A stretch of 64,000 bases of DNA from Stenotrophomonas sp. 24(2023) (GTDB lineage: Bacteria > Pseudomonadota > Gammaproteobacteria > Xanthomonadales > Xanthomonadaceae): contig NZ_CP133160.1 of assembly GCF_030913365.1 (NCBI RefSeq), positions 1,674,001 to 1,738,000 of the forward strand. The letters are read 5' to 3'. The notes below the pieces were generated by a model that worked only from the letters and a program-made list of their open reading frames with translations, searched no databases and was not told where the DNA came from. Made by a program: the position numbers and the translations under genes. Shown here piece after piece: positions 1 through 64,000 of this stretch (positions within the stretch are counted from its first letter, which is position 1; each line of letters begins with the position of its first letter).

Positions 1-251
1 CACTGCTCGGGCTTGTAGTCCTGCTCGCAGGCTTCCTTGGTGGCGTACTTGGGCGCCGCGTCGGCAGCCTGCTTCTGCGCTTCGGCAAAGGCATTGCGGC
101 AGGAAGACGGATCGCCCGTGGCTTCGGTGCAGGCCTGCACCGAGGTGTACAACCCCTCCTGCACCTTCACCTCCGGTTCCTTCTGGCAGGCGGTCAGCAG
201 CAGCGGTACGGCGCTCATCAGCAGCAGGGAGGTGGTACGGGAACGTTTCAT
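1..251 (-). CDS. DUF1190 (YgiB-like) lipoprotein, 3' end outside window
   Basis: About 83 N-terminal codons are visible; the gene continues past the window edge. The product starts MKRSRTTSLLL and has a lipoprotein signal with lipobox LLTAC (Cys22), so it is probably an envelope lipoprotein. After the signal come the spaced cysteines and the Y-x-S-x3-C, S-C-R-x-A-F and C-E-x-D pattern typical of the DUF1190/YgiB family, whose biochemical role is not known. The start is the only ATG that gives a complete signal peptide. It is transcribed away from ilvD, and about 230 bases separate the two starts. The family call rests on pattern recognition and the C-terminal half cannot be examined. Confidence 0.75.
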   Translation of the reverse strand, partial: MKRSRTTSLLLMSAVPLLLTACQKEPEVKVQEGLYTSVQACTEATGDPSSCRNAFAEAQKQAADAAPKYATKEACEQDYKPEQ

Positions 252-483
252 GGCCTCATGCCTCGGTCATCGGATCAACCGCCCAATGATGCCCCATCCA
301 CGCGGAAAACCCGAATCGGCAAAGCACGGAAGATGAACGTTGTTTCAGGAAGCCGCGCTGCCCGGTGGCACCAGGGCCCGCCCGGCAGGTGCCGCAGTCC
401 GCGCGGTGGTTGCAAACGCAACCGAGAAAATGCGCCATGATCGGCCGACCCCCACGTCGTACGGCCCGCCCGTTCCGCCAGCC

Positions 484-2322
484 ATGCCTGAATACCGCTC
501 CCGCACCTCCACCGCCGGCCGCAACATGGCCGGCGCCCGCGCCCTGTGGCGTGCCACCGGCATGACCGATGGCGATTTCCACAAGCCAATCATCGCCATC
601 GCCAATTCCTTCACCCAGTTCGTGCCCGGCCATGTGCACCTGAAGGACCTGGGCCAGCTGGTGGCGCGCGAGATCGAACAGGCCGGTGGCGTGGCCAAGG
701 AATTCAACACCATCGCCGTGGACGATGGCATCGCGATGGGCCATGACGGCATGCTGTATTCGCTGCCCAGCCGCGAGATCATCGCCGATGCGGTGGAGTA
801 CATGGTCAACGCGCACTGCGCCGATGCGCTGGTGTGCATCAGCAACTGCGACAAGATCACCCCGGGCATGCTGATGGCCGCGCTGCGCCTGGACATCCCG
901 GTGGTGTTCGTTTCCGGCGGGCCGATGGAAGCCGGCAAGACCCGGCTGTCCGAGCACAAGCTGGACCTGGTCGATGCCATGGTGGTGGCCGCCGATGACA
1001 GCGCATCGGACGAAAAGGTGGCCGCGTTCGAGCGCAGCGCCTGCCCGACCTGCGGTTCCTGTTCGGGCATGTTCACCGCCAACTCGATGAACTGCCTGAC
1101 CGAAGCACTGGGCCTGTCGCTGCCCGGCAATGGCACCACGCTGGCCACCCACGCCGATCGCGAGGCGCTGTTCCGCCGCGCCGGCCGCCTGATCGTGGAG
1201 CTGTGCCACCGCTGGTACGGCGGCGAAGACCCACGCGCCCTGCCACGTGGCATCGCCACGCCGGCCGCGTTCGCCAACGCGATGACCCTGGACATCGCCA
1301 TGGGCGGGTCCACCAACACCATCCTGCACCTGCTGGCCGCTGCGCAGGAAGCCGGCGTGGACTTCGACCTGACCCACATCGATGCGCTGTCGCGGCACGT
1401 ACCGCAGCTGTGCAAGGTGGCCCCGAACACGCCCAAGTACCACATCGAGGATGTGCATCGCGCCGGCGGCGTGTACGGCATCCTGGGCGAACTGGACCGC
1501 GCCGGCCTGCTCGATACAAGTGTGCCCACCGTGCACAGCGCCACCCTGGGCGAAGCCCTGGACCGCTGGGACGTGATGCGCAGCGACAACGAAACGCTGC
1601 ACACCTTCTTCAAGGCCGGTCCGGCCGGCATTCCCACCCAGCAGGCCTTCAGCCAGGCCACGCGCTGGCCGTCGCTGGACCTGGACCGCGCCGAAGGCTG
1701 CATCCGCGCCCTGGAACATGCCTATTCGCGCGAAGGCGGCCTGGCCGTGCTGCGCGGCAATCTGGCCGACGATGGCTGCGTGGTGAAGACCGCTGGCGTG
1801 GATGAATCGATCCACGTGTTCGAAGGCCGCGCACGCGTGTACGAGAGCCAGGACGCGGCGGTGGCCGGCATCCTGGCCGACGAGGTCAAGGCCGGCGAGG
1901 TGGTGGTGATCCGCTACGAAGGCCCCAAGGGGGGGCCGGGCATGCAGGAGATGCTGTACCCCACCAGCTACCTGAAATCGAAGGGGCTGGGCAAGCAGTG
2001 TGCGCTGCTGACCGACGGCCGCTTCTCCGGCGGCACCTCGGGCCTGTCGATCGGGCATGTCTCCCCGGAAGCCGCCAGTGGCGGCACGATCGGCCTGGTG
2101 CACGATGGCGACCGCATCCGCATCGATATTCCCGCCCGCCGCATCGACCTGCTGGTGGACGCCACCACGCTGGCGCAACGCCGCGCCGAGGCCGATGCGC
2201 GCGGCTGGAAACCCGTGCTGCCGCGCCCACGCAAGGTCACCAGTGCGCTGAAGGCCTATGCACTGCTGGCCACCAGCGCCGACAAGGGTGCGGTGCGCAA
2301 TACGGCACTGCTGGGGGACTGA
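484..2322 (+). CDS. ilvD: Dihydroxy-acid dehydratase
   Basis: IlvD converts 2,3-dihydroxy-3-methylbutanoate (or -pentanoate) to the 2-keto acid, the third common step of valine and isoleucine synthesis, in the cytoplasm. The 612-residue product aligns end to end with E. coli IlvD (616 aa): N-terminal [28 protein letters not shown] (about residue 122), [17 protein letters not shown] (about 190-205) with Fe-S cluster cysteines, and [19 protein letters not shown] near the C-terminus. The ATG at 484 is chosen because its product matches the family N-terminus, although no clear Shine-Dalgarno precedes it. An in-frame ATG at 430 with GAG four bases upstream would add 18 residues and cannot be excluded. 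No other ilv gene is adjacent. Confidence 0.97.
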
Positions 2323-2459
2323 AGGCGCACCGGGGCCGGGTTCAGGCGGCCCTTCATGCCGCCGATCTGAACCCACCACAAACGGTGCCGCCGTTGCCCT
2401 GTGGTTGGCCAACCATCGGCACTCCCCGCCATGCAGGGGCGACCGCTACGGTCGCCGCC

Positions 2460-3632
2460 ATGAACGCACGGACGCCCCGCCAACCCCTCATCGATGCCCT
2501 GCGCGGATTCGCGCTGCTGGGTGTCTTCCTGGTCAACCTGCGCTTTTTCTCGCTGGACGCGCTGCTGACTGAAACCGCCCAGCAGGGCCTGCCCCACCCC
2601 CTGCTGGACCAGGCCATCCGCACCAGCATGGAATGGCTGGTGGACCTGAAAGCCATCGCGCTGTTCTCGCTGCTGTTCGGCATGGGCGTGGCGATGCAGC
2701 TGGACGAGCGCCGGCCCGGCAGCGTGGCCGCGCACCTGCGCCGGATGGGCGTGCTGCTGCTGATCGGCCTGCTGCATTCGGCGCTGCTGTGGTGGGGCGA
2801 CATCCTGTTGACCTATGCGCTGGTCGGCCTGCTGCTGCCGCTGTTCCGCCGCTTCAGCGACCGCGGCCTGCTGCTGGCCGGGCTGTTCTTCGCCTTGCTG
2901 CTGCCCCCGCTGCTGTCACCGTGGATCCGCGAGTGGGTGGCCCTGCTGACCCCGCGTGCGCAGATGAACGCGCAGGCGCTGCAGGCCCTGTCGGCCGGCA
3001 GCCTGGGCCAGGCGTGGTGGCACAACCTGCAGATGGCCGGCTGGCTGCGGCTGAGCAACTGGGCCCTGCTGCTGTTCGTGCTGGGGCGCTTCCTGCTGGG
3101 TTACTGGGCCGGCCGCCGTGGCGTGCTGCAGCAGCCGGCGCAGCACCTGCCACTGCTGCGCGGAATCGCCCTGTGGGGCCTGGTGCTGGCGGCGGTGTTC
3201 CTGTGGGTGGATACCAATGCGGACCTGCTCAAGCAGGCCTGGCCGGCGCTGCGCAGCGGCGTGCCCGGTTATCTGCTGCGCGTGTCCTACCGCGTGGCAC
3301 CGCTGGCCCTGGGGTTGGCCGCCGCCGCGATCTTCACCCTGCTCTACCTGCGACCCTGGGCCGAGCGCGTGCTGCGCGTGTTCATTCCGGCCGGGCGCAT
3401 GGCGTTGACCAACTACCTGCTGCAGAGCCTGATCTGCGTGCCGCTGTTTGCCGGCTTCGGCGCTGGCATCGGGCCCTGGCAGGGGCTGTGGCCGGTGCTG
3501 CTGGTGGCGGCGCTGGTGTTCCCGCTGCAGCTGTGGGCCAGCGCCTGGTGGCTGCGCGGCCACTACTTCGGTCCGGTGGAATGGGTATGGCGCAGCGCCA
3601 GCGAAGGCCGTGCCCTGCCGATGCGGCGCTGA
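2460..3632 (+). CDS. DUF418 (YeiB-like) integral membrane protein
   Basis: The 390-residue polytopic membrane protein begins MNARTPRQPLIDALRGFALLGVFLVN; the R-x2-x-IDALRGFALLG opening followed by about nine hydrophobic helices is characteristic of the DUF418/YeiB group, related to acyltransferase-3 type membrane proteins. The first helix spans residues 12-30 and the LFSLLFGMG motif lies near residue 78. The DUF418 domain occupies the C-terminal half (TNYLLQSL, and a final W-x-R-x-YF-GP-x-EW-x-WR motif just before the end). Substrate and function are not known for the family. It follows ilvD by 137 bases on the same strand, possibly as a separate unit. Confidence 0.88.
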   Translation: MNARTPRQPLIDALRGFALLGVFLVNLRFFSLDALLTETAQQGLPHPLLDQAIRTSMEWLVDLKAIALFSLLFGMGVAMQLDERRPGSVAAHLRRMGVLLLIGLLHSALLWWGDILLTYALVGLLLPLFRRFSDRGLLLAGLFFALLLPPLLSPWIREWVALLTPRAQMNAQALQALSAGSLGQAWWHNLQMAGWLRLSNWALLLFVLGRFLLGYWAGRRGVLQQPAQHLPLLRGIALWGLVLAAVFLWVDTNADLLKQAWPALRSGVPGYLLRVSYRVAPLALGLAAAAIFTLLYLRPWAERVLRVFIPAGRMALTNYLLQSLICVPLFAGFGAGIGPWQGLWPVLLVAALVFPLQLWASAWWLRGHYFGPVEWVWRSASEGRALPMRR

Positions 3633-3693
3633 TCGGCCACGCCACCACCGCCTGCGCTATGGTGCGCATGGATCCAGGGACACGGAGGTTTCA

Positions 3694-4302
3694 ATGATGC
3701 TCATCGCATTGGCCCTGGCAGCGGCCACCACCACAAGTGGACCGGCCGCGCCGGACTGCACCTTCGACCGGGCGGCGATGCTCGCACTGGCACCGGGCGC
3801 GTTCGACCAGGACCTGGCCGGCGGCTGGCGTCCCTTGGCCGACCGCGGCTGCAGGCGCGAAGCGGCCGACCTGCTGGCCGCCTACAGCGCATTGCCCAAG
3901 GCCGCCGGCAACACCACCATCATCTGGCACGAAGCCCAGCTGCGCGCCGAACTTGGGCAGACGGCGCAGGCCATCACCCTGATGCAGCGCAGCTACAAGC
4001 CCAACGATGGCACCGACCCGGGCTACTGGAACGCCTACGTCGATGGCACCCTGGCATTCCTGCGCCACGACCGGGCCGCACTGGAGCGCGCGCGCTCGGC
4101 ATTGCTGGCCATTCCCCTGCCCGAGGCGCTGGCGGCGAACGTGAAGGAAGGTCGCTACCACTTCGTCACCGAAGGGGGCCAGGCGGTGGACATGCCCTGG
4201 CCGCCGAATCTGGACCGGCTCGACGGCTTCCTGCGCTGCTTCGACAAGCCCTACCTGCAGGCCTACAGCAGCGAGGAATGCCTGCGCCCCGCCGCCTTCT
4301 GA
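3694..4302 (+). CDS. Hypothetical secreted protein, helical-repeat type
   Basis: The 202-residue product begins with a short, hydrophobic MMLIALALAAATTTSG segment that looks like an export signal. Four cysteines are present in the remainder (PDC, RGC, RCF, EEC), consistent with disulfides outside the cytoplasm. The middle (residues 45-150) is alpha-helical and alanine-rich, with a tetratricopeptide-like rhythm (AQLRAELGQTAQAITLMQRS). A GGAGG at 3684-3688 precedes the ATG at good distance. I do not recognise the family and no function is assigned. It ends 22 bases before the converging dinG. Confidence 0.75.
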   Translation: MMLIALALAAATTTSGPAAPDCTFDRAAMLALAPGAFDQDLAGGWRPLADRGCRREAADLLAAYSALPKAAGNTTIIWHEAQLRAELGQTAQAITLMQRSYKPNDGTDPGYWNAYVDGTLAFLRHDRAALERARSALLAIPLPEALAANVKEGRYHFVTEGGQAVDMPWPPNLDRLDGFLRCFDKPYLQAYSSEECLRPAAF

Positions 4303-4324
4303 ACGAGGCAGCCGCTGCCGGCCG

Positions 4325-6427
4325 TCAGCCGATCACGCGCTTGAACGGCGGCAGGGCATCGATGATGCGCTTGCCGTAGCGGCGGGTCAGCAGGCGCGAG
4401 TCGAGGATGATCACCCGGCCGGTATCGGTGGAGGTGCGGATCAGGCGGCCGGCGAACTGGGTCAGCGTGCGCAGCGCGTGCGGAATGGCGATCAGGTTGA
4501 AGGCATTCAGCCCGCGCGCCTCGAACCACTCGCTGAGCGTGGCGGTCTGCGGGTCGGTCGGTACCGCGAACGGCACCTGGGTGATCACCACCGTGGTGCA
4601 GGCCTCGCCGGGCAGATCGAGGCCTTCGCCGAAGGAATTCAGGCCGAACAGCACCGAGCCCTCGCCCGCGGCCACACGCCGCAGGTGCTCATCGATCAAC
4701 CGCGTCTTGGACATCTCGCCCTGCACCAGCACCTGCCTGCGCTGCGCAGCCGGCATCAGGCCAGCGACCTTTTCCATCTTCCAGCGCGAGGTGAACAGCA
4801 CCATCGAACCCTTCGTCCAGTCCAGCTCCTTGCCCAGGTAGCGGGCGACTTCGCGCGGATGGCCTTCGCGGTCGTCGGGCGTGACCGGGAACGGCGGCAC
4901 GATCAGCTCGGCCTGGTTGGGCAGGTCGAACGGCGAGGACAGCGACACCATTTCCGCTTCTTCGGGAATGCCGTTATCGATCGCCAGCGACTGGAAATCG
5001 CCTCCGCCGGTCAGCGTGGCCGAGGTCATGACCACCGAGTCGACCTCATCCCACAGCAGTTTGCGCAGCACGTGCGCGGCCGACACCGGCGAGCCGTGCA
5101 GCACCAGGTCGCCATCGCGGGTGGCGGTGACCCAGCGCGCCATCGGCGGTGCGCCGTCCTTGTCCTCGCGCCGCCAGGCCTGCCACAGCCCGTACTGCTG
5201 CTCGATCATTTCCAGCGCCATGCCCAGATTGCGCTGCAGGCGCTCGCGCGCCGGATCATCGGGCTTGCCCTTGGCCACCTGGCTGGTAGCGGCATGGGCC
5301 CAGTTGTAGAGACTGCGGGTGTCGTCGGCCAGCGCCTCGATCGGTTCGCGCCACGCCTCGGGCAGGCGCCCGTTGGCCGCGCGCCACATCGGTTCCTCGT
5401 CGGCCGGTGCCGGCATCCACACCGCCTCGACGTGGTCACGGAAGGCACGCAGCTGCTTGGCCACGTTGCTGGCCACATCGATGGCCTCGTTGGGCAGCAG
5501 GTTGCCCAGCCGGTCCTTGTCCACCGCACGGTAGGCGCCGGCGATCAGGATCTGCAGGCGGCCGGTGCGCTTGGCCATCTCGTCCAGGGCCAGGCTGGCC
5601 GCGCCCTGGTCGATGGCCACGTTGCCGATGTGATGGCCTTCGTCCAGCACCAGCAGCATGTCCGACGGCGGGGCGATCATCGGCTGGCCGTTGTCGCTCT
5701 CGCCGATGGACAGCGCCGACAGCAGCAGGGCGTGATTGGTCACCACGATCTGCGCATCGCGCACGACGTTGCGCGAGCGCAGCACCGCGCACTGCGCCGA
5801 ATAGGCACAGCGGCGGCCCGCACAGGCCGAGGCCGGCGTGGTGATGCGGCTGCGCAGCCCCGGGCTGATGGTTTCCGGTGCGTTGTCGATGTCGCCGTCC
5901 CAGGTGCCGCCGGTGAAGGCATCGGTCAGGCGCTTGGCGATATCCATTTCGATCGGTGCCAGCGGCCGGTCGAACAGCGGCTGCTCATCGTCGAACATGC
6001 CGCCCTGCGCGCCTTCGCCCTGCGCTTCGGCGGCGTTGCGCGTGCACAGGTAGCGGGTGCGGCCCTTGGCCAGCGCCACCGTGGCGTCCAGGCCGGTGGC
6101 CTTGAGGAAGTTGGGAATATCGCGCTCGACCAGCTGCGACTGCAGCGCCACGGTGCCGGTGCTGATCACCAGCTTCTTCTTGCTGGCCAGCGCGATCGGC
6201 ACGCCGGCGGTCAGGTAGCCCAGGCTCTTGCCGACGCCGGTGGGGGCTTCGACCACGCCCACGCCACCGCTTTTCGAGAGCGCACGCGAGACCACGCCGA
6301 TCATCTGGCTCTGCGAGCGGCGGGTGGCGAAGCCGGGGGTATTGGCCTGCAGCGCGGTGTAGGCCTTGCGGATCGCGTCCTTCAAGGCATCGTCGAGCTG
6401 GCGGGGGGCGGCGACGGTTTCGCTCAC
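4325..6427 (-). CDS. dinG: ATP-dependent DNA helicase DinG, Fe-S type
   Basis: DinG is a 5'-3' superfamily 2 helicase of the XPD group that unwinds D-loops, R-loops and DNA-RNA hybrids during repair. The product has 700 residues. Walker A is EAPTGVGKS at 60-68 and the Walker B variant DEGH is at 262-265. Four cysteines at 128, 202, 207 and 213 have the C-x73-C-x4-C-x5-C spacing of E. coli DinG and should hold its [4Fe-4S] cluster. Late helicase motifs include FGLNSFGEGLDLPG and the QFAGRLIRT motif with its arginine finger. It is preceded on the same strand by aroE and a small membrane gene, with a hairpin repeat in the 120-base gap. Confidence 0.96.
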   Translation of the reverse strand: MSETVAAPRQLDDALKDAIRKAYTALQANTPGFATRRSQSQMIGVVSRALSKSGGVGVVEAPTGVGKSLGYLTAGVPIALASKKKLVISTGTVALQSQLVERDIPNFLKATGLDATVALAKGRTRYLCTRNAAEAQGEGAQGGMFDDEQPLFDRPLAPIEMDIAKRLTDAFTGGTWDGDIDNAPETISPGLRSRITTPASACAGRRCAYSAQCAVLRSRNVVRDAQIVVTNHALLLSALSIGESDNGQPMIAPPSDMLLVLDEGHHIGNVAIDQGAASLALDEMAKRTGRLQILIAGAYRAVDKDRLGNLLPNEAIDVASNVAKQLRAFRDHVEAVWMPAPADEEPMWRAANGRLPEAWREPIEALADDTRSLYNWAHAATSQVAKGKPDDPARERLQRNLGMALEMIEQQYGLWQAWRREDKDGAPPMARWVTATRDGDLVLHGSPVSAAHVLRKLLWDEVDSVVMTSATLTGGGDFQSLAIDNGIPEEAEMVSLSSPFDLPNQAELIVPPFPVTPDDREGHPREVARYLGKELDWTKGSMVLFTSRWKMEKVAGLMPAAQRRQVLVQGEMSKTRLIDEHLRRVAAGEGSVLFGLNSFGEGLDLPGEACTTVVITQVPFAVPTDPQTATLSEWFEARGLNAFNLIAIPHALRTLTQFAGRLIRTSTDTGRVIILDSRLLTRRYGKRIIDALPPFKRVIG

Positions 6428-6452
6428 GCCGGAAACTACCGTGGCTGGATCA

Positions 6453-6486
6453 GGCCGGCCATTGTCGCATGGCCGGCCAGCGCTAC
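6453..6486 (-). repeat. GTAG-headed hairpin repeat (SMAG-like) upstream of dinG
   Basis: A perfect 10-bp inverted repeat, GGCCGGCCAT at 6453-6462 and ATGGCCGGCC at 6469-6478, with a 6-base loop. On the minus strand a GTAG tetranucleotide (6483-6486) sits at one end, the arrangement of SMAG elements. It lies between the small membrane gene and dinG and may act as a partial terminator or RNA stabiliser. Confidence 0.6.
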
Positions 6487-6547
6487 CGTGGCGCGATGGC
6501 TGAACAGGGTCAGTGCCGTCGTGCCACGTCCAACGCTGCCTGTACGG

Positions 6548-6898
6548 TCAGCGCGACGGCGTAGCCTGTTGCCTGAGCAGGCGGACCAGCGCCCAGATCA
6601 CCAGCACCAGGCCGAACGCATCCAGCAGGCCCAGGCCGAAGTGGCCAATGCCCAGCAGCGCACTGAGGCGGCTGATCGAGCCGAAATCACCGGACTGCAC
6701 CAGCCAGATCGGCAGCACCGACAGTACCAGGCTGCCAAGGCTGGCCACCGCCAGCAGGGCCAGGCCGGCCAGCGCCCCGGTGCGGACATTGCTGCGCGGG
6801 GCCGTGACCACCCAGACCAGGCCGATGGTGATGGCGATCAGCGCCGGCAGGCGCACGCCGATCAGGCTGAGCATCGACAACAGCAGCGAGCTGTCCAT
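6548..6898 (-). CDS. Small integral membrane protein of unknown function
   Basis: The 116-residue product has three to four hydrophobic helices (about residues 4-30, 40-68 and 85-108) and a short basic C-terminus (RLLRQQATPSR). It starts three bases after the aroE stop codon, so the two are probably co-transcribed. I see no recognised domain or catalytic motif. The conserved-looking operon position is the only functional hint. Confidence 0.7.
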   Translation of the reverse strand: MDSSLLLSMLSLIGVRLPALIAITIGLVWVVTAPRSNVRTGALAGLALLAVASLGSLVLSVLPIWLVQSGDFGSISRLSALLGIGHFGLGLLDAFGLVLVIWALVRLLRQQATPSR

Positions 6899-6901
6899 GG
6901 C

Positions 6902-7747
6902 TCAGTCCTCCCCGGCCAGGCTGCCCGCACCGGCACGCAGCTGCGCGTAGACCGCATCGGTCTGCGGGCGCACGCCATGCCACTGCTGGAAGCTTTCGGC
7001 GGCCTGTTCCACCAGCATGCCCAGGCCATCGACGGTGTTGCGGCACTGCGCCGCGCGCGCCCAGGCCAGGAAGGCGATCGCGGCCTCGCCGTAGTTCAGG
7101 TCCACGGCGGTGGTCAGCGAATTGACCAGCGACAGCGGCAGCTTGAACTCGTTGGCACGGTCGCGGCCGGCCGAGGTGGCGTTGAGGATCAGTTCGAAGT
7201 CGCCCAGTTCACGCAGGTCTTCCCAGTACCGGCTGATCGCGCGGCCCGGCTCGCCCATCGCATCGATCAGCGCATCGGCGCGTTCGGGGGTGCGGTTGAC
7301 CACCACCAGTTCCAGGATGCCGGCATCCAGCAGCGCCGGCGCCACGCTGCGGGCCGAGCCGCCGGCACCCAGCAGCAGCACGCGGCGCCCACGCAGGTCC
7401 AGGCCGTGGCGGTCGGTCAGGTCGCGCACCAGGCCGATGCCATCGGTGGTGTCGCCGTGCCAGCGCTCGCCCTTGCGCAGCAGGGTGTTGACCGAACCGG
7501 CACGGCGCGCGCGCGCGGTCAGCGTGGTGCACAGCGCGAACGCGGCTTCCTTGTGCGGCAGGGTCACGTTGGCGCCCACGCCGCCCTCGCCTGCGAAGGC
7601 CTCCAGGCCGGCCAGGAACGCATCCGGCGCCAGGTCGATGGCCCGGTAATCGACCGCGATGCCTTCCTGGCGACCGAACGCCGCATGGATCTGCGGCGAC
7701 TTCGAATGGACGATGGGGTGTCCGAAGACGGCGTAACGATCGGTCAT
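6902..7747 (-). CDS. aroE: Shikimate dehydrogenase (NADP+)
   Basis: AroE reduces 3-dehydroshikimate to shikimate with NADPH, the fourth step of the chorismate pathway. The 281-residue protein has the substrate site S-K-S (residues 15-17), the catalytic lysine in NVTLPHK (Lys66) with the partner Asp102 in DTTDGIG, the nucleotide loop GAGGSA (127-132) and NRTPER (151-156), whose NRT signature indicates NADP+ preference. The C-terminal region carries [14 protein letters not shown] as in other AroE proteins. The start at 7747 gives the standard [13 protein letters not shown]-terminus. A divergent beta-propeller gene starts 50 bases away. Confidence 0.97.
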
Positions 7748-7797
7748 GGAATCCTCAGGCTGGCTAGACTGCACGCTTTCCTGCAAGGAACCGGACG

Positions 7798-8658
7798 ATG
7801 CGGACCGCCCTCCCCCTGCTGGTGCTCGCCGCCAGTCTACTCCCCCCCCCCGTGGCGGTGGCGTTGAATGAGTACGGCATCGAAGGCATGGGCGTGGTGT
7901 CCACCCGCGCCGAGGAAGGCCGCGCCTCACTGAGTGCGGACGGCCAGCGCATCGTGTTCGCCCGTCGTGGCGAACAGGGCTGGGCGTTGTGGCAGGCCCG
8001 CGTGGTCGACGGCCGCTGGCAGCAGGCCCAGGCGCTGGCGCTGGGCGTACCGGGTGAAACACGCGATCCCTACCTCAGCCACGATGGCCGCTGGCTGCTG
8101 TTCGCCGCCGGTGGCGAGGGCCGCTGGACCCTGCACCGCGCGGCGCTGCAGGCCGATGGCACGCCCGGCACGGCCGAGCCGTGGACCGGCGATGGTGGGC
8201 GCCGCGCCGAACGCGGGCCGGCCCTGAGTGCCGATGGCCGCTCGCTGCTGTTCGCCCGCCAGCAGGGGCACGGCGCAGGCTGGGATCTGTTCGTGGCTCC
8301 GGTCACGGCCGATGGCCAGCGCGGGCCCGCGCGTGCGCTGGACGCGCTCAACAGCGTCGACGATGAAACCGATGGGGATTGGCTGGGCAGCAATGGCGCG
8401 GTGGTGTTCACCCGCGTGCGGGGCGACCACGCGCAGGTCTGGCAGAGCGACTGTGCATGGCAGGGTGACTTCCTGCAGCCGTTGCGCCTGTCGTTCAACA
8501 TTGAAGCGGGTTTCACCGCCGCACCGGTGATCGACAACGCCAAGCCCGCCGAGCTGCTGCTGACCAGCAGTTCCGCGAAGGCGCCACGCGCCGGCAGCGT
8601 GGATGTCTACCGCATGGCCGCGCCGAAGGTGGCAGCGGTGGCGGCGTGCGTGCGGTGA
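7798..8658 (+). CDS. Exported TolB-like beta-propeller (PD40) protein
   Basis: The 286-residue product has an N-terminal signal peptide ([22 protein letters not shown]) and then repeated segments with the WD40-like PD40 pattern: [36 protein letters not shown] and a weaker fourth copy. These pack as blades of a TolB-type propeller, normally a periplasmic protein-binding scaffold. No catalytic domain is attached. It diverges from aroE, and a SMAG repeat follows the stop. Partner unknown. Confidence 0.75.
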
Positions 8659-8670
8659 TCCAATAGAACA

Positions 8671-8695
8671 GCAGTCGACTGACAGTCGACTCTAC
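8671..8695 (-). repeat. SMAG-type repeat (GTAG-headed hairpin)
   Basis: On the minus strand the element reads GTAG followed by two copies of the AGTCGACT palindrome separated by three bases (8673-8680 and 8684-8691), forming a hairpin. It lies between the convergent ends of the beta-propeller and SHOCT-type genes, a usual place for such elements. Confidence 0.75.
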
Positions 8696-8699
8696 CGGT

Positions 8700-8993
8700 T
8701 CAGGCAGCCGTGCTTGGTCCGCGCGGCCGAGCCAGTACCTGGGCCCGCTGCTGTTCGTAGTCCGTTTCGCTGATGCGGCCGTTGTCCTTGGCCTGGTTCA
8801 GTGCGGCCAGCTCAGCCTGCACGGCCTCGGGCAGCGCCTGTTCGCGGGCCACGTGCCTGGCCGCCGACAGCTGCTCCGGCGCGCGCCTGCCGGCACGCCA
8901 GGCGGCAATGAACACGCCCACGATGATGGCCCCGAACACCAGCGTGCCGGTGCCCCAGATCAACCATTGCATCCAGCCCATTTCGGGTGCCAT
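8700..8993 (-). CDS. Small membrane protein with C-terminal SHOCT-like motif
   Basis: The 97-residue protein has one transmembrane helix (about residues 9-30) followed by a soluble tail. The tail motif AALNQAKDNGRISETDYEQQRAQVL matches the short SHOCT pattern (helix, G-x-I-S-x-x-E/D-Y-E-x-x-R). GAGG lies eight bases before the ATG at 8993; a GTG one codon upstream is also possible. It follows hemB by 33 bases and is probably the last gene of a bestrophin-hemB transcript. Function unknown. Confidence 0.7.
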   Translation of the reverse strand: MAPEMGWMQWLIWGTGTLVFGAIIVGVFIAAWRAGRRAPEQLSAARHVAREQALPEAVQAELAALNQAKDNGRISETDYEQQRAQVLARPRGPSTAA

Positions 8994-9026
8994 CACGTGT
9001 TCCTCGCTTGATCGTGGGCGCTATTG

Positions 9027-10953
<1,927 letters not shown>

Positions 10954-11075
10954 CGGAACGGACGCGCCGGGCGCAGGTGCACACGCGCGGGACACCCGCG
11001 CAACGGCTCATTGTACGCCTGCACCGGCACCCCGCCCGCGCACCTGCGACAGGCGGTCGCACCCGTGCACACGGC

Positions 11076-11354
11076 TCAGATCACGCCGCCGCCCAGGCTC
11101 AGGCGGATGATGCCCACCACCACCACGATGCCGTTGAGGACCAGGCCGGTCCAGGCACGGCCACGCTTGCTGGGGTGGGTGAACAGGATGCCCAGCGCGG
11201 CGATGACCGCACCGACGGCAGCGAAGGGAATCAGGAACCAGTTGCCCCAGCCCAGCAATGGAATCAGCGCCAGGATCATCCACACCAGCGCCAGCACGCC
11301 CCACAACAGACTGATCACGCCCACGCCCTGCTCCCACGGTTGGCCTGCCCCCAC
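11076..11354 (-). CDS. Small membrane protein, three predicted helices
   Basis: The 92-residue protein is almost wholly hydrophobic, with helices at about residues 10-30, 34-58 and 68-90 and a short polar HPSKRGR loop. It uses a GTG start at 11354, since no ATG is in range. Similar short proteins with a GKAWTG-like loop are common in proteobacteria and have no assigned function. The AT-poor spacer on each side shows no other feature. Moderate confidence as a gene. Confidence 0.55.
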   Translation of the reverse strand: MGAGQPWEQGVGVISLLWGVLALVWMILALIPLLGWGNWFLIPFAAVGAVIAALGILFTHPSKRGRAWTGLVLNGIVVVVGIIRLSLGGGVI

Positions 11355-11525
11355 CTTAGCCGTTCCACCGGCCGGCGCAAACCCGCCGCCGGTACGGCCC
11401 GGGCCAGCGTCGCGGCGACCTCACCCGGGGCGTGCTAGCGTGCATCCACGCCCACGCCAGCCCGCGTTGGCGCCTATTCAGACGGCCCCACCGATGATCC
11501 CAACCAGTCCCAAGGGGTACCTGCC

Positions 11526-11990
11526 ATGAAACTTCGATTGGCCGCCGTGGCGGCCGTGGTGCTCGCCGCCGCTGGCTGTGCCAGCACGTCCAAGGTGATG
11601 CTGGGCCAGGCACGGCCGCCGGTGGACCCGGCGCTGGTGCAGGTCTATTCCACGCCGCCGGCCGGGTCGGTGGAAATCGCCCAGCTCGAATCGGCCTCGG
11701 CCGTGGGCTTCGGCACGCAGGGCCAGACCGATGCGGCCCTGGCGCGGCTCAAGCGTGAAGCCGCTGCGCTGGGGGCCAACGGCGTGGTGCTGATGGGCGT
11801 GGGCAGCAGTGGTTCGCCGGTCGGCATGTCGGTCGGTGCCGGCAGCTACGGGTCGCACGTCGGCGGTGGCCTGGGCATCGGCATTCCCACCACGCAGAAG
11901 CGCGCAGCCGGTGTGGCCATCTGGGTGCCGAACCCGCCGCCGCCGCCGCGCCTGCCGACGCAGACCATCACCCCGCCACCGCAACGATAA
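11526..11990 (+). CDS. Lipoprotein with YbjQ/heavy-metal-binding-like fold
   Basis: The 154-residue product has a type II signal peptide ending in the lipobox LAAAGC (Cys18). The middle has the pattern ALARLKREAAALGANGVVLMGVG, seen in small alpha/beta envelope stress proteins related to YbjQ. This is followed by a glycine-rich segment and a proline-rich tail (NPPPPPRLPTQT). The start at 11526 is preceded by AAGGGGTACCTGCC, a good ribosome binding site. A SMAG repeat follows. Probably an outer-membrane-anchored protein; function unknown. Confidence 0.75.
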   Translation: MKLRLAAVAAVVLAAAGCASTSKVMLGQARPPVDPALVQVYSTPPAGSVEIAQLESASAVGFGTQGQTDAALARLKREAAALGANGVVLMGVGSSGSPVGMSVGAGSYGSHVGGGLGIGIPTTQKRAAGVAIWVPNPPPPPRLPTQTITPPPQR

Positions 11991-11996
11991 CGTGGA

Positions 11997-12022
11997 TAGC
12001 GCCGGGCACGGCCCGGCGCTAC
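11997..12022 (-). repeat. SMAG-type repeat
   Basis: Eleven-bp perfect inverted repeat (TAGCGCCGGGC at 11997-12007, three-base loop ACG, GCCCGGCGCTA at 12011-12021). The GTAG head is on the minus strand at 12022-12019. It separates two convergent genes and could serve both as a terminator. Confidence 0.8.
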
Positions 12023-12055
12023 CGTGATGGCCGCCGGGCGTACCCGGCGCCGGGA

Positions 12056-13849
12056 TCACTTGTACTTCGGCACGAACTGCTGCTGCACGGCTTCGGCCAG
12101 CTGGTCCGGCGGCAGCAGGCCCTGGTCGAGCAGGAAGTTGTTGAACGCCAGGCGGTCGAACTTCGCACCCAGCGCCAGTTCGGTCTGCATGCGCAGTTCC
12201 AGGATGCGCGTGTAGCCATAGAAGTAGCTGCCGGCCTGCCCGGGCATGCGTACCGTGTAGCGGTCCAGCTCCTGCGTGGCCATGGCCTTGGACAGGCCGA
12301 CCTGGTCCATCAGCACGCGCTCGGCATTGGCGCGCTCGATCAGGCCCAGGTTGAGCATCGGGTCAAGCATGGCGCGCGCTGCGCGCAGCAGGCGGAACTG
12401 CAGTGCGATCAGCTGCCCTTCCAGCGGCTCGTACGGCACCATCTCCGCTTCGGCGTACAGAGCCCAGCCTTCCACGTTCACCGAGTTGAACGCGAACATG
12501 CTGCGTGCCAGCGACACGCCCCGTTCGACCATGGCGGTGAACTGCAGTTCGTGGCCCGGGCGGCCTTCATGCGCGCTCAACGTCCATGCTGCGGCACCGA
12601 AGTTGAAGTCATCGTACTGTGCGCCCGCACCCGCGGCCGGGTTGCCCAGCGGCAGCACGAACGTGCCCTGCTGCCCGGTGTTGTTGACCAGCGGTGCCGG
12701 CAGGAAGTGCGGCGCGGGGCTGGCCGCGCTCTCGGCGGCCGAGCCCAGGCGCATCTGCATGGCACGCTGCGGCACATCCACGATGCGGTGTTCGCGGATC
12801 AGCGGATCGATCGCATCGATCACCTTGCGGTAGTGGCCTTCCAGCTGGTCGTCGGCGATCTTGTCGGCCTTCAGCGCGCGGATCACCGCCACCGGGTCGG
12901 CCGCATCGGCCACCTTCAGGCCCTTGGCCTGCACCACCAGCGGCGCCAGCTGGGCCATCGCCGAGCGGGTCTCCATGAATTCCAGCTGCGCGCGCTGCAT
13001 CAGCAGCTTCGGATCGATATCGATGCCCACCTGCTTGAGCTGGTAGGCATACAGCGGTGCCGGCAGGCGGGTATCGGTACGCGCCTTCGGCAGCACCTGC
13101 GCACGCGTCCAGGCCGCGTAGTCCTTCAGCTGCCCGGCCAGGGTCTTCATCGCCGCCTCGCTGCCGGCGATCTGGTACTTGGCCAGCAGCTTCTCGATGC
13201 CCTGGACGTAGGTATCCACGTTGTCCAGCGACTGCTGCACTTCGATCTTCGTCGGCTGCAGCAGGCTGCCATCCTTCAACCGCTCTTCGTAGCGCTGGCG
13301 TGCCAGCGTGGTGAGGGCGGTGGTGCCCGGCTGCAGGCCGGCATAGGCCTTCAGGCGGTCCAGCGCCTTGGCGCGGCGCTCGGCCGGCACCTGGTCGGAC
13401 AGCAGCAGGTTGAGGCCGCTGAACACGGTCTGCGGGGCGTCGCTCCACGGCAGCAGGTACTTCTCGTTGAGTTCGCTGCCCTCGATGTTGCGGCTGGCGG
13501 CCTGGATCAGGATCTCCAGGTCCTGGCGCACATTGGCATCCTTTTCCACCGCCAGCTTGGCCTGCAGTTCGCTGCGTGCCTTGGCCATCGCCGCGCGGTA
13601 GCGCTTGCCGTTGTCCGGGCCGAGGTCGGCCACCTTGTCGTCGTAGCCGGGCACACCGAAGAAGCCGGTTTCCTCCGGCTGGAACGGGCCCTGCGCGTCG
13701 AGCAGGATCTGCGCCAGTGCATTGCTGCGGGCCACCCAGGCCGGGCTGGCCGGGGCCGCCTTGGCGGCCGGTGCCGCCAGGGCCGGCGGGGCGGACAGCA
13801 GCGGGGCGGCAGTCAGGGCCAGGGCAACGGCCAGCGCGATCGGCTTCAT
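12056..13849 (-). CDS. DUF885 family exported protein, probable metallopeptidase fold
   Basis: The 597-residue product carries a signal peptide ([20 protein letters not shown]) and then a long helical domain of the DUF885 family. Near residue 425 is [10 protein letters not shown], matching the H-E-x3-G-H motif of this family, which is thought to bind metal in a peptidase-like helical fold. No substrate is known. The C-terminal part contains [12 protein letters not shown], another family landmark. It lies alone between a convergent lipoprotein gene and a Coa1-like gene transcribed in the same direction. Confidence 0.88.
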
Positions 13850-13962
13850 GGGGCACTCCAGGAAAGGGTTGCCAGCACCCTACGCGCTCAGCGGGTGCAG
13901 GACAATCTGCGGGAGGTCATGGCCGATGCGCCGGCCACGGCGCACAGGCGCCGCCGCGTCCC

Positions 13963-14469
13963 CTACAGCGCCACGCAGCCACCGCCTTCACGGCATGCGC
14001 GCAGCGCGCATTCCTGCGCGGCTTCTTCATCGTCAAGCGCGCTCAGATCATAGGTCTGGCGATCGTGGCCGAGCACGTACACCACCGGGTAGTCCCACAG
14101 ACCATCGCTGCGGCTGGCCTGCACGAACAGCTGGCCCTGGCGCTGCGGGCCCTGCAGCGGTACGACCAGGGCGACATCACGGCGGCCATCCAATGCCGTC
14201 TGCATGCTGCCGATGGGCAGCCAGCCCGCACGCAGCGGCTCGCCGAAATCGGCCACCAGGTCGATGCTGCAACCGGCGCGGCGCATGGCTTCCTGCATCG
14301 GTGGGCTGGCGTGAGCACTGATGTGCCATCGCCACAGCGTCCAGCCACCGGTCGCCCCCGCGCTGGCTACCACCAGCACCACCGCCAGCGGCATGGCCCA
14401 GCGCCAGTGGCGCTGCCACCATCCCCGGCCACGGGCGACGTGCTGCGGAATCGGCGGAGGCAGTGGCAT
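13963..14469 (-). CDS. Coa1/Tim21-domain membrane protein
   Basis: The 168-residue protein has one transmembrane helix (about residues 23-45) after a proline-rich cytoplasmic start, then a periplasmic domain. The domain shows [51 protein letters not shown], the pattern of bacterial proteins related to the cytochrome oxidase assembly factor Coa1. Whether it helps assemble an oxidase here is unknown, and no oxidase genes are near. Cysteines cluster at the C-terminus ([13 protein letters not shown]), which is notable. It starts just upstream of DAP IV's stop on the same strand side. Confidence 0.7.
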
Positions 14470-14496
14470 CGTCGGGCTCCTTCCCGGGGGTGGGGA

Positions 14497-16878
<2,382 letters not shown>

Positions 16879-17568
16879 TCAGCGCTTGCCGAACAGCTGC
16901 TTGCGCTCTTCCTCGCTCAACGGCTTGCCCGCATTGGGGTTCACCTGCTGGCGCAGCGCATAGGCGCGCTGGGTGGCCGGGCGTGCGGCAATGGCCTCGT
17001 GCCAGCGCTTGAGGTTCGGGAAGGCGGCAAAATCGACCGGGATCCTGTCATAGGCACCGATCCACGGGTAGCTGGCCATGTCGGCAATGGTGTAGTCGTC
17101 ACCGGCCAGGAAGGCGTGCTGCGCCAGGCGCGTGTCCATCACCCCGTGCAGGCGGCGCACTTCGTTGTCGTAGCGCTCGATCGCATAGGGAATCTTCTCC
17201 GGTGCGTACACGTTGAAGTGGCCCATCTGGCCGCTCATCGGGCCCAGGCCGGCCATCTGCCAGAACAGCCACTCCAGGGTGGCGATGCGGCCGCGCGGGT
17301 CGCTGGGCAGGAAACGGCCGGTCTTCTCGGCCAGATAGAGCAGGATCGCGCCGGACTCGAACACGCTCTGCGGCGCACCGCCGTCGGCCGGGGCCGCGTC
17401 GACGATGGCCGGCATCTTGTTGTTGGGCGAGATGGCCAGGAATTCAGGTTTGAACTGGTCACCGGCCCCGATGTTGACCGGGTGGATGCGGTACTCCAGG
17501 CCCAGTTCTTCCAGCAGCAGGGTGACTTTGTGGCCGTTGGGGGTAGGCCAGTAATACAGGTCGATCAT
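16879..17568 (-). CDS. yfcG: Glutathione transferase / disulfide-bond oxidoreductase, YfcG type
   Basis: The 229-residue product aligns with E. coli YfcG (Nu-class GST with disulfide reductase activity on glutathione-linked substrates). Shared segments are [56 protein letters not shown] and [14 protein letters not shown]. The thioredoxin-fold N-terminal domain covers about 1-80 and the helical domain 90-205. The family lacks a classic catalytic Tyr/Ser and uses the TPN segment near residue 9, present here. Cytoplasmic, role in thiol redox homeostasis is inferred from the family. Confidence 0.92.
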
Positions 17569-17679
17569 GGCGGCGGCTCGGTGCGTTCAGGAAAGGCCCA
17601 GTCTAGTGCGTCGGTTGGCTTGGCACCGCCCTGGAGGGCCGGTAACCTCGCCGCTTCCCCGCAACGCAGCATCCTTCGC

Positions 17680-18315
17680 ATGAGTGCAAACCGCCCACCC
17701 CTGTCCCCGTTGTCCTCGCTGATCTTTGCCTCGCGCTGGCTGCAGCTGCCCCTGTACCTGGGCCTGATCGTGGCCCAGTGCGTCTACGTGTTCCTGTTCG
17801 GCAAGGAACTGTGGCACCTGATCTCGCACTCGGTTTCCATGGGCGAACAGCAGATCATGCTGATCGTGCTGGGGCTGATCGACGTGGTGATGATCTCCAA
17901 CCTGCTGGTGATGGTCATCGTGGGTGGCTATGAGACCTTCGTTTCGCGCCTGCGCCTGGAAGGCCACCCGGACCAGCCCGAGTGGCTGAGCCACGTCAAC
18001 GCCAGCGTGCTGAAGGTGAAGCTGGCCATGGCGATCATCGGCATTTCCTCGATCCACCTGCTGAAGACCTTCATCGCCACCAGCGCACTGGGCGGCCTGC
18101 CGCTGTGCAAGCCGGAGCAATGGGCTGCGGCGGCGTCATCGGCGTCGACCAGCTTCTATGGTGCTGGTGCCGATACCTGTACGACCATGACCGCCGATGG
18201 CGTGCTGTGGCAGACCATCATCCACTGCGTGTTCATCCTGTCGGCGATCGGCATCGCCTGGACCGACAAGCTGATGTCCAACGCCCACGCCAAGGGCAAG
18301 GGCGAAGCCCACTGA
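17680..18315 (+). CDS. UPF0114/YqhA-family inner membrane protein
   Basis: The 211-residue protein belongs to the YqhA (TIGR00645) family. It has [18 protein letters not shown] at the first helix, [26 protein letters not shown] in the second, and [27 protein letters not shown] in the third; a fourth helix ends the protein. An insert with two cysteines (about 145-165) is unusual compared with E. coli YqhA and could be periplasmic. The ATG at 17680 is the family start although a long open frame extends upstream through other genes. Function unknown. Confidence 0.88.
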
Positions 18316-18321
18316 TCGGCC

Positions 18322-18349
18322 GGCCCGGCGGTGGGGTACCGCCCGGGCC
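18322..18349 (+). terminator. GC-rich hairpin after the YqhA-like gene
   Basis: GGCCCGGCGGT pairs with ACCGCCCGGGCC with one bulge, starting seven bases past the stop codon. No clear T-tract follows, so termination is inferred only from position and stem strength. Confidence 0.4.
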
Positions 18350-18485
18350 GCTTGCCCACCGGCCGCGCGGGGATGCTAGATTGCATCCTCGCCGTTGCAG
18401 CCGCTGGCGTCGGGAAACGCCACCGGCCACTGCCCGCGGCGCTGTGCCCGGGCCCGTCGTACCGTCGTCTCTATAGGGGAGAAAG

Positions 18486-19496
18486 ATGTCGCACGTGAAT
18501 CTTCATGCCGGCGCACGCCGGTGGTTGCCGGTTGCCCTGGCGCTGGCGCTGGCCGCCTGTTCCGGCAAGGACGACAGCGCACCTGCCGCCGCCGAGGGCG
18601 CGGCACCGGCCAGCACCGCCGCCGCACCGGCTGCCCCGGTCGTGGCCGCCAAGGTGCAGTCGATGGGCACCGAGCAGCTGCGCGAATCGGCCAGCCAGGC
18701 GCTGCGCGAGAACCGCATGTACGCGCCGGCCGGTGACAACGCCATCGAGTACTACCTGGCGCTGCGTGACAAGACCCCGGACGACGCGGCGGTGAAGAGC
18801 GCCCTGACCGATCTGCTGCCGTACACGCTGATCGCCGCCGAGCAGCACCTGGCCCGCGAGGACTTCACCGAAGCCCAGCGGCTGGTGGCGCTGATCGAGA
18901 AGATGGACCCGGCCGCGCCCGCGCTGCCGCGCCTGAAAGAGAGCCTGGCCAAGGGCCAGCAGAACGCGGCCAAGCGCACCCAGGATGAATCCGAGCAGGC
19001 CCGCAAGGATGCCGAGAACCGCACCCGCCAGCAGGCCGAGCAGCAGCGCCTGACCGAGCAGCGCACCCGTGAGGCCGCAGCGGCCCAGCAGATTGCCGCA
19101 CAGCAGGATGCCGCGCGTCGCGACAACGAACGCGCCGAAGCCGAACGCCAGGCCAGCGCCCGCCGCGAAGCCGAAACCCGGCAGCAGCAGGCCGCCGCAC
19201 AGCAGGCGGCGGCGGCACGCCAGGCGGCGCCGGCGGCAGCACCGACGCTGCGCCCGGTCAGCACCCCGGCGCCGCGCTACCCGGCCGAGGCCCTGCGCGC
19301 CGGTACCTCGGGCGAAGTGCTGGTGGAAATCACCGTGGGTACCGATGGTTCGGTCACCAGTTCGCGCGTGCTGCGAGCCACGCCCGCCCGCATCTTCGAC
19401 CGCGAAGCCCTCAACGCCGTCAAGCGCTGGCGTTTCGAGCCGGTCGGTGCACCCGTCACGACCCGTCGTACGCTGGTCTTCGAACCCAGCAACTGA
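18486..19496 (+). CDS. TonB C-terminal domain protein with lipoprotein signal
   Basis: The 336-residue product has a type II signal with lipobox LAAC at residues 22-25 (ALALAACSGK), then a low-complexity linker. A helical region follows, and from about 155 to 250 there is a long Gln/Ala/Glu/Arg coiled coil. Residues about 260-336 form a TonB C-terminal domain (PRYPAEALRAGTSGEVLVEITVGTDGSV, ALNAVKRWRFEPV). Classical TonB is anchored by an N-terminal helix in the inner membrane; here anchoring seems to be by lipid. No exbB or exbD is adjacent. GGGGAG precedes the start. The role as energy transducer is therefore uncertain. Confidence 0.85.
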   Translation: MSHVNLHAGARRWLPVALALALAACSGKDDSAPAAAEGAAPASTAAAPAAPVVAAKVQSMGTEQLRESASQALRENRMYAPAGDNAIEYYLALRDKTPDDAAVKSALTDLLPYTLIAAEQHLAREDFTEAQRLVALIEKMDPAAPALPRLKESLAKGQQNAAKRTQDESEQARKDAENRTRQQAEQQRLTEQRTREAAAAQQIAAQQDAARRDNERAEAERQASARREAETRQQQAAAQQAAAARQAAPAAAPTLRPVSTPAPRYPAEALRAGTSGEVLVEITVGTDGSVTSSRVLRATPARIFDREALNAVKRWRFEPVGAPVTTRRTLVFEPSN

Positions 19497-19514
19497 AGCA
19501 CCCCCACGCACGGC

Positions 19515-19547
19515 ACGGGGCCCGGTCTGTCCGGGCCCCGTTGCGTT
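19515..19547. terminator. Bidirectional intrinsic terminator
   Basis: Perfect 11-bp stem ACGGGGCCCGG (19515-19525), loop TCTGT, CCGGGCCCCGT (19531-19541), followed by TGCGTTT. It sits between convergent genes. Its arms are identical to those of the hairpin at 20822-20847. Confidence 0.85.
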
Positions 19548-19802
19548 TCAGGTACCGCTGTCGATCAGGCGCTGCAGCTGCGGATCACGCACGGCGAACA
19601 CCTCGAACAGCCCCAACGCCCGCAGGGCCGGCAGTAATGCGCACAGATCGGCTTCGGCGGTGGCACGGGCCGTGGCATCGCTGGCCGGGTCCTGCCACTG
19701 ACGTACGTTGGCGAGGAAGGCGCCAACACTGCCCTTGCGGACGGTGACGCCATCGATCTGCACGTGGTTCTGGTGATCGGGCAGGATGTCCTGTGCTTGC
19801 AT
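19548..19802 (-). CDS. Hypothetical 84-residue protein divergent from AraC regulator
   Basis: The product begins MQAQDILPDHQNHVQIDGVT, is mostly acidic and polar, and lacks a signal or membrane segment. GGAGGTACG lies upstream of the ATG at 19802. It is transcribed away from the AraC-type regulator that begins 79 bases beyond, an arrangement in which the small gene is often the regulator's target. I do not recognise the family and assign no function. Confidence 0.6.
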   Translation of the reverse strand: MQAQDILPDHQNHVQIDGVTVRKGSVGAFLANVRQWQDPASDATARATAEADLCALLPALRALGLFEVFAVRDPQLQRLIDSGT

Positions 19803-19881
19803 GGCAACGTACCTCCAAAGGTGTAGGGGCACAGTGTGAGGCCCCGCCATCGTCCGTTCTGCCGTATAACTGCCAACCAAT

Positions 19882-20685
19882 ATGGCAGATCAGCCAAATC
19901 CCGCACCATTGATCGATCCTGGCCTGGCCGACACGCCCGGCGGTCCCCCTGTCGTGGGCGCGCGGCTGACGATGGCCGGCAGCCGGCGTACCCCCCGCCA
20001 CCAGCATGCACGTGGCCAATTGCTGGGTGCGGCCAGCGGCCTGTTGCGCATCGAGGCCGGCCCGTTGCACTGGCTGCTGCCCGCCGGCCATCTGGCGTGG
20101 CTGCCACCGGCACTGCCACACGCCCTGGCCAGCATCGGGGCCTTCGATGGCTGGAGCCTGTATTTCAGCGCCGACCGCTGTGCGGCGCTGCCGGATACCG
20201 CCCGCCTCTTCCAGCCCAGCGCGCTGCTGCAGGCGGCAATTCCCCGCGTACTGGGCTGGCCTGCCGGTCCCCTGCAAAGCACGCACCACCGGCTGCTCGG
20301 GGTCATGGCCGACGAGATCGCCGCCAGCACGCCACTGCCCCTGGCCATGCCGCAGCCCGCCGACCGTCGCCTGCGGCGGATCGCCACGGCACTTGCACGC
20401 ACGCCCCATGACAACCGCGGCATGGATGCCTGGGCGTCACTGGCCGGACTGTCCACGCGCAGCCTGGCCCGCCATTGGCAGGCCAGCACCGGCATGGGCC
20501 TGGCCGAATGGCGACAGCGCCTGCGGGTGCTGCTGGCACTGCCACGGTTGCTGGAGGGCGAAGCGGTAACCACGGTGGCGCTGTCGCTGGGCTATGACAC
20601 GCCCAGCGCATTCATCGCCGTGTTCAAGCGGGAACTGGGGCTCACACCGACGGGCTACACACGCGCCATGCACCACGACAGGTGA
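19882..20685 (+). CDS. AraC-family transcriptional regulator
   Basis: The 267-residue product has an N-terminal cupin-like sensor half (residues 25-110, with RHQHARGQLLGAASG and LLPAGHLAWLPPALPHAL) and a C-terminal AraC DNA-binding domain with two helix-turn-helix motifs (about 165-262). The second motif, TVALSLGYDTPSAFIAVFKRELGLTP, is the family signature. The effector is unknown. The likely target is the divergent 84-residue gene, from which it is separated by 79 bases. Each side of this gene pair ends in a strong hairpin with the same arms. Confidence 0.93.
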   Translation: MADQPNPAPLIDPGLADTPGGPPVVGARLTMAGSRRTPRHQHARGQLLGAASGLLRIEAGPLHWLLPAGHLAWLPPALPHALASIGAFDGWSLYFSADRCAALPDTARLFQPSALLQAAIPRVLGWPAGPLQSTHHRLLGVMADEIAASTPLPLAMPQPADRRLRRIATALARTPHDNRGMDAWASLAGLSTRSLARHWQASTGMGLAEWRQRLRVLLALPRLLEGEAVTTVALSLGYDTPSAFIAVFKRELGLTPTGYTRAMHHDR

Positions 20686-20821
20686 CGCATACAGGCGCTA
20701 TCGCCACATCACCCGATCCTTGTGCCGTTCAAGCGCACGCGCGTAGATGGCCGGGTCGCTCGCGAATTCGGCCATGAAGCGTGGCTGACGCCCCACGATG
20801 GAATGGCAGCCTCTGAACGCA

Positions 20822-20847
20822 ACGGGGCCCGGATAACCGGGCCCCGT
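20822..20847. terminator. Intrinsic terminator between araC-type gene and natB
   Basis: Perfect 11-bp stem ACGGGGCCCGG, loop ATAA, CCGGGCCCCGT. It lies 31 bases beyond the natB stop codon and 136 beyond the AraC gene. The arms match the terminator at 19515-19541. Confidence 0.75.
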
Positions 20848-20878
20848 GCCATTGCACGCCAATACTACCTACGGCCGG

Positions 20879-22060
20879 TCAACCCGAAATCGCCAACCGC
20901 TCGTTGTGGTAGCGGCGCACGGCGGCAAACCACAGCACTGCGGCCAGGCCGACGCTGGCCACCAGGTACACGCCCCAGATCTGCGGGCTGATCGCCTCGT
21001 GGCGGATCACCTTCAGCAGCATCTGGTTCTGCGCCAGGAACGGGATGGCGTACTGCCAGATCTCGCTCTTGAGCGGGTAGGCCATCAGCGCATAACCGGG
21101 CAGCATCGGCAGCAGCACCAGCCAGGTCATATGGCTCTGGGCTTCCTTCATGCTCTTGGCGCTGGCCGACAGGTAGGTCAGCAGCGAGGTGCCGATCAAC
21201 AGCATCGGCAGCATCACGAACAGCATCTGCAGCATCGACAGCAGGCCCATGTTGAACTGGCGCCCGATGTTGCCCGGGGCGATCTGCGCGCTCACCTTGA
21301 AGGCCAGCAATGTCAGCAGCAGCGAGATGAAACCGATCACGCAGGCGGCGGCGATCTTGCCACTGACGATCGCACTGCGCGACGCCGGCGTCGCCAGCAG
21401 CGGTTCGAGCGACTGGCGCTCACGCTCGCCGGCCGTGGCATCCATCACCAGGTAGGCGCCACCGATGAACGAGGTGAGCGTCAGCAGCACCGGCAGCAGC
21501 ATCGACAGGATCATGCCGCGCTTGGCTTCGGCGGTGGCCAAGTCCTGGCTGGCCACGTCCAGCGGCCGTGCCACCTGTGCATCCAGCCCGCGTGCCATCA
21601 GCCGCAGGGTGCCGACCTGGCCGTTGTAGGCCTGCAGCGCCGCCTGCAGGCGGGCGGTGGGCACTTCCCCGGCACGCCGCGTGCTGTCGCGGATCACTTC
21701 CACCAGCGCCGGGCGGCCTTCGGCCCAGGCCTGGCCGAAGTCATCACTGATCCGCAGCGCGACATCGATGTCCTGCGAACGGATCGCCTGGGTCAGGTCC
21801 TTCGGTGCCGTCGTGGCATTCAGGCCCTGCGCTGCCAGGAAGCGCACCAGGTTCGGCGCATGCTCGGCCCCGATGGTGGGAATGGACAGTGGCTGCTCGA
21901 TCTGGGTCTTGACCCGGCTCTCGGCCAGCTTGCCCATGCCCAGCAGCAGGATCGGGTACAGCAGCGGCCCCAGCAGCAGGGTCAGCGCCAGCGTGCGCCG
22001 GTCGCGGGAGATGTCGCGCAGTTCCTTGCGCATCACCGTGATCAGGGTGGCCAGGCTCAT
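20879..22060 (-). CDS. natB: ABC-2 type exporter permease, NatB-like
   Basis: The 393-residue membrane subunit starts MSLATLITVMRKELRDISRDRRTL, the hallmark of NatB/ABC-2 permeases. The first helix (about 24-42) is followed by a large external domain (about 45-185) and then five helices from about 188 to 385. The motif GAYLVMDATAGERERQSLEPLLATPASRSAI is typical of NatB, which with NatA exports sodium in Bacillus; the substrate here is unproven. Its ATG overlaps the natA stop codon (ATGA), so translation is coupled. Confidence 0.9.
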   Translation of the reverse strand: MSLATLITVMRKELRDISRDRRTLALTLLLGPLLYPILLLGMGKLAESRVKTQIEQPLSIPTIGAEHAPNLVRFLAAQGLNATTAPKDLTQAIRSQDIDVALRISDDFGQAWAEGRPALVEVIRDSTRRAGEVPTARLQAALQAYNGQVGTLRLMARGLDAQVARPLDVASQDLATAEAKRGMILSMLLPVLLTLTSFIGGAYLVMDATAGERERQSLEPLLATPASRSAIVSGKIAAACVIGFISLLLTLLAFKVSAQIAPGNIGRQFNMGLLSMLQMLFVMLPMLLIGTSLLTYLSASAKSMKEAQSHMTWLVLLPMLPGYALMAYPLKSEIWQYAIPFLAQNQMLLKVIRHEAISPQIWGVYLVASVGLAAVLWFAAVRRYHNERLAISG

Positions 22061-22803
22061 GCGTGCAGTCCCTCTTCGCTGCCGATCAGTTTGACGAAAG
22101 CGTCTTCCAGGTTGGCTTCACCCGATTGCGCGCGCAGCGCATCGGCACTGCCAGCGGCCACCACGGTGCCCTTGGCGATGATCACGATGTGGTCACACAA
22201 CGCCGCCACCTCCTGCATGATGTGGCTGGACAGGATCACGCAGCGGCCTTCCTCGCGCAGACCGAGCAGGAAGCGCCGCAGCGCGCGCGTGGTCATCACG
22301 TCCAGCCCGTTGGTCGGTTCGTCGAGGATGACATTGCGCGGATCGTGCACCAGCGCGCGCGCGATGGCGGTCTTGGTGCGCTGGCCCTGCGAGAAGCCAT
22401 CGGTCTGCCGGTCCAGGATGTCGCCCATGTCCAGCGCATGCGACAGGATCTCGGTGCGCTCGCGGATGCGCGCGTCGGACAGGCCGTGCAGCTGGCCGAA
22501 GTAAGCGATGTTCTCGCGCGCGGTCAGGCGCTTGTAGACGCCGCGCGCATCGGGCAGCACGCCGAGCCGCCGGCGCACGTCCAGCGGATCGACCGCCGCA
22601 TCCACGCCGTCGACCTGGATGCTGCCGCTGTCCGGCTGCATCAGCGTGTACAGCATGCGCATGGTGGTGGTCTTGCCCGCTCCGTTGGGGCCGAGCAGGC
22701 CGGTGATGCGTCCGTCCTCGGCGCGGAAACCGACGTTGTCCACGGCCTGGACGCGGCCGGTGCGGGTATTGAATGCCTTGTGCAGGTTGTCGGCGACGAT
22801 CAT
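22057..22803 (-). CDS. natA: ABC exporter ATP-binding protein, NatA-like
   Basis: The 248-residue ATPase has Walker A GPNGAGKTT (about residue 39), Q-loop region, signature FSQGQRTKTAIARAL and Walker B VILDEPTNGLD, with the switch histidine in SSHIM. It belongs to the NatA/CcmA class that works with ABC-2 permeases. The start at 22803 overlaps the stop of the upstream hydrolase gene (ATGA), and its own stop overlaps the natB start. The three genes are therefore one translationally coupled operon. Confidence 0.93.
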   Translation of the reverse strand: MIVADNLHKAFNTRTGRVQAVDNVGFRAEDGRITGLLGPNGAGKTTTMRMLYTLMQPDSGSIQVDGVDAAVDPLDVRRRLGVLPDARGVYKRLTARENIAYFGQLHGLSDARIRERTEILSHALDMGDILDRQTDGFSQGQRTKTAIARALVHDPRNVILDEPTNGLDVMTTRALRRFLLGLREEGRCVILSSHIMQEVAALCDHIVIIAKGTVVAAGSADALRAQSGEANLEDAFVKLIGSEEGLHA

Positions 22804-24323
22804 GGTTCCCATCCATTGAACGAGGTGAACGCCGGCACGTTGCTCAGCGTGTCCAGGCAGCTGGCATCCAGCGCCTTGGCATCGGTCTTGTCGATGAACT
22901 GGCCGACCAGGCGTGGCATGCACCCGGCACTCAAGGTGCCGTGGCCCTGCCCGCGGGCGAGCAGCGCGCGGCCATGGGGCAGGTTGGCCACGACCTGCTC
23001 GGCGTAGCGCGGCGGAGTAACCGGGTCCAGTTCGCCGGACAGCAGCAGCACCGGCAGGTCGCTGTGCAGCGGCGCAGCGGCACTGGCCGGCGCCGGCTGG
23101 TGCGGCCAGACCGGGCAGGCGGCAAAGAAGGCGCGCGCCACTTCCGGGCCGACCAGGGTGTCACCGGTTGCGGCCGGCGGCTGGTAGCGCGGCGCATCCT
23201 CGCTGCAGATCACCGACCACTGCATGCCCCGGTTGATCTGGAAGCCCATCGTGCGCGTGGCGCCGCGCGCCAGCGAGGCCAACGGTGAGTACCGGCCGTG
23301 CGCGGCTTCATCGAGTACCAGCGGCAGCAGCGAGGACAACTCAGGCACGTAGGAGAAGGCGAACGCCAGGCCGACCACGCTGTCCGGGGTCAGCACGTCC
23401 CGGCGCGGGGCATTCGTGCCCGGGTCACGGTAGTCCACCGCCACCGGTGCGCGGCGCAGGGTGTCCACCACGGTGCGCAGCTGTTCACGCGTATCGGTCG
23501 GGAAGCGCTTGCTGCAGGCCGCATCGGTGCGGCACTGCGCCGACTGCAGGGTGATGGCGTTTTCGAAGGTGTTGGCGAATTCGCCACCCACCACCAGGTC
23601 GTTCGGTGCCACGCCATCGATCACCACGCTGCGGGTGTGCTGCGGGTAGGTGCCGGCGTAACGCTGGGCCACGCGCGTGCCGTAGGACACGCCGATCAGG
23701 TTGATGGTGTCCGCGCCCAGGGCCTGGCGTACGGCATCCAGATCGGCGATGGCCTCGCCGGTGGTGTAGAAGCGCGGATCGGCCCGTCCTTCCAGCGATG
23801 CCGCACAACGCTGCGCGTAGTCGCGCAGCAGCGCTTCGCTCGGTGCGGCCTCTTCATCGAACGGCAGCTCCTTGCCCTGTGCGTCCTGGCAGGTCAGCGG
23901 ATTGGAACCGCCGGTGCCGCGCTGGTCGATCAGGAAGATATCGCGCTGCTTGCGTACCTGGCGCAACGCGTTGTCGACCACGAAGGCCACCTCGCTGGCG
24001 GCCTGGCCAGGGCCACCGGCCAGGAAGAACACCGGGTCCGGTGCGCTGTTGCCGCTTTCGCCGGCTTCCAGCCAGGCGATCCGCAGGTCGATCTTCCGGC
24101 CCTGGGGGGCCTCCCGGTTTTCCGGCACGCTCAGCGTGCCGCACAGGGCTTCGACATTGGCGCTGGCCTGGCTGCTGGTCAGCGTGCAGGGCTGGAAATC
24201 GATCTGGCCCTGGCGGCGCCCGGCGGCGGCATCCCGGCCCGCTTCCGGTGCAGGCGTGGCGCTGCAGCCGGCCAGCAGCGCGCTGGCCAGCAACCCGGCC
24301 AGCTTCAGGTGGTTTACATGCAT
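22800..24323 (-). CDS. Secreted alpha/beta hydrolase with TAP-like C-terminal domain (lipoprotein)
   Basis: The 507-residue product has a lipoprotein signal ending LLAGC (Cys20). The hydrolase core has FFLAGGPGQAAS (oxyanion region), the nucleophile in GVSYGTR, the acid in SGELDPVTPP and the histidine in GQGHGTL. The last segment is the TAP-like domain of tripeptidyl aminopeptidases such as SlpD/SlpE, so a prolyl or tripeptidyl peptidase is likely. The ATG at 24323 follows GGGGGAG; an upstream ATG would spoil the signal. Its coupling to natAB suggests that the exporter and the peptidase serve a common physiological task, which is not identified. Confidence 0.88.
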   Translation of the reverse strand: MHVNHLKLAGLLASALLAGCSATPAPEAGRDAAAGRRQGQIDFQPCTLTSSQASANVEALCGTLSVPENREAPQGRKIDLRIAWLEAGESGNSAPDPVFFLAGGPGQAASEVAFVVDNALRQVRKQRDIFLIDQRGTGGSNPLTCQDAQGKELPFDEEAAPSEALLRDYAQRCAASLEGRADPRFYTTGEAIADLDAVRQALGADTINLIGVSYGTRVAQRYAGTYPQHTRSVVIDGVAPNDLVVGGEFANTFENAITLQSAQCRTDAACSKRFPTDTREQLRTVVDTLRRAPVAVDYRDPGTNAPRRDVLTPDSVVGLAFAFSYVPELSSLLPLVLDEAAHGRYSPLASLARGATRTMGFQINRGMQWSVICSEDAPRYQPPAATGDTLVGPEVARAFFAACPVWPHQPAPASAAAPLHSDLPVLLLSGELDPVTPPRYAEQVVANLPHGRALLARGQGHGTLSAGCMPRLVGQFIDKTDAKALDASCLDTLSNVPAFTSFNGWEP

Positions 24324-24437
24324 CGTGCGGTGCTCCCCCTCGTGGACGTTCATGCCACCACGACGACAGCGCGCGGTGGATGTGACCAACTTACACGCAG
24401 TGGGCCCTTCCGCGCGATCCTGCCCGCACCGGCAGGA

Positions 24438-25376
24438 TCAGGGGCGCGCCTCCAGCAGGCCGCGCTGGCGGGCCCAGCGCATGAACATCGCCGGCCATTG
24501 CGCCTCCGGCGATCCCGCCTTGCCCAGGCCCCAGCCGTGGCCACCGTGCGGGAACAGGTGCAGTTCCACCGGTACGCCCGCCGCGCGGGCCGCGGCGTCC
24601 AGGACCTTGCTGTTGTCCACGCTGGCGATGGGGTCATCCTCGGCCTGGGCCAGGAACATCGGCGGCGAGTCGCGGTGCACGTGCAGTTCCACCGAATAGG
24701 CCTCTACCGCATCGGGCTGGCGCGATAGCTCCTTCTGCGCATGGGTATGCCCCAGGGCTGGCTGCAGCGATACCACCGGGTACAGCAGGGCCATGAAATC
24801 CGGGCGCGCGGAGATCCGGTCGGTCGCATCGACCGGGGCGTAGAAATGGCCATTGAAGCGGGTGCCGACAATACCGGCCAGGTTGCCGCCGGCAGAGAAA
24901 CCCATCACGCCGATGCGTGCGGGATCGATGCCCAGTTCACCGGCCCGCGCCCGCAGCAGGCGCATGGCGCGCTGGCCATCCTGGAAGGGCGCTGCCGGTG
25001 CCCAGCCGTCCTCGGGCAGGCGGTAGTAGACGACCGCAGCCGTGATGCCCTGCGATTGCAGCCATTGCGCGGCGGGCTGCGCTTCGGCACCCACTTCGAT
25101 GCGCGCATAACCGCCCCCGCCGAACACCAGCACCGCCATGCCGTTGGGGTGCTGCGGGCGGTAGATCTCCAGGCGCGGCGCCGATACGCCGGTCACCACG
25201 CCGGGCTTGCCCGCATGCGCCCGTGACTGTTCCGGGCCCTGGACCACCGGCGGCCATTGCCCGGCCGGCCACAGCGGCAGCGTCTGCACCACCGGCGCGG
25301 CCTGGGCGCTGGCCGCCAGCAGCAGGCCCAGCATCCACACGGCGGCACCGCCCCCGATCCTCATCGTCCACTGCAT
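24438..25376 (-). CDS. Exported alpha/beta hydrolase, acetyl esterase type
   Basis: The 312-residue product has a signal peptide (up to AASAQA, residue 26) and the fold of BD-FAE/acetyl-xylan esterase-like hydrolases. Visible elements are the oxyanion segment VLVFGGGGYARIEVG, the nucleophile in GFSAGGNLA, the acid in EDDPIASVDNS and the histidine in HGGHGWG. Such enzymes remove acetyl groups from plant polysaccharides or similar esters; the substrate is inferred from the family only. It lies between the hydrolase-natAB operon and pilE and seems to be its own unit. Confidence 0.88.
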   Translation of the reverse strand: MQWTMRIGGGAAVWMLGLLLAASAQAAPVVQTLPLWPAGQWPPVVQGPEQSRAHAGKPGVVTGVSAPRLEIYRPQHPNGMAVLVFGGGGYARIEVGAEAQPAAQWLQSQGITAAVVYYRLPEDGWAPAAPFQDGQRAMRLLRARAGELGIDPARIGVMGFSAGGNLAGIVGTRFNGHFYAPVDATDRISARPDFMALLYPVVSLQPALGHTHAQKELSRQPDAVEAYSVELHVHRDSPPMFLAQAEDDPIASVDNSKVLDAAARAAGVPVELHLFPHGGHGWGLGKAGSPEAQWPAMFMRWARQRGLLEARP

Positions 25377-25400
25377 GGCACACCCCGGTCTGCGGTCGTG

Positions 25401-25420
25401 GCCCGGGCACTGCCCGGGGC
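25401..25420. repeat. GC hairpin after pilE
   Basis: CCCGGG arms (25402-25407 and 25413-25418) enclose CACTG, in the 208-base spacer between pilE and the esterase gene. It could end the pilin transcript, but no T-tract follows on the minus strand. Confidence 0.35.
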
Positions 25421-25584
25421 TCCAGCGCGCTGTTTTACGCCTGTCCCGGGCGTTGCGCGCACCCGCCCGGTGCGCCAGTCAGCCATCGGCAGGCTTCAGC
25501 AGGCACTGGCGGCCAGATGACACGGCCTGGCGCAGCACCGGTACGCCCCCGACCGGCGCGCGGTGGCAGCGCTTCCCTCCACGG

Positions 25585-25962
25585 TCACCAGCAGGCCGTA
25601 TCGGCCGGTGACCGGCGGCCCGCCTGGTCCAGGCCCAACGGGCCACAGGCATGGTCGGCATGGCCTGATACCGGCGTGGCGACAACGGTGTAGCCACCGG
25701 GCGCAAGTTCGACATGCACCTGGTAGGCCTTGATTTCGGCGGCGCAGTGCGCCACAGGCGCGCCCTGGTAGTCCAGCACGCGCGTGTAGTGCCGTTCCAG
25801 CACGTTGGCCTGGTTGACCAGGCAGGCCTGCGCCTGCACGCGGTGCGTCTTGACGACATGCTGCCGATAGGACGGCAGCGCGATCGCCACCAGCATGGTG
25901 ATGATCCCGCAGGTGATGATCACTTCCATGAGTGTGAATCCCTTCTGCGACGACATGCCCAT
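25585..25962 (-). CDS. pilE: Type IV pilin-like protein PilE
   Basis: PilE is a minor pilin that helps initiate pilus assembly. The 125-residue product has a class III leader MGMSSQKG with cleavage after Gly8, then FTLMEVIITCGIITMLVAIALPSY; Glu13 is the conserved Glu5 of the mature pilin. The C-terminal part has paired cysteines (AHCAAE, HACGPLG, TACW). GGAGGG precedes the ATG at seven bases and lies inside the end of pilY1, whose stop is one base before this start. It is the last gene of the minor pilin operon. Confidence 0.92.
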   Translation of the reverse strand: MGMSSQKGFTLMEVIITCGIITMLVAIALPSYRQHVVKTHRVQAQACLVNQANVLERHYTRVLDYQGAPVAHCAAEIKAYQVHVELAPGGYTVVATPVSGHADHACGPLGLDQAGRRSPADTACW

Positions 25963-25963
25963 G

Positions 25964-28900
25964 TCACTGCCCTCCTTCGCCCAGCTGCCGCAGTTCACGC
26001 CAGCTCGCCCGGCGGATGCGGTTGCCGATCGGCTGGGTCACCAGGCCATGCAGGGTGCCGTCCTCGGCGACACCGCCCAGCCAGTCGCCGAGGAAGCCCG
26101 GCGCATTGGGTCCCTGCCCCACGAGATAGCCGGACGACGGCACCGGCGGGCCGCCACCGCCCACCAGGTCGTCGGGGTTGCCCACCGTGCCATTGCCATC
26201 CATATCGAAGAAGCTGCTGTCCAGCCGGCCACCGGTGAACGGGTCCAGGGCCATGTAGTAGCCCGAGCCGGCCGGGTTGCACGGGTTGCTGGCATCGGGA
26301 ATGCGCGTGGTGCCCAGCAGCACCCGGCCACGGAACTGCGCCGGTACCAGCATGCGCTCACCGCGGGCGCCTGCGCCGGGCGAGACCAGATCCATCACCC
26401 AGCCCTCCCTGCCCGGCGTGGCATGCCTGTCCAGGACGCGCCCGTTGCCGGTTTCGGCGATGATGCGGGTGGTGGACAACCCGCTACGCCCGGCGATCAT
26501 CTGCCCATGGTCACGCAGGCCATACCAGGACTGCACCTCGGTCCTGCCCAGATCGGCCACCTCCAGCAGGGCACCGGTACCAATGAACACCCAGGTTTCG
26601 GCAGTGGCCGGATCGCGCGCGACCAACGGTGCGGCGGTGATGGGCTGCGCCCTGCCGCCGGCAGCTGCATTGAACAGGCGCTGGCTGCGGCCGGCCACGA
26701 CATCCACCCGGTGGACACCCCCCTGCCGGTCGCCGACATAGGCGGTTTCGGCAAAGCCATCGCGATCGGCATCCCAAGGGCGGACAGCCGACGCGCCGTT
26801 CCCGCGTGCATCCAGCAGCAGGCTCCGCACTTCGCCCCCCGCCAGGCTGATGCTGACCAGGCGTGAACTGCCGTCATCGGCATCCACGCCGTTGCCCAGC
26901 AACACGCGCCAATCACCGTCGGCCACCTGGGCCACCATCGGCTTGCCCAGCACCCTGCCCAGCCCCGGGACATCCGCGGCTCCCCGTTCCCACAACAGGG
27001 CCGGGCGGTCGGGATCGGTGACATCCAACGCGAAGACGCCGGCCCCGCCCCGCCCCAGCGTACCCACCAGGACCGTGCGCCACGCACCACGCACATACGC
27101 ATCGGCCACGGTCAGTTCGCCATCGACGTTGTAATGGTGCTCATACCCTTCGCGGGTGTAGGCACGCAGGTGCGGGGTGATGGCCGTGGCCGGCATGAAG
27201 GCGAACCGTTCTTCACCGGTAGCGGCATCGAAAGCGTGCAGCAGGCCGTCATTGGCACCGACGTATACCATCGCCCTGCGCGAGGCCTGCGCATCGGCGA
27301 ACGCGCCATAACGGTCCGCGCCCTGGAAACGCCGTTGCGCGTACAGGCGCGGGTTGGGCGCACCGGCATGCACCGGTGACGAGTTGACGATGTCACCCAG
27401 CACGCTGGCACGCAGTCGCAGGCCCTGGGAGCCTTCCTTGCTGCGGTCACCGGCAAGATGGTCCAGCACGTCCTGGCTGCCCAGCGCGGTCCGTGCGGGC
27501 TGGTCCAACGCCGACCATTCCAGCGGCAGCATGCGCCCGCCCCGGCTGGTATACAGCGTGCGGGTACGCCAATCGCGGGCATCCAGCCGCGCTGCCGCGC
27601 TCCACAGCGCTGCCCCGGAGGAAGGGGTGCCGGTGGCTGCGTCAACCGCGTGGGCCACCAGGTCACCACGCCAGACGCCGGTACGATAGGACGCGGAAAA
27701 CACCCGTCCGTCGGCGTCGAGCGCGCCACCATTGCTGGCCAGGGCCGAGCCCGACCCCCGCCTGGGCTGGGTAATCATGCCGAACGCCTCTTCCAGGCTG
27801 GCCACCATCCGCGATGCATCGGCGGCGGCGAAGAAGGTCCGCGGGCGCTTTTCGCGGGCATCGCCGTTGACCAAGTCCTTGCCGTTCCACCACCACGCAT
27901 CCTTGAGCGGCGGCGCGGCCGGATCGAAGGGATCGAAGCCCTCGGGCACGTGGAACCCACCGTACTTGGTGGCCAGCACGTACTGGTTCCTGCCCGTTGC
28001 ATAGTCCTTGTTGCTGACAACATCCACCCAGTAGGTACGCATGGTCTGCATGCCCGGCATGCCGTTGGGCGCGTTGTCCGGCCGCAGGTCGGTGGTGTTG
28101 GCCAGGTAGGCCAGGGCGGCGATGTAAGCGGAATTGTGCTGTGCCGGCGTGCCGAAACTGGGCGCCACGGCCCGTGCCCTTGCAGCGGCAGGCGCGTGCC
28201 CCTCCATCCTCCAGAGCTGGGTCATGGCCCGGACCACGTCGTAGTCCAGGTCAGCGGCCACCGCGGCGGGTTTTGGCCAGTGCTCTCCCGCGCTGCTGGT
28301 GGGGCCGGGCAGGTTCTTGTCCTCCCAGGTGCCGGTATCACCGATGCCCAGCAGGGTGGTGCCCTGGCAGTGATAGGTCATCGGGTCATCCCAGTGCTGT
28401 ATCACCGGGAAACCATCGGCCTGGCGGTAACGCGTGACCGGGTCGGATGACAGCGCGCTGAACTCGGGGACGTTGCCGATTCCCCGCACGTAGCGGGCCG
28501 CTGCGTAATAGAGCTCACTGACATTGTCGAAATTCTTCGGCGAACGGCCTGTCTTCATCTGGCCGAACTTGTTGATGTAATTGATCACTCCGCTGTCAGC
28601 GACCCCGGCGCCGGTGGCGGCTGCATCGGCCGGATCCGGGTTGCGGTACAGGACGCCCGTGGTCGGGTCCCATTCCGCTGCCGCGTTGACGACGTCCGGC
28701 TTCACGGGGTCCGGTGTCATCGGCCCGATGAACTTCTGCCGCGCGCGCAGCACGCCCCCATCCGGGGCTGTCTCATGGCCGCCGGCATTGAAGGGATAGC
28801 TCATCCCGTTGTTGATGTAGCTCAGCACCGAATAGCGAAGCTGGCGGCTATGGCGTTGCAGCAGGCCCTCAGGCTTTGCGCCGGTGGCGTACGGTACGCA

Positions 28901-29683
28901 GTTGCGTTCCAGACCCACGCCCGCCACGCACACCTTCACCCGCACACTGAGTTCATAGATGACGGCTTCATCGCCCGGCCCACCGGGCCCGGTGGGCTGC
29001 AGCCGGTGGGCAGGGTTTGCAGGGTCGTAGGCCGTGGCGGTGTTCGCCGCGTCCAGATTGCCGATGGCGGTGAAGTACAACCGCGCGCCCAGGCCATCGA
29101 CGCGTGTCATGAAGCTGGGCCATCGTGCAGGTGTGGCACTTCGTACCAGCAGCGGATCCACCGCCATCCCTGCGGGAATGCGGGTCGGCGGGAAGAACAC
29201 CGTCACGCGCGGGGTGAAATCGGCCTTTTCCAGCCATGTCTCCCCCGGCAGGTCACGCACGCGGTAGCCACCGGTCAGCGCCTTGCGGAAGGGGTCGATG
29301 GTCTGGGTGGTTGCCCAGTTCAGATAGTGCCCATCCCAGTCATCACCCGGACATGCGCGCCCGCCATGCACCGACACCGGCTCGAAGTGGCGGTCGGCTT
29401 CGTCGGGTGCATAGACATAGCGGTAGCACTTGTTCGAATCGAAGTAGCCGTCGTAGGCGGCTGCACGACTGTAGGCATCGATGTTGGCTGCACTGATCAA
29501 TGTCGGAAATTCGACCGACGCTGCCAGTACCAGGTTGCCCGGCACCTTGATCTGCGATGACAGTGGCGCCTGCGCGATCTGCGCCTGCACCGGCGGCGCT
29601 CCCAGGGCACCGGCCAGGCCCAGGCAGAAACCGGCCAGGACGGCAGCGGTGGGATGTGGAAAGGACAACACACGCACGGACAT
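25964..29683 (-). CDS. pilY1: PilY1, pilus tip adhesin/assembly factor
   Basis: PilY1 caps type IV pili and promotes assembly, adhesion and surface sensing. The product has 1239 residues with an N-terminal signal peptide ending near APPVQAQ. The first part carries the Xanthomonas-type segment YFDSNKCYRYVYAP and LNWATTQTIDPFRKALTGGYRV; I see no clear DxSxS metal site of a von Willebrand domain. From about 590 to 1180 is the PilY1 C-terminal propeller with YVGANDGLLHAFDAATGEE near residue 805. An EF-hand-like calcium loop DMDGNGTVGNPDD is at about 1160-1172. The start at 29683 is four bases past the pilX stop. Confidence 0.94.
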   Translation of the reverse strand: MSVRVLSFPHPTAAVLAGFCLGLAGALGAPPVQAQIAQAPLSSQIKVPGNLVLAASVEFPTLISAANIDAYSRAAAYDGYFDSNKCYRYVYAPDEADRHFEPVSVHGGRACPGDDWDGHYLNWATTQTIDPFRKALTGGYRVRDLPGETWLEKADFTPRVTVFFPPTRIPAGMAVDPLLVRSATPARWPSFMTRVDGLGARLYFTAIGNLDAANTATAYDPANPAHRLQPTGPGGPGDEAVIYELSVRVKVCVAGVGLERNCVPYATGAKPEGLLQRHSRQLRYSVLSYINNGMSYPFNAGGHETAPDGGVLRARQKFIGPMTPDPVKPDVVNAAAEWDPTTGVLYRNPDPADAAATGAGVADSGVINYINKFGQMKTGRSPKNFDNVSELYYAAARYVRGIGNVPEFSALSSDPVTRYRQADGFPVIQHWDDPMTYHCQGTTLLGIGDTGTWEDKNLPGPTSSAGEHWPKPAAVAADLDYDVVRAMTQLWRMEGHAPAAARARAVAPSFGTPAQHNSAYIAALAYLANTTDLRPDNAPNGMPGMQTMRTYWVDVVSNKDYATGRNQYVLATKYGGFHVPEGFDPFDPAAPPLKDAWWWNGKDLVNGDAREKRPRTFFAAADASRMVASLEEAFGMITQPRRGSGSALASNGGALDADGRVFSASYRTGVWRGDLVAHAVDAATGTPSSGAALWSAAARLDARDWRTRTLYTSRGGRMLPLEWSALDQPARTALGSQDVLDHLAGDRSKEGSQGLRLRASVLGDIVNSSPVHAGAPNPRLYAQRRFQGADRYGAFADAQASRRAMVYVGANDGLLHAFDAATGEERFAFMPATAITPHLRAYTREGYEHHYNVDGELTVADAYVRGAWRTVLVGTLGRGGAGVFALDVTDPDRPALLWERGAADVPGLGRVLGKPMVAQVADGDWRVLLGNGVDADDGSSRLVSISLAGGEVRSLLLDARGNGASAVRPWDADRDGFAETAYVGDRQGGVHRVDVVAGRSQRLFNAAAGGRAQPITAAPLVARDPATAETWVFIGTGALLEVADLGRTEVQSWYGLRDHGQMIAGRSGLSTTRIIAETGNGRVLDRHATPGREGWVMDLVSPGAGARGERMLVPAQFRGRVLLGTTRIPDASNPCNPAGSGYYMALDPFTGGRLDSSFFDMDGNGTVGNPDDLVGGGGPPVPSSGYLVGQGPNAPGFLGDWLGGVAEDGTLHGLVTQPIGNRIRRASWRELRQLGEGGQ

Positions 29684-29687
29684 CACC

Positions 29688-30248
29688 TCACTCACGAACA
29701 ACGGTGGACTGCAGCAGGACCTGCGCGCGATCAGGCGTGGCCTGCGGGTCGGCGCCGCGTGCGATGACGCGGTAGAACTCGGCTTCAACCCGGCCCGATG
29801 CTTCCCCGTAATTCGGCTCGTCTTCCAGGCCCAGCGCGTTGCCGGCATCGCGCCGCCCCAGGTACTGCACGGCGAAGGCGGGGGCTCCCGCGCCCAGGCC
29901 GTCAGGCTGAAGATCGGCTGTCGCCGTCCAGCCGCGGCCCGGCGCCGATACCCCTCCCAGCGAGGGGTGTGGCATGCACAGCACATCGGGGGTGCCCTCG
30001 CGCTGGGAGCAATCCAGGCCGACCGGCCCGCCGTCCGGGCCGATGCCCGCCAGCAGCTGTTCGGCCTGCACCAGTGCGGATTCGGCATTCTGCAGGGCCA
30101 TCGCGCGGTCGCGGGTACCGGAGGTCATGCGCTCCTGCAGCAGGCTGGTGCGCAGGCTCACCACCACCAGCAGCGAGACAAGCAGCAGCATGATGAGTAC
30201 CGCGAACAGCACCACGCCACGCTCGGGGCGGGAAAAGGCCGGTGTCAT
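29688..30248 (-). CDS. pilX: Minor pilin PilX
   Basis: The 186-residue product starts MTPAFSRPERG, with processing after Gly11, then VVLFAVLIMLLLVSLLVVVSLR. Position 5 of the mature protein is Ala rather than Glu, as is usual in PilX and GspK. The following TSLLQERMTSGTRDRAMALQNAESALVQAE is the PilX N-terminal family motif. PilX helps form the pilus tip complex with PilVW and PilY1. The start overlaps the stop of pilW (ATGA), and its stop is just before pilY1. Confidence 0.92.
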   Translation of the reverse strand: MTPAFSRPERGVVLFAVLIMLLLVSLLVVVSLRTSLLQERMTSGTRDRAMALQNAESALVQAEQLLAGIGPDGGPVGLDCSQREGTPDVLCMPHPSLGGVSAPGRGWTATADLQPDGLGAGAPAFAVQYLGRRDAGNALGLEDEPNYGEASGRVEAEFYRVIARGADPQATPDRAQVLLQSTVVRE

Positions 30249-31225
30249 GGCAGGCGGTTCCGTATGCTGAAGGTCTGCTGGAACGCACGCACGATGCGGG
30301 CATCGCCTGCCTTGCCGGCACTGCTTTCGAGCTGCAGCTGCACGTCTACCGCGCGTACCTGGTTCCACTGGCCCGGCGCGACCTGCATCGCCGGCACATA
30401 GTCGGCCTGACCGTCCAGCAGATAGCGCAGCGAGAAATGGGTCACGCCGCTGGCCACGGCGCCGCCGGCCACGATCGCACCGTCCACCAGTTGCTGCCGG
30501 TACAACGAGGCCACACCCTGCTCGTCGTTGCCGACGAACCAACGCACTTGCCAGGGCTGTCCGAACGCCGTGTCCGCACCGAAGCGGTACCGGGCCGACT
30601 GTGCTGGCGGCTGCGCCGGGCAGGCCTCGCCGGTGGCGAAGTACGCCACACAGTTGGCCGGCGCATCGTGCCCGATGGCCGCACCGGTAGCCGTCACCCG
30701 CACCAGCACGGCCCGGGTGGGATCGCACAGCAGCAACGGGGAGCCCACCGCCGGCAGGTCGTTGCCGGTCACGGCGATGGGCTGGTCGGATGCAGACTGG
30801 CCGGGCGTCCCCAGTACCAGCGACGTGACCGTCCACAACCGCAGGGCCGGCCGGTCGGGCAGGCGCTGCCCGGCCGCTGTACCGGTGACAAGCACGGGAT
30901 CCTCGAACCCCGGGCCGGCAGCGGCAGCCAGGCCCTTCAGCGGTTCCCCGAAGGTGGCCCAGGACGGCCGCTGGCGATCGGCCAGCAGGCTGGCCACGGC
31001 ATGGCGCTGGTCGCACAGCGGATCGCCGGCCCCGCGGATGTCGTTACCGAGCAGCTCCATCGCCAGCCGTCCCGATTCCTGCACGCGCGCGATGCCCAGC
31101 GTGTCCTGCGTGCCATGCAGCGAACCCAGGTAGAAGTGCAGGCAGGCCCCGAGCACCAACAGGGCCAGCACCATGCCGATCAACAGTTCGACCAGGGTCA
31201 GCCCGCGCATGCGGCACGTGTTCAT
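30245..31225 (-). CDS. pilW: Minor pilin PilW
   Basis: The 326-residue product has a short class III leader MNTCRMRG cleaved after Gly8, then LTLVELLIGMVLALLVLGACLHFYL; Glu13 corresponds to mature Glu5. The rest is a large pilin head with several cysteines (PLCDQ, LLCDP, NCVAY, EACPA). PilW belongs to the minor pilin set that primes the pilus and displays PilY1. Its start overlaps the pilV stop and its stop overlaps the pilX start. Confidence 0.92.
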   Translation of the reverse strand: MNTCRMRGLTLVELLIGMVLALLVLGACLHFYLGSLHGTQDTLGIARVQESGRLAMELLGNDIRGAGDPLCDQRHAVASLLADRQRPSWATFGEPLKGLAAAAGPGFEDPVLVTGTAAGQRLPDRPALRLWTVTSLVLGTPGQSASDQPIAVTGNDLPAVGSPLLLCDPTRAVLVRVTATGAAIGHDAPANCVAYFATGEACPAQPPAQSARYRFGADTAFGQPWQVRWFVGNDEQGVASLYRQQLVDGAIVAGGAVASGVTHFSLRYLLDGQADYVPAMQVAPGQWNQVRAVDVQLQLESSAGKAGDARIVRAFQQTFSIRNRLP

Positions 31226-31701
31226 GGCGCAACCCCCAGCACCAGGCGCGAACGCGCCGGCCCTTCGCCACCTGCCGCGCGGCTGTCATCCCAGTGCACG
31301 GCAACCTGGCAGATACCGCCCTGGCAGCTCACGCTGCCACAGACCGACGATTGCGGGCCCATCCCCGCTGACAACGCCTCCACCCAGCGGCGCAGGTCCT
31401 GCCGGGCAAGATCCTCGGCGCCCGGCGGCGTACTGCCGGCGCACACATCGCCGGCAGTATCGTATTTCCCGTCGTGCATCGCCGCCCGGTTGGCGCGCAT
31501 GGCCTCGGCCAAGCTGGCGGTGGCATGCACGGCGGTGGTGCTGTACATCGCGCCCTGCGTACGGCGCAGCGCGCTGGCGTGGGCCATCGCCGCCGACAGT
31601 CCCCCCACGGCCAGCAGCAGGACCGCCACCAGCACTTCGATCAGGCTGGACCCGGCCTGGGTGCGCCGCGCTCCTGCCCGCTGTTCGCGCCGGCTGGTCA
31701 T
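31222..31701 (-). CDS. pilV: Minor pilin PilV
   Basis: The 159-residue protein has a 17-residue class III leader ending RRTQAG, then SSLIEVLVAVLLLAVGGLSAAMAHASALRRTQ, with Glu22 as mature Glu5. The TSLIEVLVAVLLLSVGLLG-like pattern is typical of PilV. Four cysteines occur in the head (VCAGS, VCGSVSCQGGIC). The start overlaps the fimT stop (ATGA), showing coupled translation in the order fimT-pilV-pilW-pilX. Confidence 0.9.
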   Translation of the reverse strand: MTSRREQRAGARRTQAGSSLIEVLVAVLLLAVGGLSAAMAHASALRRTQGAMYSTTAVHATASLAEAMRANRAAMHDGKYDTAGDVCAGSTPPGAEDLARQDLRRWVEALSAGMGPQSSVCGSVSCQGGICQVAVHWDDSRAAGGEGPARSRLVLGVAP

Positions 31702-32219
31702 GGGCACTGCACCGGTGCAGCCGCAGCCAAGCGCAGCTGCACGCCACCGCGTGCTTCCAGTTCCAGGCCGCGCTTTGCGCGGGCGCTGCACATCTGCATC
31801 CGGCCTTCCTGCTGGCGGCCGCCGACCTGGTGGAACAGGCCCCCTGCAGTGAACTGCGTTCCAGCATCAAACAGGCCCGCGGGCTGGACCGACACCGAAG
31901 GCGGAATACGCCCGGTGCGCAGGACCTCACCGGTGGTACTCCGGACGATCCACTGCTGCCAGCCACCGCCATCACAGGCCTGCCCGCCCGCCGAGCCACA
32001 GACCTGCACCGGTGCATTGCGCCGTACCGATTCCTGCCGCGCGTACTGGAGCGCCACGAACAGATCGTTTGCCGCCGCCGTGAGCTGGTGGCTGGCAACG
32101 AGCCTGAAGTGGGTGGGCAATGCGACCGTGGCAAGAATGGCCAGCACCGCCACGGTGACCAGCAGTTCCAGCAGGGTGAAGCCCGGCGCCGTGCCGGAAC
32201 GGAAGGCAGTGGGAATCAT
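31698..32219 (-). CDS. fimT: Pseudopilin FimT/GspH-type minor pilin
   Basis: The first gene of the operon encodes 173 residues. The leader MIPTAFRSGTAPG is cleaved after Gly13, then FTLLELLVTVAVLAILATVALPT with Glu18 as mature Glu5. The GspH/FimT domain follows (NDLFVALQYARQESVRRNAPVQVCGS). The start at 32219 is chosen because it gives a normal leader length; an upstream in-frame start would add 15 residues. FimT may bind DNA in competent relatives; that role here is inference. Confidence 0.9.
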   Translation of the reverse strand: MIPTAFRSGTAPGFTLLELLVTVAVLAILATVALPTHFRLVASHQLTAAANDLFVALQYARQESVRRNAPVQVCGSAGGQACDGGGWQQWIVRSTTGEVLRTGRIPPSVSVQPAGLFDAGTQFTAGGLFHQVGGRQQEGRMQMCSARAKRGLELEARGGVQLRLAAAAPVQCP

Positions 32220-32672
32220 GACGGCCGCACGCGTATCGATGGGAGATGGCGCCACCTTGTACACCTGGCACCCGCTCGTTTTCCGCGTGCGGCAGACATT
32301 TCAGAGCATTCCTAGCTGCACCGGTGGCAGGCCCCGGGCGCCACCGGCATCACTTGCAGGCGCGCAGCCTGACCGCACCCGGGGCCGCCCTTTCCCACGA
32401 TGCGCACGCACCACACGGCGCCTGGCCGGGCGTGACCTGGTTGAAAGCGACAACACGTTGGATGTGATCGATACCGCACTGTTGACGTGAAACACCGCTC
32501 ACGCGTTCAGCGCGGCGTGAAGCCGGCGGGAAGGGCTTCACATGCACAGTCACGGAATCGCATTTCCGCGGTGTGCGGCCGTGCACCGCTCCGGGATACT
32601 CGCGGCGGTGCCGCCGCCATGTCGCACAGGCCCTGCGGTCACCGTTCCCTTCGACGACCACAAGGATGCGCC
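32220..32672. other. Intergenic region between divergent fimT and LPMO genes
   Basis: The 453 bases must hold the promoters of the minor pilin operon and of the chitin-active oxygenase. I see no convincing consensus promoter, tRNA or repeat. A short minus-strand frame ending at 32350 has no ribosome binding site and no family resemblance, so it is not called as a gene. Confidence 0.5.
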
Positions 32673-33851
32673 ATGTCAATGCGATTCACCCCACTGCTGT
32701 TGGCCACCGCTGTGCTGGGGGGCGGCCTCGGCATGGCCGGCACCGCAGCCGCACACGGCACCATGACCACCCCGGCCAGCCGGGTCTACGCCTGTTTCCA
32801 GGGCAACCCGGAAAACCCCACCAATCCGGCCTGCGCCGCGGCCAAGGCGGTGGCCGGCTCGCAGGCCTTCTATGACTGGAACGGCATCAACCAGGCCAAC
32901 GCCAACGGCAACCACCAGGCCGTGGTGCCCGATGGCAAGCTGTGCAGCGGCAACAACCCCACCTTCCGCGGCCTGGATCTGAACCGCAGCGACTGGAGCA
33001 CCACGCCGATCCAGCCCGATGCCAACGGCAGGTTCACCTTCGTGTTCAAGGCCACCGCCCCGCATGCCACGCGTGACTGGCGCTTCTTCGTCACCCGCGA
33101 CGGCTGGCAGCCGGGCAGCCCGCTGCGCTGGGCCGACCTGCAGGAATTCTGCACGCTGGGCAATACGCCGCTGTCGGCCGATGGCACCTACAAGCTGCAG
33201 TGCACGCTGCCGCAGCGCAGCGGCCAGCACGTGATCTACAACACCTGGCAGCGCTCCGATTCCACCGAAGCGTTCTACACCTGCATGGATGTGCGCTTTG
33301 AAGGCAGTGGCGGCGGTACCCCGCCGGTGGCGCAGTGGCAGGATGCCGGCCCGGTGACCGCCCGTGGTGACCTGCCGGTGGGCACCACCCTGGCGCTGCG
33401 CGTGTTCAATGCCGGCGGCAACGATGTCGAGCGCGTGGAAACCACGCTGGCGGCCGGACAGACCACGCCGGCGCAGTGGCCGCTGGCGCTGGCCCGCAAG
33501 GTCAACGCATCGGCCCAGCAGGCACGCGTGGGCGTGCTGCGCGATGGCGTGATCACGCCGGTGGCATCGGCCACCGAAAACCGGGTCTATCTGAAGGCCG
33601 GCCAGCGCTTCCAGCTCGACACCCGGGTCCCGGATACCGGCACCCCGCCCGGCGGCGGCAACGGCACGTTCGACTACGTGTACCCGGCCGGCATCGGCAG
33701 CTACAAGGCCGGGGAGACCGTGGTGAAGGGCACCGACGGCAAGCTGTACGCCTGCCGGCCGTTCCCGCAGGGCGGCTGGTGCAATGTTGCCGGCGAGGCC
33801 TACCGGCCCGGCGTGGGCTCGGCCTGGCGCGATGCCTGGATTCCGTACTGA
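32673..33851 (+). CDS. Secreted AA10 lytic polysaccharide monooxygenase with chitin-binding module
   Basis: This copper enzyme cleaves crystalline chitin oxidatively. The 392-residue precursor has a signal peptide cut before His28 (TAAA|HGTMTTPASR), leaving the N-terminal histidine of the copper brace. The second ligand is His131 in TAPHATRDW. The AA10 domain covers about 28-210, a GbpA-like middle domain about 220-325, and a C-terminal carbohydrate-binding module of CBM5/12 type about 340-392 (YKAGETVVKGTDGKLYACRPFP and a final SAWRDAWIPY). AAGGA precedes the start. It should work with secreted chitinases, none of which is in the window. Confidence 0.93.
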   Translation: MSMRFTPLLLATAVLGGGLGMAGTAAAHGTMTTPASRVYACFQGNPENPTNPACAAAKAVAGSQAFYDWNGINQANANGNHQAVVPDGKLCSGNNPTFRGLDLNRSDWSTTPIQPDANGRFTFVFKATAPHATRDWRFFVTRDGWQPGSPLRWADLQEFCTLGNTPLSADGTYKLQCTLPQRSGQHVIYNTWQRSDSTEAFYTCMDVRFEGSGGGTPPVAQWQDAGPVTARGDLPVGTTLALRVFNAGGNDVERVETTLAAGQTTPAQWPLALARKVNASAQQARVGVLRDGVITPVASATENRVYLKAGQRFQLDTRVPDTGTPPGGGNGTFDYVYPAGIGSYKAGETVVKGTDGKLYACRPFPQGGWCNVAGEAYRPGVGSAWRDAWIPY

Positions 33852-33867
33852 GCCGCTGAACACAGGC

Positions 33868-33895
33868 ACCGGGGGCGGCCACGGCCGCCTCCGGT
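33868..33895. terminator. Hairpin between convergent LPMO and fpr genes
   Basis: ACCGGGGGCGGCC pairs with GGCCGCCTCCGGT (loop AC, one mismatch). It lies between two convergent stop codons and probably serves both, without a T-tract. Confidence 0.6.
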
Positions 33896-33904
33896 CCGTC
33901 CGGG

Positions 33905-34654
33905 CTACTTGCTGCTGACGTACTTCTCGCGACGGATCTGCGGGTTGCCCAGGCCAGCGGCCTTGAGCGCCTCGGCACAGGCATCGACCATGTCCGGGTT
34001 GCCGCACAGGTAGGCGATGTCGGTGGCCGGGTCCGGCGTGAAACCGGCCAGCGCCTGCTGCACGTAGCCGTGGTGTACATCGGGCCCGGGGGCCGCGGGA
34101 AGTTCGCGCGACAGGCAAGGAACGTAGCGAAAACTGGCGTGTTTTTCGGCGAACGCCTGGAAATCGTCGCTGTACAGCAGTTCGGCCGGGCTGCGCGCGC
34201 CCTGCAGCAGCACCACCTGCACGCCACGCTCGGCCATGGCCTGTTCCAGCAGCGGCAGCATCGACCGGTACGGGGTGACCCCGGTCCCGGTGGCGATCAG
34301 CAGGTAGCGGGCATTGTGGTCGCCCGGGTTCAGGCAGAAGCGGCCATACGGGCCGGACGCGTTGAGCTGGCTGCCGACCTGCAGCGCCTCGAACAGGGCC
34401 GTGGCGGCCCCGCCGGGCACGAAGCTGACGGCTATATCCACCGCTTCGCCGGGCCCCAGGGCATGGTCATGGATCGTGGCCAGGGAGTAGCTGCGCTTGG
34501 TTTCGGTACCGTCGGCGTAGCTGAAATGGACCTGGATGAACTGGCCGGGCTGGAAATCCAGCGGCTGGCCGTCGTCACGCACGAACTGGTAATGGCCGAC
34601 GGTCGGCGCCACCATGCGGTGGCCGACCAGCTTGAGGGGGAATTGGACAGGCAC
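33905..34654 (-). CDS. fpr: Ferredoxin/flavodoxin-NADP+ reductase
   Basis: The 249-residue flavoprotein transfers electrons between NADPH and ferredoxin or flavodoxin. The FAD domain shows the KRSYSLAT motif (about 54-61), the NADP domain GTGVTPYRSM (about 121-130) and YLCGNPDMVDA (about 217-227); the last residues (REKYVSSK) resemble the bacterial FNR tail. It diverges from yadG, 84 bases away. It may supply reduced flavodoxin for oxidative-stress or Fe-S functions, as in relatives. Confidence 0.93.
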   Translation of the reverse strand: MPVQFPLKLVGHRMVAPTVGHYQFVRDDGQPLDFQPGQFIQVHFSYADGTETKRSYSLATIHDHALGPGEAVDIAVSFVPGGAATALFEALQVGSQLNASGPYGRFCLNPGDHNARYLLIATGTGVTPYRSMLPLLEQAMAERGVQVVLLQGARSPAELLYSDDFQAFAEKHASFRYVPCLSRELPAAPGPDVHHGYVQQALAGFTPDPATDIAYLCGNPDMVDACAEALKAAGLGNPQIRREKYVSSK

Positions 34655-34694
34655 GACTTTTCGGGACAGTGTGTAGCCGGGGCAAGCCCTCGGG

Positions 34695-34713
34695 GTCTTC
34701 TATAATAGACCTT
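34695..34713 (+). promoter_or_regulatory. TATAAT box in a short dyad, fpr/yadG intergenic region
   Basis: A consensus TATAAT is at 34701-34706, embedded in a dyad of GGTCT and AGACC half sites. It is about 33 bases before the yadG start. The -35 position is GC-rich and poor, so regulation by an activator or repressor at the dyad is possible; on the other strand it also reads as TATTAT for fpr. Confidence 0.5.
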
Positions 34714-34738
34714 CCCCGCCCCTCTCCAGCGCCAGCCC

Positions 34739-35707
34739 ATGGGCGCGAAGGCTTCGAGCTTGGCTTCCCTGAACGATACAGCGCCCGCCCTGCGCGTGCG
34801 CGACCTCCGCAAGACCTACGACAACGGCACCCAGGCGCTCAAGGGCGTTTCCCTGGAAGTGGCCCCGGGCGATTTCTTCGCCCTGCTCGGCCCCAACGGT
34901 GCCGGCAAATCGACCCTGATCGGCATCATCAGCTCCCTGGTCAACCTCAGCGAAGGCCAGGTGGAAGTGTTCGGCAGCGACCTGGTGCGCAGCCGCAGCG
35001 CCACCATGCGCCTGATCGGCCTGGTGCCGCAGGAAATCAACTTCAACCTGTTCGAGAAGCCCTTCGACATCCTGGTCAACTACGCCGGTTTCTACGGCGT
35101 GGCGCGCGAGGAAGCGGAAAAGCGCGCCGAGGAGGAACTCAAGCGCGCCCACCTGTGGGAAAAGGCGCAGGTGATGAGCCGCACCCTGTCCGGTGGCATG
35201 AAGCGCCGCCTGATGATCGCCCGCGCGATGATGACCCGCCCGCGCCTGCTGATCCTGGACGAGCCCACCGCCGGCGTGGACATCGAGATCCGCCGCGACA
35301 TGTGGCGCGTGCTGAAGGAAATCAACGCCGCCGGCACCACGATCATCCTGACCACGCACTACCTGGAAGAAGCCGAGTACCTGTGCCGGCACCTGGCCAT
35401 CATCAACCACGGCCGGATCGTCGAGCAGGGCCCGATGCGCTCGCTGCTGGCCAAACTGGACGTGGAAGGCTTCCTGCTGGACATCGATGGTGACCTGCCG
35501 GCCCAGCTGCCGCTGATCGAAGGCGCCACCCTCACCGCCCCCGATGCCCATACCCTGGACATCGACATGCCACGCGCCATGGACCTCAACCGCGTGTTCG
35601 CCACGCTGAACGAGGCCGGCATCCGCGTGCGCTCGATGCGTACCAAGAGCAACCGCCTGGAGGAGCTGTTCGTGCGCCTCACCGGCAACCAGGAGACCGC
35701 CGCATGA
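34739..35707 (+). CDS. yadG: ABC transporter ATP-binding protein, YadG-like
   Basis: The 322-residue ATPase has Walker A GPNGAGKST (about 53-61), signature LSGGMKRRLMIARAM, Walker B LLILDEPTAGVD and the switch histidine in TTHYLEEAEYLC. A C-terminal extension (about 235-322) resembles E. coli YadG. With the adjacent permease it forms an ABC-2 type exporter of the YadGH group, whose substrate is unknown. Its stop overlaps the start of yadH. Confidence 0.92.
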   Translation: MGAKASSLASLNDTAPALRVRDLRKTYDNGTQALKGVSLEVAPGDFFALLGPNGAGKSTLIGIISSLVNLSEGQVEVFGSDLVRSRSATMRLIGLVPQEINFNLFEKPFDILVNYAGFYGVAREEAEKRAEEELKRAHLWEKAQVMSRTLSGGMKRRLMIARAMMTRPRLLILDEPTAGVDIEIRRDMWRVLKEINAAGTTIILTTHYLEEAEYLCRHLAIINHGRIVEQGPMRSLLAKLDVEGFLLDIDGDLPAQLPLIEGATLTAPDAHTLDIDMPRAMDLNRVFATLNEAGIRVRSMRTKSNRLEELFVRLTGNQETAA

Positions 35708-36504
35708 GCACCATCCCGAGCGCACCGATCACCGACGGCCAGCGCAACCGCATCGCGCTGATGACCATCGTGCGCCGCGAAGTGGCGCGCATCATCCGCA
35801 TCTGGGGCCAGACCCTGGTGCCGCCGGCGATCACCATGACGTTGTACTTCCTGATCTTCGGCGGCCTGATCGGTTCGCGCGTGGGCGACATGGGCGGCTA
35901 CAGCTACATGCAGTTCATCGTGCCGGGCCTGGTGATGATGAGCGTCATCCAGAACAGCTACGGCAACATCAGTTCCTCGTTCTTCGGCGCCAAGTTCGGC
36001 CGCCACGTGGAAGAGCTGCTGGTCAGCCCGATGCCCAACTGGGTGATCCTGTGGGGCTACGTGGCCGGTGCGGTGCTGCGCGGGCTGATGGTGGGCGTGA
36101 TCGTGCTGATCATCGCGATGTTCTTCACCCCGGTACGCATCCCGCACCCGCTGGTGACGCTGACCACGGTGCTGCTGGGCGCGACGATCTTCTCGCTGGC
36201 CGGTTTCATCAACGCGGTGTATGCCAAGAAGTTCGATGACGTGGCGATCGTGCCGACCTTCATCCTGACCCCGCTGACCTACCTGGGCGGCGTGTTCTAT
36301 TCGGTGAAGCTGCTGCCCGGCTGGGCCGAGGCCGCGACCCACGCGAACCCGATCTTCTACATGGTCAATGCGTTCCGCTATGGGCTGCTGGGCAGCAGCG
36401 ATGTGCCGCTGTGGGTGGCGTATGCGCTGATGCTGGGCTTCGTGGCGGTACTGACCGCGCTGGCGCTGTGGCTGCTGCGCCGCGGCGTGGGCATGCGCAG
36501 CTGA
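35704..36504 (+). CDS. yadH: ABC-2 type permease, YadH-like
   Basis: The 266-residue membrane protein has six hydrophobic helices and the family landmarks RIWGQTLVPPAITMTLYFLIFGG, GLVMMSVIQNSYGN and FILTPLTYLGGVFYSV. It pairs with the upstream ATPase, to which it is translationally coupled by an ATGA overlap. Transported compound not known. SMAG repeat and another inverted repeat follow. Confidence 0.92.
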   Translation: MSTIPSAPITDGQRNRIALMTIVRREVARIIRIWGQTLVPPAITMTLYFLIFGGLIGSRVGDMGGYSYMQFIVPGLVMMSVIQNSYGNISSSFFGAKFGRHVEELLVSPMPNWVILWGYVAGAVLRGLMVGVIVLIIAMFFTPVRIPHPLVTLTTVLLGATIFSLAGFINAVYAKKFDDVAIVPTFILTPLTYLGGVFYSVKLLPGWAEAATHANPIFYMVNAFRYGLLGSSDVPLWVAYALMLGFVAVLTALALWLLRRGVGMRS

Positions 36505-36541
36505 GGCCTGCCGTGGGGGCGCCGGCTGCCGGCCGGCACCC

Positions 36542-36564
36542 GTAGATCCACGCCATGCGTGGAT
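36542..36564 (+). repeat. SMAG repeat (GTAGATCCACGC family)
   Basis: GTAG head, then ATCCACGC, CAT, GCGTGGAT: an 8-bp stem with 3-base loop, the canonical form of the S. maltophilia GTAG repeat. It lies 37 bases past the yadH stop. Confidence 0.9.
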
Positions 36565-36582
36565 GAAGCGCTGAAGACCGCT

Positions 36583-36622
36583 GGGGTCGGATCCGTTTTC
36601 CTGCGTAAAGCGGATCTGACCG
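36583..36622. repeat. Inverted repeat of GGTCGGATCCG type
   Basis: GGTCGGATCCG (about 36585-36595) and CGGATCTGACC (about 36611-36621) form a hairpin with one mismatch and a T-rich loop. It is near a SMAG and about 80 bases before panE. It looks like a second dispersed repeat family, but no other copy is in the window. Confidence 0.5.
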
Positions 36623-36704
36623 CATGCATTGAAAGGCACCGACACCGGCTGCAGTCTCCGGCACAATCGCAGTTCTGATTCCCCCAGAAGACGGTGAACG
36701 TGCA

Positions 36705-37643
36705 ATGCGCATCCTGATCCTCGGCGCCGGTGGTACCGGCGGTTACTTCGGTGGCCGCCTGGCCCAGGCCGGCGTGGACGTGACCTTCCTGGTGCGCCCG
36801 GCGCGTGCCGCACAGCTGGACCGCGATGGCCTGGTCATCCGCAGCCCCATCGGCGATGCCCGCTTCCCGGTGCAGCACGTCACCGCCGATGCCCTGCCCG
36901 CGCTTGCGGCACAGCGGCCGTTCGACCTGGTCATCCTCAGCTGCAAGGCCTATGACCTGGACAGTTCAATCGATGCGATCGCCCCGGCAATGGGTGCGCG
37001 CACTACCGTACTGCCCATCCTCAACGGCCTGCACCACTATGCCGCACTGGATGCACGCTTCGGCCGCGATGCCGTGCTGGGCGGCCTGTGCTTCATCAGC
37101 GCGACCAAGGCCGATGACGGTGCGGTGCTGCACCTGGGCAGGCCGGCCAAGCTGACCTTCGGCGAGCGCGACGGTGGTGCGATCTCCGAGCGCGTGCGTG
37201 CCTTTGCCGCCGCCTGCACGCAGGCCAACCTGGACCACCTGGCCAGCGGGCACATCGGCCAGGAACAGTGGATCAAGTACACCTTCCTGACCGCGCTGGC
37301 CGCGGCCACCTGCCTGCTGCGCGCGGACATCGGCACGATCGTCGCCACCGATGATGGCCAGGCCATCGTGCGTGGCCTGTATGACGAATGCCTGGCCGTG
37401 GCCGGAGCAGCCGGCGAACCGGTGCCGCAGGCTGCGCAGGACACGGCGCGCGACACCCTGACCCGGGCCGGTTCTGCCCTGAAGGCCTCGATGCTGCGTG
37501 ACCTGGAAGCCGGCCAGCAGGTGGAAGCGGCGCACATCGTCGGCGACATGCTGGCGCGTGCGCGCGCGGCGGGCCAGCACGGCCTGCTGCTGCAGGTCGC
37601 CTACAGCAGCCTGCAGGCCTACCAGGCGCAGCGCACGGCGTGA
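36705..37643 (+). CDS. panE: 2-Dehydropantoate 2-reductase (ketopantoate reductase)
   Basis: PanE reduces ketopantoate to pantoate with NADPH for coenzyme A synthesis. The 312-residue protein has the Rossmann motif GAGGTGGYFGG at 7-17, the substrate/catalytic segment SCKAYDLDSSI and NGLHH, and the C-terminal helical domain with a catalytic lysine in WIKYTFLTALAA; SMLRDLEAGQQVEAAHIVGDML closes the family pattern. Several PanE-like paralogues exist in bacteria, so the substrate is likely but not certain. Its stop overlaps the GTG start of the next gene. Confidence 0.88.
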   Translation: MRILILGAGGTGGYFGGRLAQAGVDVTFLVRPARAAQLDRDGLVIRSPIGDARFPVQHVTADALPALAAQRPFDLVILSCKAYDLDSSIDAIAPAMGARTTVLPILNGLHHYAALDARFGRDAVLGGLCFISATKADDGAVLHLGRPAKLTFGERDGGAISERVRAFAAACTQANLDHLASGHIGQEQWIKYTFLTALAAATCLLRADIGTIVATDDGQAIVRGLYDECLAVAGAAGEPVPQAAQDTARDTLTRAGSALKASMLRDLEAGQQVEAAHIVGDMLARARAAGQHGLLLQVAYSSLQAYQAQRTA

Positions 37644-38530
37644 GCATTCCCTCGCCGCAGGGCGCACTGCCACGGCACGTGCTGATCCTCGGCATGGGCT
37701 GGAGCGGGCGCGTGCTGGCCAGGCGCCTGCAGGCGCGTGGCGTGCAGGTGGCGGGCACGGTGCGTGACCCCGCCGCCGTCACCGACGATGGCCTGCAGCG
37801 TTACCGGCTGAGCACCGACGCCGCCCTTCCTGCGCAGCTGCTGCACGCCGTAGCCGCCGCCGACACCGTGCTGTGCAGCGTGCCGCCCGACGCCGATGGC
37901 GATCCGGCACTGCGCCTGCTGCAGGCCGCGCTGCGCGCCAGCCCGGCACTGCGCTGGATCGGCTACCTGTCCTCGACCTCGGTATACGCCGACCGTGAGG
38001 GCGGCTGGATCGATGCGGACAGCGCCGCCGACAGCGTTGAGCCCACCGGCGTGCAGCGGCGGCTGGCAGAAGCACAGTGGCAGGCCCTCGCGCAGGAGCG
38101 CGGCATCGCCTCGGCCGTGCTGCGGCTGCCAGGCCTGTACGGGCCCGGGCGCAACGCGCTGGTGCAGCTGGCCCAGGGCCGGGCGCGGCATGTCGTGCGC
38201 CCCGGGCTGGTGTTCAACCGCCTGCATGTGGACGACCTGGCCTCGGTGGTCATCGCCGCGATGCAGCGCCCCCGGACCAATGCGGTGTACCTGCCCGCCG
38301 ATGACGAGCCGGCACCGCCACAGGATGTGCTGGCCTTTGCCGCGCAGCTGGGCGGCTTCGCGTTGCCACCGGCGGTGGCCTGGGATGACCCGGCGTTGAG
38401 CCCGGCCCTGCGGCGGTTCTACGCAGGCCACAAGCGCATCGACAGCCGCGCCACGCGCGACGCACTGGGCTGGACGCCGGCGTTTCCGAGCTATCGCGAA
38501 GGGTTGCGCGGGTTGTTCGCAGGCCGCTGA
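37640..38530 (+). CDS. NAD(P)-dependent epimerase/dehydratase (extended SDR, YeeZ-like)
   Basis: The 296-residue protein starts with GTG overlapping the panE stop (GTGA), so the two are coupled. It has an N-terminal dinucleotide fold (HVLILGMGWSGRVLARRLQARG), the YLSSTSVYAD segment with a catalytic-like Ser/Tyr region, and RLPGLYGPGRNAL of SDR e-family proteins such as YeeZ. Substrate unknown. Coupling to panE is the only context. Confidence 0.85.
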   Translation: MSIPSPQGALPRHVLILGMGWSGRVLARRLQARGVQVAGTVRDPAAVTDDGLQRYRLSTDAALPAQLLHAVAAADTVLCSVPPDADGDPALRLLQAALRASPALRWIGYLSSTSVYADREGGWIDADSAADSVEPTGVQRRLAEAQWQALAQERGIASAVLRLPGLYGPGRNALVQLAQGRARHVVRPGLVFNRLHVDDLASVVIAAMQRPRTNAVYLPADDEPAPPQDVLAFAAQLGGFALPPAVAWDDPALSPALRRFYAGHKRIDSRATRDALGWTPAFPSYREGLRGLFAGR

Positions 38531-38553
38531 CGTGCGCGCTGCGGCGCTACCGG

Positions 38554-39351
38554 TCAGCCGGCGTCGGGAAGGCGGAAGAACGTGCGCGTTGCCGCCGTCG
38601 CCTGGGCGGCGGTCACGGCCACGTCCTCGCCACGATCACGGGCCAGCTCCTCGACGATGTGCGACAGGAACATCGGCTCGTTGCGCCGGTCCTTGGGCAT
38701 CGGCTTGAGCGTGCGCGGCAGCAGGTACGGCGCATCGGTCTCGATCATCAGGCGGTTGGCCGGGATGTTCTTCACCAGTTCGCGCAGGTGCGCGCCGCGG
38801 CGCTCGTCGCACAGCCAGCCGGTGATGCCGATGTACCAGTCCTGGTCCAGGTAGTCGAACAGCTCGTCACGCTCGCCGGTGAAGCAATGCACCACCGCCG
38901 GGCCGAGGCGACCGTCGAAATTCTTCATCTGCGCCATGAAATCGGCATGCGCATCGCGCTGGTGCAGGAACAACGGCTTGCCAGTGTCCGCCGCCAGCTG
39001 CAGCTGGCGCTCGAAAGCACGGTGCTGGGCCGGGCGCGGCGAGAAATCGCGGAAGTAGTCCAGCCCGCACTCGCCCACGGCCACCACTTCGGCATGGGCG
39101 TGCAGCGCGCGCATTTCCGCATCGCATTCGTCGGTGTATTCCACTGCGTGGTGCGGGTGCACGCCGGCAGTGGCGTACAGGAATCCCTGGTGCTGCCGGG
39201 CCAGCTGCAGCGCCAGCGGCGAGTGCTCGCGGCTGGCACCGGTGATGACCATCTGCACCACGCCGGCCGCACGCGCGCGTTCGAGCACGGCATCGCGGTC
39301 CCGGTCGAAGGAATCGTGGGTGAGGTTGGCGCCGATGTCGATCAGGTGCAT
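38554..39351 (-). CDS. tatD: TatD-family 3'-5' exonuclease
   Basis: The 265-residue metal-dependent nuclease aligns closely with E. coli TatD rather than its paralogue YcfH: IGANLTHDSF at the start, TAGVHPHHAVEY, VAVGECGLDYFRDFSPR, HCFTGERDELFDYL, YIGITGWLCDERRGAHLRELV and IETDAPYLLPR. These supply the metal-binding His, Glu and Asp residues of the TIM barrel. TatD degrades damaged DNA and RNA ends. It converges with the preceding SDR gene and diverges from hrpB. Confidence 0.94.
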   Translation of the reverse strand: MHLIDIGANLTHDSFDRDRDAVLERARAAGVVQMVITGASREHSPLALQLARQHQGFLYATAGVHPHHAVEYTDECDAEMRALHAHAEVVAVGECGLDYFRDFSPRPAQHRAFERQLQLAADTGKPLFLHQRDAHADFMAQMKNFDGRLGPAVVHCFTGERDELFDYLDQDWYIGITGWLCDERRGAHLRELVKNIPANRLMIETDAPYLLPRTLKPMPKDRRNEPMFLSHIVEELARDRGEDVAVTAAQATAATRTFFRLPDAG

Positions 39352-39419
39352 GGGGGCAGCGGGGACAGGAAAACCCCTCCATTGTACCTGCGCCCGCGCT
39401 GGCCCCTTATCCTTTGCCC

Positions 39420-41927
39420 ATGAGCGCCCCGCACTTCCCGATTTCCCCGCTGCTGCCGCAGATCCAGCAGCACCTGTCCGCGTCCCCCCGGCTGGTGCTG
39501 GAAGCCCCGCCCGGCGCCGGCAAGACCACCCAGGTGCCGCTGGCCCTGCGCGATGCGCCGTGGCTGCAGGGCAGGAAGATCATCCTGCTGGAACCGCGCC
39601 GGGTGGCGGCCCGCAGCGCCGCACTGTTCATGGCCCGGCAACTGGGCGAAGAGGTCGGCGGCACGGTCGGCTACCGCATCCGTTTCGAGAACAAGGTCTC
39701 CGCGCGTACCCGCATCGAGGTGGTCACCGAAGGCATTCTGACCCGCATGCTGCAGGACGACCCGATGCTGGAGACGGTCGGCGCGATCCTGTTCGATGAA
39801 TTCCACGAACGCCATCTCAGCGGTGATCTGGGCCTGGCCCTGGCGCTGGACGTGCAGGCGCAGCTGCGTGACGACCTGCGCCTGGTGGTGATGTCGGCCA
39901 CCCTCGATGGCGAGCGCCTGGCGCGTTTCCTGGATGCCCCGCGGCTGAGCAGCGAAGGCCGCAGCTACCCGGTGGCGGTCAGCCACTTCCCGGCCCGCCG
40001 CGAGGAAGCACTGGAACTGCAGGTGCGCCGCGCCGTGCAGCAGGCCCTGGCCGAGCACCCCGGCGACCTGCTGGTGTTTCTGCCCGGCCAGCGCGAGATC
40101 GCGCGCGTGCAGGCCGGCCTGCAGGACGCCATCGACGGCACCGCCGTGGAGGTGCTGGCCCTGCATGGCGAACTGCCGGTGGAACAGCAGGCCCGCGTGC
40201 TGCAGGCCGCCGGCGATGGCCGCCGCCGCGTCGTGCTGGCCACCAATGTGGCCGAATCCTCGGTCACCCTGCCCGGCGTGCGGGTGGTGATCGACAGTGG
40301 GCTGGCCCGCGAACCGCGCTATGACCCCAACAGCGGCTTCACCCGCCTGGATGTGGTGCCCATCGCACAGGCCTCGGCCGACCAGCGTGCCGGCCGTGCC
40401 GGGCGCGTGGCCGAGGGCGTGGCATGGCGGCTGTGGCCGCAGTCGCAACGGTTGGAGCCGCAGCGGCGTGCGGAGATCGACCAGGTGGAACTGGCCGGGT
40501 TGGCCTTGGAGCTGGCCGCGTGGGGCAGCAGCGATCTGCGCTTCCTTGATCCACCACCGGTCGGCCCGATGGCTGCCGCGCGCGCGTTGCTGCAACGGCT
40601 CGGTACGCTGTCCGACAGCGGGGCGATCACTGCACTGGGCCGGCGTGTGCTGGCGCTGGGCACCCATCCCCGGCTGGCAGTGATGCTGTTGTCCGCCGCC
40701 GAGGGCGCGCCGCAGGCACTGGCCGCCGATCTGGCCGCCCTGCTCGAAGCGCGCGACCCGCTGCGCCAGGGCGGTGATGCGCTGGCGGCCCGCTGGCGTG
40801 CGCTGGCGGCATTCCGCCATGGCCGTGCCCCCGGCGATGCCAACCGCAGCGGCCTGGCCGCCATCGATGCCGCGGCGAAACAGTGGCGCCGCCGCCTGCG
40901 CTGCGAGGCCACACCACCGGCCAGCGTCGAGGCCCATGCGCTGGGCGATCTGCTGGCCCATGCGTTCCCTGACCGCATCGCGGTCCAGCATCCCAGCGAC
41001 GCACTGCGCTACCTGCTGGCCAACGGGCGCAGCGCGCGCCTGCATGAACTGAGCGACCTGCGTGGCGAGCCGTGGCTGGTGGCCAGCGAGCTGCGCTTTG
41101 AAGCGCGTGATGCGCTGCTGCTGCGTGCCGCGCCAGTGGACGAAGGTTACCTGCGCAGGGCGTTCGGTGAGCGCTTCGTCAGCGAGGACGTCGTGCGCTG
41201 GGATGGCGAGCGGCGTGCACTGGTCGCCCTGCGCGAGAGCCGCTTCGACCGCATCGTGCTGGACAGCCGATCGGCCGGGCGCGTCGATCCCCGGCATGCC
41301 GCACAGGCCCTGACCGATGCCGTGGCCGAACTGGGCCTGCAGGCACTGCCGTGGACCGACGGCCTGCGCCAATGGCAGGCACGGGTGGAATCGCTGCGCC
41401 ACTGGATGCCCGACCTGGCACTGCCGGACTGCAGCGATGCCGCGCTGCTGGCCACCCGCACGCACTGGCTGCAACCGGCCTTTGCCGGCAAGTCACGTCT
41501 GGATGCCCTGGATGAAGCCAGCTTCGGCGAGGCGCTGAAGACACCGCTGGAATGGGCGCAGCGGCAACGGGTGGAACAGCTCGCGCCGACCCGCATCAGC
41601 GTGCCGTCCGGGCTGGAGCGGCCGGTCACCTACGCGCTGGACAGCGAGACCGGCCAGCCGCAACCGCCGGTGCTGGCCGTGAAACTGCAGGAACTGTTCG
41701 GGCTGGCCGACACGCCGCGCATCGCCGACGGCCGCGTGCCGTTGACCCTGCACCTGCTGTCGCCAGGGGGGCGGCCACTGCAGGTCACCCAGGACCTGCG
41801 CAACTTCTGGGAAAACACCTATGCCGAGGTCAAGAAGGAAATGAAGGGCCGCTATCCCCGCCATCCCTGGCCGGACGACCCGTGGACGGCAACCGCCACC
41901 CACCGCGCCAAGCCACGCGGCACGTAG
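39420..41927 (+). CDS. hrpB: ATP-dependent RNA helicase HrpB (DEAH family)
   Basis: The 835-residue protein has Walker A PPGAGKTT (about 35-42), the DEFHERH box (about 126-132), motif III SATLDGERL, TNVAESSVTLPGV and the QRAGRAGR motif VI, followed by HrpB-type C-terminal domains with the final tail WPDDPWTATATHRAKPRG. In related bacteria HrpB affects mRNA processing and biofilm or motility. The ATG at 39420 is preferred over a TTG two codons upstream. Divergent from tatD. Confidence 0.94.
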   Translation: MSAPHFPISPLLPQIQQHLSASPRLVLEAPPGAGKTTQVPLALRDAPWLQGRKIILLEPRRVAARSAALFMARQLGEEVGGTVGYRIRFENKVSARTRIEVVTEGILTRMLQDDPMLETVGAILFDEFHERHLSGDLGLALALDVQAQLRDDLRLVVMSATLDGERLARFLDAPRLSSEGRSYPVAVSHFPARREEALELQVRRAVQQALAEHPGDLLVFLPGQREIARVQAGLQDAIDGTAVEVLALHGELPVEQQARVLQAAGDGRRRVVLATNVAESSVTLPGVRVVIDSGLAREPRYDPNSGFTRLDVVPIAQASADQRAGRAGRVAEGVAWRLWPQSQRLEPQRRAEIDQVELAGLALELAAWGSSDLRFLDPPPVGPMAAARALLQRLGTLSDSGAITALGRRVLALGTHPRLAVMLLSAAEGAPQALAADLAALLEARDPLRQGGDALAARWRALAAFRHGRAPGDANRSGLAAIDAAAKQWRRRLRCEATPPASVEAHALGDLLAHAFPDRIAVQHPSDALRYLLANGRSARLHELSDLRGEPWLVASELRFEARDALLLRAAPVDEGYLRRAFGERFVSEDVVRWDGERRALVALRESRFDRIVLDSRSAGRVDPRHAAQALTDAVAELGLQALPWTDGLRQWQARVESLRHWMPDLALPDCSDAALLATRTHWLQPAFAGKSRLDALDEASFGEALKTPLEWAQRQRVEQLAPTRISVPSGLERPVTYALDSETGQPQPPVLAVKLQELFGLADTPRIADGRVPLTLHLLSPGGRPLQVTQDLRNFWENTYAEVKKEMKGRYPRHPWPDDPWTATATHRAKPRGT

Positions 41928-42067
41928 CCGCCACGGCGCGGTGGCCCCGGGTTTCCTGCCTGATCCTGAATGACTGGGGTAGAGTCACGCGACGCGGTGC
42001 ACGGGCTGACATACCGTTTACAGGCACCGCGCCACACTGGACTTCGACCCGAGGTAAAGGACCCCAC

Positions 42068-42442
42068 ATGAGCAGACTGACCGTGATCACCGACCGTGCG
42101 CTGGAGCGCGCCCTGGACCTGGCCCACAGTGCGGGCGATGGCCTGAAGCAGGCAGGTGGCAGCCTGCGCAATGCGGACTGGATCAAGACCGGTGCCGCCC
42201 TGGGCGCGGTGAAGACCGGCGGCAAGGTGGCCGGCAAGTTCGTGCGCCGCAACCCGGCGGTGACCATCGCCGCCGCAGCGGTCGGCGTCGGCCTGCTCGG
42301 CTACGCGCTGTACCGCAAGCAGCAGAAGAAGAAGGCAGCCAACGGCCAGGTCGTCGATGGCCAGGCGCAGCGCATCAGCGCGCGTGATCGCCGCAATGCC
42401 ACGGTGGTGGACGAGCACAGCGACATCGGCAGCGACACCTGA
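42068..42442 (+). CDS. Small membrane-anchored protein, unknown family
   Basis: The 124-residue product begins with a helical region (TDRALERALDLAHSAGDG), then FVRRNPAVTIAAAAVGVGLLGYALYRKQQKKK, a single transmembrane helix preceded by an RRNP motif. The placing recalls the ElaB/YqjD group, but the rest does not match well. The start has GAGGTAAAGG upstream, and a strong terminator follows, so it is a complete single-gene unit. Function unknown. Confidence 0.75.
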   Translation: MSRLTVITDRALERALDLAHSAGDGLKQAGGSLRNADWIKTGAALGAVKTGGKVAGKFVRRNPAVTIAAAAVGVGLLGYALYRKQQKKKAANGQVVDGQAQRISARDRRNATVVDEHSDIGSDT

Positions 42443-42460
42443 GCGCGTTGCCCGTTGCCC

Positions 42461-42498
42461 GGGCCGGGTGCCTTCGGCAGGAAGGCCCCGGCCCTTTT
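42461..42498 (+). terminator. Intrinsic terminator with T-tract
   Basis: GGGCCGGG (42461-42468) pairs with CCCGGCCC (42487-42494); the loop contains a smaller TGCC-TTC-GGCA hairpin. TTTT follows at once. It ends the small membrane gene and opposes rluE. Confidence 0.85.
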
Positions 42499-42502
42499 CG
42501 TT

Positions 42503-43072
42503 TCAGCCGATCTGCCGCCACTGCCCCGGCTGCAGATCATCCAGGCGGTATGGCCCCATCGCTACCCGCACCAGGCGCAGGGTCGGCAGGTTCACTGCGG
42601 CGGTCATCCGCCGCACCTGGCGGTTGCGTCCTTCGCGGATCGTGATGGCCAGCCACGCATCGGGAACGGTCTTGCGGAACCGTACCGGTGGATCGCGCGG
42701 CCACAGCGCCGGCGCCGGGTCGAGGCGTTCGATCCTGGCCGGCAGGGTCGGCCCATCATTGAGCAGCACGCCCTCGCGCAGCTGCTGCAGCTGCGCATCG
42801 CTGGGCAGGCCTTCCACCTGCACCCAGTAGGTCTTGTCCGCCTTGTGCTTCGGGTCGGTCAGCTTGTGCGCCAGCGGGCCGTTGTCGGTCAGCAGCAGCA
42901 GGCCTTCGCTGTCGTGGTCCAGGCGGCCGGCCGCATACACGCGCGGCGGCAGGCCGAACCCGGCCAGGGTCGGCCGCGGCGGCTCGCTGCGGTCGGTGAA
43001 CTGGCACAGCACGTTGAACGGCTTGTTGAAGGCGATCAGCATTTCGGGAACGGCAGGCGGCGGGGGCTGCAT
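42503..43072 (-). CDS. rluE: Pseudouridine synthase, RsuA/RluE family
   Basis: The 189-residue enzyme is short, lacks an S4 domain, and has AFNKPFNVLCQF at the start. The catalytic aspartate lies in GRLDHDSEGLLLLT (about residues 49-62), and TIREGRNRQVRRM is the family's third motif. Size and sequence fit RluE, which modifies U2457 of 23S rRNA in E. coli. The target here is inferred from the match. Confidence 0.9.
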   Translation of the reverse strand: MQPPPPAVPEMLIAFNKPFNVLCQFTDRSEPPRPTLAGFGLPPRVYAAGRLDHDSEGLLLLTDNGPLAHKLTDPKHKADKTYWVQVEGLPSDAQLQQLREGVLLNDGPTLPARIERLDPAPALWPRDPPVRFRKTVPDAWLAITIREGRNRQVRRMTAAVNLPTLRLVRVAMGPYRLDDLQPGQWRQIG

Positions 43073-43122
43073 TGTCCCACGCCGCGCTGCACGCTCGCCG
43101 GGCGCGGCCCGGCACTGCCGGC

Positions 43123-43980
43123 TTACGGCTTCACGAAGCGCAGCGTCATGCGGTCGCTTTCACCGATGGCCTGGTATCTGGCGGCATCAGCGGCGTCATG
43201 CTGGTTGGTCGGCGGCAGGGTCCACACGCCGTTCGGGTAATCCTTGGTGTCACGCGGGTTGGCGTTGACCTCGGTGCTGGCCGCCAGCTGGAAACCGGCC
43301 GCCTTGGCCATCGCGATCACCTGCTGCTGGCCGACATAGCCGGTGTCGTCGTCCTCGGCCACGTCCGCCTTGGCGCGATGCTCGACCACGCCCAGCACGC
43401 CGCCGGGCTTGAGCACGTTGAAGAAGCCCTGGAACATGCCCTGCGCCTGGCCGGCCTTGCGCCAGTTGTGCACGTTGCGGAAGGTCAGCACCACATCGGC
43501 CGAGTTGGCCGGGCCGAACACCGGCCGGGCCGGATCATAGGCCACCACGGTGGTCTTGCCGAACTGCGCCGGTGCGGCGGCGAACTTCTTTTCCAGGCTG
43601 TCGCGGCTGCGCTGCTGGTAGTCGCGGCCACGGCCTTCCGGCACCGCCTGCGGATCGACCACGGCGGCGATGTAATGGCCCTTGGCCTGCAGCAGCGGCC
43701 CCAGGATTTCCGAATACCAGCCACCGCCGGGGGTGATCTCGATGACCGTCTTTTCCGGTGCCACGCCGAAGAACGCCAGCGACTGCGCCGGATGGCGGAA
43801 GCCATCGCGCTTGACGTTGGCCGGATCGCGCGTGGGCGACTTCACGGCGGCATCGATGGCCGGCGACACCTGGATCTTTGCCGGTGCCACCACGGCAGGC
43901 GCAGCAAAAGCGGGAACGGTGGCCAGCAGGGCCGAGGCAAGCAGCACGCGGCAGGCACGCAGGGACGGGGCACGGTTCAT
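43123..43980 (-). CDS. Exported class I SAM-dependent methyltransferase-like protein
   Basis: The 285-residue product has a clear signal peptide (MNRAPSLRACRVLLASALLATVPAFAA) followed by a Rossmann methyltransferase fold: VIEITPGGGWYSEILGPLL (motif I), AADVVLTFRNVHNW, FNVLKPGGVLGVVEH. Proteins of this type (predicted methyltransferases of the COG4798 kind) are known with signal peptides, but AdoMet is not expected in the periplasm, so the true ligand is unclear. It faces a divergent aldo/keto reductase across a region with 8-bp inverted repeats. Confidence 0.85.
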   Translation of the reverse strand: MNRAPSLRACRVLLASALLATVPAFAAPAVVAPAKIQVSPAIDAAVKSPTRDPANVKRDGFRHPAQSLAFFGVAPEKTVIEITPGGGWYSEILGPLLQAKGHYIAAVVDPQAVPEGRGRDYQQRSRDSLEKKFAAAPAQFGKTTVVAYDPARPVFGPANSADVVLTFRNVHNWRKAGQAQGMFQGFFNVLKPGGVLGVVEHRAKADVAEDDDTGYVGQQQVIAMAKAAGFQLAASTEVNANPRDTKDYPNGVWTLPPTNQHDAADAARYQAIGESDRMTLRFVKP

Positions 43981-44037
43981 CGGAACGACTCCAGCGGATG
44001 GTGTCGCGAGCCTAGCAGCGAACCGCACGCGAGTGTT

Positions 44038-44081
44038 CACAAAACGTTATACATCCGCACACCGCGGAACACTGTTTTGTG
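44038..44081. promoter_or_regulatory. Spaced inverted repeat in divergent promoter region
   Basis: CACAAAAC (44038-44045) and GTTTTGTG (44074-44081) are perfect 8-bp inverted half sites, 28 bases apart. A TATAAC -10-like hexamer for the methyltransferase gene lies next to the first half site on the minus strand. They could be a repressor's half sites for both divergent genes. Confidence 0.45.
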
Positions 44082-44151
44082 GTCACCGCCGCAACGCGGT
44101 AACACGCTGCGCCGTATGCTGGTTTCCTTGTCCCCCACGGAGACCGTGCCC

Positions 44152-45132
44152 ATGACGGCAACCCGCGAACTGGGCCGTTCCGGCCTGCATGTGCGTCCCA
44201 TCGCCTTCGGCGGCAACGTGTTCGGCTGGAGCGCCGATGAGAAGGCGACCTTCGCCCTGCTCGACGCCTTCGTCGATGCCGGCTTCAACCTGGTCGATAC
44301 CGCCGATGTCTATTCAGCCTGGGCGCCCGGCAATGCCGGTGGCGAGTCGGAAACGCTGATCGGCAAATGGCTGGCCCGCAGCGGCAAGCGCGACCGGATC
44401 GTGCTGGCGACCAAGGTCGGCAAATGGGCCGAACGCCCCGGCCTGTCGGCCGACAACATCAACGCGGCGGTCGAGGAATCGCTGCGCCGCCTGCAGACCG
44501 ATGCCATCGATCTGTACCAGGCCCATGAGGACGATGAATCCACGCCGCTGGAAGCGACGCTGGCCGCGTTCGGCCGGCTGATCGAGCAGGGCAAGGTGCG
44601 TGCGATCGGTGCATCCAACTACAGCGCCACGCGCCTGGCCGACGCACTGAAGGTATCGGCCGACTACAAGCTGCCGCGTTATGAAACGCTGCAGCCGGAG
44701 TACAACCTGTACGACCGCACCGGCTATGAAGCGGAGCTGGAACCGCTGGTCCGCAGCGAAGGCATCGGTGTGATCGGCTACTACTCGCTGGCCAGCGGCT
44801 TCCTCAGTGGCAAGTACCGCCGCAGCGAGGACGCCGCGCGCAGCAGCGCGCGTGGCGAGACCGTGGTCCGGCGTTACCTCAATGCACGCGGGCTGCGCAT
44901 CCTGGCCGCACTCGATGACGTGGCCAGCAAGCACGGTGCCAGTGCCGCGCAGGTCGCGCTGGCGTGGCTGATCGCACGCCCGTCGGTCACCGCGCCGATC
45001 GTCAGCGCGACCTCGGTCGAGCAGCTGCACGACCTGCTCAAGGCGGCGACGCTGTCGTTGTCTGCACAGGACCTGGCCGAGCTGGACGAAGCCAGCGTGG
45101 ATGCCGAAGAAACCGCGACGGAAAATAATTGA
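44152..45132 (+). CDS. Aldo/keto reductase
   Basis: The 326-residue NADPH-dependent oxidoreductase has the catalytic set Asp and Tyr in DTADVYSAW, Lys in ATKVGKWA and His in QAHEDDES, and the cofactor segments GASNYSATRLA and PIVSATSVEQL. It belongs to the AKR group that includes YajO- and YghZ-like proteins. Substrate unknown. It is the last conventional gene before the 1-kb leader interval of the slipin-rtcB locus. Confidence 0.92.
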   Translation: MTATRELGRSGLHVRPIAFGGNVFGWSADEKATFALLDAFVDAGFNLVDTADVYSAWAPGNAGGESETLIGKWLARSGKRDRIVLATKVGKWAERPGLSADNINAAVEESLRRLQTDAIDLYQAHEDDESTPLEATLAAFGRLIEQGKVRAIGASNYSATRLADALKVSADYKLPRYETLQPEYNLYDRTGYEAELEPLVRSEGIGVIGYYSLASGFLSGKYRRSEDAARSSARGETVVRRYLNARGLRILAALDDVASKHGASAAQVALAWLIARPSVTAPIVSATSVEQLHDLLKAATLSLSAQDLAELDEASVDAEETATENN

Positions 45133-45141
45133 AGAAAATGG

Positions 45142-45170
45142 TTGCGCACGATTAAACCGTGGTTTATCGT
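45142..45170 (+). promoter_or_regulatory. Candidate promoter inside a large dyad
   Basis: TTGCGC at 45142-45147 and TATCGT at 45165-45170 are 17 bases apart and would start RNA near 45177. The whole box is a nearly perfect hairpin (45140-45177): TGCGCACGAT and ATCGTGCGCA arms, with AAACC/GGTTT inside. The dyad could be an operator, or the terminator of the aldo/keto reductase mRNA. Confidence 0.4.
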
Positions 45171-45176
45171 GCGCAC

Positions 45177-45391
45177 CATCCAAACCACACAGATGAACTG
45201 CTGCTCCGCCATGAACGCGCCCATTTTTGCCAAACACGACCTGCTGCCATGCTTCTGCATGGACGTGACGTCGCGTGCGCGGCGCACGGACACGCAGCTC
45301 ACAACGGCCTGATTCCCGCCCTGCGGAGATCGGCCACCCCGATCTCCGAGGCCTGACGACGCCCTCGGAACGCAAGTCCCGGGGGCGTTTT
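45177..45391 (+). ncRNA. Candidate attenuator leader or small RNA
   Basis: The roughly 215-base transcript would begin after the dyad promoter and end at a strong intrinsic terminator. It contains a 39-codon frame whose stop is 11 bases before a perfect 10-bp stem (CGGAGATCGG, loop CCACC, CCGATCTCCG at 45324-45348), then the terminator. This layout is that of ribosome-controlled attenuation, with slipin and rtcB as the next genes on the strand. It might equally be an independent small RNA. No Rfam family is recognised. Confidence 0.45.
45193..45312 (+). CDS. Possible 39-residue leader peptide, Cys-rich
   Basis: The frame from ATG 45193 to TGA 45312 encodes a peptide with Cys-Cys at 3-4 and Cys-Phe-Cys at 20-22; an internal ATG at 45211 gives a shorter form. 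There is no good Shine-Dalgarno, so translation is uncertain. Its position just before two stems and a terminator is the reason to list it. If it is a leader, cysteine-codon stalling would be the natural control, but that is inference. Confidence 0.25.
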   Translation: MNCCSAMNAPIFAKHDLLPCFCMDVTSRARRTDTQLTTA

Positions 45392-45398
45392 CGTTTGC
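45359..45398 (+). terminator. Strong intrinsic terminator (possible attenuator)
   Basis: ACGCCCTCGG (45359-45368) pairs with CCGGGGGCGT (45379-45388) along ten pairs with one T-G wobble, loop of ten, then TTTTCGTTT. Nothing conventional is encoded just upstream except the candidate leader, so it ends that RNA or regulates read-through toward slipin. Confidence 0.85.
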
Positions 45399-45485
45399 GT
45401 CGGCACAAGGACCCGTGATGCCAGAAGCACGTTGCCAGCGGCTTAGCGCCGCGCACTGACAGCCGCCCTGCCGGCGCGCCGGAGG

Positions 45486-45559
45486 ATTATCTTCCGGCCG
45501 CGTGGCGGCGCCTGGATATTATCTGCATCGCCTCAGAACATTATCGCCTGTCGATAATG
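45486..45559 (+). promoter_or_regulatory. Cluster of ATTATC sites with one perfect dyad
   Basis: ATTATC occurs at 45486, 45518 and 45540, spaced 32 and 22 bases (about three and two helical turns). The third copy is half of a perfect dyad, CATTATCG (45539-45546), five-base spacer, CGATAATG (45552-45559). In such GC-rich DNA this cluster is striking and suggests a regulator binding upstream of the tRNA-like RNA. Confidence 0.5.
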
Positions 45560-45662
45560 CCGGTGGCCTGCACCTGCGATTTTCCAACGGTCCCGTTTCA
45601 AGCACGGGCTGGTGCGCGCGGCAGTGCCGTGGCGTATGCCGGAGGTCGTGGACAGGCCATTG

Positions 45663-45728
45663 ACTGGATCGCCTGCTGGACGCAGGCACCGGCTTGCCGG
45701 TGTCGCGGTTCGATTCCGCGCGGTTCCC
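45663..45728 (+). ncRNA. tRNA-like module A
   Basis: Begins with ACTGGAT. A 17-base D-arm-like hairpin GCCTGCTGGACGCAGGC (45671-45687) is followed by a mini-stem ACCGG-CTTG-CCGGT (45688-45701) in place of an anticodon arm, then a T-arm CGCGG-TTCGATT-CCGCG (45704-45720). No acceptor stem or 3' CCA can be formed. It aligns with module B and is 66 bases before it, so the two are tandem copies. Probably a tRNA mimic and not a tRNA. Confidence 0.55.
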
Positions 45729-45803
45729 ACTGGATAGCTCAGTCGGGTAGAGCAACGGACAGTGCGTCCGTCTGTCGTGGGTTCGATTCCCACTCCACAC
45801 ATG
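45729..45803 (+). ncRNA. tRNA-like module B
   Basis: Begins with ACTGGAT. D-arm GCTCAGTCGGGTAGAGC (45737-45753), anticodon-like arm ACGGA-CAGTGCG-TCCGT (45755-45771), five-base variable loop, T-arm GTGGG-TTCGATT-CCCAC (45777-45793). The acceptor can pair only as TGGA with TCCA. Position 33 is A and not the universal U, and no CCA follows. A general tRNA fold without aminoacylation or decoding features argues for a tRNA mimic linked to the slipin-rtcB genes. Confidence 0.6.
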
Positions 45804-45866
45804 ACCTGTCACGTCATGACATCGCGCAACACCCGGGGCAACCGCCCCAGCGGCCATCGCTGCCGT

Positions 45867-46123
45867 CCCGGCCCCACCTTCGGGTGCGGCCGGGCTGGCA
45901 ACGCGCCGCACGCCGGGCCCCGGCCCGTCGTCCACGCCCGCCCCGCTCCACCGGGTACACCGTACCGGGTGCAGCGCAGGCGGCAGCAACGACACACCGG
46001 ATGCTCCGCGTGCCGCGCGTCCCCGATGGCCGCCCTCTTCCGCCGGCCGTGCCCCTGCACGGCCGGCCCTCGCCCCGACCGGTTCGACCCGGGCCGGAAC
46101 CGGCGATTTCCCCGGGTCGAACC
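45867..46123 (+). ncRNA. Structured leader upstream of slipin
   Basis: Successive perfect or near-perfect hairpins: CCCGGCC...GGCCGGG (about 45867-45894), an ACCGGGTAC/GTACCGGGT pair (about 45949-45969), CCGGCCGTGC-CCCT-GCACGGCCGG (46043-46066), and GGTTCGACCCGGG with CCCGGGTCGAACC (13 bp, 46081-46123). The last stem ends 14 bases before the slipin ribosome binding site and carries the GGTTCGA sequence of a T-arm. The region has no convincing gene; it may be an RNA-protein binding leader. Confidence 0.5.
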
Positions 46124-46151
46124 ACCAGAGCCCTATCAAGGAGACACTCCC

Positions 46152-47276
46152 ATGTTCTGGACCAAGAAGGTCGTGATCGGCGACGGCGAGCGCGGCCTGG
46201 TGTATCGCAACCGCCGCTTCCAGCAGATCCTGCTGCCCGGCGTGCACCGCCTGTCGGTGTTCGGTGGCGTGCCGCAGGTGAGCGTGCACAACGTCGCCAA
46301 CGGCGCCGCCTATGCCGGCAACGACCAGGACAGCCTGCTCGAGGCACTCGGCACGCAGCTCGGCCCGCACTTCGTGCTGGCCAACGTCGGTGCACAGCAG
46401 GTAGGCCTGCTGCTGCGCAACGGCCGCATCGACGAGGTACTGCCGCCGGGCAGCCGCCGCCTGTACTGGCAGGGTGCGGTCGCCACCGAAGTGCAGCTGC
46501 TGCCGCTGGAGGACGAGCCGCGCGTGCCGACGGCCGTGCTGCACCGCCTGGGCCAGCTGGGCGTGCTGCCGCGGGTGGCCACGCTCAGCACGGTGCCGAG
46601 CGAATCGGTCGGCCTGCTGTTCATCGACGGCACGCTGCGGCGGGCACTCGGCGCGGGCCTGCACGCCTTCTGGAACTTCAACGGCAATGTGTCGGTGGAG
46701 CGTGTGGAACTGCGTGCGCGTTCGCTGGACGTGGCCGGCCAGGAACTGCTCAGCCGCGACAAGGTGACCCTGCGGGTGAACCTGGCCGCGACCGTGCAGG
46801 TGGTGGACCCGGTGCTGGCGCACCGCACGCTCAGCCAGGCCGATGAGTTCGTCTACCGGCAGCTGCAGTTCGGCCTGCGCCAGGCGATCGCCACGCGCAG
46901 CCTGGACGAACTGCTGGCCGACAAGGCGGCACTGGATGGCGAGATCGCCAGCCACGTGCGGGCGGCGATCGACGGCCACGGCGTGCAGTTGCTGGGCGTG
47001 GGCATCAAGGACGTGATCCTGCCCGGCGAGATGAAGGAGATCCTCAACGGCGTCGTACTGGCCGAGAAGCAGGCACAGGCCAGCGTGATCCGCCGCCGCG
47101 AGGAGGCCAACGCCACCCGCTCGCAGCTCAACACCGCCAAGCTGATCGAGGACAACCCGGTGCTGATGCGGTTGAAGGAACTGGAAGCGCTGGAAAAGGT
47201 CACCGAGAAGATCGACAAGCTCACCGTGTTCGGCGGCCTGGATGGCGTGCTGAAGCAGCTGGTGACGATGAAGTAA
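46152..47276 (+). CDS. Slipin (SPFH/band-7 domain protein), RtcB-associated
   Basis: The 374-residue product has an SPFH domain at about 150-290 (SVGLLFIDGTLRRALGAGLHAFWN, VTLRVNLAATVQVVDPVLAHRTL, ELLADKAALDGEIASHVRAAIDGHGVQLLGVGIKDVILPGEMKEIL) and a helical C-terminus (EKQAQASVIRRREEANATRSQLNTA). A duplicated N-terminal half is weakly visible (ERGLVYRNRRFQQILLPGVHRL repeats the VGLLFIDGTLRRAL pattern). There is no transmembrane anchor, unlike stomatins. AAGGAGACACTCCC precedes the ATG. The next gene, 58 bases on, is rtcB with a very similar start region, so they are one operon. Its partner is probably RtcB or the tRNA-like RNA. Confidence 0.88.
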   Translation: MFWTKKVVIGDGERGLVYRNRRFQQILLPGVHRLSVFGGVPQVSVHNVANGAAYAGNDQDSLLEALGTQLGPHFVLANVGAQQVGLLLRNGRIDEVLPPGSRRLYWQGAVATEVQLLPLEDEPRVPTAVLHRLGQLGVLPRVATLSTVPSESVGLLFIDGTLRRALGAGLHAFWNFNGNVSVERVELRARSLDVAGQELLSRDKVTLRVNLAATVQVVDPVLAHRTLSQADEFVYRQLQFGLRQAIATRSLDELLADKAALDGEIASHVRAAIDGHGVQLLGVGIKDVILPGEMKEILNGVVLAEKQAQASVIRRREEANATRSQLNTAKLIEDNPVLMRLKELEALEKVTEKIDKLTVFGGLDGVLKQLVTMK

Positions 47277-47334
47277 GGGGGGCTGCGGTGGCGCAGGGAC
47301 GCGCCGCCGGCCCCACAGGAAGAGGGACACTCTC

Positions 47335-48555
47335 ATGGATACGCAACAGAACTACCAATGGCTGCACGCCGAGGGCACCACGCCGATCAAGGGCTGGGTG
47401 AACGGCGTGGCGCTGGAAGCGCAGGCGCATGCGCAGCTGCACAACATCGCCGCCGTTCCATTCGTCGGGCCGTGGGTGGCGGTGATGCCCGACGTGCACC
47501 TGGGCAAGGGCGCGACCGTCGGCTCGGTGATCCCGACCCGTGGCGCGATCATTCCGGCGGCGGTCGGCGTGGACATCGGCTGCGGCATGGCCGCGGTACG
47601 CACCACCCTGCGCGCCAGCGACCTGCCCGATGACCTGCGGCAGCTGCGCAACAGCATCGAGCGCAGCATCCCGGTCGGCAACGGCCGCGGCGGCGAGCAC
47701 CAGCGCATGCCCGACAGCATCCACACCCGCCTGGTGCAATCCGGGCTGGCGCAGGGGCTGGAACGGATCAAGGACAAGCACCGCCGCATCCGTACCGACA
47801 AGCTGGACCGCCAGCTGGGCACGCTCGGCGGTGGCAACCACTTCATCGAACTGTGCCTGGACGAGACGGACGCGGTGTGGGTGATGCTGCACAGCGGTTC
47901 GCGCGGCACCGGCAACCTGATCGGCACGTACTTCATCGAGAAGGCGCGCGAGGAACTGGCACGGCGCGTGCTCGGCTTCCACCTGCCGGACAAGGACCTG
48001 GCGTTCTTCATGGAAGGCGAGGCGCTGTTCGACGATTACGTCGAAGCGGTGTCCTGGGCCCAGGACTACGCACGGCAGAACCGCGAAGCGATGATGGCGC
48101 GCGTGCTGGCCGAGATGCGCCACCGCCTGCCGACGTTCCAGCTGGCGGCGATGGCGGTGAACTGCCACCACAACTACGTGCAGAAGGAAACGCACCACGG
48201 GCAGGACCTGCTGGTCACCCGCAAGGGCGCGGTGAGTGCGCGCGCCGGCGAGCTGGGCATCATTCCCGGCAGCATGGGTACGCGCAGCTACATCGTGCGC
48301 GGCAAGGGCAACGCGGACAGCTTCCACAGCTGCAGCCACGGTGCCGGCCGCGCGATGAGCCGTGGCACGGCGCGCCAGCAGATCACGCTGGCCCAGCACC
48401 GCCAAGCCACCGCGCACGTCGAATGCCGCAAGGACAGCGGCGTGCTGGACGAATCACCGGCGGCGTACAAGTCGATCGACGATGTGATGGCCGCCCAGCG
48501 CGACCTGGTCGAGGTGGTGCATACCCTGCGCCAGGTGCTGTGCGTGAAGGGGTGA
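47335..48555 (+). CDS. rtcB: RNA-splicing ligase RtcB (3'-phosphate/5'-OH RNA ligase)
   Basis: RtcB joins 2',3'-cyclic phosphate or 3'-phosphate ends to 5'-OH ends in RNA using GTP and Mn2+. The 406-residue protein matches E. coli RtcB in length. Metal and nucleotide residues are visible: Asp80 and Cys83 in DIGCGM, His170 in GGGNHF, His187 in HSGSRG, His279/His280 in NCHHNY, and the guanylylated His336 in SHGAGR; GIIPGSMG is also conserved. Neither rtcA nor the regulator rtcR adjoins, which distinguishes it from the E. coli operon. A strong hairpin follows the stop. Confidence 0.97.
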   Translation: MDTQQNYQWLHAEGTTPIKGWVNGVALEAQAHAQLHNIAAVPFVGPWVAVMPDVHLGKGATVGSVIPTRGAIIPAAVGVDIGCGMAAVRTTLRASDLPDDLRQLRNSIERSIPVGNGRGGEHQRMPDSIHTRLVQSGLAQGLERIKDKHRRIRTDKLDRQLGTLGGGNHFIELCLDETDAVWVMLHSGSRGTGNLIGTYFIEKAREELARRVLGFHLPDKDLAFFMEGEALFDDYVEAVSWAQDYARQNREAMMARVLAEMRHRLPTFQLAAMAVNCHHNYVQKETHHGQDLLVTRKGAVSARAGELGIIPGSMGTRSYIVRGKGNADSFHSCSHGAGRAMSRGTARQQITLAQHRQATAHVECRKDSGVLDESPAAYKSIDDVMAAQRDLVEVVHTLRQVLCVKG

Positions 48556-48558
48556 AGG

Positions 48559-48592
48559 GCCGGGCGCATGTCGACGGTGGCATGCGCCCGGC
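48559..48592 (+). terminator. Hairpin after rtcB
   Basis: GCCGGGCGCATG (48559-48570) and CATGCGCCCGGC (48581-48592) form a perfect 12-bp stem with ten-base loop, four bases after the rtcB stop. No T-tract; it could also stop the convergent flavoprotein transcript. Confidence 0.6.
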
Positions 48593-48613
48593 AGGTGAGG
48601 ACGCCAGCCCGGC

Positions 48614-49516
48614 TCAGGGCTGGCTGTCTTCACTCACCAGTGCGTGGTGCACGCCGATGCCCGCGCGCACGCCTTCGGCCATGGCCAGGGTGATGTTGCC
48701 GACCGTGGTGGCATCACCGGCGGCGTAGACGTTGGCGATGCTGGTCTGCTTCATCGCATCGACCTCCACCAGCACCCCCATCGGGCTTTCGGCCAGCGTG
48801 CAGCCCAGCTGCTGCACCAGCGGCGTGGCCATCGCCTGCAGCGCCGGCACGAACAGCGCACGCTGGGCAACGCGGCGGCCATCGGCCAGCTCCACCTCCA
48901 GCCAGGTGGACTGTTCGCCCTGTACCGCCACCACCGGCGTTTCTTCAATCTGCACGCCACGGACGTGCATGGCCGCACGCTCCTCATCGGTGATCGCCAG
49001 CCCCTGGCTGAAGAAGGTCACGTTGCCCCAGTCGGCGAACAACGGTGCCTTGGCGGCCGACATCGGATGGCCACCGAGCAGGCCGATCGCCCCACCGCCC
49101 ACTTCATAGCCGTGGCAGTAGGGGCAATGCAGCACGGTGCTGCCCCAGCGGTCGGCCAGGCCCGGCAGGTCCGGCAGCTGGTCGGCCACGCCGGTGGCCA
49201 GCAGCAGCTTGCGTGCCGACAGCACCTGGCCATCGCCGGTGCGTACCTGCACGCCGCCGACATCGGCCTGCGCCTCCACGGCCTCGGCATGGACCCAGCG
49301 CACGCTGGGGTAATCGAGCAGCTGCTGGCGTGCGTTCCTCAGCAGGTCGGCACCGGCGATGCCGTCCTGGCCAAGCACGCCGTGCGAATGGCTGGCGGCA
49401 CGGTTGCGGGGCTGGCCCGCGTCGATGACCGTGACCGGCCGGCGCGCACGCGCCAGGATCAGGCCGGCGGCGATGCCGGCGTAGCTGCCGCCGACGATGA
49501 GGACATCAGGGTGCAT
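48614..49516 (-). CDS. Thioredoxin reductase-like NAD(P)/FAD flavoprotein
   Basis: The 300-residue product has the FAD motif GGSYAGIAAG (9-18), a CPYC redox pair at 131-134 followed by HGYE, and the C-terminal AAGDAT motif near residue 265. The pair differs from the CATC of bacterial thioredoxin reductase, placing it in the group of smaller TrxR-like proteins with CxxC partners still to be defined. GGAGG precedes the start. It overlaps by 11 bases the end of the upstream rrf2-type gene, so both are coexpressed. Confidence 0.88.
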   Translation of the reverse strand: MHPDVLIVGGSYAGIAAGLILARARRPVTVIDAGQPRNRAASHSHGVLGQDGIAGADLLRNARQQLLDYPSVRWVHAEAVEAQADVGGVQVRTGDGQVLSARKLLLATGVADQLPDLPGLADRWGSTVLHCPYCHGYEVGGGAIGLLGGHPMSAAKAPLFADWGNVTFFSQGLAITDEERAAMHVRGVQIEETPVVAVQGEQSTWLEVELADGRRVAQRALFVPALQAMATPLVQQLGCTLAESPMGVLVEVDAMKQTSIANVYAAGDATTVGNITLAMAEGVRAGIGVHHALVSEDSQP

Positions 49517-49961
49517 GGGAACCTCCAAGGGCAGAGTGATGGGCAAGATGACGGGCGAAATCGGCGCCGAGGCGGTCCAGCGTGGTGGCCTGCAGGCGCT
49601 GTTCGAGCAGCTGCTGGGCCTGCCGCGCGCCGTCGAGCAGGGCCTGGTTGACCAGCTGCTGGATGGGGCAGCCGCCCCCGCCTTCACGCGTGCCCACCTG
49701 CACCAGCACCGGTGCGCCCACGGCCAGGTAGATGTCATGCAGGGTGATGGCGGCCGCATCACGCGCCAGCTGGCTGCCGCCGCCATGGCCGCGCACGCTG
49801 CGCACCAGGCCGGCCTTGGCCAGCTGCGAGAGCAGGCGGCGGATCACCACCGGATGGGTCGGCAGGCAGGTCGCCAGCTGTTCGGACGTGCGTGGCCCTT
49901 CCTGCCCCACCAGGTGGGCCATCACATGCAGGGCATCGGAAAGCGGGTTTGCGGATTTCAT
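49506..49961 (-). CDS. Rrf2-family regulator, YwnA-like, leaderless
   Basis: The 151-residue protein has the Rrf2 winged-helix domain (RTSEQLATCLPTHPVVIRRLLSQLAKAGLVRSVRGHGGGSQLA). Only two cysteines occur (CLPTH, GGGCPIQQ), not the three of Fe-S cluster Rrf2 proteins, so a redox rather than cluster sensor is possible. It starts at the ATG 49961, which is also the likely transcription start. It regulates itself and the overlapping flavoprotein gene, by analogy to other Rrf2 neighbours. Confidence 0.85.
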   Translation of the reverse strand: MKSANPLSDALHVMAHLVGQEGPRTSEQLATCLPTHPVVIRRLLSQLAKAGLVRSVRGHGGGSQLARDAAAITLHDIYLAVGAPVLVQVGTREGGGGCPIQQLVNQALLDGARQAQQLLEQRLQATTLDRLGADFARHLAHHSALGGSHAP

Positions 49962-49996
49962 GTAACCAATATAGTTACATTTAATGTCGATGTCCA
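49961..49996 (-). promoter_or_regulatory. Leaderless promoter with dyad operator of rrf2-type gene
   Basis: On the minus strand TGGACA (49996-49991) and TATATT (49973-49968) are separated by 17 bases, and RNA would begin seven bases later at the A of the ATG. TGTAAC (49961-49966) and GTTACA (49974-49979) form a dyad spanning the -10 box and start codon, a good place for autorepression. Confidence 0.6.
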
Positions 49997-50144
49997 TGCA
50001 TCATCGTTCCAGCGGTGACACCGGGGGCACTGAAATACGTTCTTCACATCATTGAACGAAACAAAAAGCGTGATGCCGACCGCACTTCAGTGCCTTCAGT
50101 CCCCGGTCGATACCCGGCCAGCCCCCTTCCAGAACGGTTGCGTC

Positions 50145-52265
50145 ATGCCCTCCCCTGCCCGTGTTGCCCGCCTGCAGTCCAAGCTGCTGGGCGCCCTCTC
50201 GATCGGCCTGGCCGTCGTCCTGCTGTGTGCCCTGGCCGGCCTCGGCGCGGCCTGGCTGCGGCTGTCCACGCAGCCACCACCGGACGTGGCGCACAACCGC
50301 GATGCCGAGCAGCTGCAACGCGAGTTCCGCACGCAGGTACAGGAATGGAAGAACGTGCTGCTGCGCGGCCATGACGATGCACTGCGCGAAAAGCACCTGG
50401 CAGCCTTCGACCACGACGGTGCCCGCGTAGCCGAACTGGCGGCGGGCCTGCAGGACAGCCCCGATGCGCAGACCCGCCAGCACGCGCAGGCGTTCATCGC
50501 CGCCCATGCCCAGCTGCAGCGCGACTACCACGCCGCATTGCAGGCCTTCGCCGCCGCCGGCTATGCCCCTGCTGCCGGTGACGAACTCGTGCGTGGCAAG
50601 GACCGGCCCGTGGCCGCCGCCCTGGACACGCTGAGCACGCGCACCGCCGCGGTGGCCGAGGCGGCGACGGCCGCCGGGGTGACGCACGCGCGCCGCCAGC
50701 TGCTGCTGAGCGCGGTGCTCACGGTGGCCGCCGCCGCCGTGTTGCTGCTGGTGCTGGCCGGGTGGCTGCGCCGTGCCGTGGTGCGCCCGGTGCTGGCGGT
50801 GGAAGCGGCCGCACGCGCCGTGGCCGCCGGCGATCTGGATCACCGCATACAGGTGTCCGGCACCGATGAGATCGGCCGCCTCGCCCAGGCGATGCACGCC
50901 GTACAGGCGACCCTGCGCGGCGTGCTCGACGCGCAGGCAACGATGGCACGCCGCCACGACGAAGGCACGGTCAGCCATCGCATGGACGCCACGGTCTTTC
51001 CTGGCGCTTACGGGCGCATGGTGACCGACACCAATGCGCTGGTGGACACCCACATCCAGGTGAAGATGCGCGCCATCGCCATCATGGGCCGCTATGCGGT
51101 GGGCGACCTCAGCCAGGACATGGAGCGCCTGCCCGGCGAGAAGGCCGTCATCACCCAGGCGCTGGATACGGTCAAGGCGAACCTGGGCGCGATCAACGCC
51201 GAAATCACCCGCCTGGCCGGCGCTGCGGCCTCCGGCGATTTCAGCCAGCGCGGCGATGCCGCACGCTTCGACCACGATTTCCGCGTGATGATCGACGGCC
51301 TGAACCGGTTGATGCAGACCACCGAGGATGACCTCGGCGCGGTCTCGACCGTGCTGCGTGCCATCGCCAACGGCAACCTCGGCGCGCGCATGCACGGCAA
51401 TTTCCAGGGCGTGTTCGCACGCATTGCCAGCGATGCCAACACCACCGCTGCGCAGCTGGGCACCATCGTCGCCGACATCCAGCACGCGGCCGGCAACATC
51501 CAGACCGCCGCGGCGGAGATCGCCGCGGGCAACCACGATCTGTCGCGCCGCACCGAACAGCAGGCCGCCAACCTGGAAGAGACCGCTGCATCGATGGAGG
51601 AACTGACCTCCACCGTGCGCCAGAACGCCGAGCATGCCCGCCAGGCCAACCAGCTGGCCATCGGGGCCGCTGATGTGGCCGGTCGCGGCGGCGCGGTGGT
51701 GGCCGATGTGGTGGACACCATGGCGGCCATCGAAGCCTCGTCGCGGCAGATCGCCGAGATCATCGCGGTCATCGACGGCATCGCCTTCCAGACCAACATC
51801 CTGGCGCTGAACGCCGCCGTCGAGGCCGCCCGTGCCGGTGACCAGGGCCGTGGCTTTGCGGTGGTCGCCAGCGAGGTACGCACCCTCGCCCAGCGATCGG
51901 CAACGGCGGCCAGGGAGATCAAGGCACTGATCGACGGCTCGGTGGGCAAGGTCGCCGAAGGCGGCCAGCTGGTACGCCAGGCCGGTGCGACGATGGGCGA
52001 GATCGTCGCCTCGGTGCAGCGCGTGACCGGCATCATGGCCGAGATCGCTGCGGCCTCGCAGGAACAGTCGGCCGGCATCGACCAGGTCAACCAGACCGTG
52101 GTGCAGATGGATGGCACCACCCAGCAGAACGCCGCGCTGGTGGAGGAAGCCTCTGCCGCCGCACGCAGCCTGGAACAGCAGGCCGATCGGTTGATCGAAG
52201 CGGTGGATGTGTTTGATCTCTCGACCACGGCAACGACGAAGGATGCGATGGCACGCGCGGCGTGA
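50145..52265 (+). CDS. Methyl-accepting chemotaxis protein
   Basis: The 706-residue receptor has two transmembrane helices (about 15-38 and 185-210) around a small periplasmic sensor helical domain, then HAMP segments (from about 210, with extra HAMP-like repeats ASGDFSQRG and ANGNLGARM). The cytoplasmic signalling domain has the conserved tip [25 protein letters not shown]. There is no CheR-binding pentapeptide at the end. ATG 50145 gives a basic N-terminus before the first helix; the in-frame ATG at 50052 adds 31 unlikely residues. The ligand is unknown. Confidence 0.93.
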
Positions 52266-52289
52266 TGGCGCTGCCGGGCGTGGCGGCCG

Positions 52290-53192
52290 TCAGCGCAGGT
52301 AGCTGGACTGCTGCATCGCCTCGGCCAGGTAATCCAGAAACGAGCTGATGCGCGCGGACACGGCGGTGTTGCGGTAGTAGACCGCGTGGATCGGCTGGTA
52401 CACATCCAGCGTCTGCGCCGGCAGCACCGGCACCAGCCGGCCTTCGGCACGGTCACGCTCGGTGACGAAATCCGACAGGCTGGTCAGGCCCACGCCTTCC
52501 ACCGCCAGACGACGCAGCGTTTCACCGCTGGACACGGCGATGTCCGGCCGCACCAGCAGCTGGCCATCGGCATCACCGGGGAACGGCCAGCGGTTCAGCG
52601 AATCCGGTTCGTTGAAGCCCAGCAGGGTGTGCTGGCCCAGCGCCGCGACGCTGGCCGGCTGGCCCTGCGCGGCCAGGTAGGCCGGGCTGGCCAGCACCTG
52701 CAGCCGGCTGCGCCCCAGCGGCCGCGCGTGCAGGGTGGAATCGGCCAGCGGGCCGATGCGGATGGCCACATCGGTACGCCGTTCCAGCAGGTCGATGTAG
52801 CGCTCGGAGCTGTTCAGTTCCAGCGCCACATCGGGGTAGCGCGCGCGATAGCCATTGACCAGCGGCGCGATCACGTGCAGCACGAACGGCATCGCCGCAT
52901 CCACCCGCAGGCGTCCGGCGGGGCGTTCGCGGCGCGCGGCCATCTGCTCTTCGGCCGATTCCACCGCATCGATGATCGCCCGCGCATGGCGCAGGAACGC
53001 CTCGCCTTCGGCGGTCAGGTGCAGGCGGCGGGTGGTGCGGGTCAGCAGCGTGGTGCCCAGCTTGTCCTCCAGCCGGCCCAGCGCGCGGCTGACGCCGGAC
53101 GGGGTCTGCCCGAGCTGCTCGGCGGCGGCACTGATCGAGCCGCTGTCGATGACCGCCAGGAAGGCCTGCATTTCATCGAGGGTGGTCTTCAT
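52290..53192 (-). CDS. LysR-family transcriptional regulator
   Basis: The 300-residue protein has an N-terminal helix-turn-helix (MQAFLAVIDSGSISAAAEQLGQTPSGVSRALGRLEDKLG) and a substrate-binding domain of the DsdC/PBP2_CrgA-like type. It lies 107 bases from a divergent MFS transporter, which is the probable target. Start at 53192 (MKTTLDEM), since the longer frame has a weak N-terminus. Confidence 0.93.
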   Translation of the reverse strand: MKTTLDEMQAFLAVIDSGSISAAAEQLGQTPSGVSRALGRLEDKLGTTLLTRTTRRLHLTAEGEAFLRHARAIIDAVESAEEQMAARRERPAGRLRVDAAMPFVLHVIAPLVNGYRARYPDVALELNSSERYIDLLERRTDVAIRIGPLADSTLHARPLGRSRLQVLASPAYLAAQGQPASVAALGQHTLLGFNEPDSLNRWPFPGDADGQLLVRPDIAVSSGETLRRLAVEGVGLTSLSDFVTERDRAEGRLVPVLPAQTLDVYQPIHAVYYRNTAVSARISSFLDYLAEAMQQSSYLR

Positions 53193-53299
53193 GCCACCAT
53201 TATTGACCATGCGGCAAGAGTGATTGGCGTGAAGACCGGTTTTTCAGCAAAGGTCGGCGGCGCAGACTGCGCCCCCTGTCCCCTCCGCTGGAACCTGTC

Positions 53300-54514
53300 A
53301 TGACCCGTGGCATTCCCCTCGCCCTGCTGGCGTTGACCCTCGGTGCCTTCGCCATCGGCACCACCGAGTTCGTCATCGTCGGCCTCATTCCGACCATCGC
53401 CGCCGACCTGCACGTCAGCCTGCCCTCGGCCGGCCTGCTGGTGTCCCTGTATGCACTGGGCGTGGCCGTCGGTGCCCCCGTGCTGACCGCCCTGACCGGC
53501 CGCGTGCCGCGCAAGACCCTGCTGGTGGCGCTGATGGTGCTGTTCACCGTCGGCAACGTCATCGCCTGGATGTCACCGGGCTACACCTCGCTGATCGTGG
53601 CCCGCGTGCTGACCGGCCTGGCCCACGGCGTGTTCTTCTCCATCGGCTCGATCATCGCCACCGCGCTGGTGCCGAAGGAAAAGGCCGCCAGCGCGATCGC
53701 CATCATGTTCACCGGGCTGACCGTGGCACTGGTGACCGGCGTGCCGCTGGGCACCTTCATCGGCCAGCATCTGGGCTGGCGGGCGACCTTCCTGGCCGTG
53801 GCCGGGCTGGGCGTGATCGCGCTGCTGGGCAGCCTGCTGTTCGTGCCGCGTGGCCTGCCGCAGAGCGCACCGGCCAGCTTCCGCCAGCAGCTGGGCGTAC
53901 TGGCGCAGCCGCGCCTGCTGATGGTCTATGCGATCACCGCACTGGGCTATGGCGGCACGTTCCTGTCCTTCACCTACCTGGCGCCGATCCTGCAGGATGT
54001 CACCGGGCTCTCGCCCAACGCGGTCAGCCTGGTACTGCTGGTGTATGGCATCTCGGTGGCGATCGGCAACCTGTGGGGGGGCCGCCTGGCCGACCGCCTC
54101 GGCCCGGTGCCCGCACTGAAGCGCATCTTCGCGCTGCTGGCACTGGTGCTGTTCGTGCTCACCTTCACCGCCTGGAACACCTGGCTGGTGCTGCTGACCG
54201 TGCTGGCACTGGGCGCGGTGGCCTTCGGCAACGTACCGGGCCTGCAGGTGTATGTGGTCAAGCAGGCGCAGCGCTTCGCACCGCAGGCCAGCGATGTGGC
54301 CTCGGGCCTGAACATCGCCGCGTTCAACATCGGCATCGCCTTCGGTGCATCGCTGGGCGGCCTGGTGGTCGAGCACATCGGCCTGATGCATACCCCGTGG
54401 CTGGGCGCGCTGGTGGTGATCGGGGCCTACGCGCTGACCGCGCTGAGCGGCCGCCTGGACCGTCGCGACGGCGTGGACGACCGTGCCGAAGGCATCGTGG
54501 TCGCCGCGCATTGA
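53300..54514 (+). CDS. MFS transporter, YdhP/AraJ-like (DHA1 group)
   Basis: The 404-residue, 12-helix transporter has FAIGTTEFVIVGLIPTIAADL at helix 1, GVPLGTFIGQHLGWRATF after helix 4 and GRLADRLG in the central loop. It resembles arabinose- or drug-type efflux proteins YdhP and AraJ. Substrate unknown. It is divergent from the LysR regulator and followed by dkgB, possibly cotranscribed over the 90-base gap. Confidence 0.92.
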   Translation: MTRGIPLALLALTLGAFAIGTTEFVIVGLIPTIAADLHVSLPSAGLLVSLYALGVAVGAPVLTALTGRVPRKTLLVALMVLFTVGNVIAWMSPGYTSLIVARVLTGLAHGVFFSIGSIIATALVPKEKAASAIAIMFTGLTVALVTGVPLGTFIGQHLGWRATFLAVAGLGVIALLGSLLFVPRGLPQSAPASFRQQLGVLAQPRLLMVYAITALGYGGTFLSFTYLAPILQDVTGLSPNAVSLVLLVYGISVAIGNLWGGRLADRLGPVPALKRIFALLALVLFVLTFTAWNTWLVLLTVLALGAVAFGNVPGLQVYVVKQAQRFAPQASDVASGLNIAAFNIGIAFGASLGGLVVEHIGLMHTPWLGALVVIGAYALTALSGRLDRRDGVDDRAEGIVVAAH

Positions 54515-54604
54515 TTGTCACGGTGGATGCAACGCGCCGTTGCCGGCATGGGCACGGCGCGTGGCCTACCCTTCGCAGGTTGTTTCCCCCCGCTGGAGTT
54601 CCGC

Positions 54605-55414
54605 ATGTCCGTTCCCGCCTTTGGCCTGGGTACCTTCCGCCTGAAGGGCCAGACCGTCATCGACTCGGTGCGCGCTGCACTCGACGTCGGCTACCGTGCC
54701 ATCGACACCGCGCAGATCTACGGCAATGAAGCCGAGGTCGGCCAGGCCATCACCGAATCGGGCGTGCCGCGCGATGAGATCTACCTGACCACCAAGGTAT
54801 GGATCAGCGAATTCAAGCGCGATGCGCTGCTGGCCAGCCTGCGCACCAGCCTGCAGAAGCTGCGCACCGACCGCGTCGACCTGGCATTGATCCACTGGCC
54901 CTCGCCCAACGACACGGTGGACGTGCCGATGGAGGACTACCTGCCGGCCCTGGCCGAGGCCAAGGCACTGGGCCTGACCCGGGCCATCGGCATCTCCAAC
55001 TTCACCATCGCCCAGACCCGCAAGGCAGTGGGCATTCTCGGCACCGGTGCGATCGCCACCAACCAGATCGAAGTGCACCCGTACCTGCAGAACCGCCTGC
55101 TGGCGCCGTTCCTGAAGGAACAGGGCATCCACGTGACCGCCTACATGAGCCTGGCCTACGGTGAAGTGGTCAAGGACCCGGTGCTGCAGTCCATCGCCGG
55201 CCGCCACCAGGCCACCCCGGCGCAGGTCGCGCTGGCGTGGGCGCTGCAGCAGGGCTATTCGGTGATTCCGTCCTCGACCAAGCGCGAGAACCTGTCCAGC
55301 AACCTGGAAGCGGCGGGCCTGCGCCTGACCGAGGAAGACATGGCACAGATCGCCCGGCTCGATCGCGGCCATCGCCTGGCCAACCCGGAGGGCATCGCCC
55401 CGGCCTGGGATTGA
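54605..55414 (+). CDS. dkgB: 2,5-diketo-D-gluconate reductase B
   Basis: The 269-residue aldo/keto reductase matches DkgB (267 aa in E. coli), which reduces diketogluconate and methylglyoxal-type carbonyls. The tetrad is present in [11 protein letters not shown] (Asp, Tyr), TTKVWI (Lys) and LIHWPSP (His); the cofactor segment is [14 protein letters not shown]. Start at 54605 ([13 protein letters not shown]). It lies after the MFS gene. Confidence 0.92.
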
Positions 55415-55435
55415 TCGACCGTTGCAGCACCGCAC

Positions 55436-55464
55436 GGCCCGCGCGGTGGAAACGCCGCCGGGCC
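55436..55464. terminator. Hairpin between convergent dkgB and hydrolase genes
   Basis: GGCCCGCGCGG pairs with CCGCCGGGCC with one bulge around TGGAAACG. It sits between two convergent stops. Confidence 0.5.
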
Positions 55465-55480
55465 CTGCCTGGCCAGTTCC

Positions 55481-56182
55481 TCAGGGATGCAGCAGCCACC
55501 CGCGCAGCGCGGCACTGACCTCTTCGGGCTTTTCCATCGGTGCCAGGTGCCCGCAATCGGGCAGCACCACCAGCTGCGAATGCGGCACCAGCCCGTGCAT
55601 CTCCTCGCTGATCGCCAGCGGCGTGATGCGGTCGTTGGCCCCGCACACGATCAGCAGCGGGTCGCGGTAACCGGCCAGCACGTCGTGGCCATCCACCCGT
55701 TCCAGCGCGCTCTGCCGCAGGAACACCCCGGCGCCGAGTCGGCTGGTCATGTCACGCACGCGCTGTACCAGCACATAGTCATCCAGCCGCGAGGCATCGA
55801 TGTAGCTGCGCATCAGCGCATCGCCGAACCCGTTGAACCTGCCCGGCAGGCGCACGCTGGCCTGCTGCGAACGGCGCTGCGCGGCGCGTTCGGGCGAATC
55901 GGCATGGATCGAGGTATCCACCAGGGCCAGCTGCAGCACCCGCTCCGGCGCGATGCGCAGGATGTGCTGGGCCACGAAGCCGCCCAGCGAGAAACCCGCC
56001 AGCGCGAACCGTGCCGGCGCCTGTGCCAGCACGTCCTCGGCGACGGCCTGCATCGTGCTGCCCCGGGTCTGGTCGCCCACGATGCACTGGGCAACATCGG
56101 CCAGATCAGCCAGCTGCGCGCGCCACAGCTCGGCATCGTTGAGCAGGCCGGGCAACAACAGCAGGGGAATGCGGTCGGTCAT
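55481..56182 (-). CDS. Alpha/beta hydrolase
   Basis: The 233-residue protein has the oxyanion segment LLLPGLLNDAELW, the nucleophile in AGFSLGGFVA, the acid in CGANDRITP and histidine in DCGHLAPMEKPEE, a complete triad of the carboxylesterase type. No signal, so cytoplasmic. Substrate unknown. ATG 56182 starts the conserved MTDRIPLLLLPG; longer frames overlap divergent ybjQ. Confidence 0.9.
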   Translation of the reverse strand: MTDRIPLLLLPGLLNDAELWRAQLADLADVAQCIVGDQTRGSTMQAVAEDVLAQAPARFALAGFSLGGFVAQHILRIAPERVLQLALVDTSIHADSPERAAQRRSQQASVRLPGRFNGFGDALMRSYIDASRLDDYVLVQRVRDMTSRLGAGVFLRQSALERVDGHDVLAGYRDPLLIVCGANDRITPLAISEEMHGLVPHSQLVVLPDCGHLAPMEKPEEVSAALRGWLLHP

Positions 56183-56319
56183 GGCACTATTGTCGCGCCG
56201 CGGGGCACCTGCGGCCATACGGTGGCCGGTCCGATGTGTTGCGCGTCCGGGTGTCCTGCACGCACGGCACCTCCTGCCACCGATGCATTGGCTGACCCTC
56301 GACATGGAACTGGACGATC

Positions 56320-56700
56320 ATGGCAGACCCCTACAACAGCGGCATTCCTACTCCCCCGGCCCTGCGCTTTGATGACTCGATGGTCACCACGGCGTTCGAA
56401 CTGCCCGGCTACCGCGTCGCGCGCAACCTGGGCGTGGTGCGCGGCATCACCGTGCGCTCGCGTTCGATCGTCGGCAACTTCCTCGGCGGCATCCAGACCC
56501 TGTTCGGCGGCAACATCACCATCTACACCGAGCTGTGCGAGCAGGCGCGCGAGGAAACCTACCGCGACATGGTCAAGCACGCGCGCGTGCTGGGCGCCAA
56601 TGCCATCATCGGCATGCGCTACGACGCCACCGATGTGATGACCGGGCTGACCGAAGTGCTGTGCTACGGCACGGCCGTGGTGGTGGAACCCGCGCGTTGA
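56320..56700 (+). CDS. YbjQ-family heavy-metal-binding domain protein
   Basis: The 126-residue product matches the UPF0145/YbjQ family: [79 protein letters not shown]. The proteins form pentamers; function unclear. Cytoplasmic. It diverges from the hydrolase by 138 bases. Confidence 0.9.
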
Positions 56701-56703
56701 TCC

Positions 56704-56728
56704 CGCGGCCGGGCACGGCCCGGCCGCG
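56704..56728. terminator. Perfect 11-bp hairpin
   Basis: CGCGGCCGGGC, loop ACG, GCCCGGCCGCG, right after the YbjQ stop and 18 bases before the end of the Pat-type gene. No T-tract; REP-like. Confidence 0.55.
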
Positions 56729-56745
56729 ACCACTGGGGCGCCGGG

Positions 56746-59469
56746 TCAGGTGACCGGAGGCAGCCCGGGCACATCAACGTCCTGCACCGGCAAGGTCACC
56801 ACCATCACGGTCGGGTCGTCCGGATCCAGCTTCGTCGTGAAGCCCAGGCTCTGGCACATGGCCAGCATGGTGCTGTTCTCGCGCAGCACCTGGCCTTCCA
56901 CCACATCCAGGCCGAGCCATTTCGCGTACTCGATCATGATGGTCATCAGGCGCCAGCCGATGCCATGGCCCTTCAGGTCCGAACGGATCAGGATGCCGTA
57001 CTCGCCACGCTGGTAATCGGCATCGGCATGCAGGCGCACCGCGCCGAGCATGTCGCCGTTGCGCGGGTCGATGGCCACCAGGGCGATGGAGCGGGCGTAG
57101 TCGAGCTGGGTCAGGCGGGCGATGAATTCATGGCTGAAGTGCTTGACCGACTGGAAGAAGCGCAGGCGCAGGTCTTCATCGCTGACCCGGGCGAAGAACG
57201 CGCGGAACAGGGCATCGTCCTCCGGGCGCACCGGGCGCACGAACGCACGGCTGCCATCGGACAGCTGCAGCGTGCGTTCCCACTCCTTCGGGTAAGGGAA
57301 CACGGCAAAGCGGGGATGGCCACGGCCCTTGTGCAGCATGCGCGAGGGCGCCACGGCTACGCGGGCATCCAGCGCCAGGATGCCATCGCGGTCGACCAGC
57401 AGCGGGTTGATGTCCAGCGTGCGCACTTCGGGAATATCGGCGGCCAGCTGTGCCAGCTTCACCAGGGCCAGCGCGACGGCGCGTTCGTCGGCCGCCGGCA
57501 CATCGCCGTAGGCCTTGAGGATGCGCGAGACGCGGGTCTGGCCGATCAGCTCATGGGCCAGGCGCAGGTCCAGCGGTGGCAACGCCAGCGCCTTGTCATT
57601 GATGACCTCCACGGCCGTACCGCCGCGCCCGAACACCACCACCGGGCCGAAGGTCGCATCGTCGGCAATGCCGGCGATCAATTCGCGGGCCTTCGGGCGG
57701 ACGATGGTCGGCTGCACCAGCAGGCCATCGATGCGCGCGTCCGGGCGGCGCTCGCGGGCACGGGCCAGGATGCCGTTGGCGGCGGCCTGGACCGCCGGCA
57801 GCGTGGCCAGGTTCAGGCGCACGCCATCGACTTCGGACTTGTGCGGGATGTCCGGCGACAGGATCTTCAGCGCCACCGTGGCGCCCTGCTCCAGCAGCGG
57901 CTGGGCAAGGTCCATGGCCTCGTGCGCATCGCGCGCGTGCAGCACCGGCGCCGAAGCGATGCCGTAGGCCTCCAGCAACGCATGGGTGGCCAGCGGGTCC
58001 AGCCAGCGCTGGCCATTGGCCAGTGCGGCGTCCACCAGCGCACGCACCGCGGCGGTGTCCACCACGAAATCCTGGGGCAGGCTGGGTGGCGTTTCCATCA
58101 ACGCGTTCTGCGCGTCGCGGTAGCGCACCAGGTGCTGGAACCCGCGCACGGCTTCGGCTTCGGTGGGATAGGTCGGCACGCGCGCGGCGTTCAACGTGGC
58201 CGTGGCCTGGTCATCGTTGCCCAGCCACACCGCGAACACCGGCTTGTCGCGATGGTGGCGCGGGCGCAGGCCCAGCGTACGGGTCAGCGCCTGCGCGGCA
58301 TCGGCCGAGGAGGTGAAGGCGGTCGGCACGTTGACCACCATCACCGCATCGTTCTCGTTGTCGGCCAGCAGGGCTTCGATGGCGGCAGCGTAACGCTCAC
58401 CATCGGCATCGACCACGATGTCCACCGGGTTGCTGCGCGACCAGCCCTGCGGCAGCACCGCATCCAGCTGGCGCACCGTGTCCGGCGACAGCTGGGCCAG
58501 CGTGCCGCGCAGCGCCGCCAGCTGGTCCACCGCCAGGCGACCAACGCCGCCACCGTTGCTGAGGATCGCCAGGCGCCGGCCGGGGAAGGTGCCCAGCCGG
58601 CCCAGGGTCTCGGCCGCCGTGAACAGTTCGTCCAGTGCGCTGACCCGCAGCAGGCCGGCACGGTTGAAGGCCGCGCCGTACACATCATCGGCCCGTGCCA
58701 GCGCCTGCACATGGGTGTCATTGCCCGGCACGATGCGCTCGGCACGGCCGGATTTGACCACCACCACCGGCTTGGCGCGCGCGGCGGCACGCGCGGCGGA
58801 CATGAACTTGCGCGCATCCTTGATCTGTTCCACGTACAGCAGGATGGCGCGGGTGCGGTAGTCGGTGGCGAAGTAGTCGAGCAGGTCACCGAAGTCCACG
58901 TCCAGCGTATCGCCCAGCGACACCACGGCGGAGAAGCCCACCGAGCGTGCCACGCCCCATTCCACCAGCGCGGCGGCGATCGCCGAGGATTCGGAAACCA
59001 GCGCCAGGTCGCCGGCCTGCGGGAAGTGGGCGGCGATGCTGGCATTGAGCCGCGCATGGGGCGCGATCACGCCCAGGCAGTGTGGGCCGAGGATGCGCAG
59101 GCCGTTGGCACGGGCCGCTGCTTCCACCTGCGCCGACAGTGAGCCCGGGCCCTCGCCCAGGTGCGCGGTGAGGATGATGGCGGCCTGCACGCCACGCTCG
59201 GCGGCGGTGCGCACCACCTGCGGCACGATCGCGGCCGGGGCGGTGATCACCACCAGGTCCGGCACCCAGTCCAGGTCCTTCAGGCGCTTGACGGTGCGGA
59301 TGCCATCGATTTCGGCGTGGCGCGGGTTGATCCACGCCACCTTGCCGGGAAAGCCGGTGGCGCGCAGGTTGCGCATCACCGCGCGGCCCGCCGAACGCTC
59401 GCGCGGGCTGCCGCCGATCACCGCGACCGATTGCGGGCGGAACACGGATTGCAGGTGGTAGGTGCTCAT
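56746..59469 (-). CDS. Protein lysine acetyltransferase, Pat/YfiQ type (acyl-CoA synthetase-GNAT fusion)
   Basis: The 907-residue protein has a CoA-binding domain (FRPQSVAVIGGSPRE, residues 8-135), succinyl-CoA ligase-like domains to about 450, an ATP-grasp-like domain (about 480-700; VALKILSPDIPHKSEVDGV, VVFGRGGTAVEVI), and a C-terminal GNAT domain (about 725-890; IRSDLKGHGIGWRLMTIMIEYAKW). This order is that of Pat/YfiQ, which acetylates lysines of enzymes such as acetyl-CoA synthetase. Start at 59469 (MSTYHLQSV). Confidence 0.93.
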   Translation of the reverse strand: MSTYHLQSVFRPQSVAVIGGSPRERSAGRAVMRNLRATGFPGKVAWINPRHAEIDGIRTVKRLKDLDWVPDLVVITAPAAIVPQVVRTAAERGVQAAIILTAHLGEGPGSLSAQVEAAARANGLRILGPHCLGVIAPHARLNASIAAHFPQAGDLALVSESSAIAAALVEWGVARSVGFSAVVSLGDTLDVDFGDLLDYFATDYRTRAILLYVEQIKDARKFMSAARAAARAKPVVVVKSGRAERIVPGNDTHVQALARADDVYGAAFNRAGLLRVSALDELFTAAETLGRLGTFPGRRLAILSNGGGVGRLAVDQLAALRGTLAQLSPDTVRQLDAVLPQGWSRSNPVDIVVDADGERYAAAIEALLADNENDAVMVVNVPTAFTSSADAAQALTRTLGLRPRHHRDKPVFAVWLGNDDQATATLNAARVPTYPTEAEAVRGFQHLVRYRDAQNALMETPPSLPQDFVVDTAAVRALVDAALANGQRWLDPLATHALLEAYGIASAPVLHARDAHEAMDLAQPLLEQGATVALKILSPDIPHKSEVDGVRLNLATLPAVQAAANGILARARERRPDARIDGLLVQPTIVRPKARELIAGIADDATFGPVVVFGRGGTAVEVINDKALALPPLDLRLAHELIGQTRVSRILKAYGDVPAADERAVALALVKLAQLAADIPEVRTLDINPLLVDRDGILALDARVAVAPSRMLHKGRGHPRFAVFPYPKEWERTLQLSDGSRAFVRPVRPEDDALFRAFFARVSDEDLRLRFFQSVKHFSHEFIARLTQLDYARSIALVAIDPRNGDMLGAVRLHADADYQRGEYGILIRSDLKGHGIGWRLMTIMIEYAKWLGLDVVEGQVLRENSTMLAMCQSLGFTTKLDPDDPTVMVVTLPVQDVDVPGLPPVT

Positions 59470-59520
59470 GCCGCTACGGTACACGCACCGGCGGCCGTGG
59501 CGCATGATCCCCGGCAACGT

Positions 59521-59541
59521 CAGGCCCCGTGGACGGGCCTG
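59521..59541 (-). terminator. Hairpin after mgtE
   Basis: CAGGCCC and GGGCCTG (7 bp) enclose CGTGGAC in the short gap after the mgtE stop. Weak, without a T-tract. Confidence 0.35.
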
Positions 59542-59544
59542 CCG

Positions 59545-60915
59545 TTACAGCAAGGTCCCGTGCAGGATCATCGCGGCGATGCTGAAGTAGATCACCAGGC
59601 CGGTCACGTCCACCAGCGTGGCCACGAATGGCGCCGAGGCACTGGCCGGATCGAAGCCCAGCCGCTTGAGGATGAACGGCAGCATCGAGCCGGACAGCGA
59701 GCCGAAGGTCACGATGCCCACCAGCGCGGCCGCCACGGTCACGGCCAGCAGCACCCAGTGCTGGCCGTAGTCGTGCAGGCCGCCCAGCTGCCAGATGACG
59801 ATGCGCACCATCGCCAGGGTGCCCAGGATGGCGCCGAGCACCATGCCGGTCGGCACCTCGCGCAGGGCCACCTTCCACCAGTCGCGCAGGCGCAGTTCGC
59901 GCAGGGCCAGGCTGCGGATCAGCAACGAGGTGGCCTGCGAGCCGGAATTGCCGCCCGAGCTCATGATCAGCGGAATGAACAACGTCAGCACCACCGCGCG
60001 CGCCAGTTCATCCTCGTAGTGCTGCATCGCGCTGGCGGTCAGCATTTCGCCGATGAACAGCACGCTCAGCCAGCCAGCGCGCTTGCGCAGCATCTCCAGG
60101 AAGCCGATCTGCATGTACGGCTTGTCCAGCGCCTCCATGCCACCGAACTTGTGCGCGTCCTCGGTGGATTCCTCGATCAGTGCATCGAGGATGTCGTCCA
60201 CGGTGACGATGCCCAGCATGCGCAGCTGCGCGTCCACCACCGGGATGGCCAGCAGGTCGTGGCGGCGGATCAGCTGCGCCACTTCTTCCTGGTCCAGCAG
60301 CGCATCGACGGTCACCGGCGGATTGACCTGCGCCACGTCCAGGATGGATTCCTCGGGCAGGCCGGTGATCAACCGGCGCATGGTCACCACCTGCTGCAGC
60401 TGCTGGGTGGCCGGGTCGAGCACGTAGATGGCGTACACGGTTTCGCGGGTGCGCTCGACCTGGCGGATGTGCTGCAGGGTCTGGGCGACGGTCCAGGTGG
60501 CCGGCACGCTGACGTACTCGGTGGTCATCAGTGCGCCGGCGGTGTTGGGCGGGTAGCCCAGCAGCTTCTGGATGGCCGTGCGCGCCTCGGCGCCGAGCAG
60601 CGGAATCAACCGTGCGCGCTCGTCTTCGTCCAGTTCGTGCACGATGTCGGTGGCGCGGTCATCGGCCATCAGGCCCAGCAGGGCCGCAGCGCGCGACGGC
60701 GGCAGCGCGGCGACCAGTTCACCGGCATGATGCAGCTCCGGCGCTTCGAGCATCTTCACCGCACGCGGCAACGGCAGCGCGGCCAGGGTATCGGCGGCGC
60801 GCTCGCGTTCGAGGGTGTTGAGGTACTCCACCGCATCGGCGGTGTTGAAGTTGGCCAGGGGTGCGGCCAGGGCCGCGGCGTCGGCCACCGGACGCAGCAT
60901 TTGCTTCTGGTTCAT
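59545..60915 (-). CDS. mgtE: Magnesium transporter MgtE
   Basis: The 456-residue channel has an N-terminal helical superfamily domain (about 20-130), paired CBS domains (about 140-260, with MTTEYVSVPATWTVAQTL and TVDDILDALIEE) and a C-terminal five-helix pore (SSGGNSGSQATSLLIRSLALRE is the magnesium path). MgtE imports Mg2+ and closes when the cytosolic domain binds Mg2+. The upstream region holds a possible leader peptide and hairpin (60978-61116). Confidence 0.94.
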   Translation of the reverse strand: MNQKQMLRPVADAAALAAPLANFNTADAVEYLNTLERERAADTLAALPLPRAVKMLEAPELHHAGELVAALPPSRAAALLGLMADDRATDIVHELDEDERARLIPLLGAEARTAIQKLLGYPPNTAGALMTTEYVSVPATWTVAQTLQHIRQVERTRETVYAIYVLDPATQQLQQVVTMRRLITGLPEESILDVAQVNPPVTVDALLDQEEVAQLIRRHDLLAIPVVDAQLRMLGIVTVDDILDALIEESTEDAHKFGGMEALDKPYMQIGFLEMLRKRAGWLSVLFIGEMLTASAMQHYEDELARAVVLTLFIPLIMSSGGNSGSQATSLLIRSLALRELRLRDWWKVALREVPTGMVLGAILGTLAMVRIVIWQLGGLHDYGQHWVLLAVTVAAALVGIVTFGSLSGSMLPFILKRLGFDPASASAPFVATLVDVTGLVIYFSIAAMILHGTLL

Positions 60916-60977
60916 CGTGATCCGCCTTGGTGCGTGGGGTGCGACATCGCAACGCCAACGCAGGCGGACCGTCCCTG

Positions 60978-61034
60978 TCAGGCGGTCGCCATCGCTGGCG
61001 TCGAACGAGGTCGACTTCTACTGTCGCTGGACAT
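60978..61034 (-). CDS. Possible 18-residue leader peptide of mgtE
   Basis: The frame ATG 61034 to TGA 60978 encodes MSSDSRSRPRSTPAMATA, with GGAG 11 bases upstream. A hairpin with GGCGACCG and CGGTCCGCC arms begins at the frame's end, about 55 bases before mgtE. Short Pro/Asp-type peptides control magnesium transporter genes in enterics; the analogy here is untested and the frame may be chance. Confidence 0.25.
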   Translation of the reverse strand: MSSDSRSRPRSTPAMATA

Positions 61035-61087
61035 GGGTTGGGGAACTCCGGCTGGGTGTACTGGCGGACGTGCCGACAGCGGCGGGC

Positions 61088-61116
61088 AGTCTGGACCTGC
61101 GGCCGTGCGACGTCAA
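61088..61116 (-). promoter_or_regulatory. Candidate mgtE promoter
   Basis: On the minus strand TTGACG (61116-61111) and CAGACT (61093-61088) are 17 bases apart, giving a leader of about 165 bases. Beside the -35 box is an inverted repeat CCCTTGC-CCG-GCAAGGG (61117-61133), which might be an operator. The rest of the 362-base mgtE/kefB gap shows a CATAAT box near 61192 for the divergent gene. Confidence 0.4.
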
Positions 61117-61277
61117 CCCTTGCCCGGCAAGGGCTGGCGCCATGCAGGGCACGGCCATGCAACGCCCTGCACGGCATCGCGCGCATAATGGCCCGGCGGC
61201 CCTCGCCGGCTTTCACTTCCCCACCCCCATACGGATGCACTGCGGGCCGGACCCCGACAGCATGAGCGGATATTTCC

Positions 61278-63056
61278 ATGCATAGCGGCGGTCTTGAACT
61301 GGCCCTGGTGCTGCTGCTGGCGGCGGTGATCGCCGTACCGGTGTTCCGCAAGCTCGGCTTCGGCGCGGTGCTGGCCTACCTGGCCGCAGGCGTGGTGCTG
61401 GGGCCGGACGGGCTGGGCTTCGTGCAGGACGCCGAGCGCATCCTGGGCGCGGCCGAGACCGGCGTGGTCATGCTGCTGTTCGTGATCGGGCTGGAGCTTT
61501 CGCCGGCACGCCTGAAGGTCATGCGGCGCTCGGTGTTCGGTGCCGGTGCGCTGCAGGTGGCCCTGTCCGGCGTGGTGCTGAGCAGCCTGTTGATGCTCGA
61601 TCACTTCCAATGGAAGAGCGCGCTGGTGGTGGGCGTGGCGCTGGCGCTGTCGTCCACGGCGGTGGGCCTGCAGCTGCTGTCCGAGCACAAGGCGATCAAC
61701 AGCGACCACGGGCGGCTGGGCTTTGCCATCCTGCTGTTCCAGGACCTGATCGCCATTCCGCTGCTGGCGGCGATCCCGCTGCTGGGCGGGTCGAAGAACG
61801 AAACCCTGCGCCTGGAAGATGCCGCGGTGGCGCTGGGCGCGCTGGCGCTGGTGATCCTGTGCGGGCGGCCGGTGCTGCGCCGCCTGTTCGGCGTCATTGC
61901 CCGTACCCGCAGCCCCGAAGCGTTCACCGCCTCGGCATTGCTGGTGGTACTGGGCACGGCCTGGTTCATGCAGCAGGCGGGGCTGAGCGCCAGTCTGGGC
62001 GCCTTCCTGGCCGGCGTGCTGCTGTCCGATTCGGAATACCGCCACGAACTGGAAGCCCAGATCGAGCCGTTCAAAGGCCTGCTGCTGGGGCTGTTCTTCA
62101 TCGCCGTGGGCATGGGCATCGACCTCAACCGCATCGCCGCCGAACCGTGGCTGATCGCCACCGGTGTGGTGGTGCTGCTGGTGGTCAAGTTCAGCCTGCT
62201 GTACGGCATCGGCCGGCTGGCCAAGCTGACGCCGCGCCATGCCCTGCTGCTGGGCAGCGTGCTGTGGCTGGGCGGCGAATTCGCCTTCGTGGTGTTCAAC
62301 GAGGCCCAGCGCGTGCACCTGCTGGGCGATGCGAACCATGACCGGCTGGTGGCGGTGGTCGGCCTGTCGATGGCGGTCACGCCGCTGCTGATGCTCGCGC
62401 TGATGCGCCTGCTCGGGCGCGAGCCGGCACCGCAGCGCACCGCGCCGGAGGCCGACACGGTGGCACCGGACAACCAGCCCAAGGTGCTGATCGCCGGCAT
62501 GGGCCGTTTCGGCCAGGTGATCGCGCGCCTGCTGACCGCACAGAAGGTGCCGTTCGTCGCCCTGGAGGCGAATCCGGACACGGTGGCCGACCTGCGCCGC
62601 TTCGGCAACCAGCTGTATTACGGCGATCCCACCAAGCCGGAAATGCTGCGTGCCGCCGGCGGCGAGAACATCCGTGTGTTCGTGATCACCCTGGACGACC
62701 CCGAATCGAACCTGCGCGCGGTGCGCATGGTGCGCCGCCACTATCCCGATGCGGTGGTGCTGGCCCGTGCGCGCAACCGCCAGCATGCCTGGCGCTTGAT
62801 GGACATGTCCGCCGAGCCTTTCCGCGAGGTGTTCGGCACCAGCCTGACGCTGAGCGGGCGCGTGCTGACTGCGCTGGGCGTGCCCGAAGACGTGGCCAAG
62901 CGCCATGTGCAGCGCTTCCGCGAGCATGACGAGAAACTGCTGCGCGACCAGTACCTGGTGTATGACGACGAGGCCAAGGTCATCCAGACCTCGCGCGATG
63001 CCCGCAACGACCTGATGCACCTGTTCGAGGCCGATGCGGAACGCAAGGACGAGTAG
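61278..63056 (+). CDS. KefB/KefC-type K+/H+ antiporter with TrkA-N domain
   Basis: The 592-residue protein has 12 to 13 hydrophobic helices (about 1-390), with GLELSPARLK, ALSSTAVGLQLLSE and LFQDLIAIPLLA of the CPA2 family, then a linker and an NAD-binding RCK/TrkA-N domain (about 400-530; VLIAGMGRFGQVIARLLTAQ). The QDL motif in helix 5 is that of Kef antiporters. Whether glutathione gates it, as for KefB/KefC, cannot be told. Its stop codon TAG is part of a SMAG element. Confidence 0.92.
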   Translation: MHSGGLELALVLLLAAVIAVPVFRKLGFGAVLAYLAAGVVLGPDGLGFVQDAERILGAAETGVVMLLFVIGLELSPARLKVMRRSVFGAGALQVALSGVVLSSLLMLDHFQWKSALVVGVALALSSTAVGLQLLSEHKAINSDHGRLGFAILLFQDLIAIPLLAAIPLLGGSKNETLRLEDAAVALGALALVILCGRPVLRRLFGVIARTRSPEAFTASALLVVLGTAWFMQQAGLSASLGAFLAGVLLSDSEYRHELEAQIEPFKGLLLGLFFIAVGMGIDLNRIAAEPWLIATGVVVLLVVKFSLLYGIGRLAKLTPRHALLLGSVLWLGGEFAFVVFNEAQRVHLLGDANHDRLVAVVGLSMAVTPLLMLALMRLLGREPAPQRTAPEADTVAPDNQPKVLIAGMGRFGQVIARLLTAQKVPFVALEANPDTVADLRRFGNQLYYGDPTKPEMLRAAGGENIRVFVITLDDPESNLRAVRMVRRHYPDAVVLARARNRQHAWRLMDMSAEPFREVFGTSLTLSGRVLTALGVPEDVAKRHVQRFREHDEKLLRDQYLVYDDEAKVIQTSRDARNDLMHLFEADAERKDE

Positions 63057-63075
63057 AGCCACGCCATGCGTGGCT
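63053..63075 (+). repeat. SMAG repeat at the end of the Kef gene
   Basis: GTAG at 63053-63056, then AGCCACGC, CAT, GCGTGGCT. The TAG of the head is the stop codon of the Kef-type antiporter. It faces an inverted copy at 63098-63120. Confidence 0.9.
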
Positions 63076-63097
63076 GATCGTGCGCCGAATCAAAAGC

Positions 63098-63120
63098 ATC
63101 CACGCATGGCGTGGATCTAC
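63098..63120 (-). repeat. SMAG repeat, inverted copy
   Basis: ATCCACGC, ATG, GCGTGGAT, CTAC, i.e. a minus-strand element with GTAG at 63120-63117. With the copy at 63053 it forms a head-to-head pair that could fold as a large double hairpin. Confidence 0.9.
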
Positions 63121-63144
63121 CGAAGGCGAACCGGCCTACGGTGC

Positions 63145-63166
63145 GCCGTGCATGGCGTGGATCTAC
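63145..63166 (-). repeat. Degenerate SMAG repeat at the end of the ankyrin gene
   Basis: On the minus strand GTAGATCCACGCCATGCACG: head intact, second arm decayed. The TAG of the head (63165-63163) is the stop codon of the ankyrin repeat gene. Confidence 0.75.
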
Positions 63167-64000
63167 GGGTTGTCGCGCAGGAACCGTGCCATCGAGGACA
63201 CGCCGGGCACGCGCGGTTCGAATTCGCCGGCCACGTCGATGAAGCCACGCATCACCGCGATCTCGCGCGGGCTGCGGTTGAGGCCATCGCGCACGTCCGG
63301 GTCGGCACCGGCACGCATCAGGCGCTGCACCAGCAGCGGCAACCCATGCAGGGCCGCCAGGTGCAGCGGGCCGAAGCCGCGCGGGTCGCGCACGTCCAGC
63401 GACACGTCCTCGTCCAGCAGGCGTTCCACCGCCGCCAGCACGACCTGCTCATCGCAGGCAGTGCCCGGCTCGGCACGCGCGCCCAACAGCAGCAGCAGCG
63501 GTGTCACCGCGCCCGCCGCCGCCTGGTCCGGCTCGGCGCCGGCCAGCAGCAGGGTATCCAGCAGGGCCAGCAGGCGCGAACGGTCACGCGCACTGAATCC
63601 ATACAGCGCTGCGCAGTGCAGCGGGCCCAGCTGCTGGGCATCACCGGCATGCACGTTGGCGCCGGCCGTGAGCAGGCGCGCGACGATGTCCGGCAGGCCC
63701 AGCGCCGCCGCCAGCATCAGCACGGTCACGCCACCGGGCAGGCGGTGTTCCAGCTGCGCACCGGCATCGAGCAGCGCCGACACGATATCCACCTGGCGCA
63801 TGCTGACCGCCGCCGACAGCGGCGTGGCACCACTGGCCGCAGCATGCTGCGGGTTGGCGCCCCGCGCCAGCAGCAGGTCGGCCACCGCCAGGTGCCCGCC
63901 ACCGGCCGCGCGCAGCAATGCCGTGCAGCCCTGGGCATCGACCGCATCGACGGCAAAGCCCAGGTCGATCAAGCGGCGGACCGCATCCACGTCACCGGCG
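63163..64000 (-). CDS. Ankyrin repeat protein, 5' end outside window
   Basis: The open frame runs to the window edge (about 279 codons) and its start is not visible. The sequence consists of about seven ankyrin repeats of 33 residues, e.g. GCTALLRAAGGGHLAVADLLLARGANP and GFGPLHLAALHGLPLLVQRLMRAGADP. The C-terminus (RFLRDNP) is short. Such proteins mediate protein binding; the target is unknown. The stop codon comes from a SMAG repeat. Confidence 0.88.
   Translation of the reverse strand, partial: AGDVDAVRRLIDLGFAVDAVDAQGCTALLRAAGGGHLAVADLLLARGANPQHAAASGATPLSAAVSMRQVDIVSALLDAGAQLEHRLPGGVTVLMLAAALGLPDIVARLLTAGANVHAGDAQQLGPLHCAALYGFSARDRSRLLALLDTLLLAGAEPDQAAAGAVTPLLLLLGARAEPGTACDEQVVLAAVERLLDEDVSLDVRDPRGFGPLHLAALHGLPLLVQRLMRAGADPDVRDGLNRSPREIAVMRGFIDVAGEFEPRVPGVSSMARFLRDNP

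Follow-up and report, generated by a model that had tools for sequence, protein, structure and literature searches.

Tandem tRNA-like modules within a large structured RNA upstream of slipin genes in Stenotrophomonas and other bacteria

Results

The locus and its two tRNA-like modules

The window analyzed here is a 64,000-nt stretch of the 4.52-Mb chromosome of Stenotrophomonas sp. 24(2023), in which a slipin gene is followed by the gene of the RNA ligase RtcB (Table 1). The slipin contains a Band_7 domain (Pfam PF01145, 107.6 bits against a cut-off of 23.6), which places it in the SPFH family, and its closest named matches, among the best 80 of 527, come from Stenotrophomonas maltophilia (86-88%). 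Fold searches with the structure predicted by AlphaFold2 gave stomatin, HflK and prohibitin chains as best matches, and the predicted structure includes the three SPFH-entry beta units. Hydropathy revealed no transmembrane-like segment in the protein. A homology of the N-terminal units with the major vault protein, in which tandem MVP repeats precede an SPFH-like shoulder, is weakly indicated and no more than an idea. A phage origin was rejected, as a search of 50,697 phage records at E 1e-5 gave no slipin match. In Burkholderia stagnalis (L112 3086-4678) the slipin has 530 aa and a duplicated N-terminal region. On the 5' side of the RNA described below, the window contains a 39-codon frame starting MNCCSAMN (45193-45312), which by eye resembles a leader peptide or attenuator and is followed at 45310-45400 by hairpins and a T-rich end, also seen by eye.

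Table 1. Positions of the genes and RNA features in the window.
Feature	Position	Strand	Description and basis
P1 hairpin	45539..45559	+	8-bp stem CATTATCG/CGATAATG, loop CCTGT; fold
P2 hairpin	45588..45611	+	T-loop-like loop TTCAAGC; CGG-CCCGT/ACGGG-CTG
P3	45612..45637	+	GTGCGC/GCGTAT helix, apical CGGC/GCCG stem; sequence strongly conserved
Module A (tRNA-like)	45666..45726	+	fold; covariation in relatives
Module B (tRNA-like)	45731..45797	+	Rfam tRNA match; covariation in relatives
P4 hairpin	45800..45818	+	CATGAC-CTGTCAC-GTCATG; stem shows paired variation among relatives
P5 hairpin	45835..45848	+	GGGGC/GCCCC; fold and relatives
P6 domain	45850..46033	+	helix 45850-45859/46024-46033 (GCGGCCATCG/CGATGGCCGC) closes a multibranched domain
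P8 hairpin	46081..46123	+	GGTTCGACCCGGG..CCCGGGTCGAACC, a short way 5' of the ribosome-binding site; predicted from the window fold only
slipin	46152..47276	+	SPFH/Band_7 protein: three SPFH-entry beta units, SPFH domain, C-terminal helices
rtcB RNA ligase	47335..48555	+	next gene 3' of slipin; Pfam PF01139, 418.9 bits

The first-pass annotation had noticed, upstream of these genes, two units beginning with ACTGGAT and 66 bases apart, which indeed lie at 45663 and 45729, and folding confirmed that each of them forms a D-like arm, a stem in the anticodon place and a T-arm with a TTCGATT loop. In module A these arms occupy 45673-45685, 45688-45701 and 45704-45720, and the anticodon-place arm carries the four-base loop CTTG, as described. 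In module B they occupy 45737-45753, 45755-45771 and 45777-45793; when the anticodon stem is drawn with 5 bp the loop is CAGTGCG, with A instead of U at position 33, again in agreement with the annotation. Both modules had also been said to lack an acceptor stem and a CCA end, which has to be amended. The acceptors are short or wobbly, not absent: the single-strand fold pairs 45666-45672 with 45720-45726 in module A (7 bp including two G.U, base 45720 being ambiguous between this stem and the closing pair of the T-stem), and TGGA at 45731-45734 with TCCA at 45794-45797 in module B (4 bp). No CCA follows module B in the window, as stated; one does follow module A, directly 3' of its acceptor (45727-45729).

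Module B was matched by the Rfam tRNA model (42.1 bits, cut-off 29, E 1.1e-6). Module A was not matched by this model and reached only YrlA and mascRNA, both below threshold. ARAGORN called no tRNA in the whole window, and tRNA matches were the only ones above Rfam 15 thresholds in the window (44000-48600) and in thirteen relatives' loci.

Conservation and covariation of the modules

Relatives were found by slipin alignment and consisted of 80 named slipin loci in GTDB genomes (the best 80 of 527), most of them labelled Lysobacterales and a few being metagenome bins labelled otherwise; we refer to them as the Lysobacterales loci. The pair of A and B T-loops was present at the right spacing in 73 of 81 sequences (the best 80 of 527 loci and the window), and three of the eight loci without it have less than 400 nt upstream (L047, L084 and L107). 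For the covariation analysis, 56 of the 73 sequences were aligned by sequence only, nine near-identical Stenotrophomonas copies and eight further near-duplicates being left out. RNAalifold recovered from this alignment most of both cloverleaves unprompted, with 33 pairs of which 24 were compensatory; the D-stem of module A was not among them. In the full 38-pair structure of the two modules, 94.6% of the cells pair and 26 pairs are changed on both sides across the 56 sequences. Compared with shuffles that ignore relatedness, the cells changed on both sides were 240 against 62.8 +- 6.6, the covariation score was 0.352 against 0.128 +- 0.006, and none of 500 shuffles attained any of the five measures. 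Sliding the pairing partners destroyed the signal.

The acceptors followed the same pattern. In module B, where the stem has 4-5 bp in 66 of 73 relatives, paired changes gave the variants TGGA/TCCA, GGATA/TATCC and TGAGA/TCTCA, and in module A of congeners pairing was kept through the 3'-strand changes CGGTTC, CGGTCC and CGATCC. The proposal that non-decoding tRNA-like modules are conserved here with covarying stems therefore came through the comparison among relatives that had been named as its refutation test.

A larger structured RNA contains both modules

The tandem tRNA-like observation is real, and the structure is larger than first noted: about 585 nt of the slipin leader (45539-46123) are structured, so that 45663..45803, the interval given at first, covers about a quarter of it. 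On the 5' side, a perfect hairpin of at least 9 bp is found near the place of P1 in 39 of 52 relatives (3.7% of shuffles ignoring relatedness), and the P2 stem covaries, with 97.8% of cells paired and 45 double-changed cells against 8.3 +- 2.4 in shuffles that ignore relatedness. A covariance model of P2-P3, R1, matches the window at 45581-45644 with 69.4 bits, the window being one of its 35 rows; the others are 29 of the 80 loci and L112, L116, L121, L126 and L127.

On the 3' side, a P4 stem of at least 6 bp occurs in 51 of 72 relatives, compared with 7.2% of shuffles ignoring relatedness, and P5 has 27 double-changed cells against 8.5 in shuffles of the same kind, relatedness again ignored. 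In the long-range helix of P6, double-sided changes affect 10 of the 11 pairs across 44 relatives, the structure being derived from the same alignment. With this structure, taken from the tested alignment, and with shuffles ignoring relatedness, the double-changed cells were 25 against 3.1 (maximum 8) for the helix; for the branches, tested on the same alignment, they were 82 against 31 (P6a) and 138 against 42 (P6b). The window lies outside the 44-sequence alignment, and its P6 has a different sequence and full pairing in the fold.

The tRNA shape is kept while decoding features are lost

With a 5-bp stem, the anticodon loop of module B has seven bases in 60 of 73 relatives, and these 60 loops carry 28 different triplets, with U33 in 35 and A37 in 54. 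By automatic parse (n = 73), the module A loop has four bases in 41 relatives, several of these being GNRA tetraloops, and seven bases in 10. In one genus outside the class, three loci (L186, L187 and L188) share an identical module B anticodon stem and differ in the loop that it carries. Among the features of a functional tRNA, an anticodon constant within one orthologous gene was not found in module B, and a 7-base anticodon loop with U33 was found consistently in neither module. A 7-bp acceptor with a 3' CCA was absent from module B and partly present in module A, since the automatic parse of its acceptor (n = 73) gave 5-7 contiguous bp in 36 relatives, none in 31 and no parse in 5, and an NCCA pattern lies 3' of the acceptor in 48 of 73.

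Ordinary tRNA genes or pseudogenes, which mobile elements or tRNA arrays may have left behind, would account for the many copies called tRNA by ARAGORN and Rfam: ARAGORN made 97 calls with many isotype names on the 80 relatives' leaders, leaving 16 empty. Real tRNA arrays also adjoin some loci (see below). We nevertheless consider this origin extremely improbable and rejected it on account of covariation with free anticodons: the stems are selected and the triplet is not, the acceptor of module B is short and lacks a CCA end, and covariation is seen in the adjoining P2-P3 and P6 domains too. For annotation this is a caution: many genes called "tRNA" ahead of such slipin genes are not tRNAs.

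Since compensatory changes preserve both modules while the triplet of B drifts and A often has a tetraloop, the tRNA shape is selected and decoding is not. This is an unusual situation, as the anticodon differs even among congeneric species. Judged by comparison of sequences, modules A and B are shown to be non-decoding tRNA mimics in a large structured RNA upstream of slipin, on the same strand.

Co-occurrence of the RNA with slipin

R1 was found in the window and in 76 of the 80 Lysobacterales loci (best 80 of 527); as 30 of the 35 rows of the model come from this set, matches in the same species are not independent. The four loci without R1 have 121-783 nt upstream, and in the one with 783 nt (L059) module B is present and P2-P3 was not found. 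In a survey of the family, slipin was detected in 61 of 198 genomes (E 1.2e-79 or better), and R1 at E < 1e-7 in 57 of these 61 and, at that score, in none of the 137 genomes without slipin. The four slipin genomes without R1 comprise one with the tandem (G112, 108.9 bits with R2, a model of the tandem), two in which slipin is near a contig edge (G092 and G119), and G001. In a survey of the class, slipin (E 1e-50) was present in 21 of 369 genomes and all nine R1 matches at E 5e-4 or better fell in slipin genomes, five of them genomes of the model and four (G071, G289, G434 and G435) not in it. Neither survey yielded a confident P2-P3 copy where the genome lacked slipin. Weak P2-P3 matches without this slipin numbered three in the family (G030, G076 and G083; E 1.2e-4 to 9e-4) and ten in the class (E 6.5e-4 to 0.0097); at five of these thirteen (the three family matches, G425 and G229) there was no tandem and no ARAGORN tRNA, the best R2 score being 11 bits.

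Class and phylum sampling provided 30 slipin loci outside the family. In 28 of them, from 19 families, a same-strand R2 match of 36.7-125.7 bits preceded slipin, at 193-609 nt from its start and in one locus at 1352 nt (median 374 nt). R1 at E 0.02 or better, with R2 or alone, was obtained in 19 of the 30, four of the 19 being model rows (L116, L121, L126 and L127). R2 is not specific, as ordinary tRNA pairs score up to 84 bits (L181), so the presence of the RNA outside the family rests also on its position and on P2-P3, with R2 as support and not proof. G435 has slipin and P2-P3 with no R2 match, and in G001 (slipin at 45% identity) and G256 slipin is present and the RNA was not found.

Outside Lysobacterales the number and order of the modules vary, from one to three. 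The tandem is present in Burkholderia, in Photobacterium and in genomes outside the class. By eye, what is left of the RNA in the examined records of E. coli and Citrobacter is a single T-arm together with pieces resembling P2/P3, and a Bacillota record has a P2-P3 match of 22.8 bits (E 6.5e-4) together with two T-arm-like hairpins, likewise seen by eye. Two loci with the RNA shrunken to one T-arm (L204 and L205) have a nucleotidyltransferase gene 3' of slipin, and the leader-slipin stretch of L204 occurs at no less than 80% coverage in 1621 of 5426 E. coli genomes. Directly 3' of slipin in L187 (7084-7212) there is a match below threshold to the Brucella sRNA BASRCI27 (43.5 bits, cut-off 59.8).

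This distribution bears on the idea of a free decoy, in which released modules would soak up anticodon nucleases or tRNA-modifying enzymes and slipin would be a mere neighbour. The four-base loop of A, the arbitrary triplet of B and the NCCA after A are in its favour, as is the competitive-inhibitor role that Hughes et al. considered for YrlA in passages of PMC7790460. We regard it as unlikely, given that the family and class surveys gave no confident P2-P3 copy without slipin and that the modules are embedded in a larger fold.

Neighbouring genes and the place of RtcB

In the Lysobacterales loci rtcB follows slipin in 76 of 80 cases (best 80 of 527), 61 of them within 400 nt; in L069, L076 and L099 it is absent from the 4 kb downstream. 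Outside the family rtcB is near slipin in only 15 of 30 loci, "near" meaning at least 60 bits within the 7.6-15 kb retrieved, some of these stretches ending at contig edges. A search for PF01139 in 17 genomes, namely the 15 without a nearby rtcB and two with one, revealed no RtcB anywhere in six of the 15 (G548, G606, G669, G704, G767 and G785). R2 matches upstream of slipin also occur in genomes without RtcB, and in L172 and L196 rtcB comes first, followed by the RNA and then by slipin.

The RNA had been proposed to bind RtcB or slipin. Half of the outside loci lacking a nearby rtcB and six genomes lacking RtcB suggest that the partner is slipin, not RtcB, and RtcB as an obligate partner was rejected on the same grounds. 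The frequency of rtcB after slipin in the relatives speaks for a substrate, scaffold or damage sensor of RtcB; the loci without rtcB, including the three with 4 kb downstream, and the genomes without PF01139 speak against it, and we hold such a role to be very unlikely. As far as sequence comparison goes, the RNA is shown to travel with slipin, not necessarily with RtcB.

Slipin genes are often members of RNA-repair operons. Among the loci with the RNA and slipin, some have rtcB, rtcA and rlaP as neighbours, and RtcR was found in 10 of 32 wide loci. Five of the RtcR loci (L112, L114, L182, L183 and L184) have a sigma54-like site, TGGCACGNNNNTCGCW, directly upstream of the RNA, 519-571 nt before slipin. 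On our own scale it scores 20 of 21; 31 regions were scanned, and as the best of 50 shuffles per region reached 17.5-21, a single site means little, and the shared place and sequence mean more. In the window, control by RtcR and sigma54 was rejected: PF06956 found no RtcR in its genome, hence none adjoining the operon, and the best site scores 16 of 21, where shuffles averaged 16.4.

Ordinary tRNA genes adjoin several loci: 14 in L103, 12 in L167 (besides the module), seven in L181, four in L178 and three in L185. The larger arrays (L103 30-2043, L167 940-4317 and L181 7373-9541) look like reserve sets of tRNAs maintained alongside genes for RNA repair.

Discussion

We tentatively favour, at a little short of an even chance, a reading in which a non-decoding tRNA-mimic RNA is made with slipin and acts as a ribonucleoprotein in a tRNA-damage response. 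The RNA would be produced together with slipin, and slipin, an SPFH protein that may form a ring as expected from a family known for rings and cages, would hold it. The kept D- and T-loops could then engage proteins that recognise the tRNA body, for instance repair enzymes or anticodon nucleases. The capped anticodon arm of A and the drifting triplet of B would make the modules poor cutting substrates and useless for decoding. In operons with rtcB, rtcA or rlaP, damaged tRNAs might in this way be brought to the repair enzymes, or repaired tRNAs protected. The link to tRNA damage is drawn from the rtcB, rtcA and rlaP neighbours, from the occurrence of RtcR in about a third of the wide loci, and from the activation of the rtcBA operon by damaged tRNAs through RtcR, reported in passages of PMC7790460 and PMC8619066. 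The ordinary tRNA arrays adjoining some loci, the Anabaena study described below and the lack of a transmembrane-like segment in the window slipin, which would suit a soluble protein, also speak for this reading.

The main rival is a cis-acting leader, which we consider a real possibility, if a rather doubtful one. The structured RNA would control the expression of slipin (or slipin-rtcB) or the processing of the mRNA, with the modules as a sensor that binds, for example, slipin, RNase P or a tRNA-damage enzyme; the free protein would repress, and damaged tRNA would titrate it off. A constant position upstream of slipin is equally expected for a regulatory leader, and the same strand and short distance outside the family, the hairpin predicted shortly before the ribosome-binding site, and the RNA still lying between rtcB and slipin where rtcB comes first all suit this explanation. 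So does the existence of a riboswitch reported to have a tRNA-like fold, yjdF. Against it stand the variable spacing between modules and slipin, the large P6 domain with its own covarying helices in between, and the sigma54-like promoter of the five RtcR loci, which suggests transcriptional control.

The P. aeruginosa locus bears on the ribonucleoprotein reading. We take PA4582 to be PaFlo8, the slipin gene of this species. The operon consists of PA4582, rtcB, PA4584 and rtcA with a divergent RtcR (passages of PMC8619066), and PA4582 was induced 3.2-fold in a peroxide microarray (passage of PMC1250226). According to passages of PMC13086221, deletion of PaFlo8, the SPFH gene of the rtc locus, had no detectable effect on pyocyanin, swimming or biofilm, which counts against the reading in that it makes a strong general role unlikely. 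Also against it are the two slipin genomes in which the RNA was not found, the varying number and order of modules outside Lysobacterales, and the reduced RNA of the E. coli and Citrobacter records.

In a wider and still more doubtful form, the RNA may belong to a widespread unnamed class, of about 600 nt in the window's relatives and with one to three embedded non-decoding mimics of tRNA. Such RNAs would enter a dedicated ribonucleoprotein whose protein part is a soluble SPFH protein with repeats, in place of Ro60 and Y RNA, also where there is no RtcB. If this were true, RNA-repair operons would contain another tRNA-mimic RNA, unrelated to the first and encoded next to a protein of its own, and one could test why bacteria able to repair tRNAs also produce imitations of them. 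Slipin would then be, to our knowledge, the first case of an SPFH protein that has an RNA dedicated to it.

Comparison with known systems

A literature search combining RtcB, slipin (or Band 7) and tRNA-like, with subscription papers outside its reach, gave no match, and the passages of seven related papers, including PMC11090510 and PMC9650030, do not describe an RNA upstream of slipin. The RtcR-sigma54 rtcBA operon of E. coli and Salmonella resembles some of the loci in its RtcR, sigma54-like site, rtcB, rtcA and rlaP; it differs in that the window's genome has no RtcR match and that the RNA and slipin also occur without RtcB. With stomatin, HflK, prohibitin and flotillin the window slipin shares the SPFH domain and a C-terminal helix, but it has no transmembrane-like segment, has three predicted SPFH-entry beta units and is preceded by a structured RNA. 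In Anabaena, passages of PMC10272220 report a repressor, TrcR, that acts on a tRNA operon and on rtcB, and a slipin gene is tabulated there among the genes that changed. Under translational stress, responses of tRNA genes, of rtcB and of slipin were thus recorded in a single study. There, however, the loci are separate and the trn operon consists of ordinary tRNA genes, and those passages describe no tandem tRNA mimic.

RNAs with a tRNA-like domain or fold include tmRNA, mascRNA and the yjdF riboswitch. Module A scores 26.8 bits with mascRNA, against a cut-off of 42.5. The Ro60/Rsr protein, to which the bacterial Y RNA YrlA binds as it does to PNPase, is ring-shaped. In the window YrlA (RF02553) gave 29.0 bits (E 0.0026) across the T-arm of A and the D-arm of B, and in L183 33.4 bits, both below the cut-off of 69. 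In the Rfam model the order is permuted, with the T-arm before the D-arm, and the modules run acceptor, D, anticodon place, T, acceptor. A tblastn search with the VWA (rsr-like) protein of Xanthomonas sacchari gave no match in the 80 loci or the 32 wide loci. YrlA-like RNAs of X. sacchari, one of them above the cut-off at 72.1 bits, adjoin the VWA gene in another operon. Score, order and the lack of a nearby rsr led us to reject membership in YrlA; a divergent YrlA is thus a scarcely credible explanation, while a shared function is possible. On an X. sacchari plasmid (L113 3267-3921), four YrlA-like RNAs stand in a row (60, 72, 62 and 33 bits) between a VWA-domain gene and rtcB, 3' of rtcR, in a separate repair operon of the same bacterial family.

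The parallel with tRNA-mimicking Y RNAs of RNA-repair operons, drawn in the first-pass annotation, is supported by these results. YrlA, placed in such operons by passages of PMC7790460, is likewise a tRNA mimic near rtcB, paired with the gene of a ring-shaped protein; here two non-permuted cloverleaves lie inside a larger structured RNA, and the neighbour is slipin.
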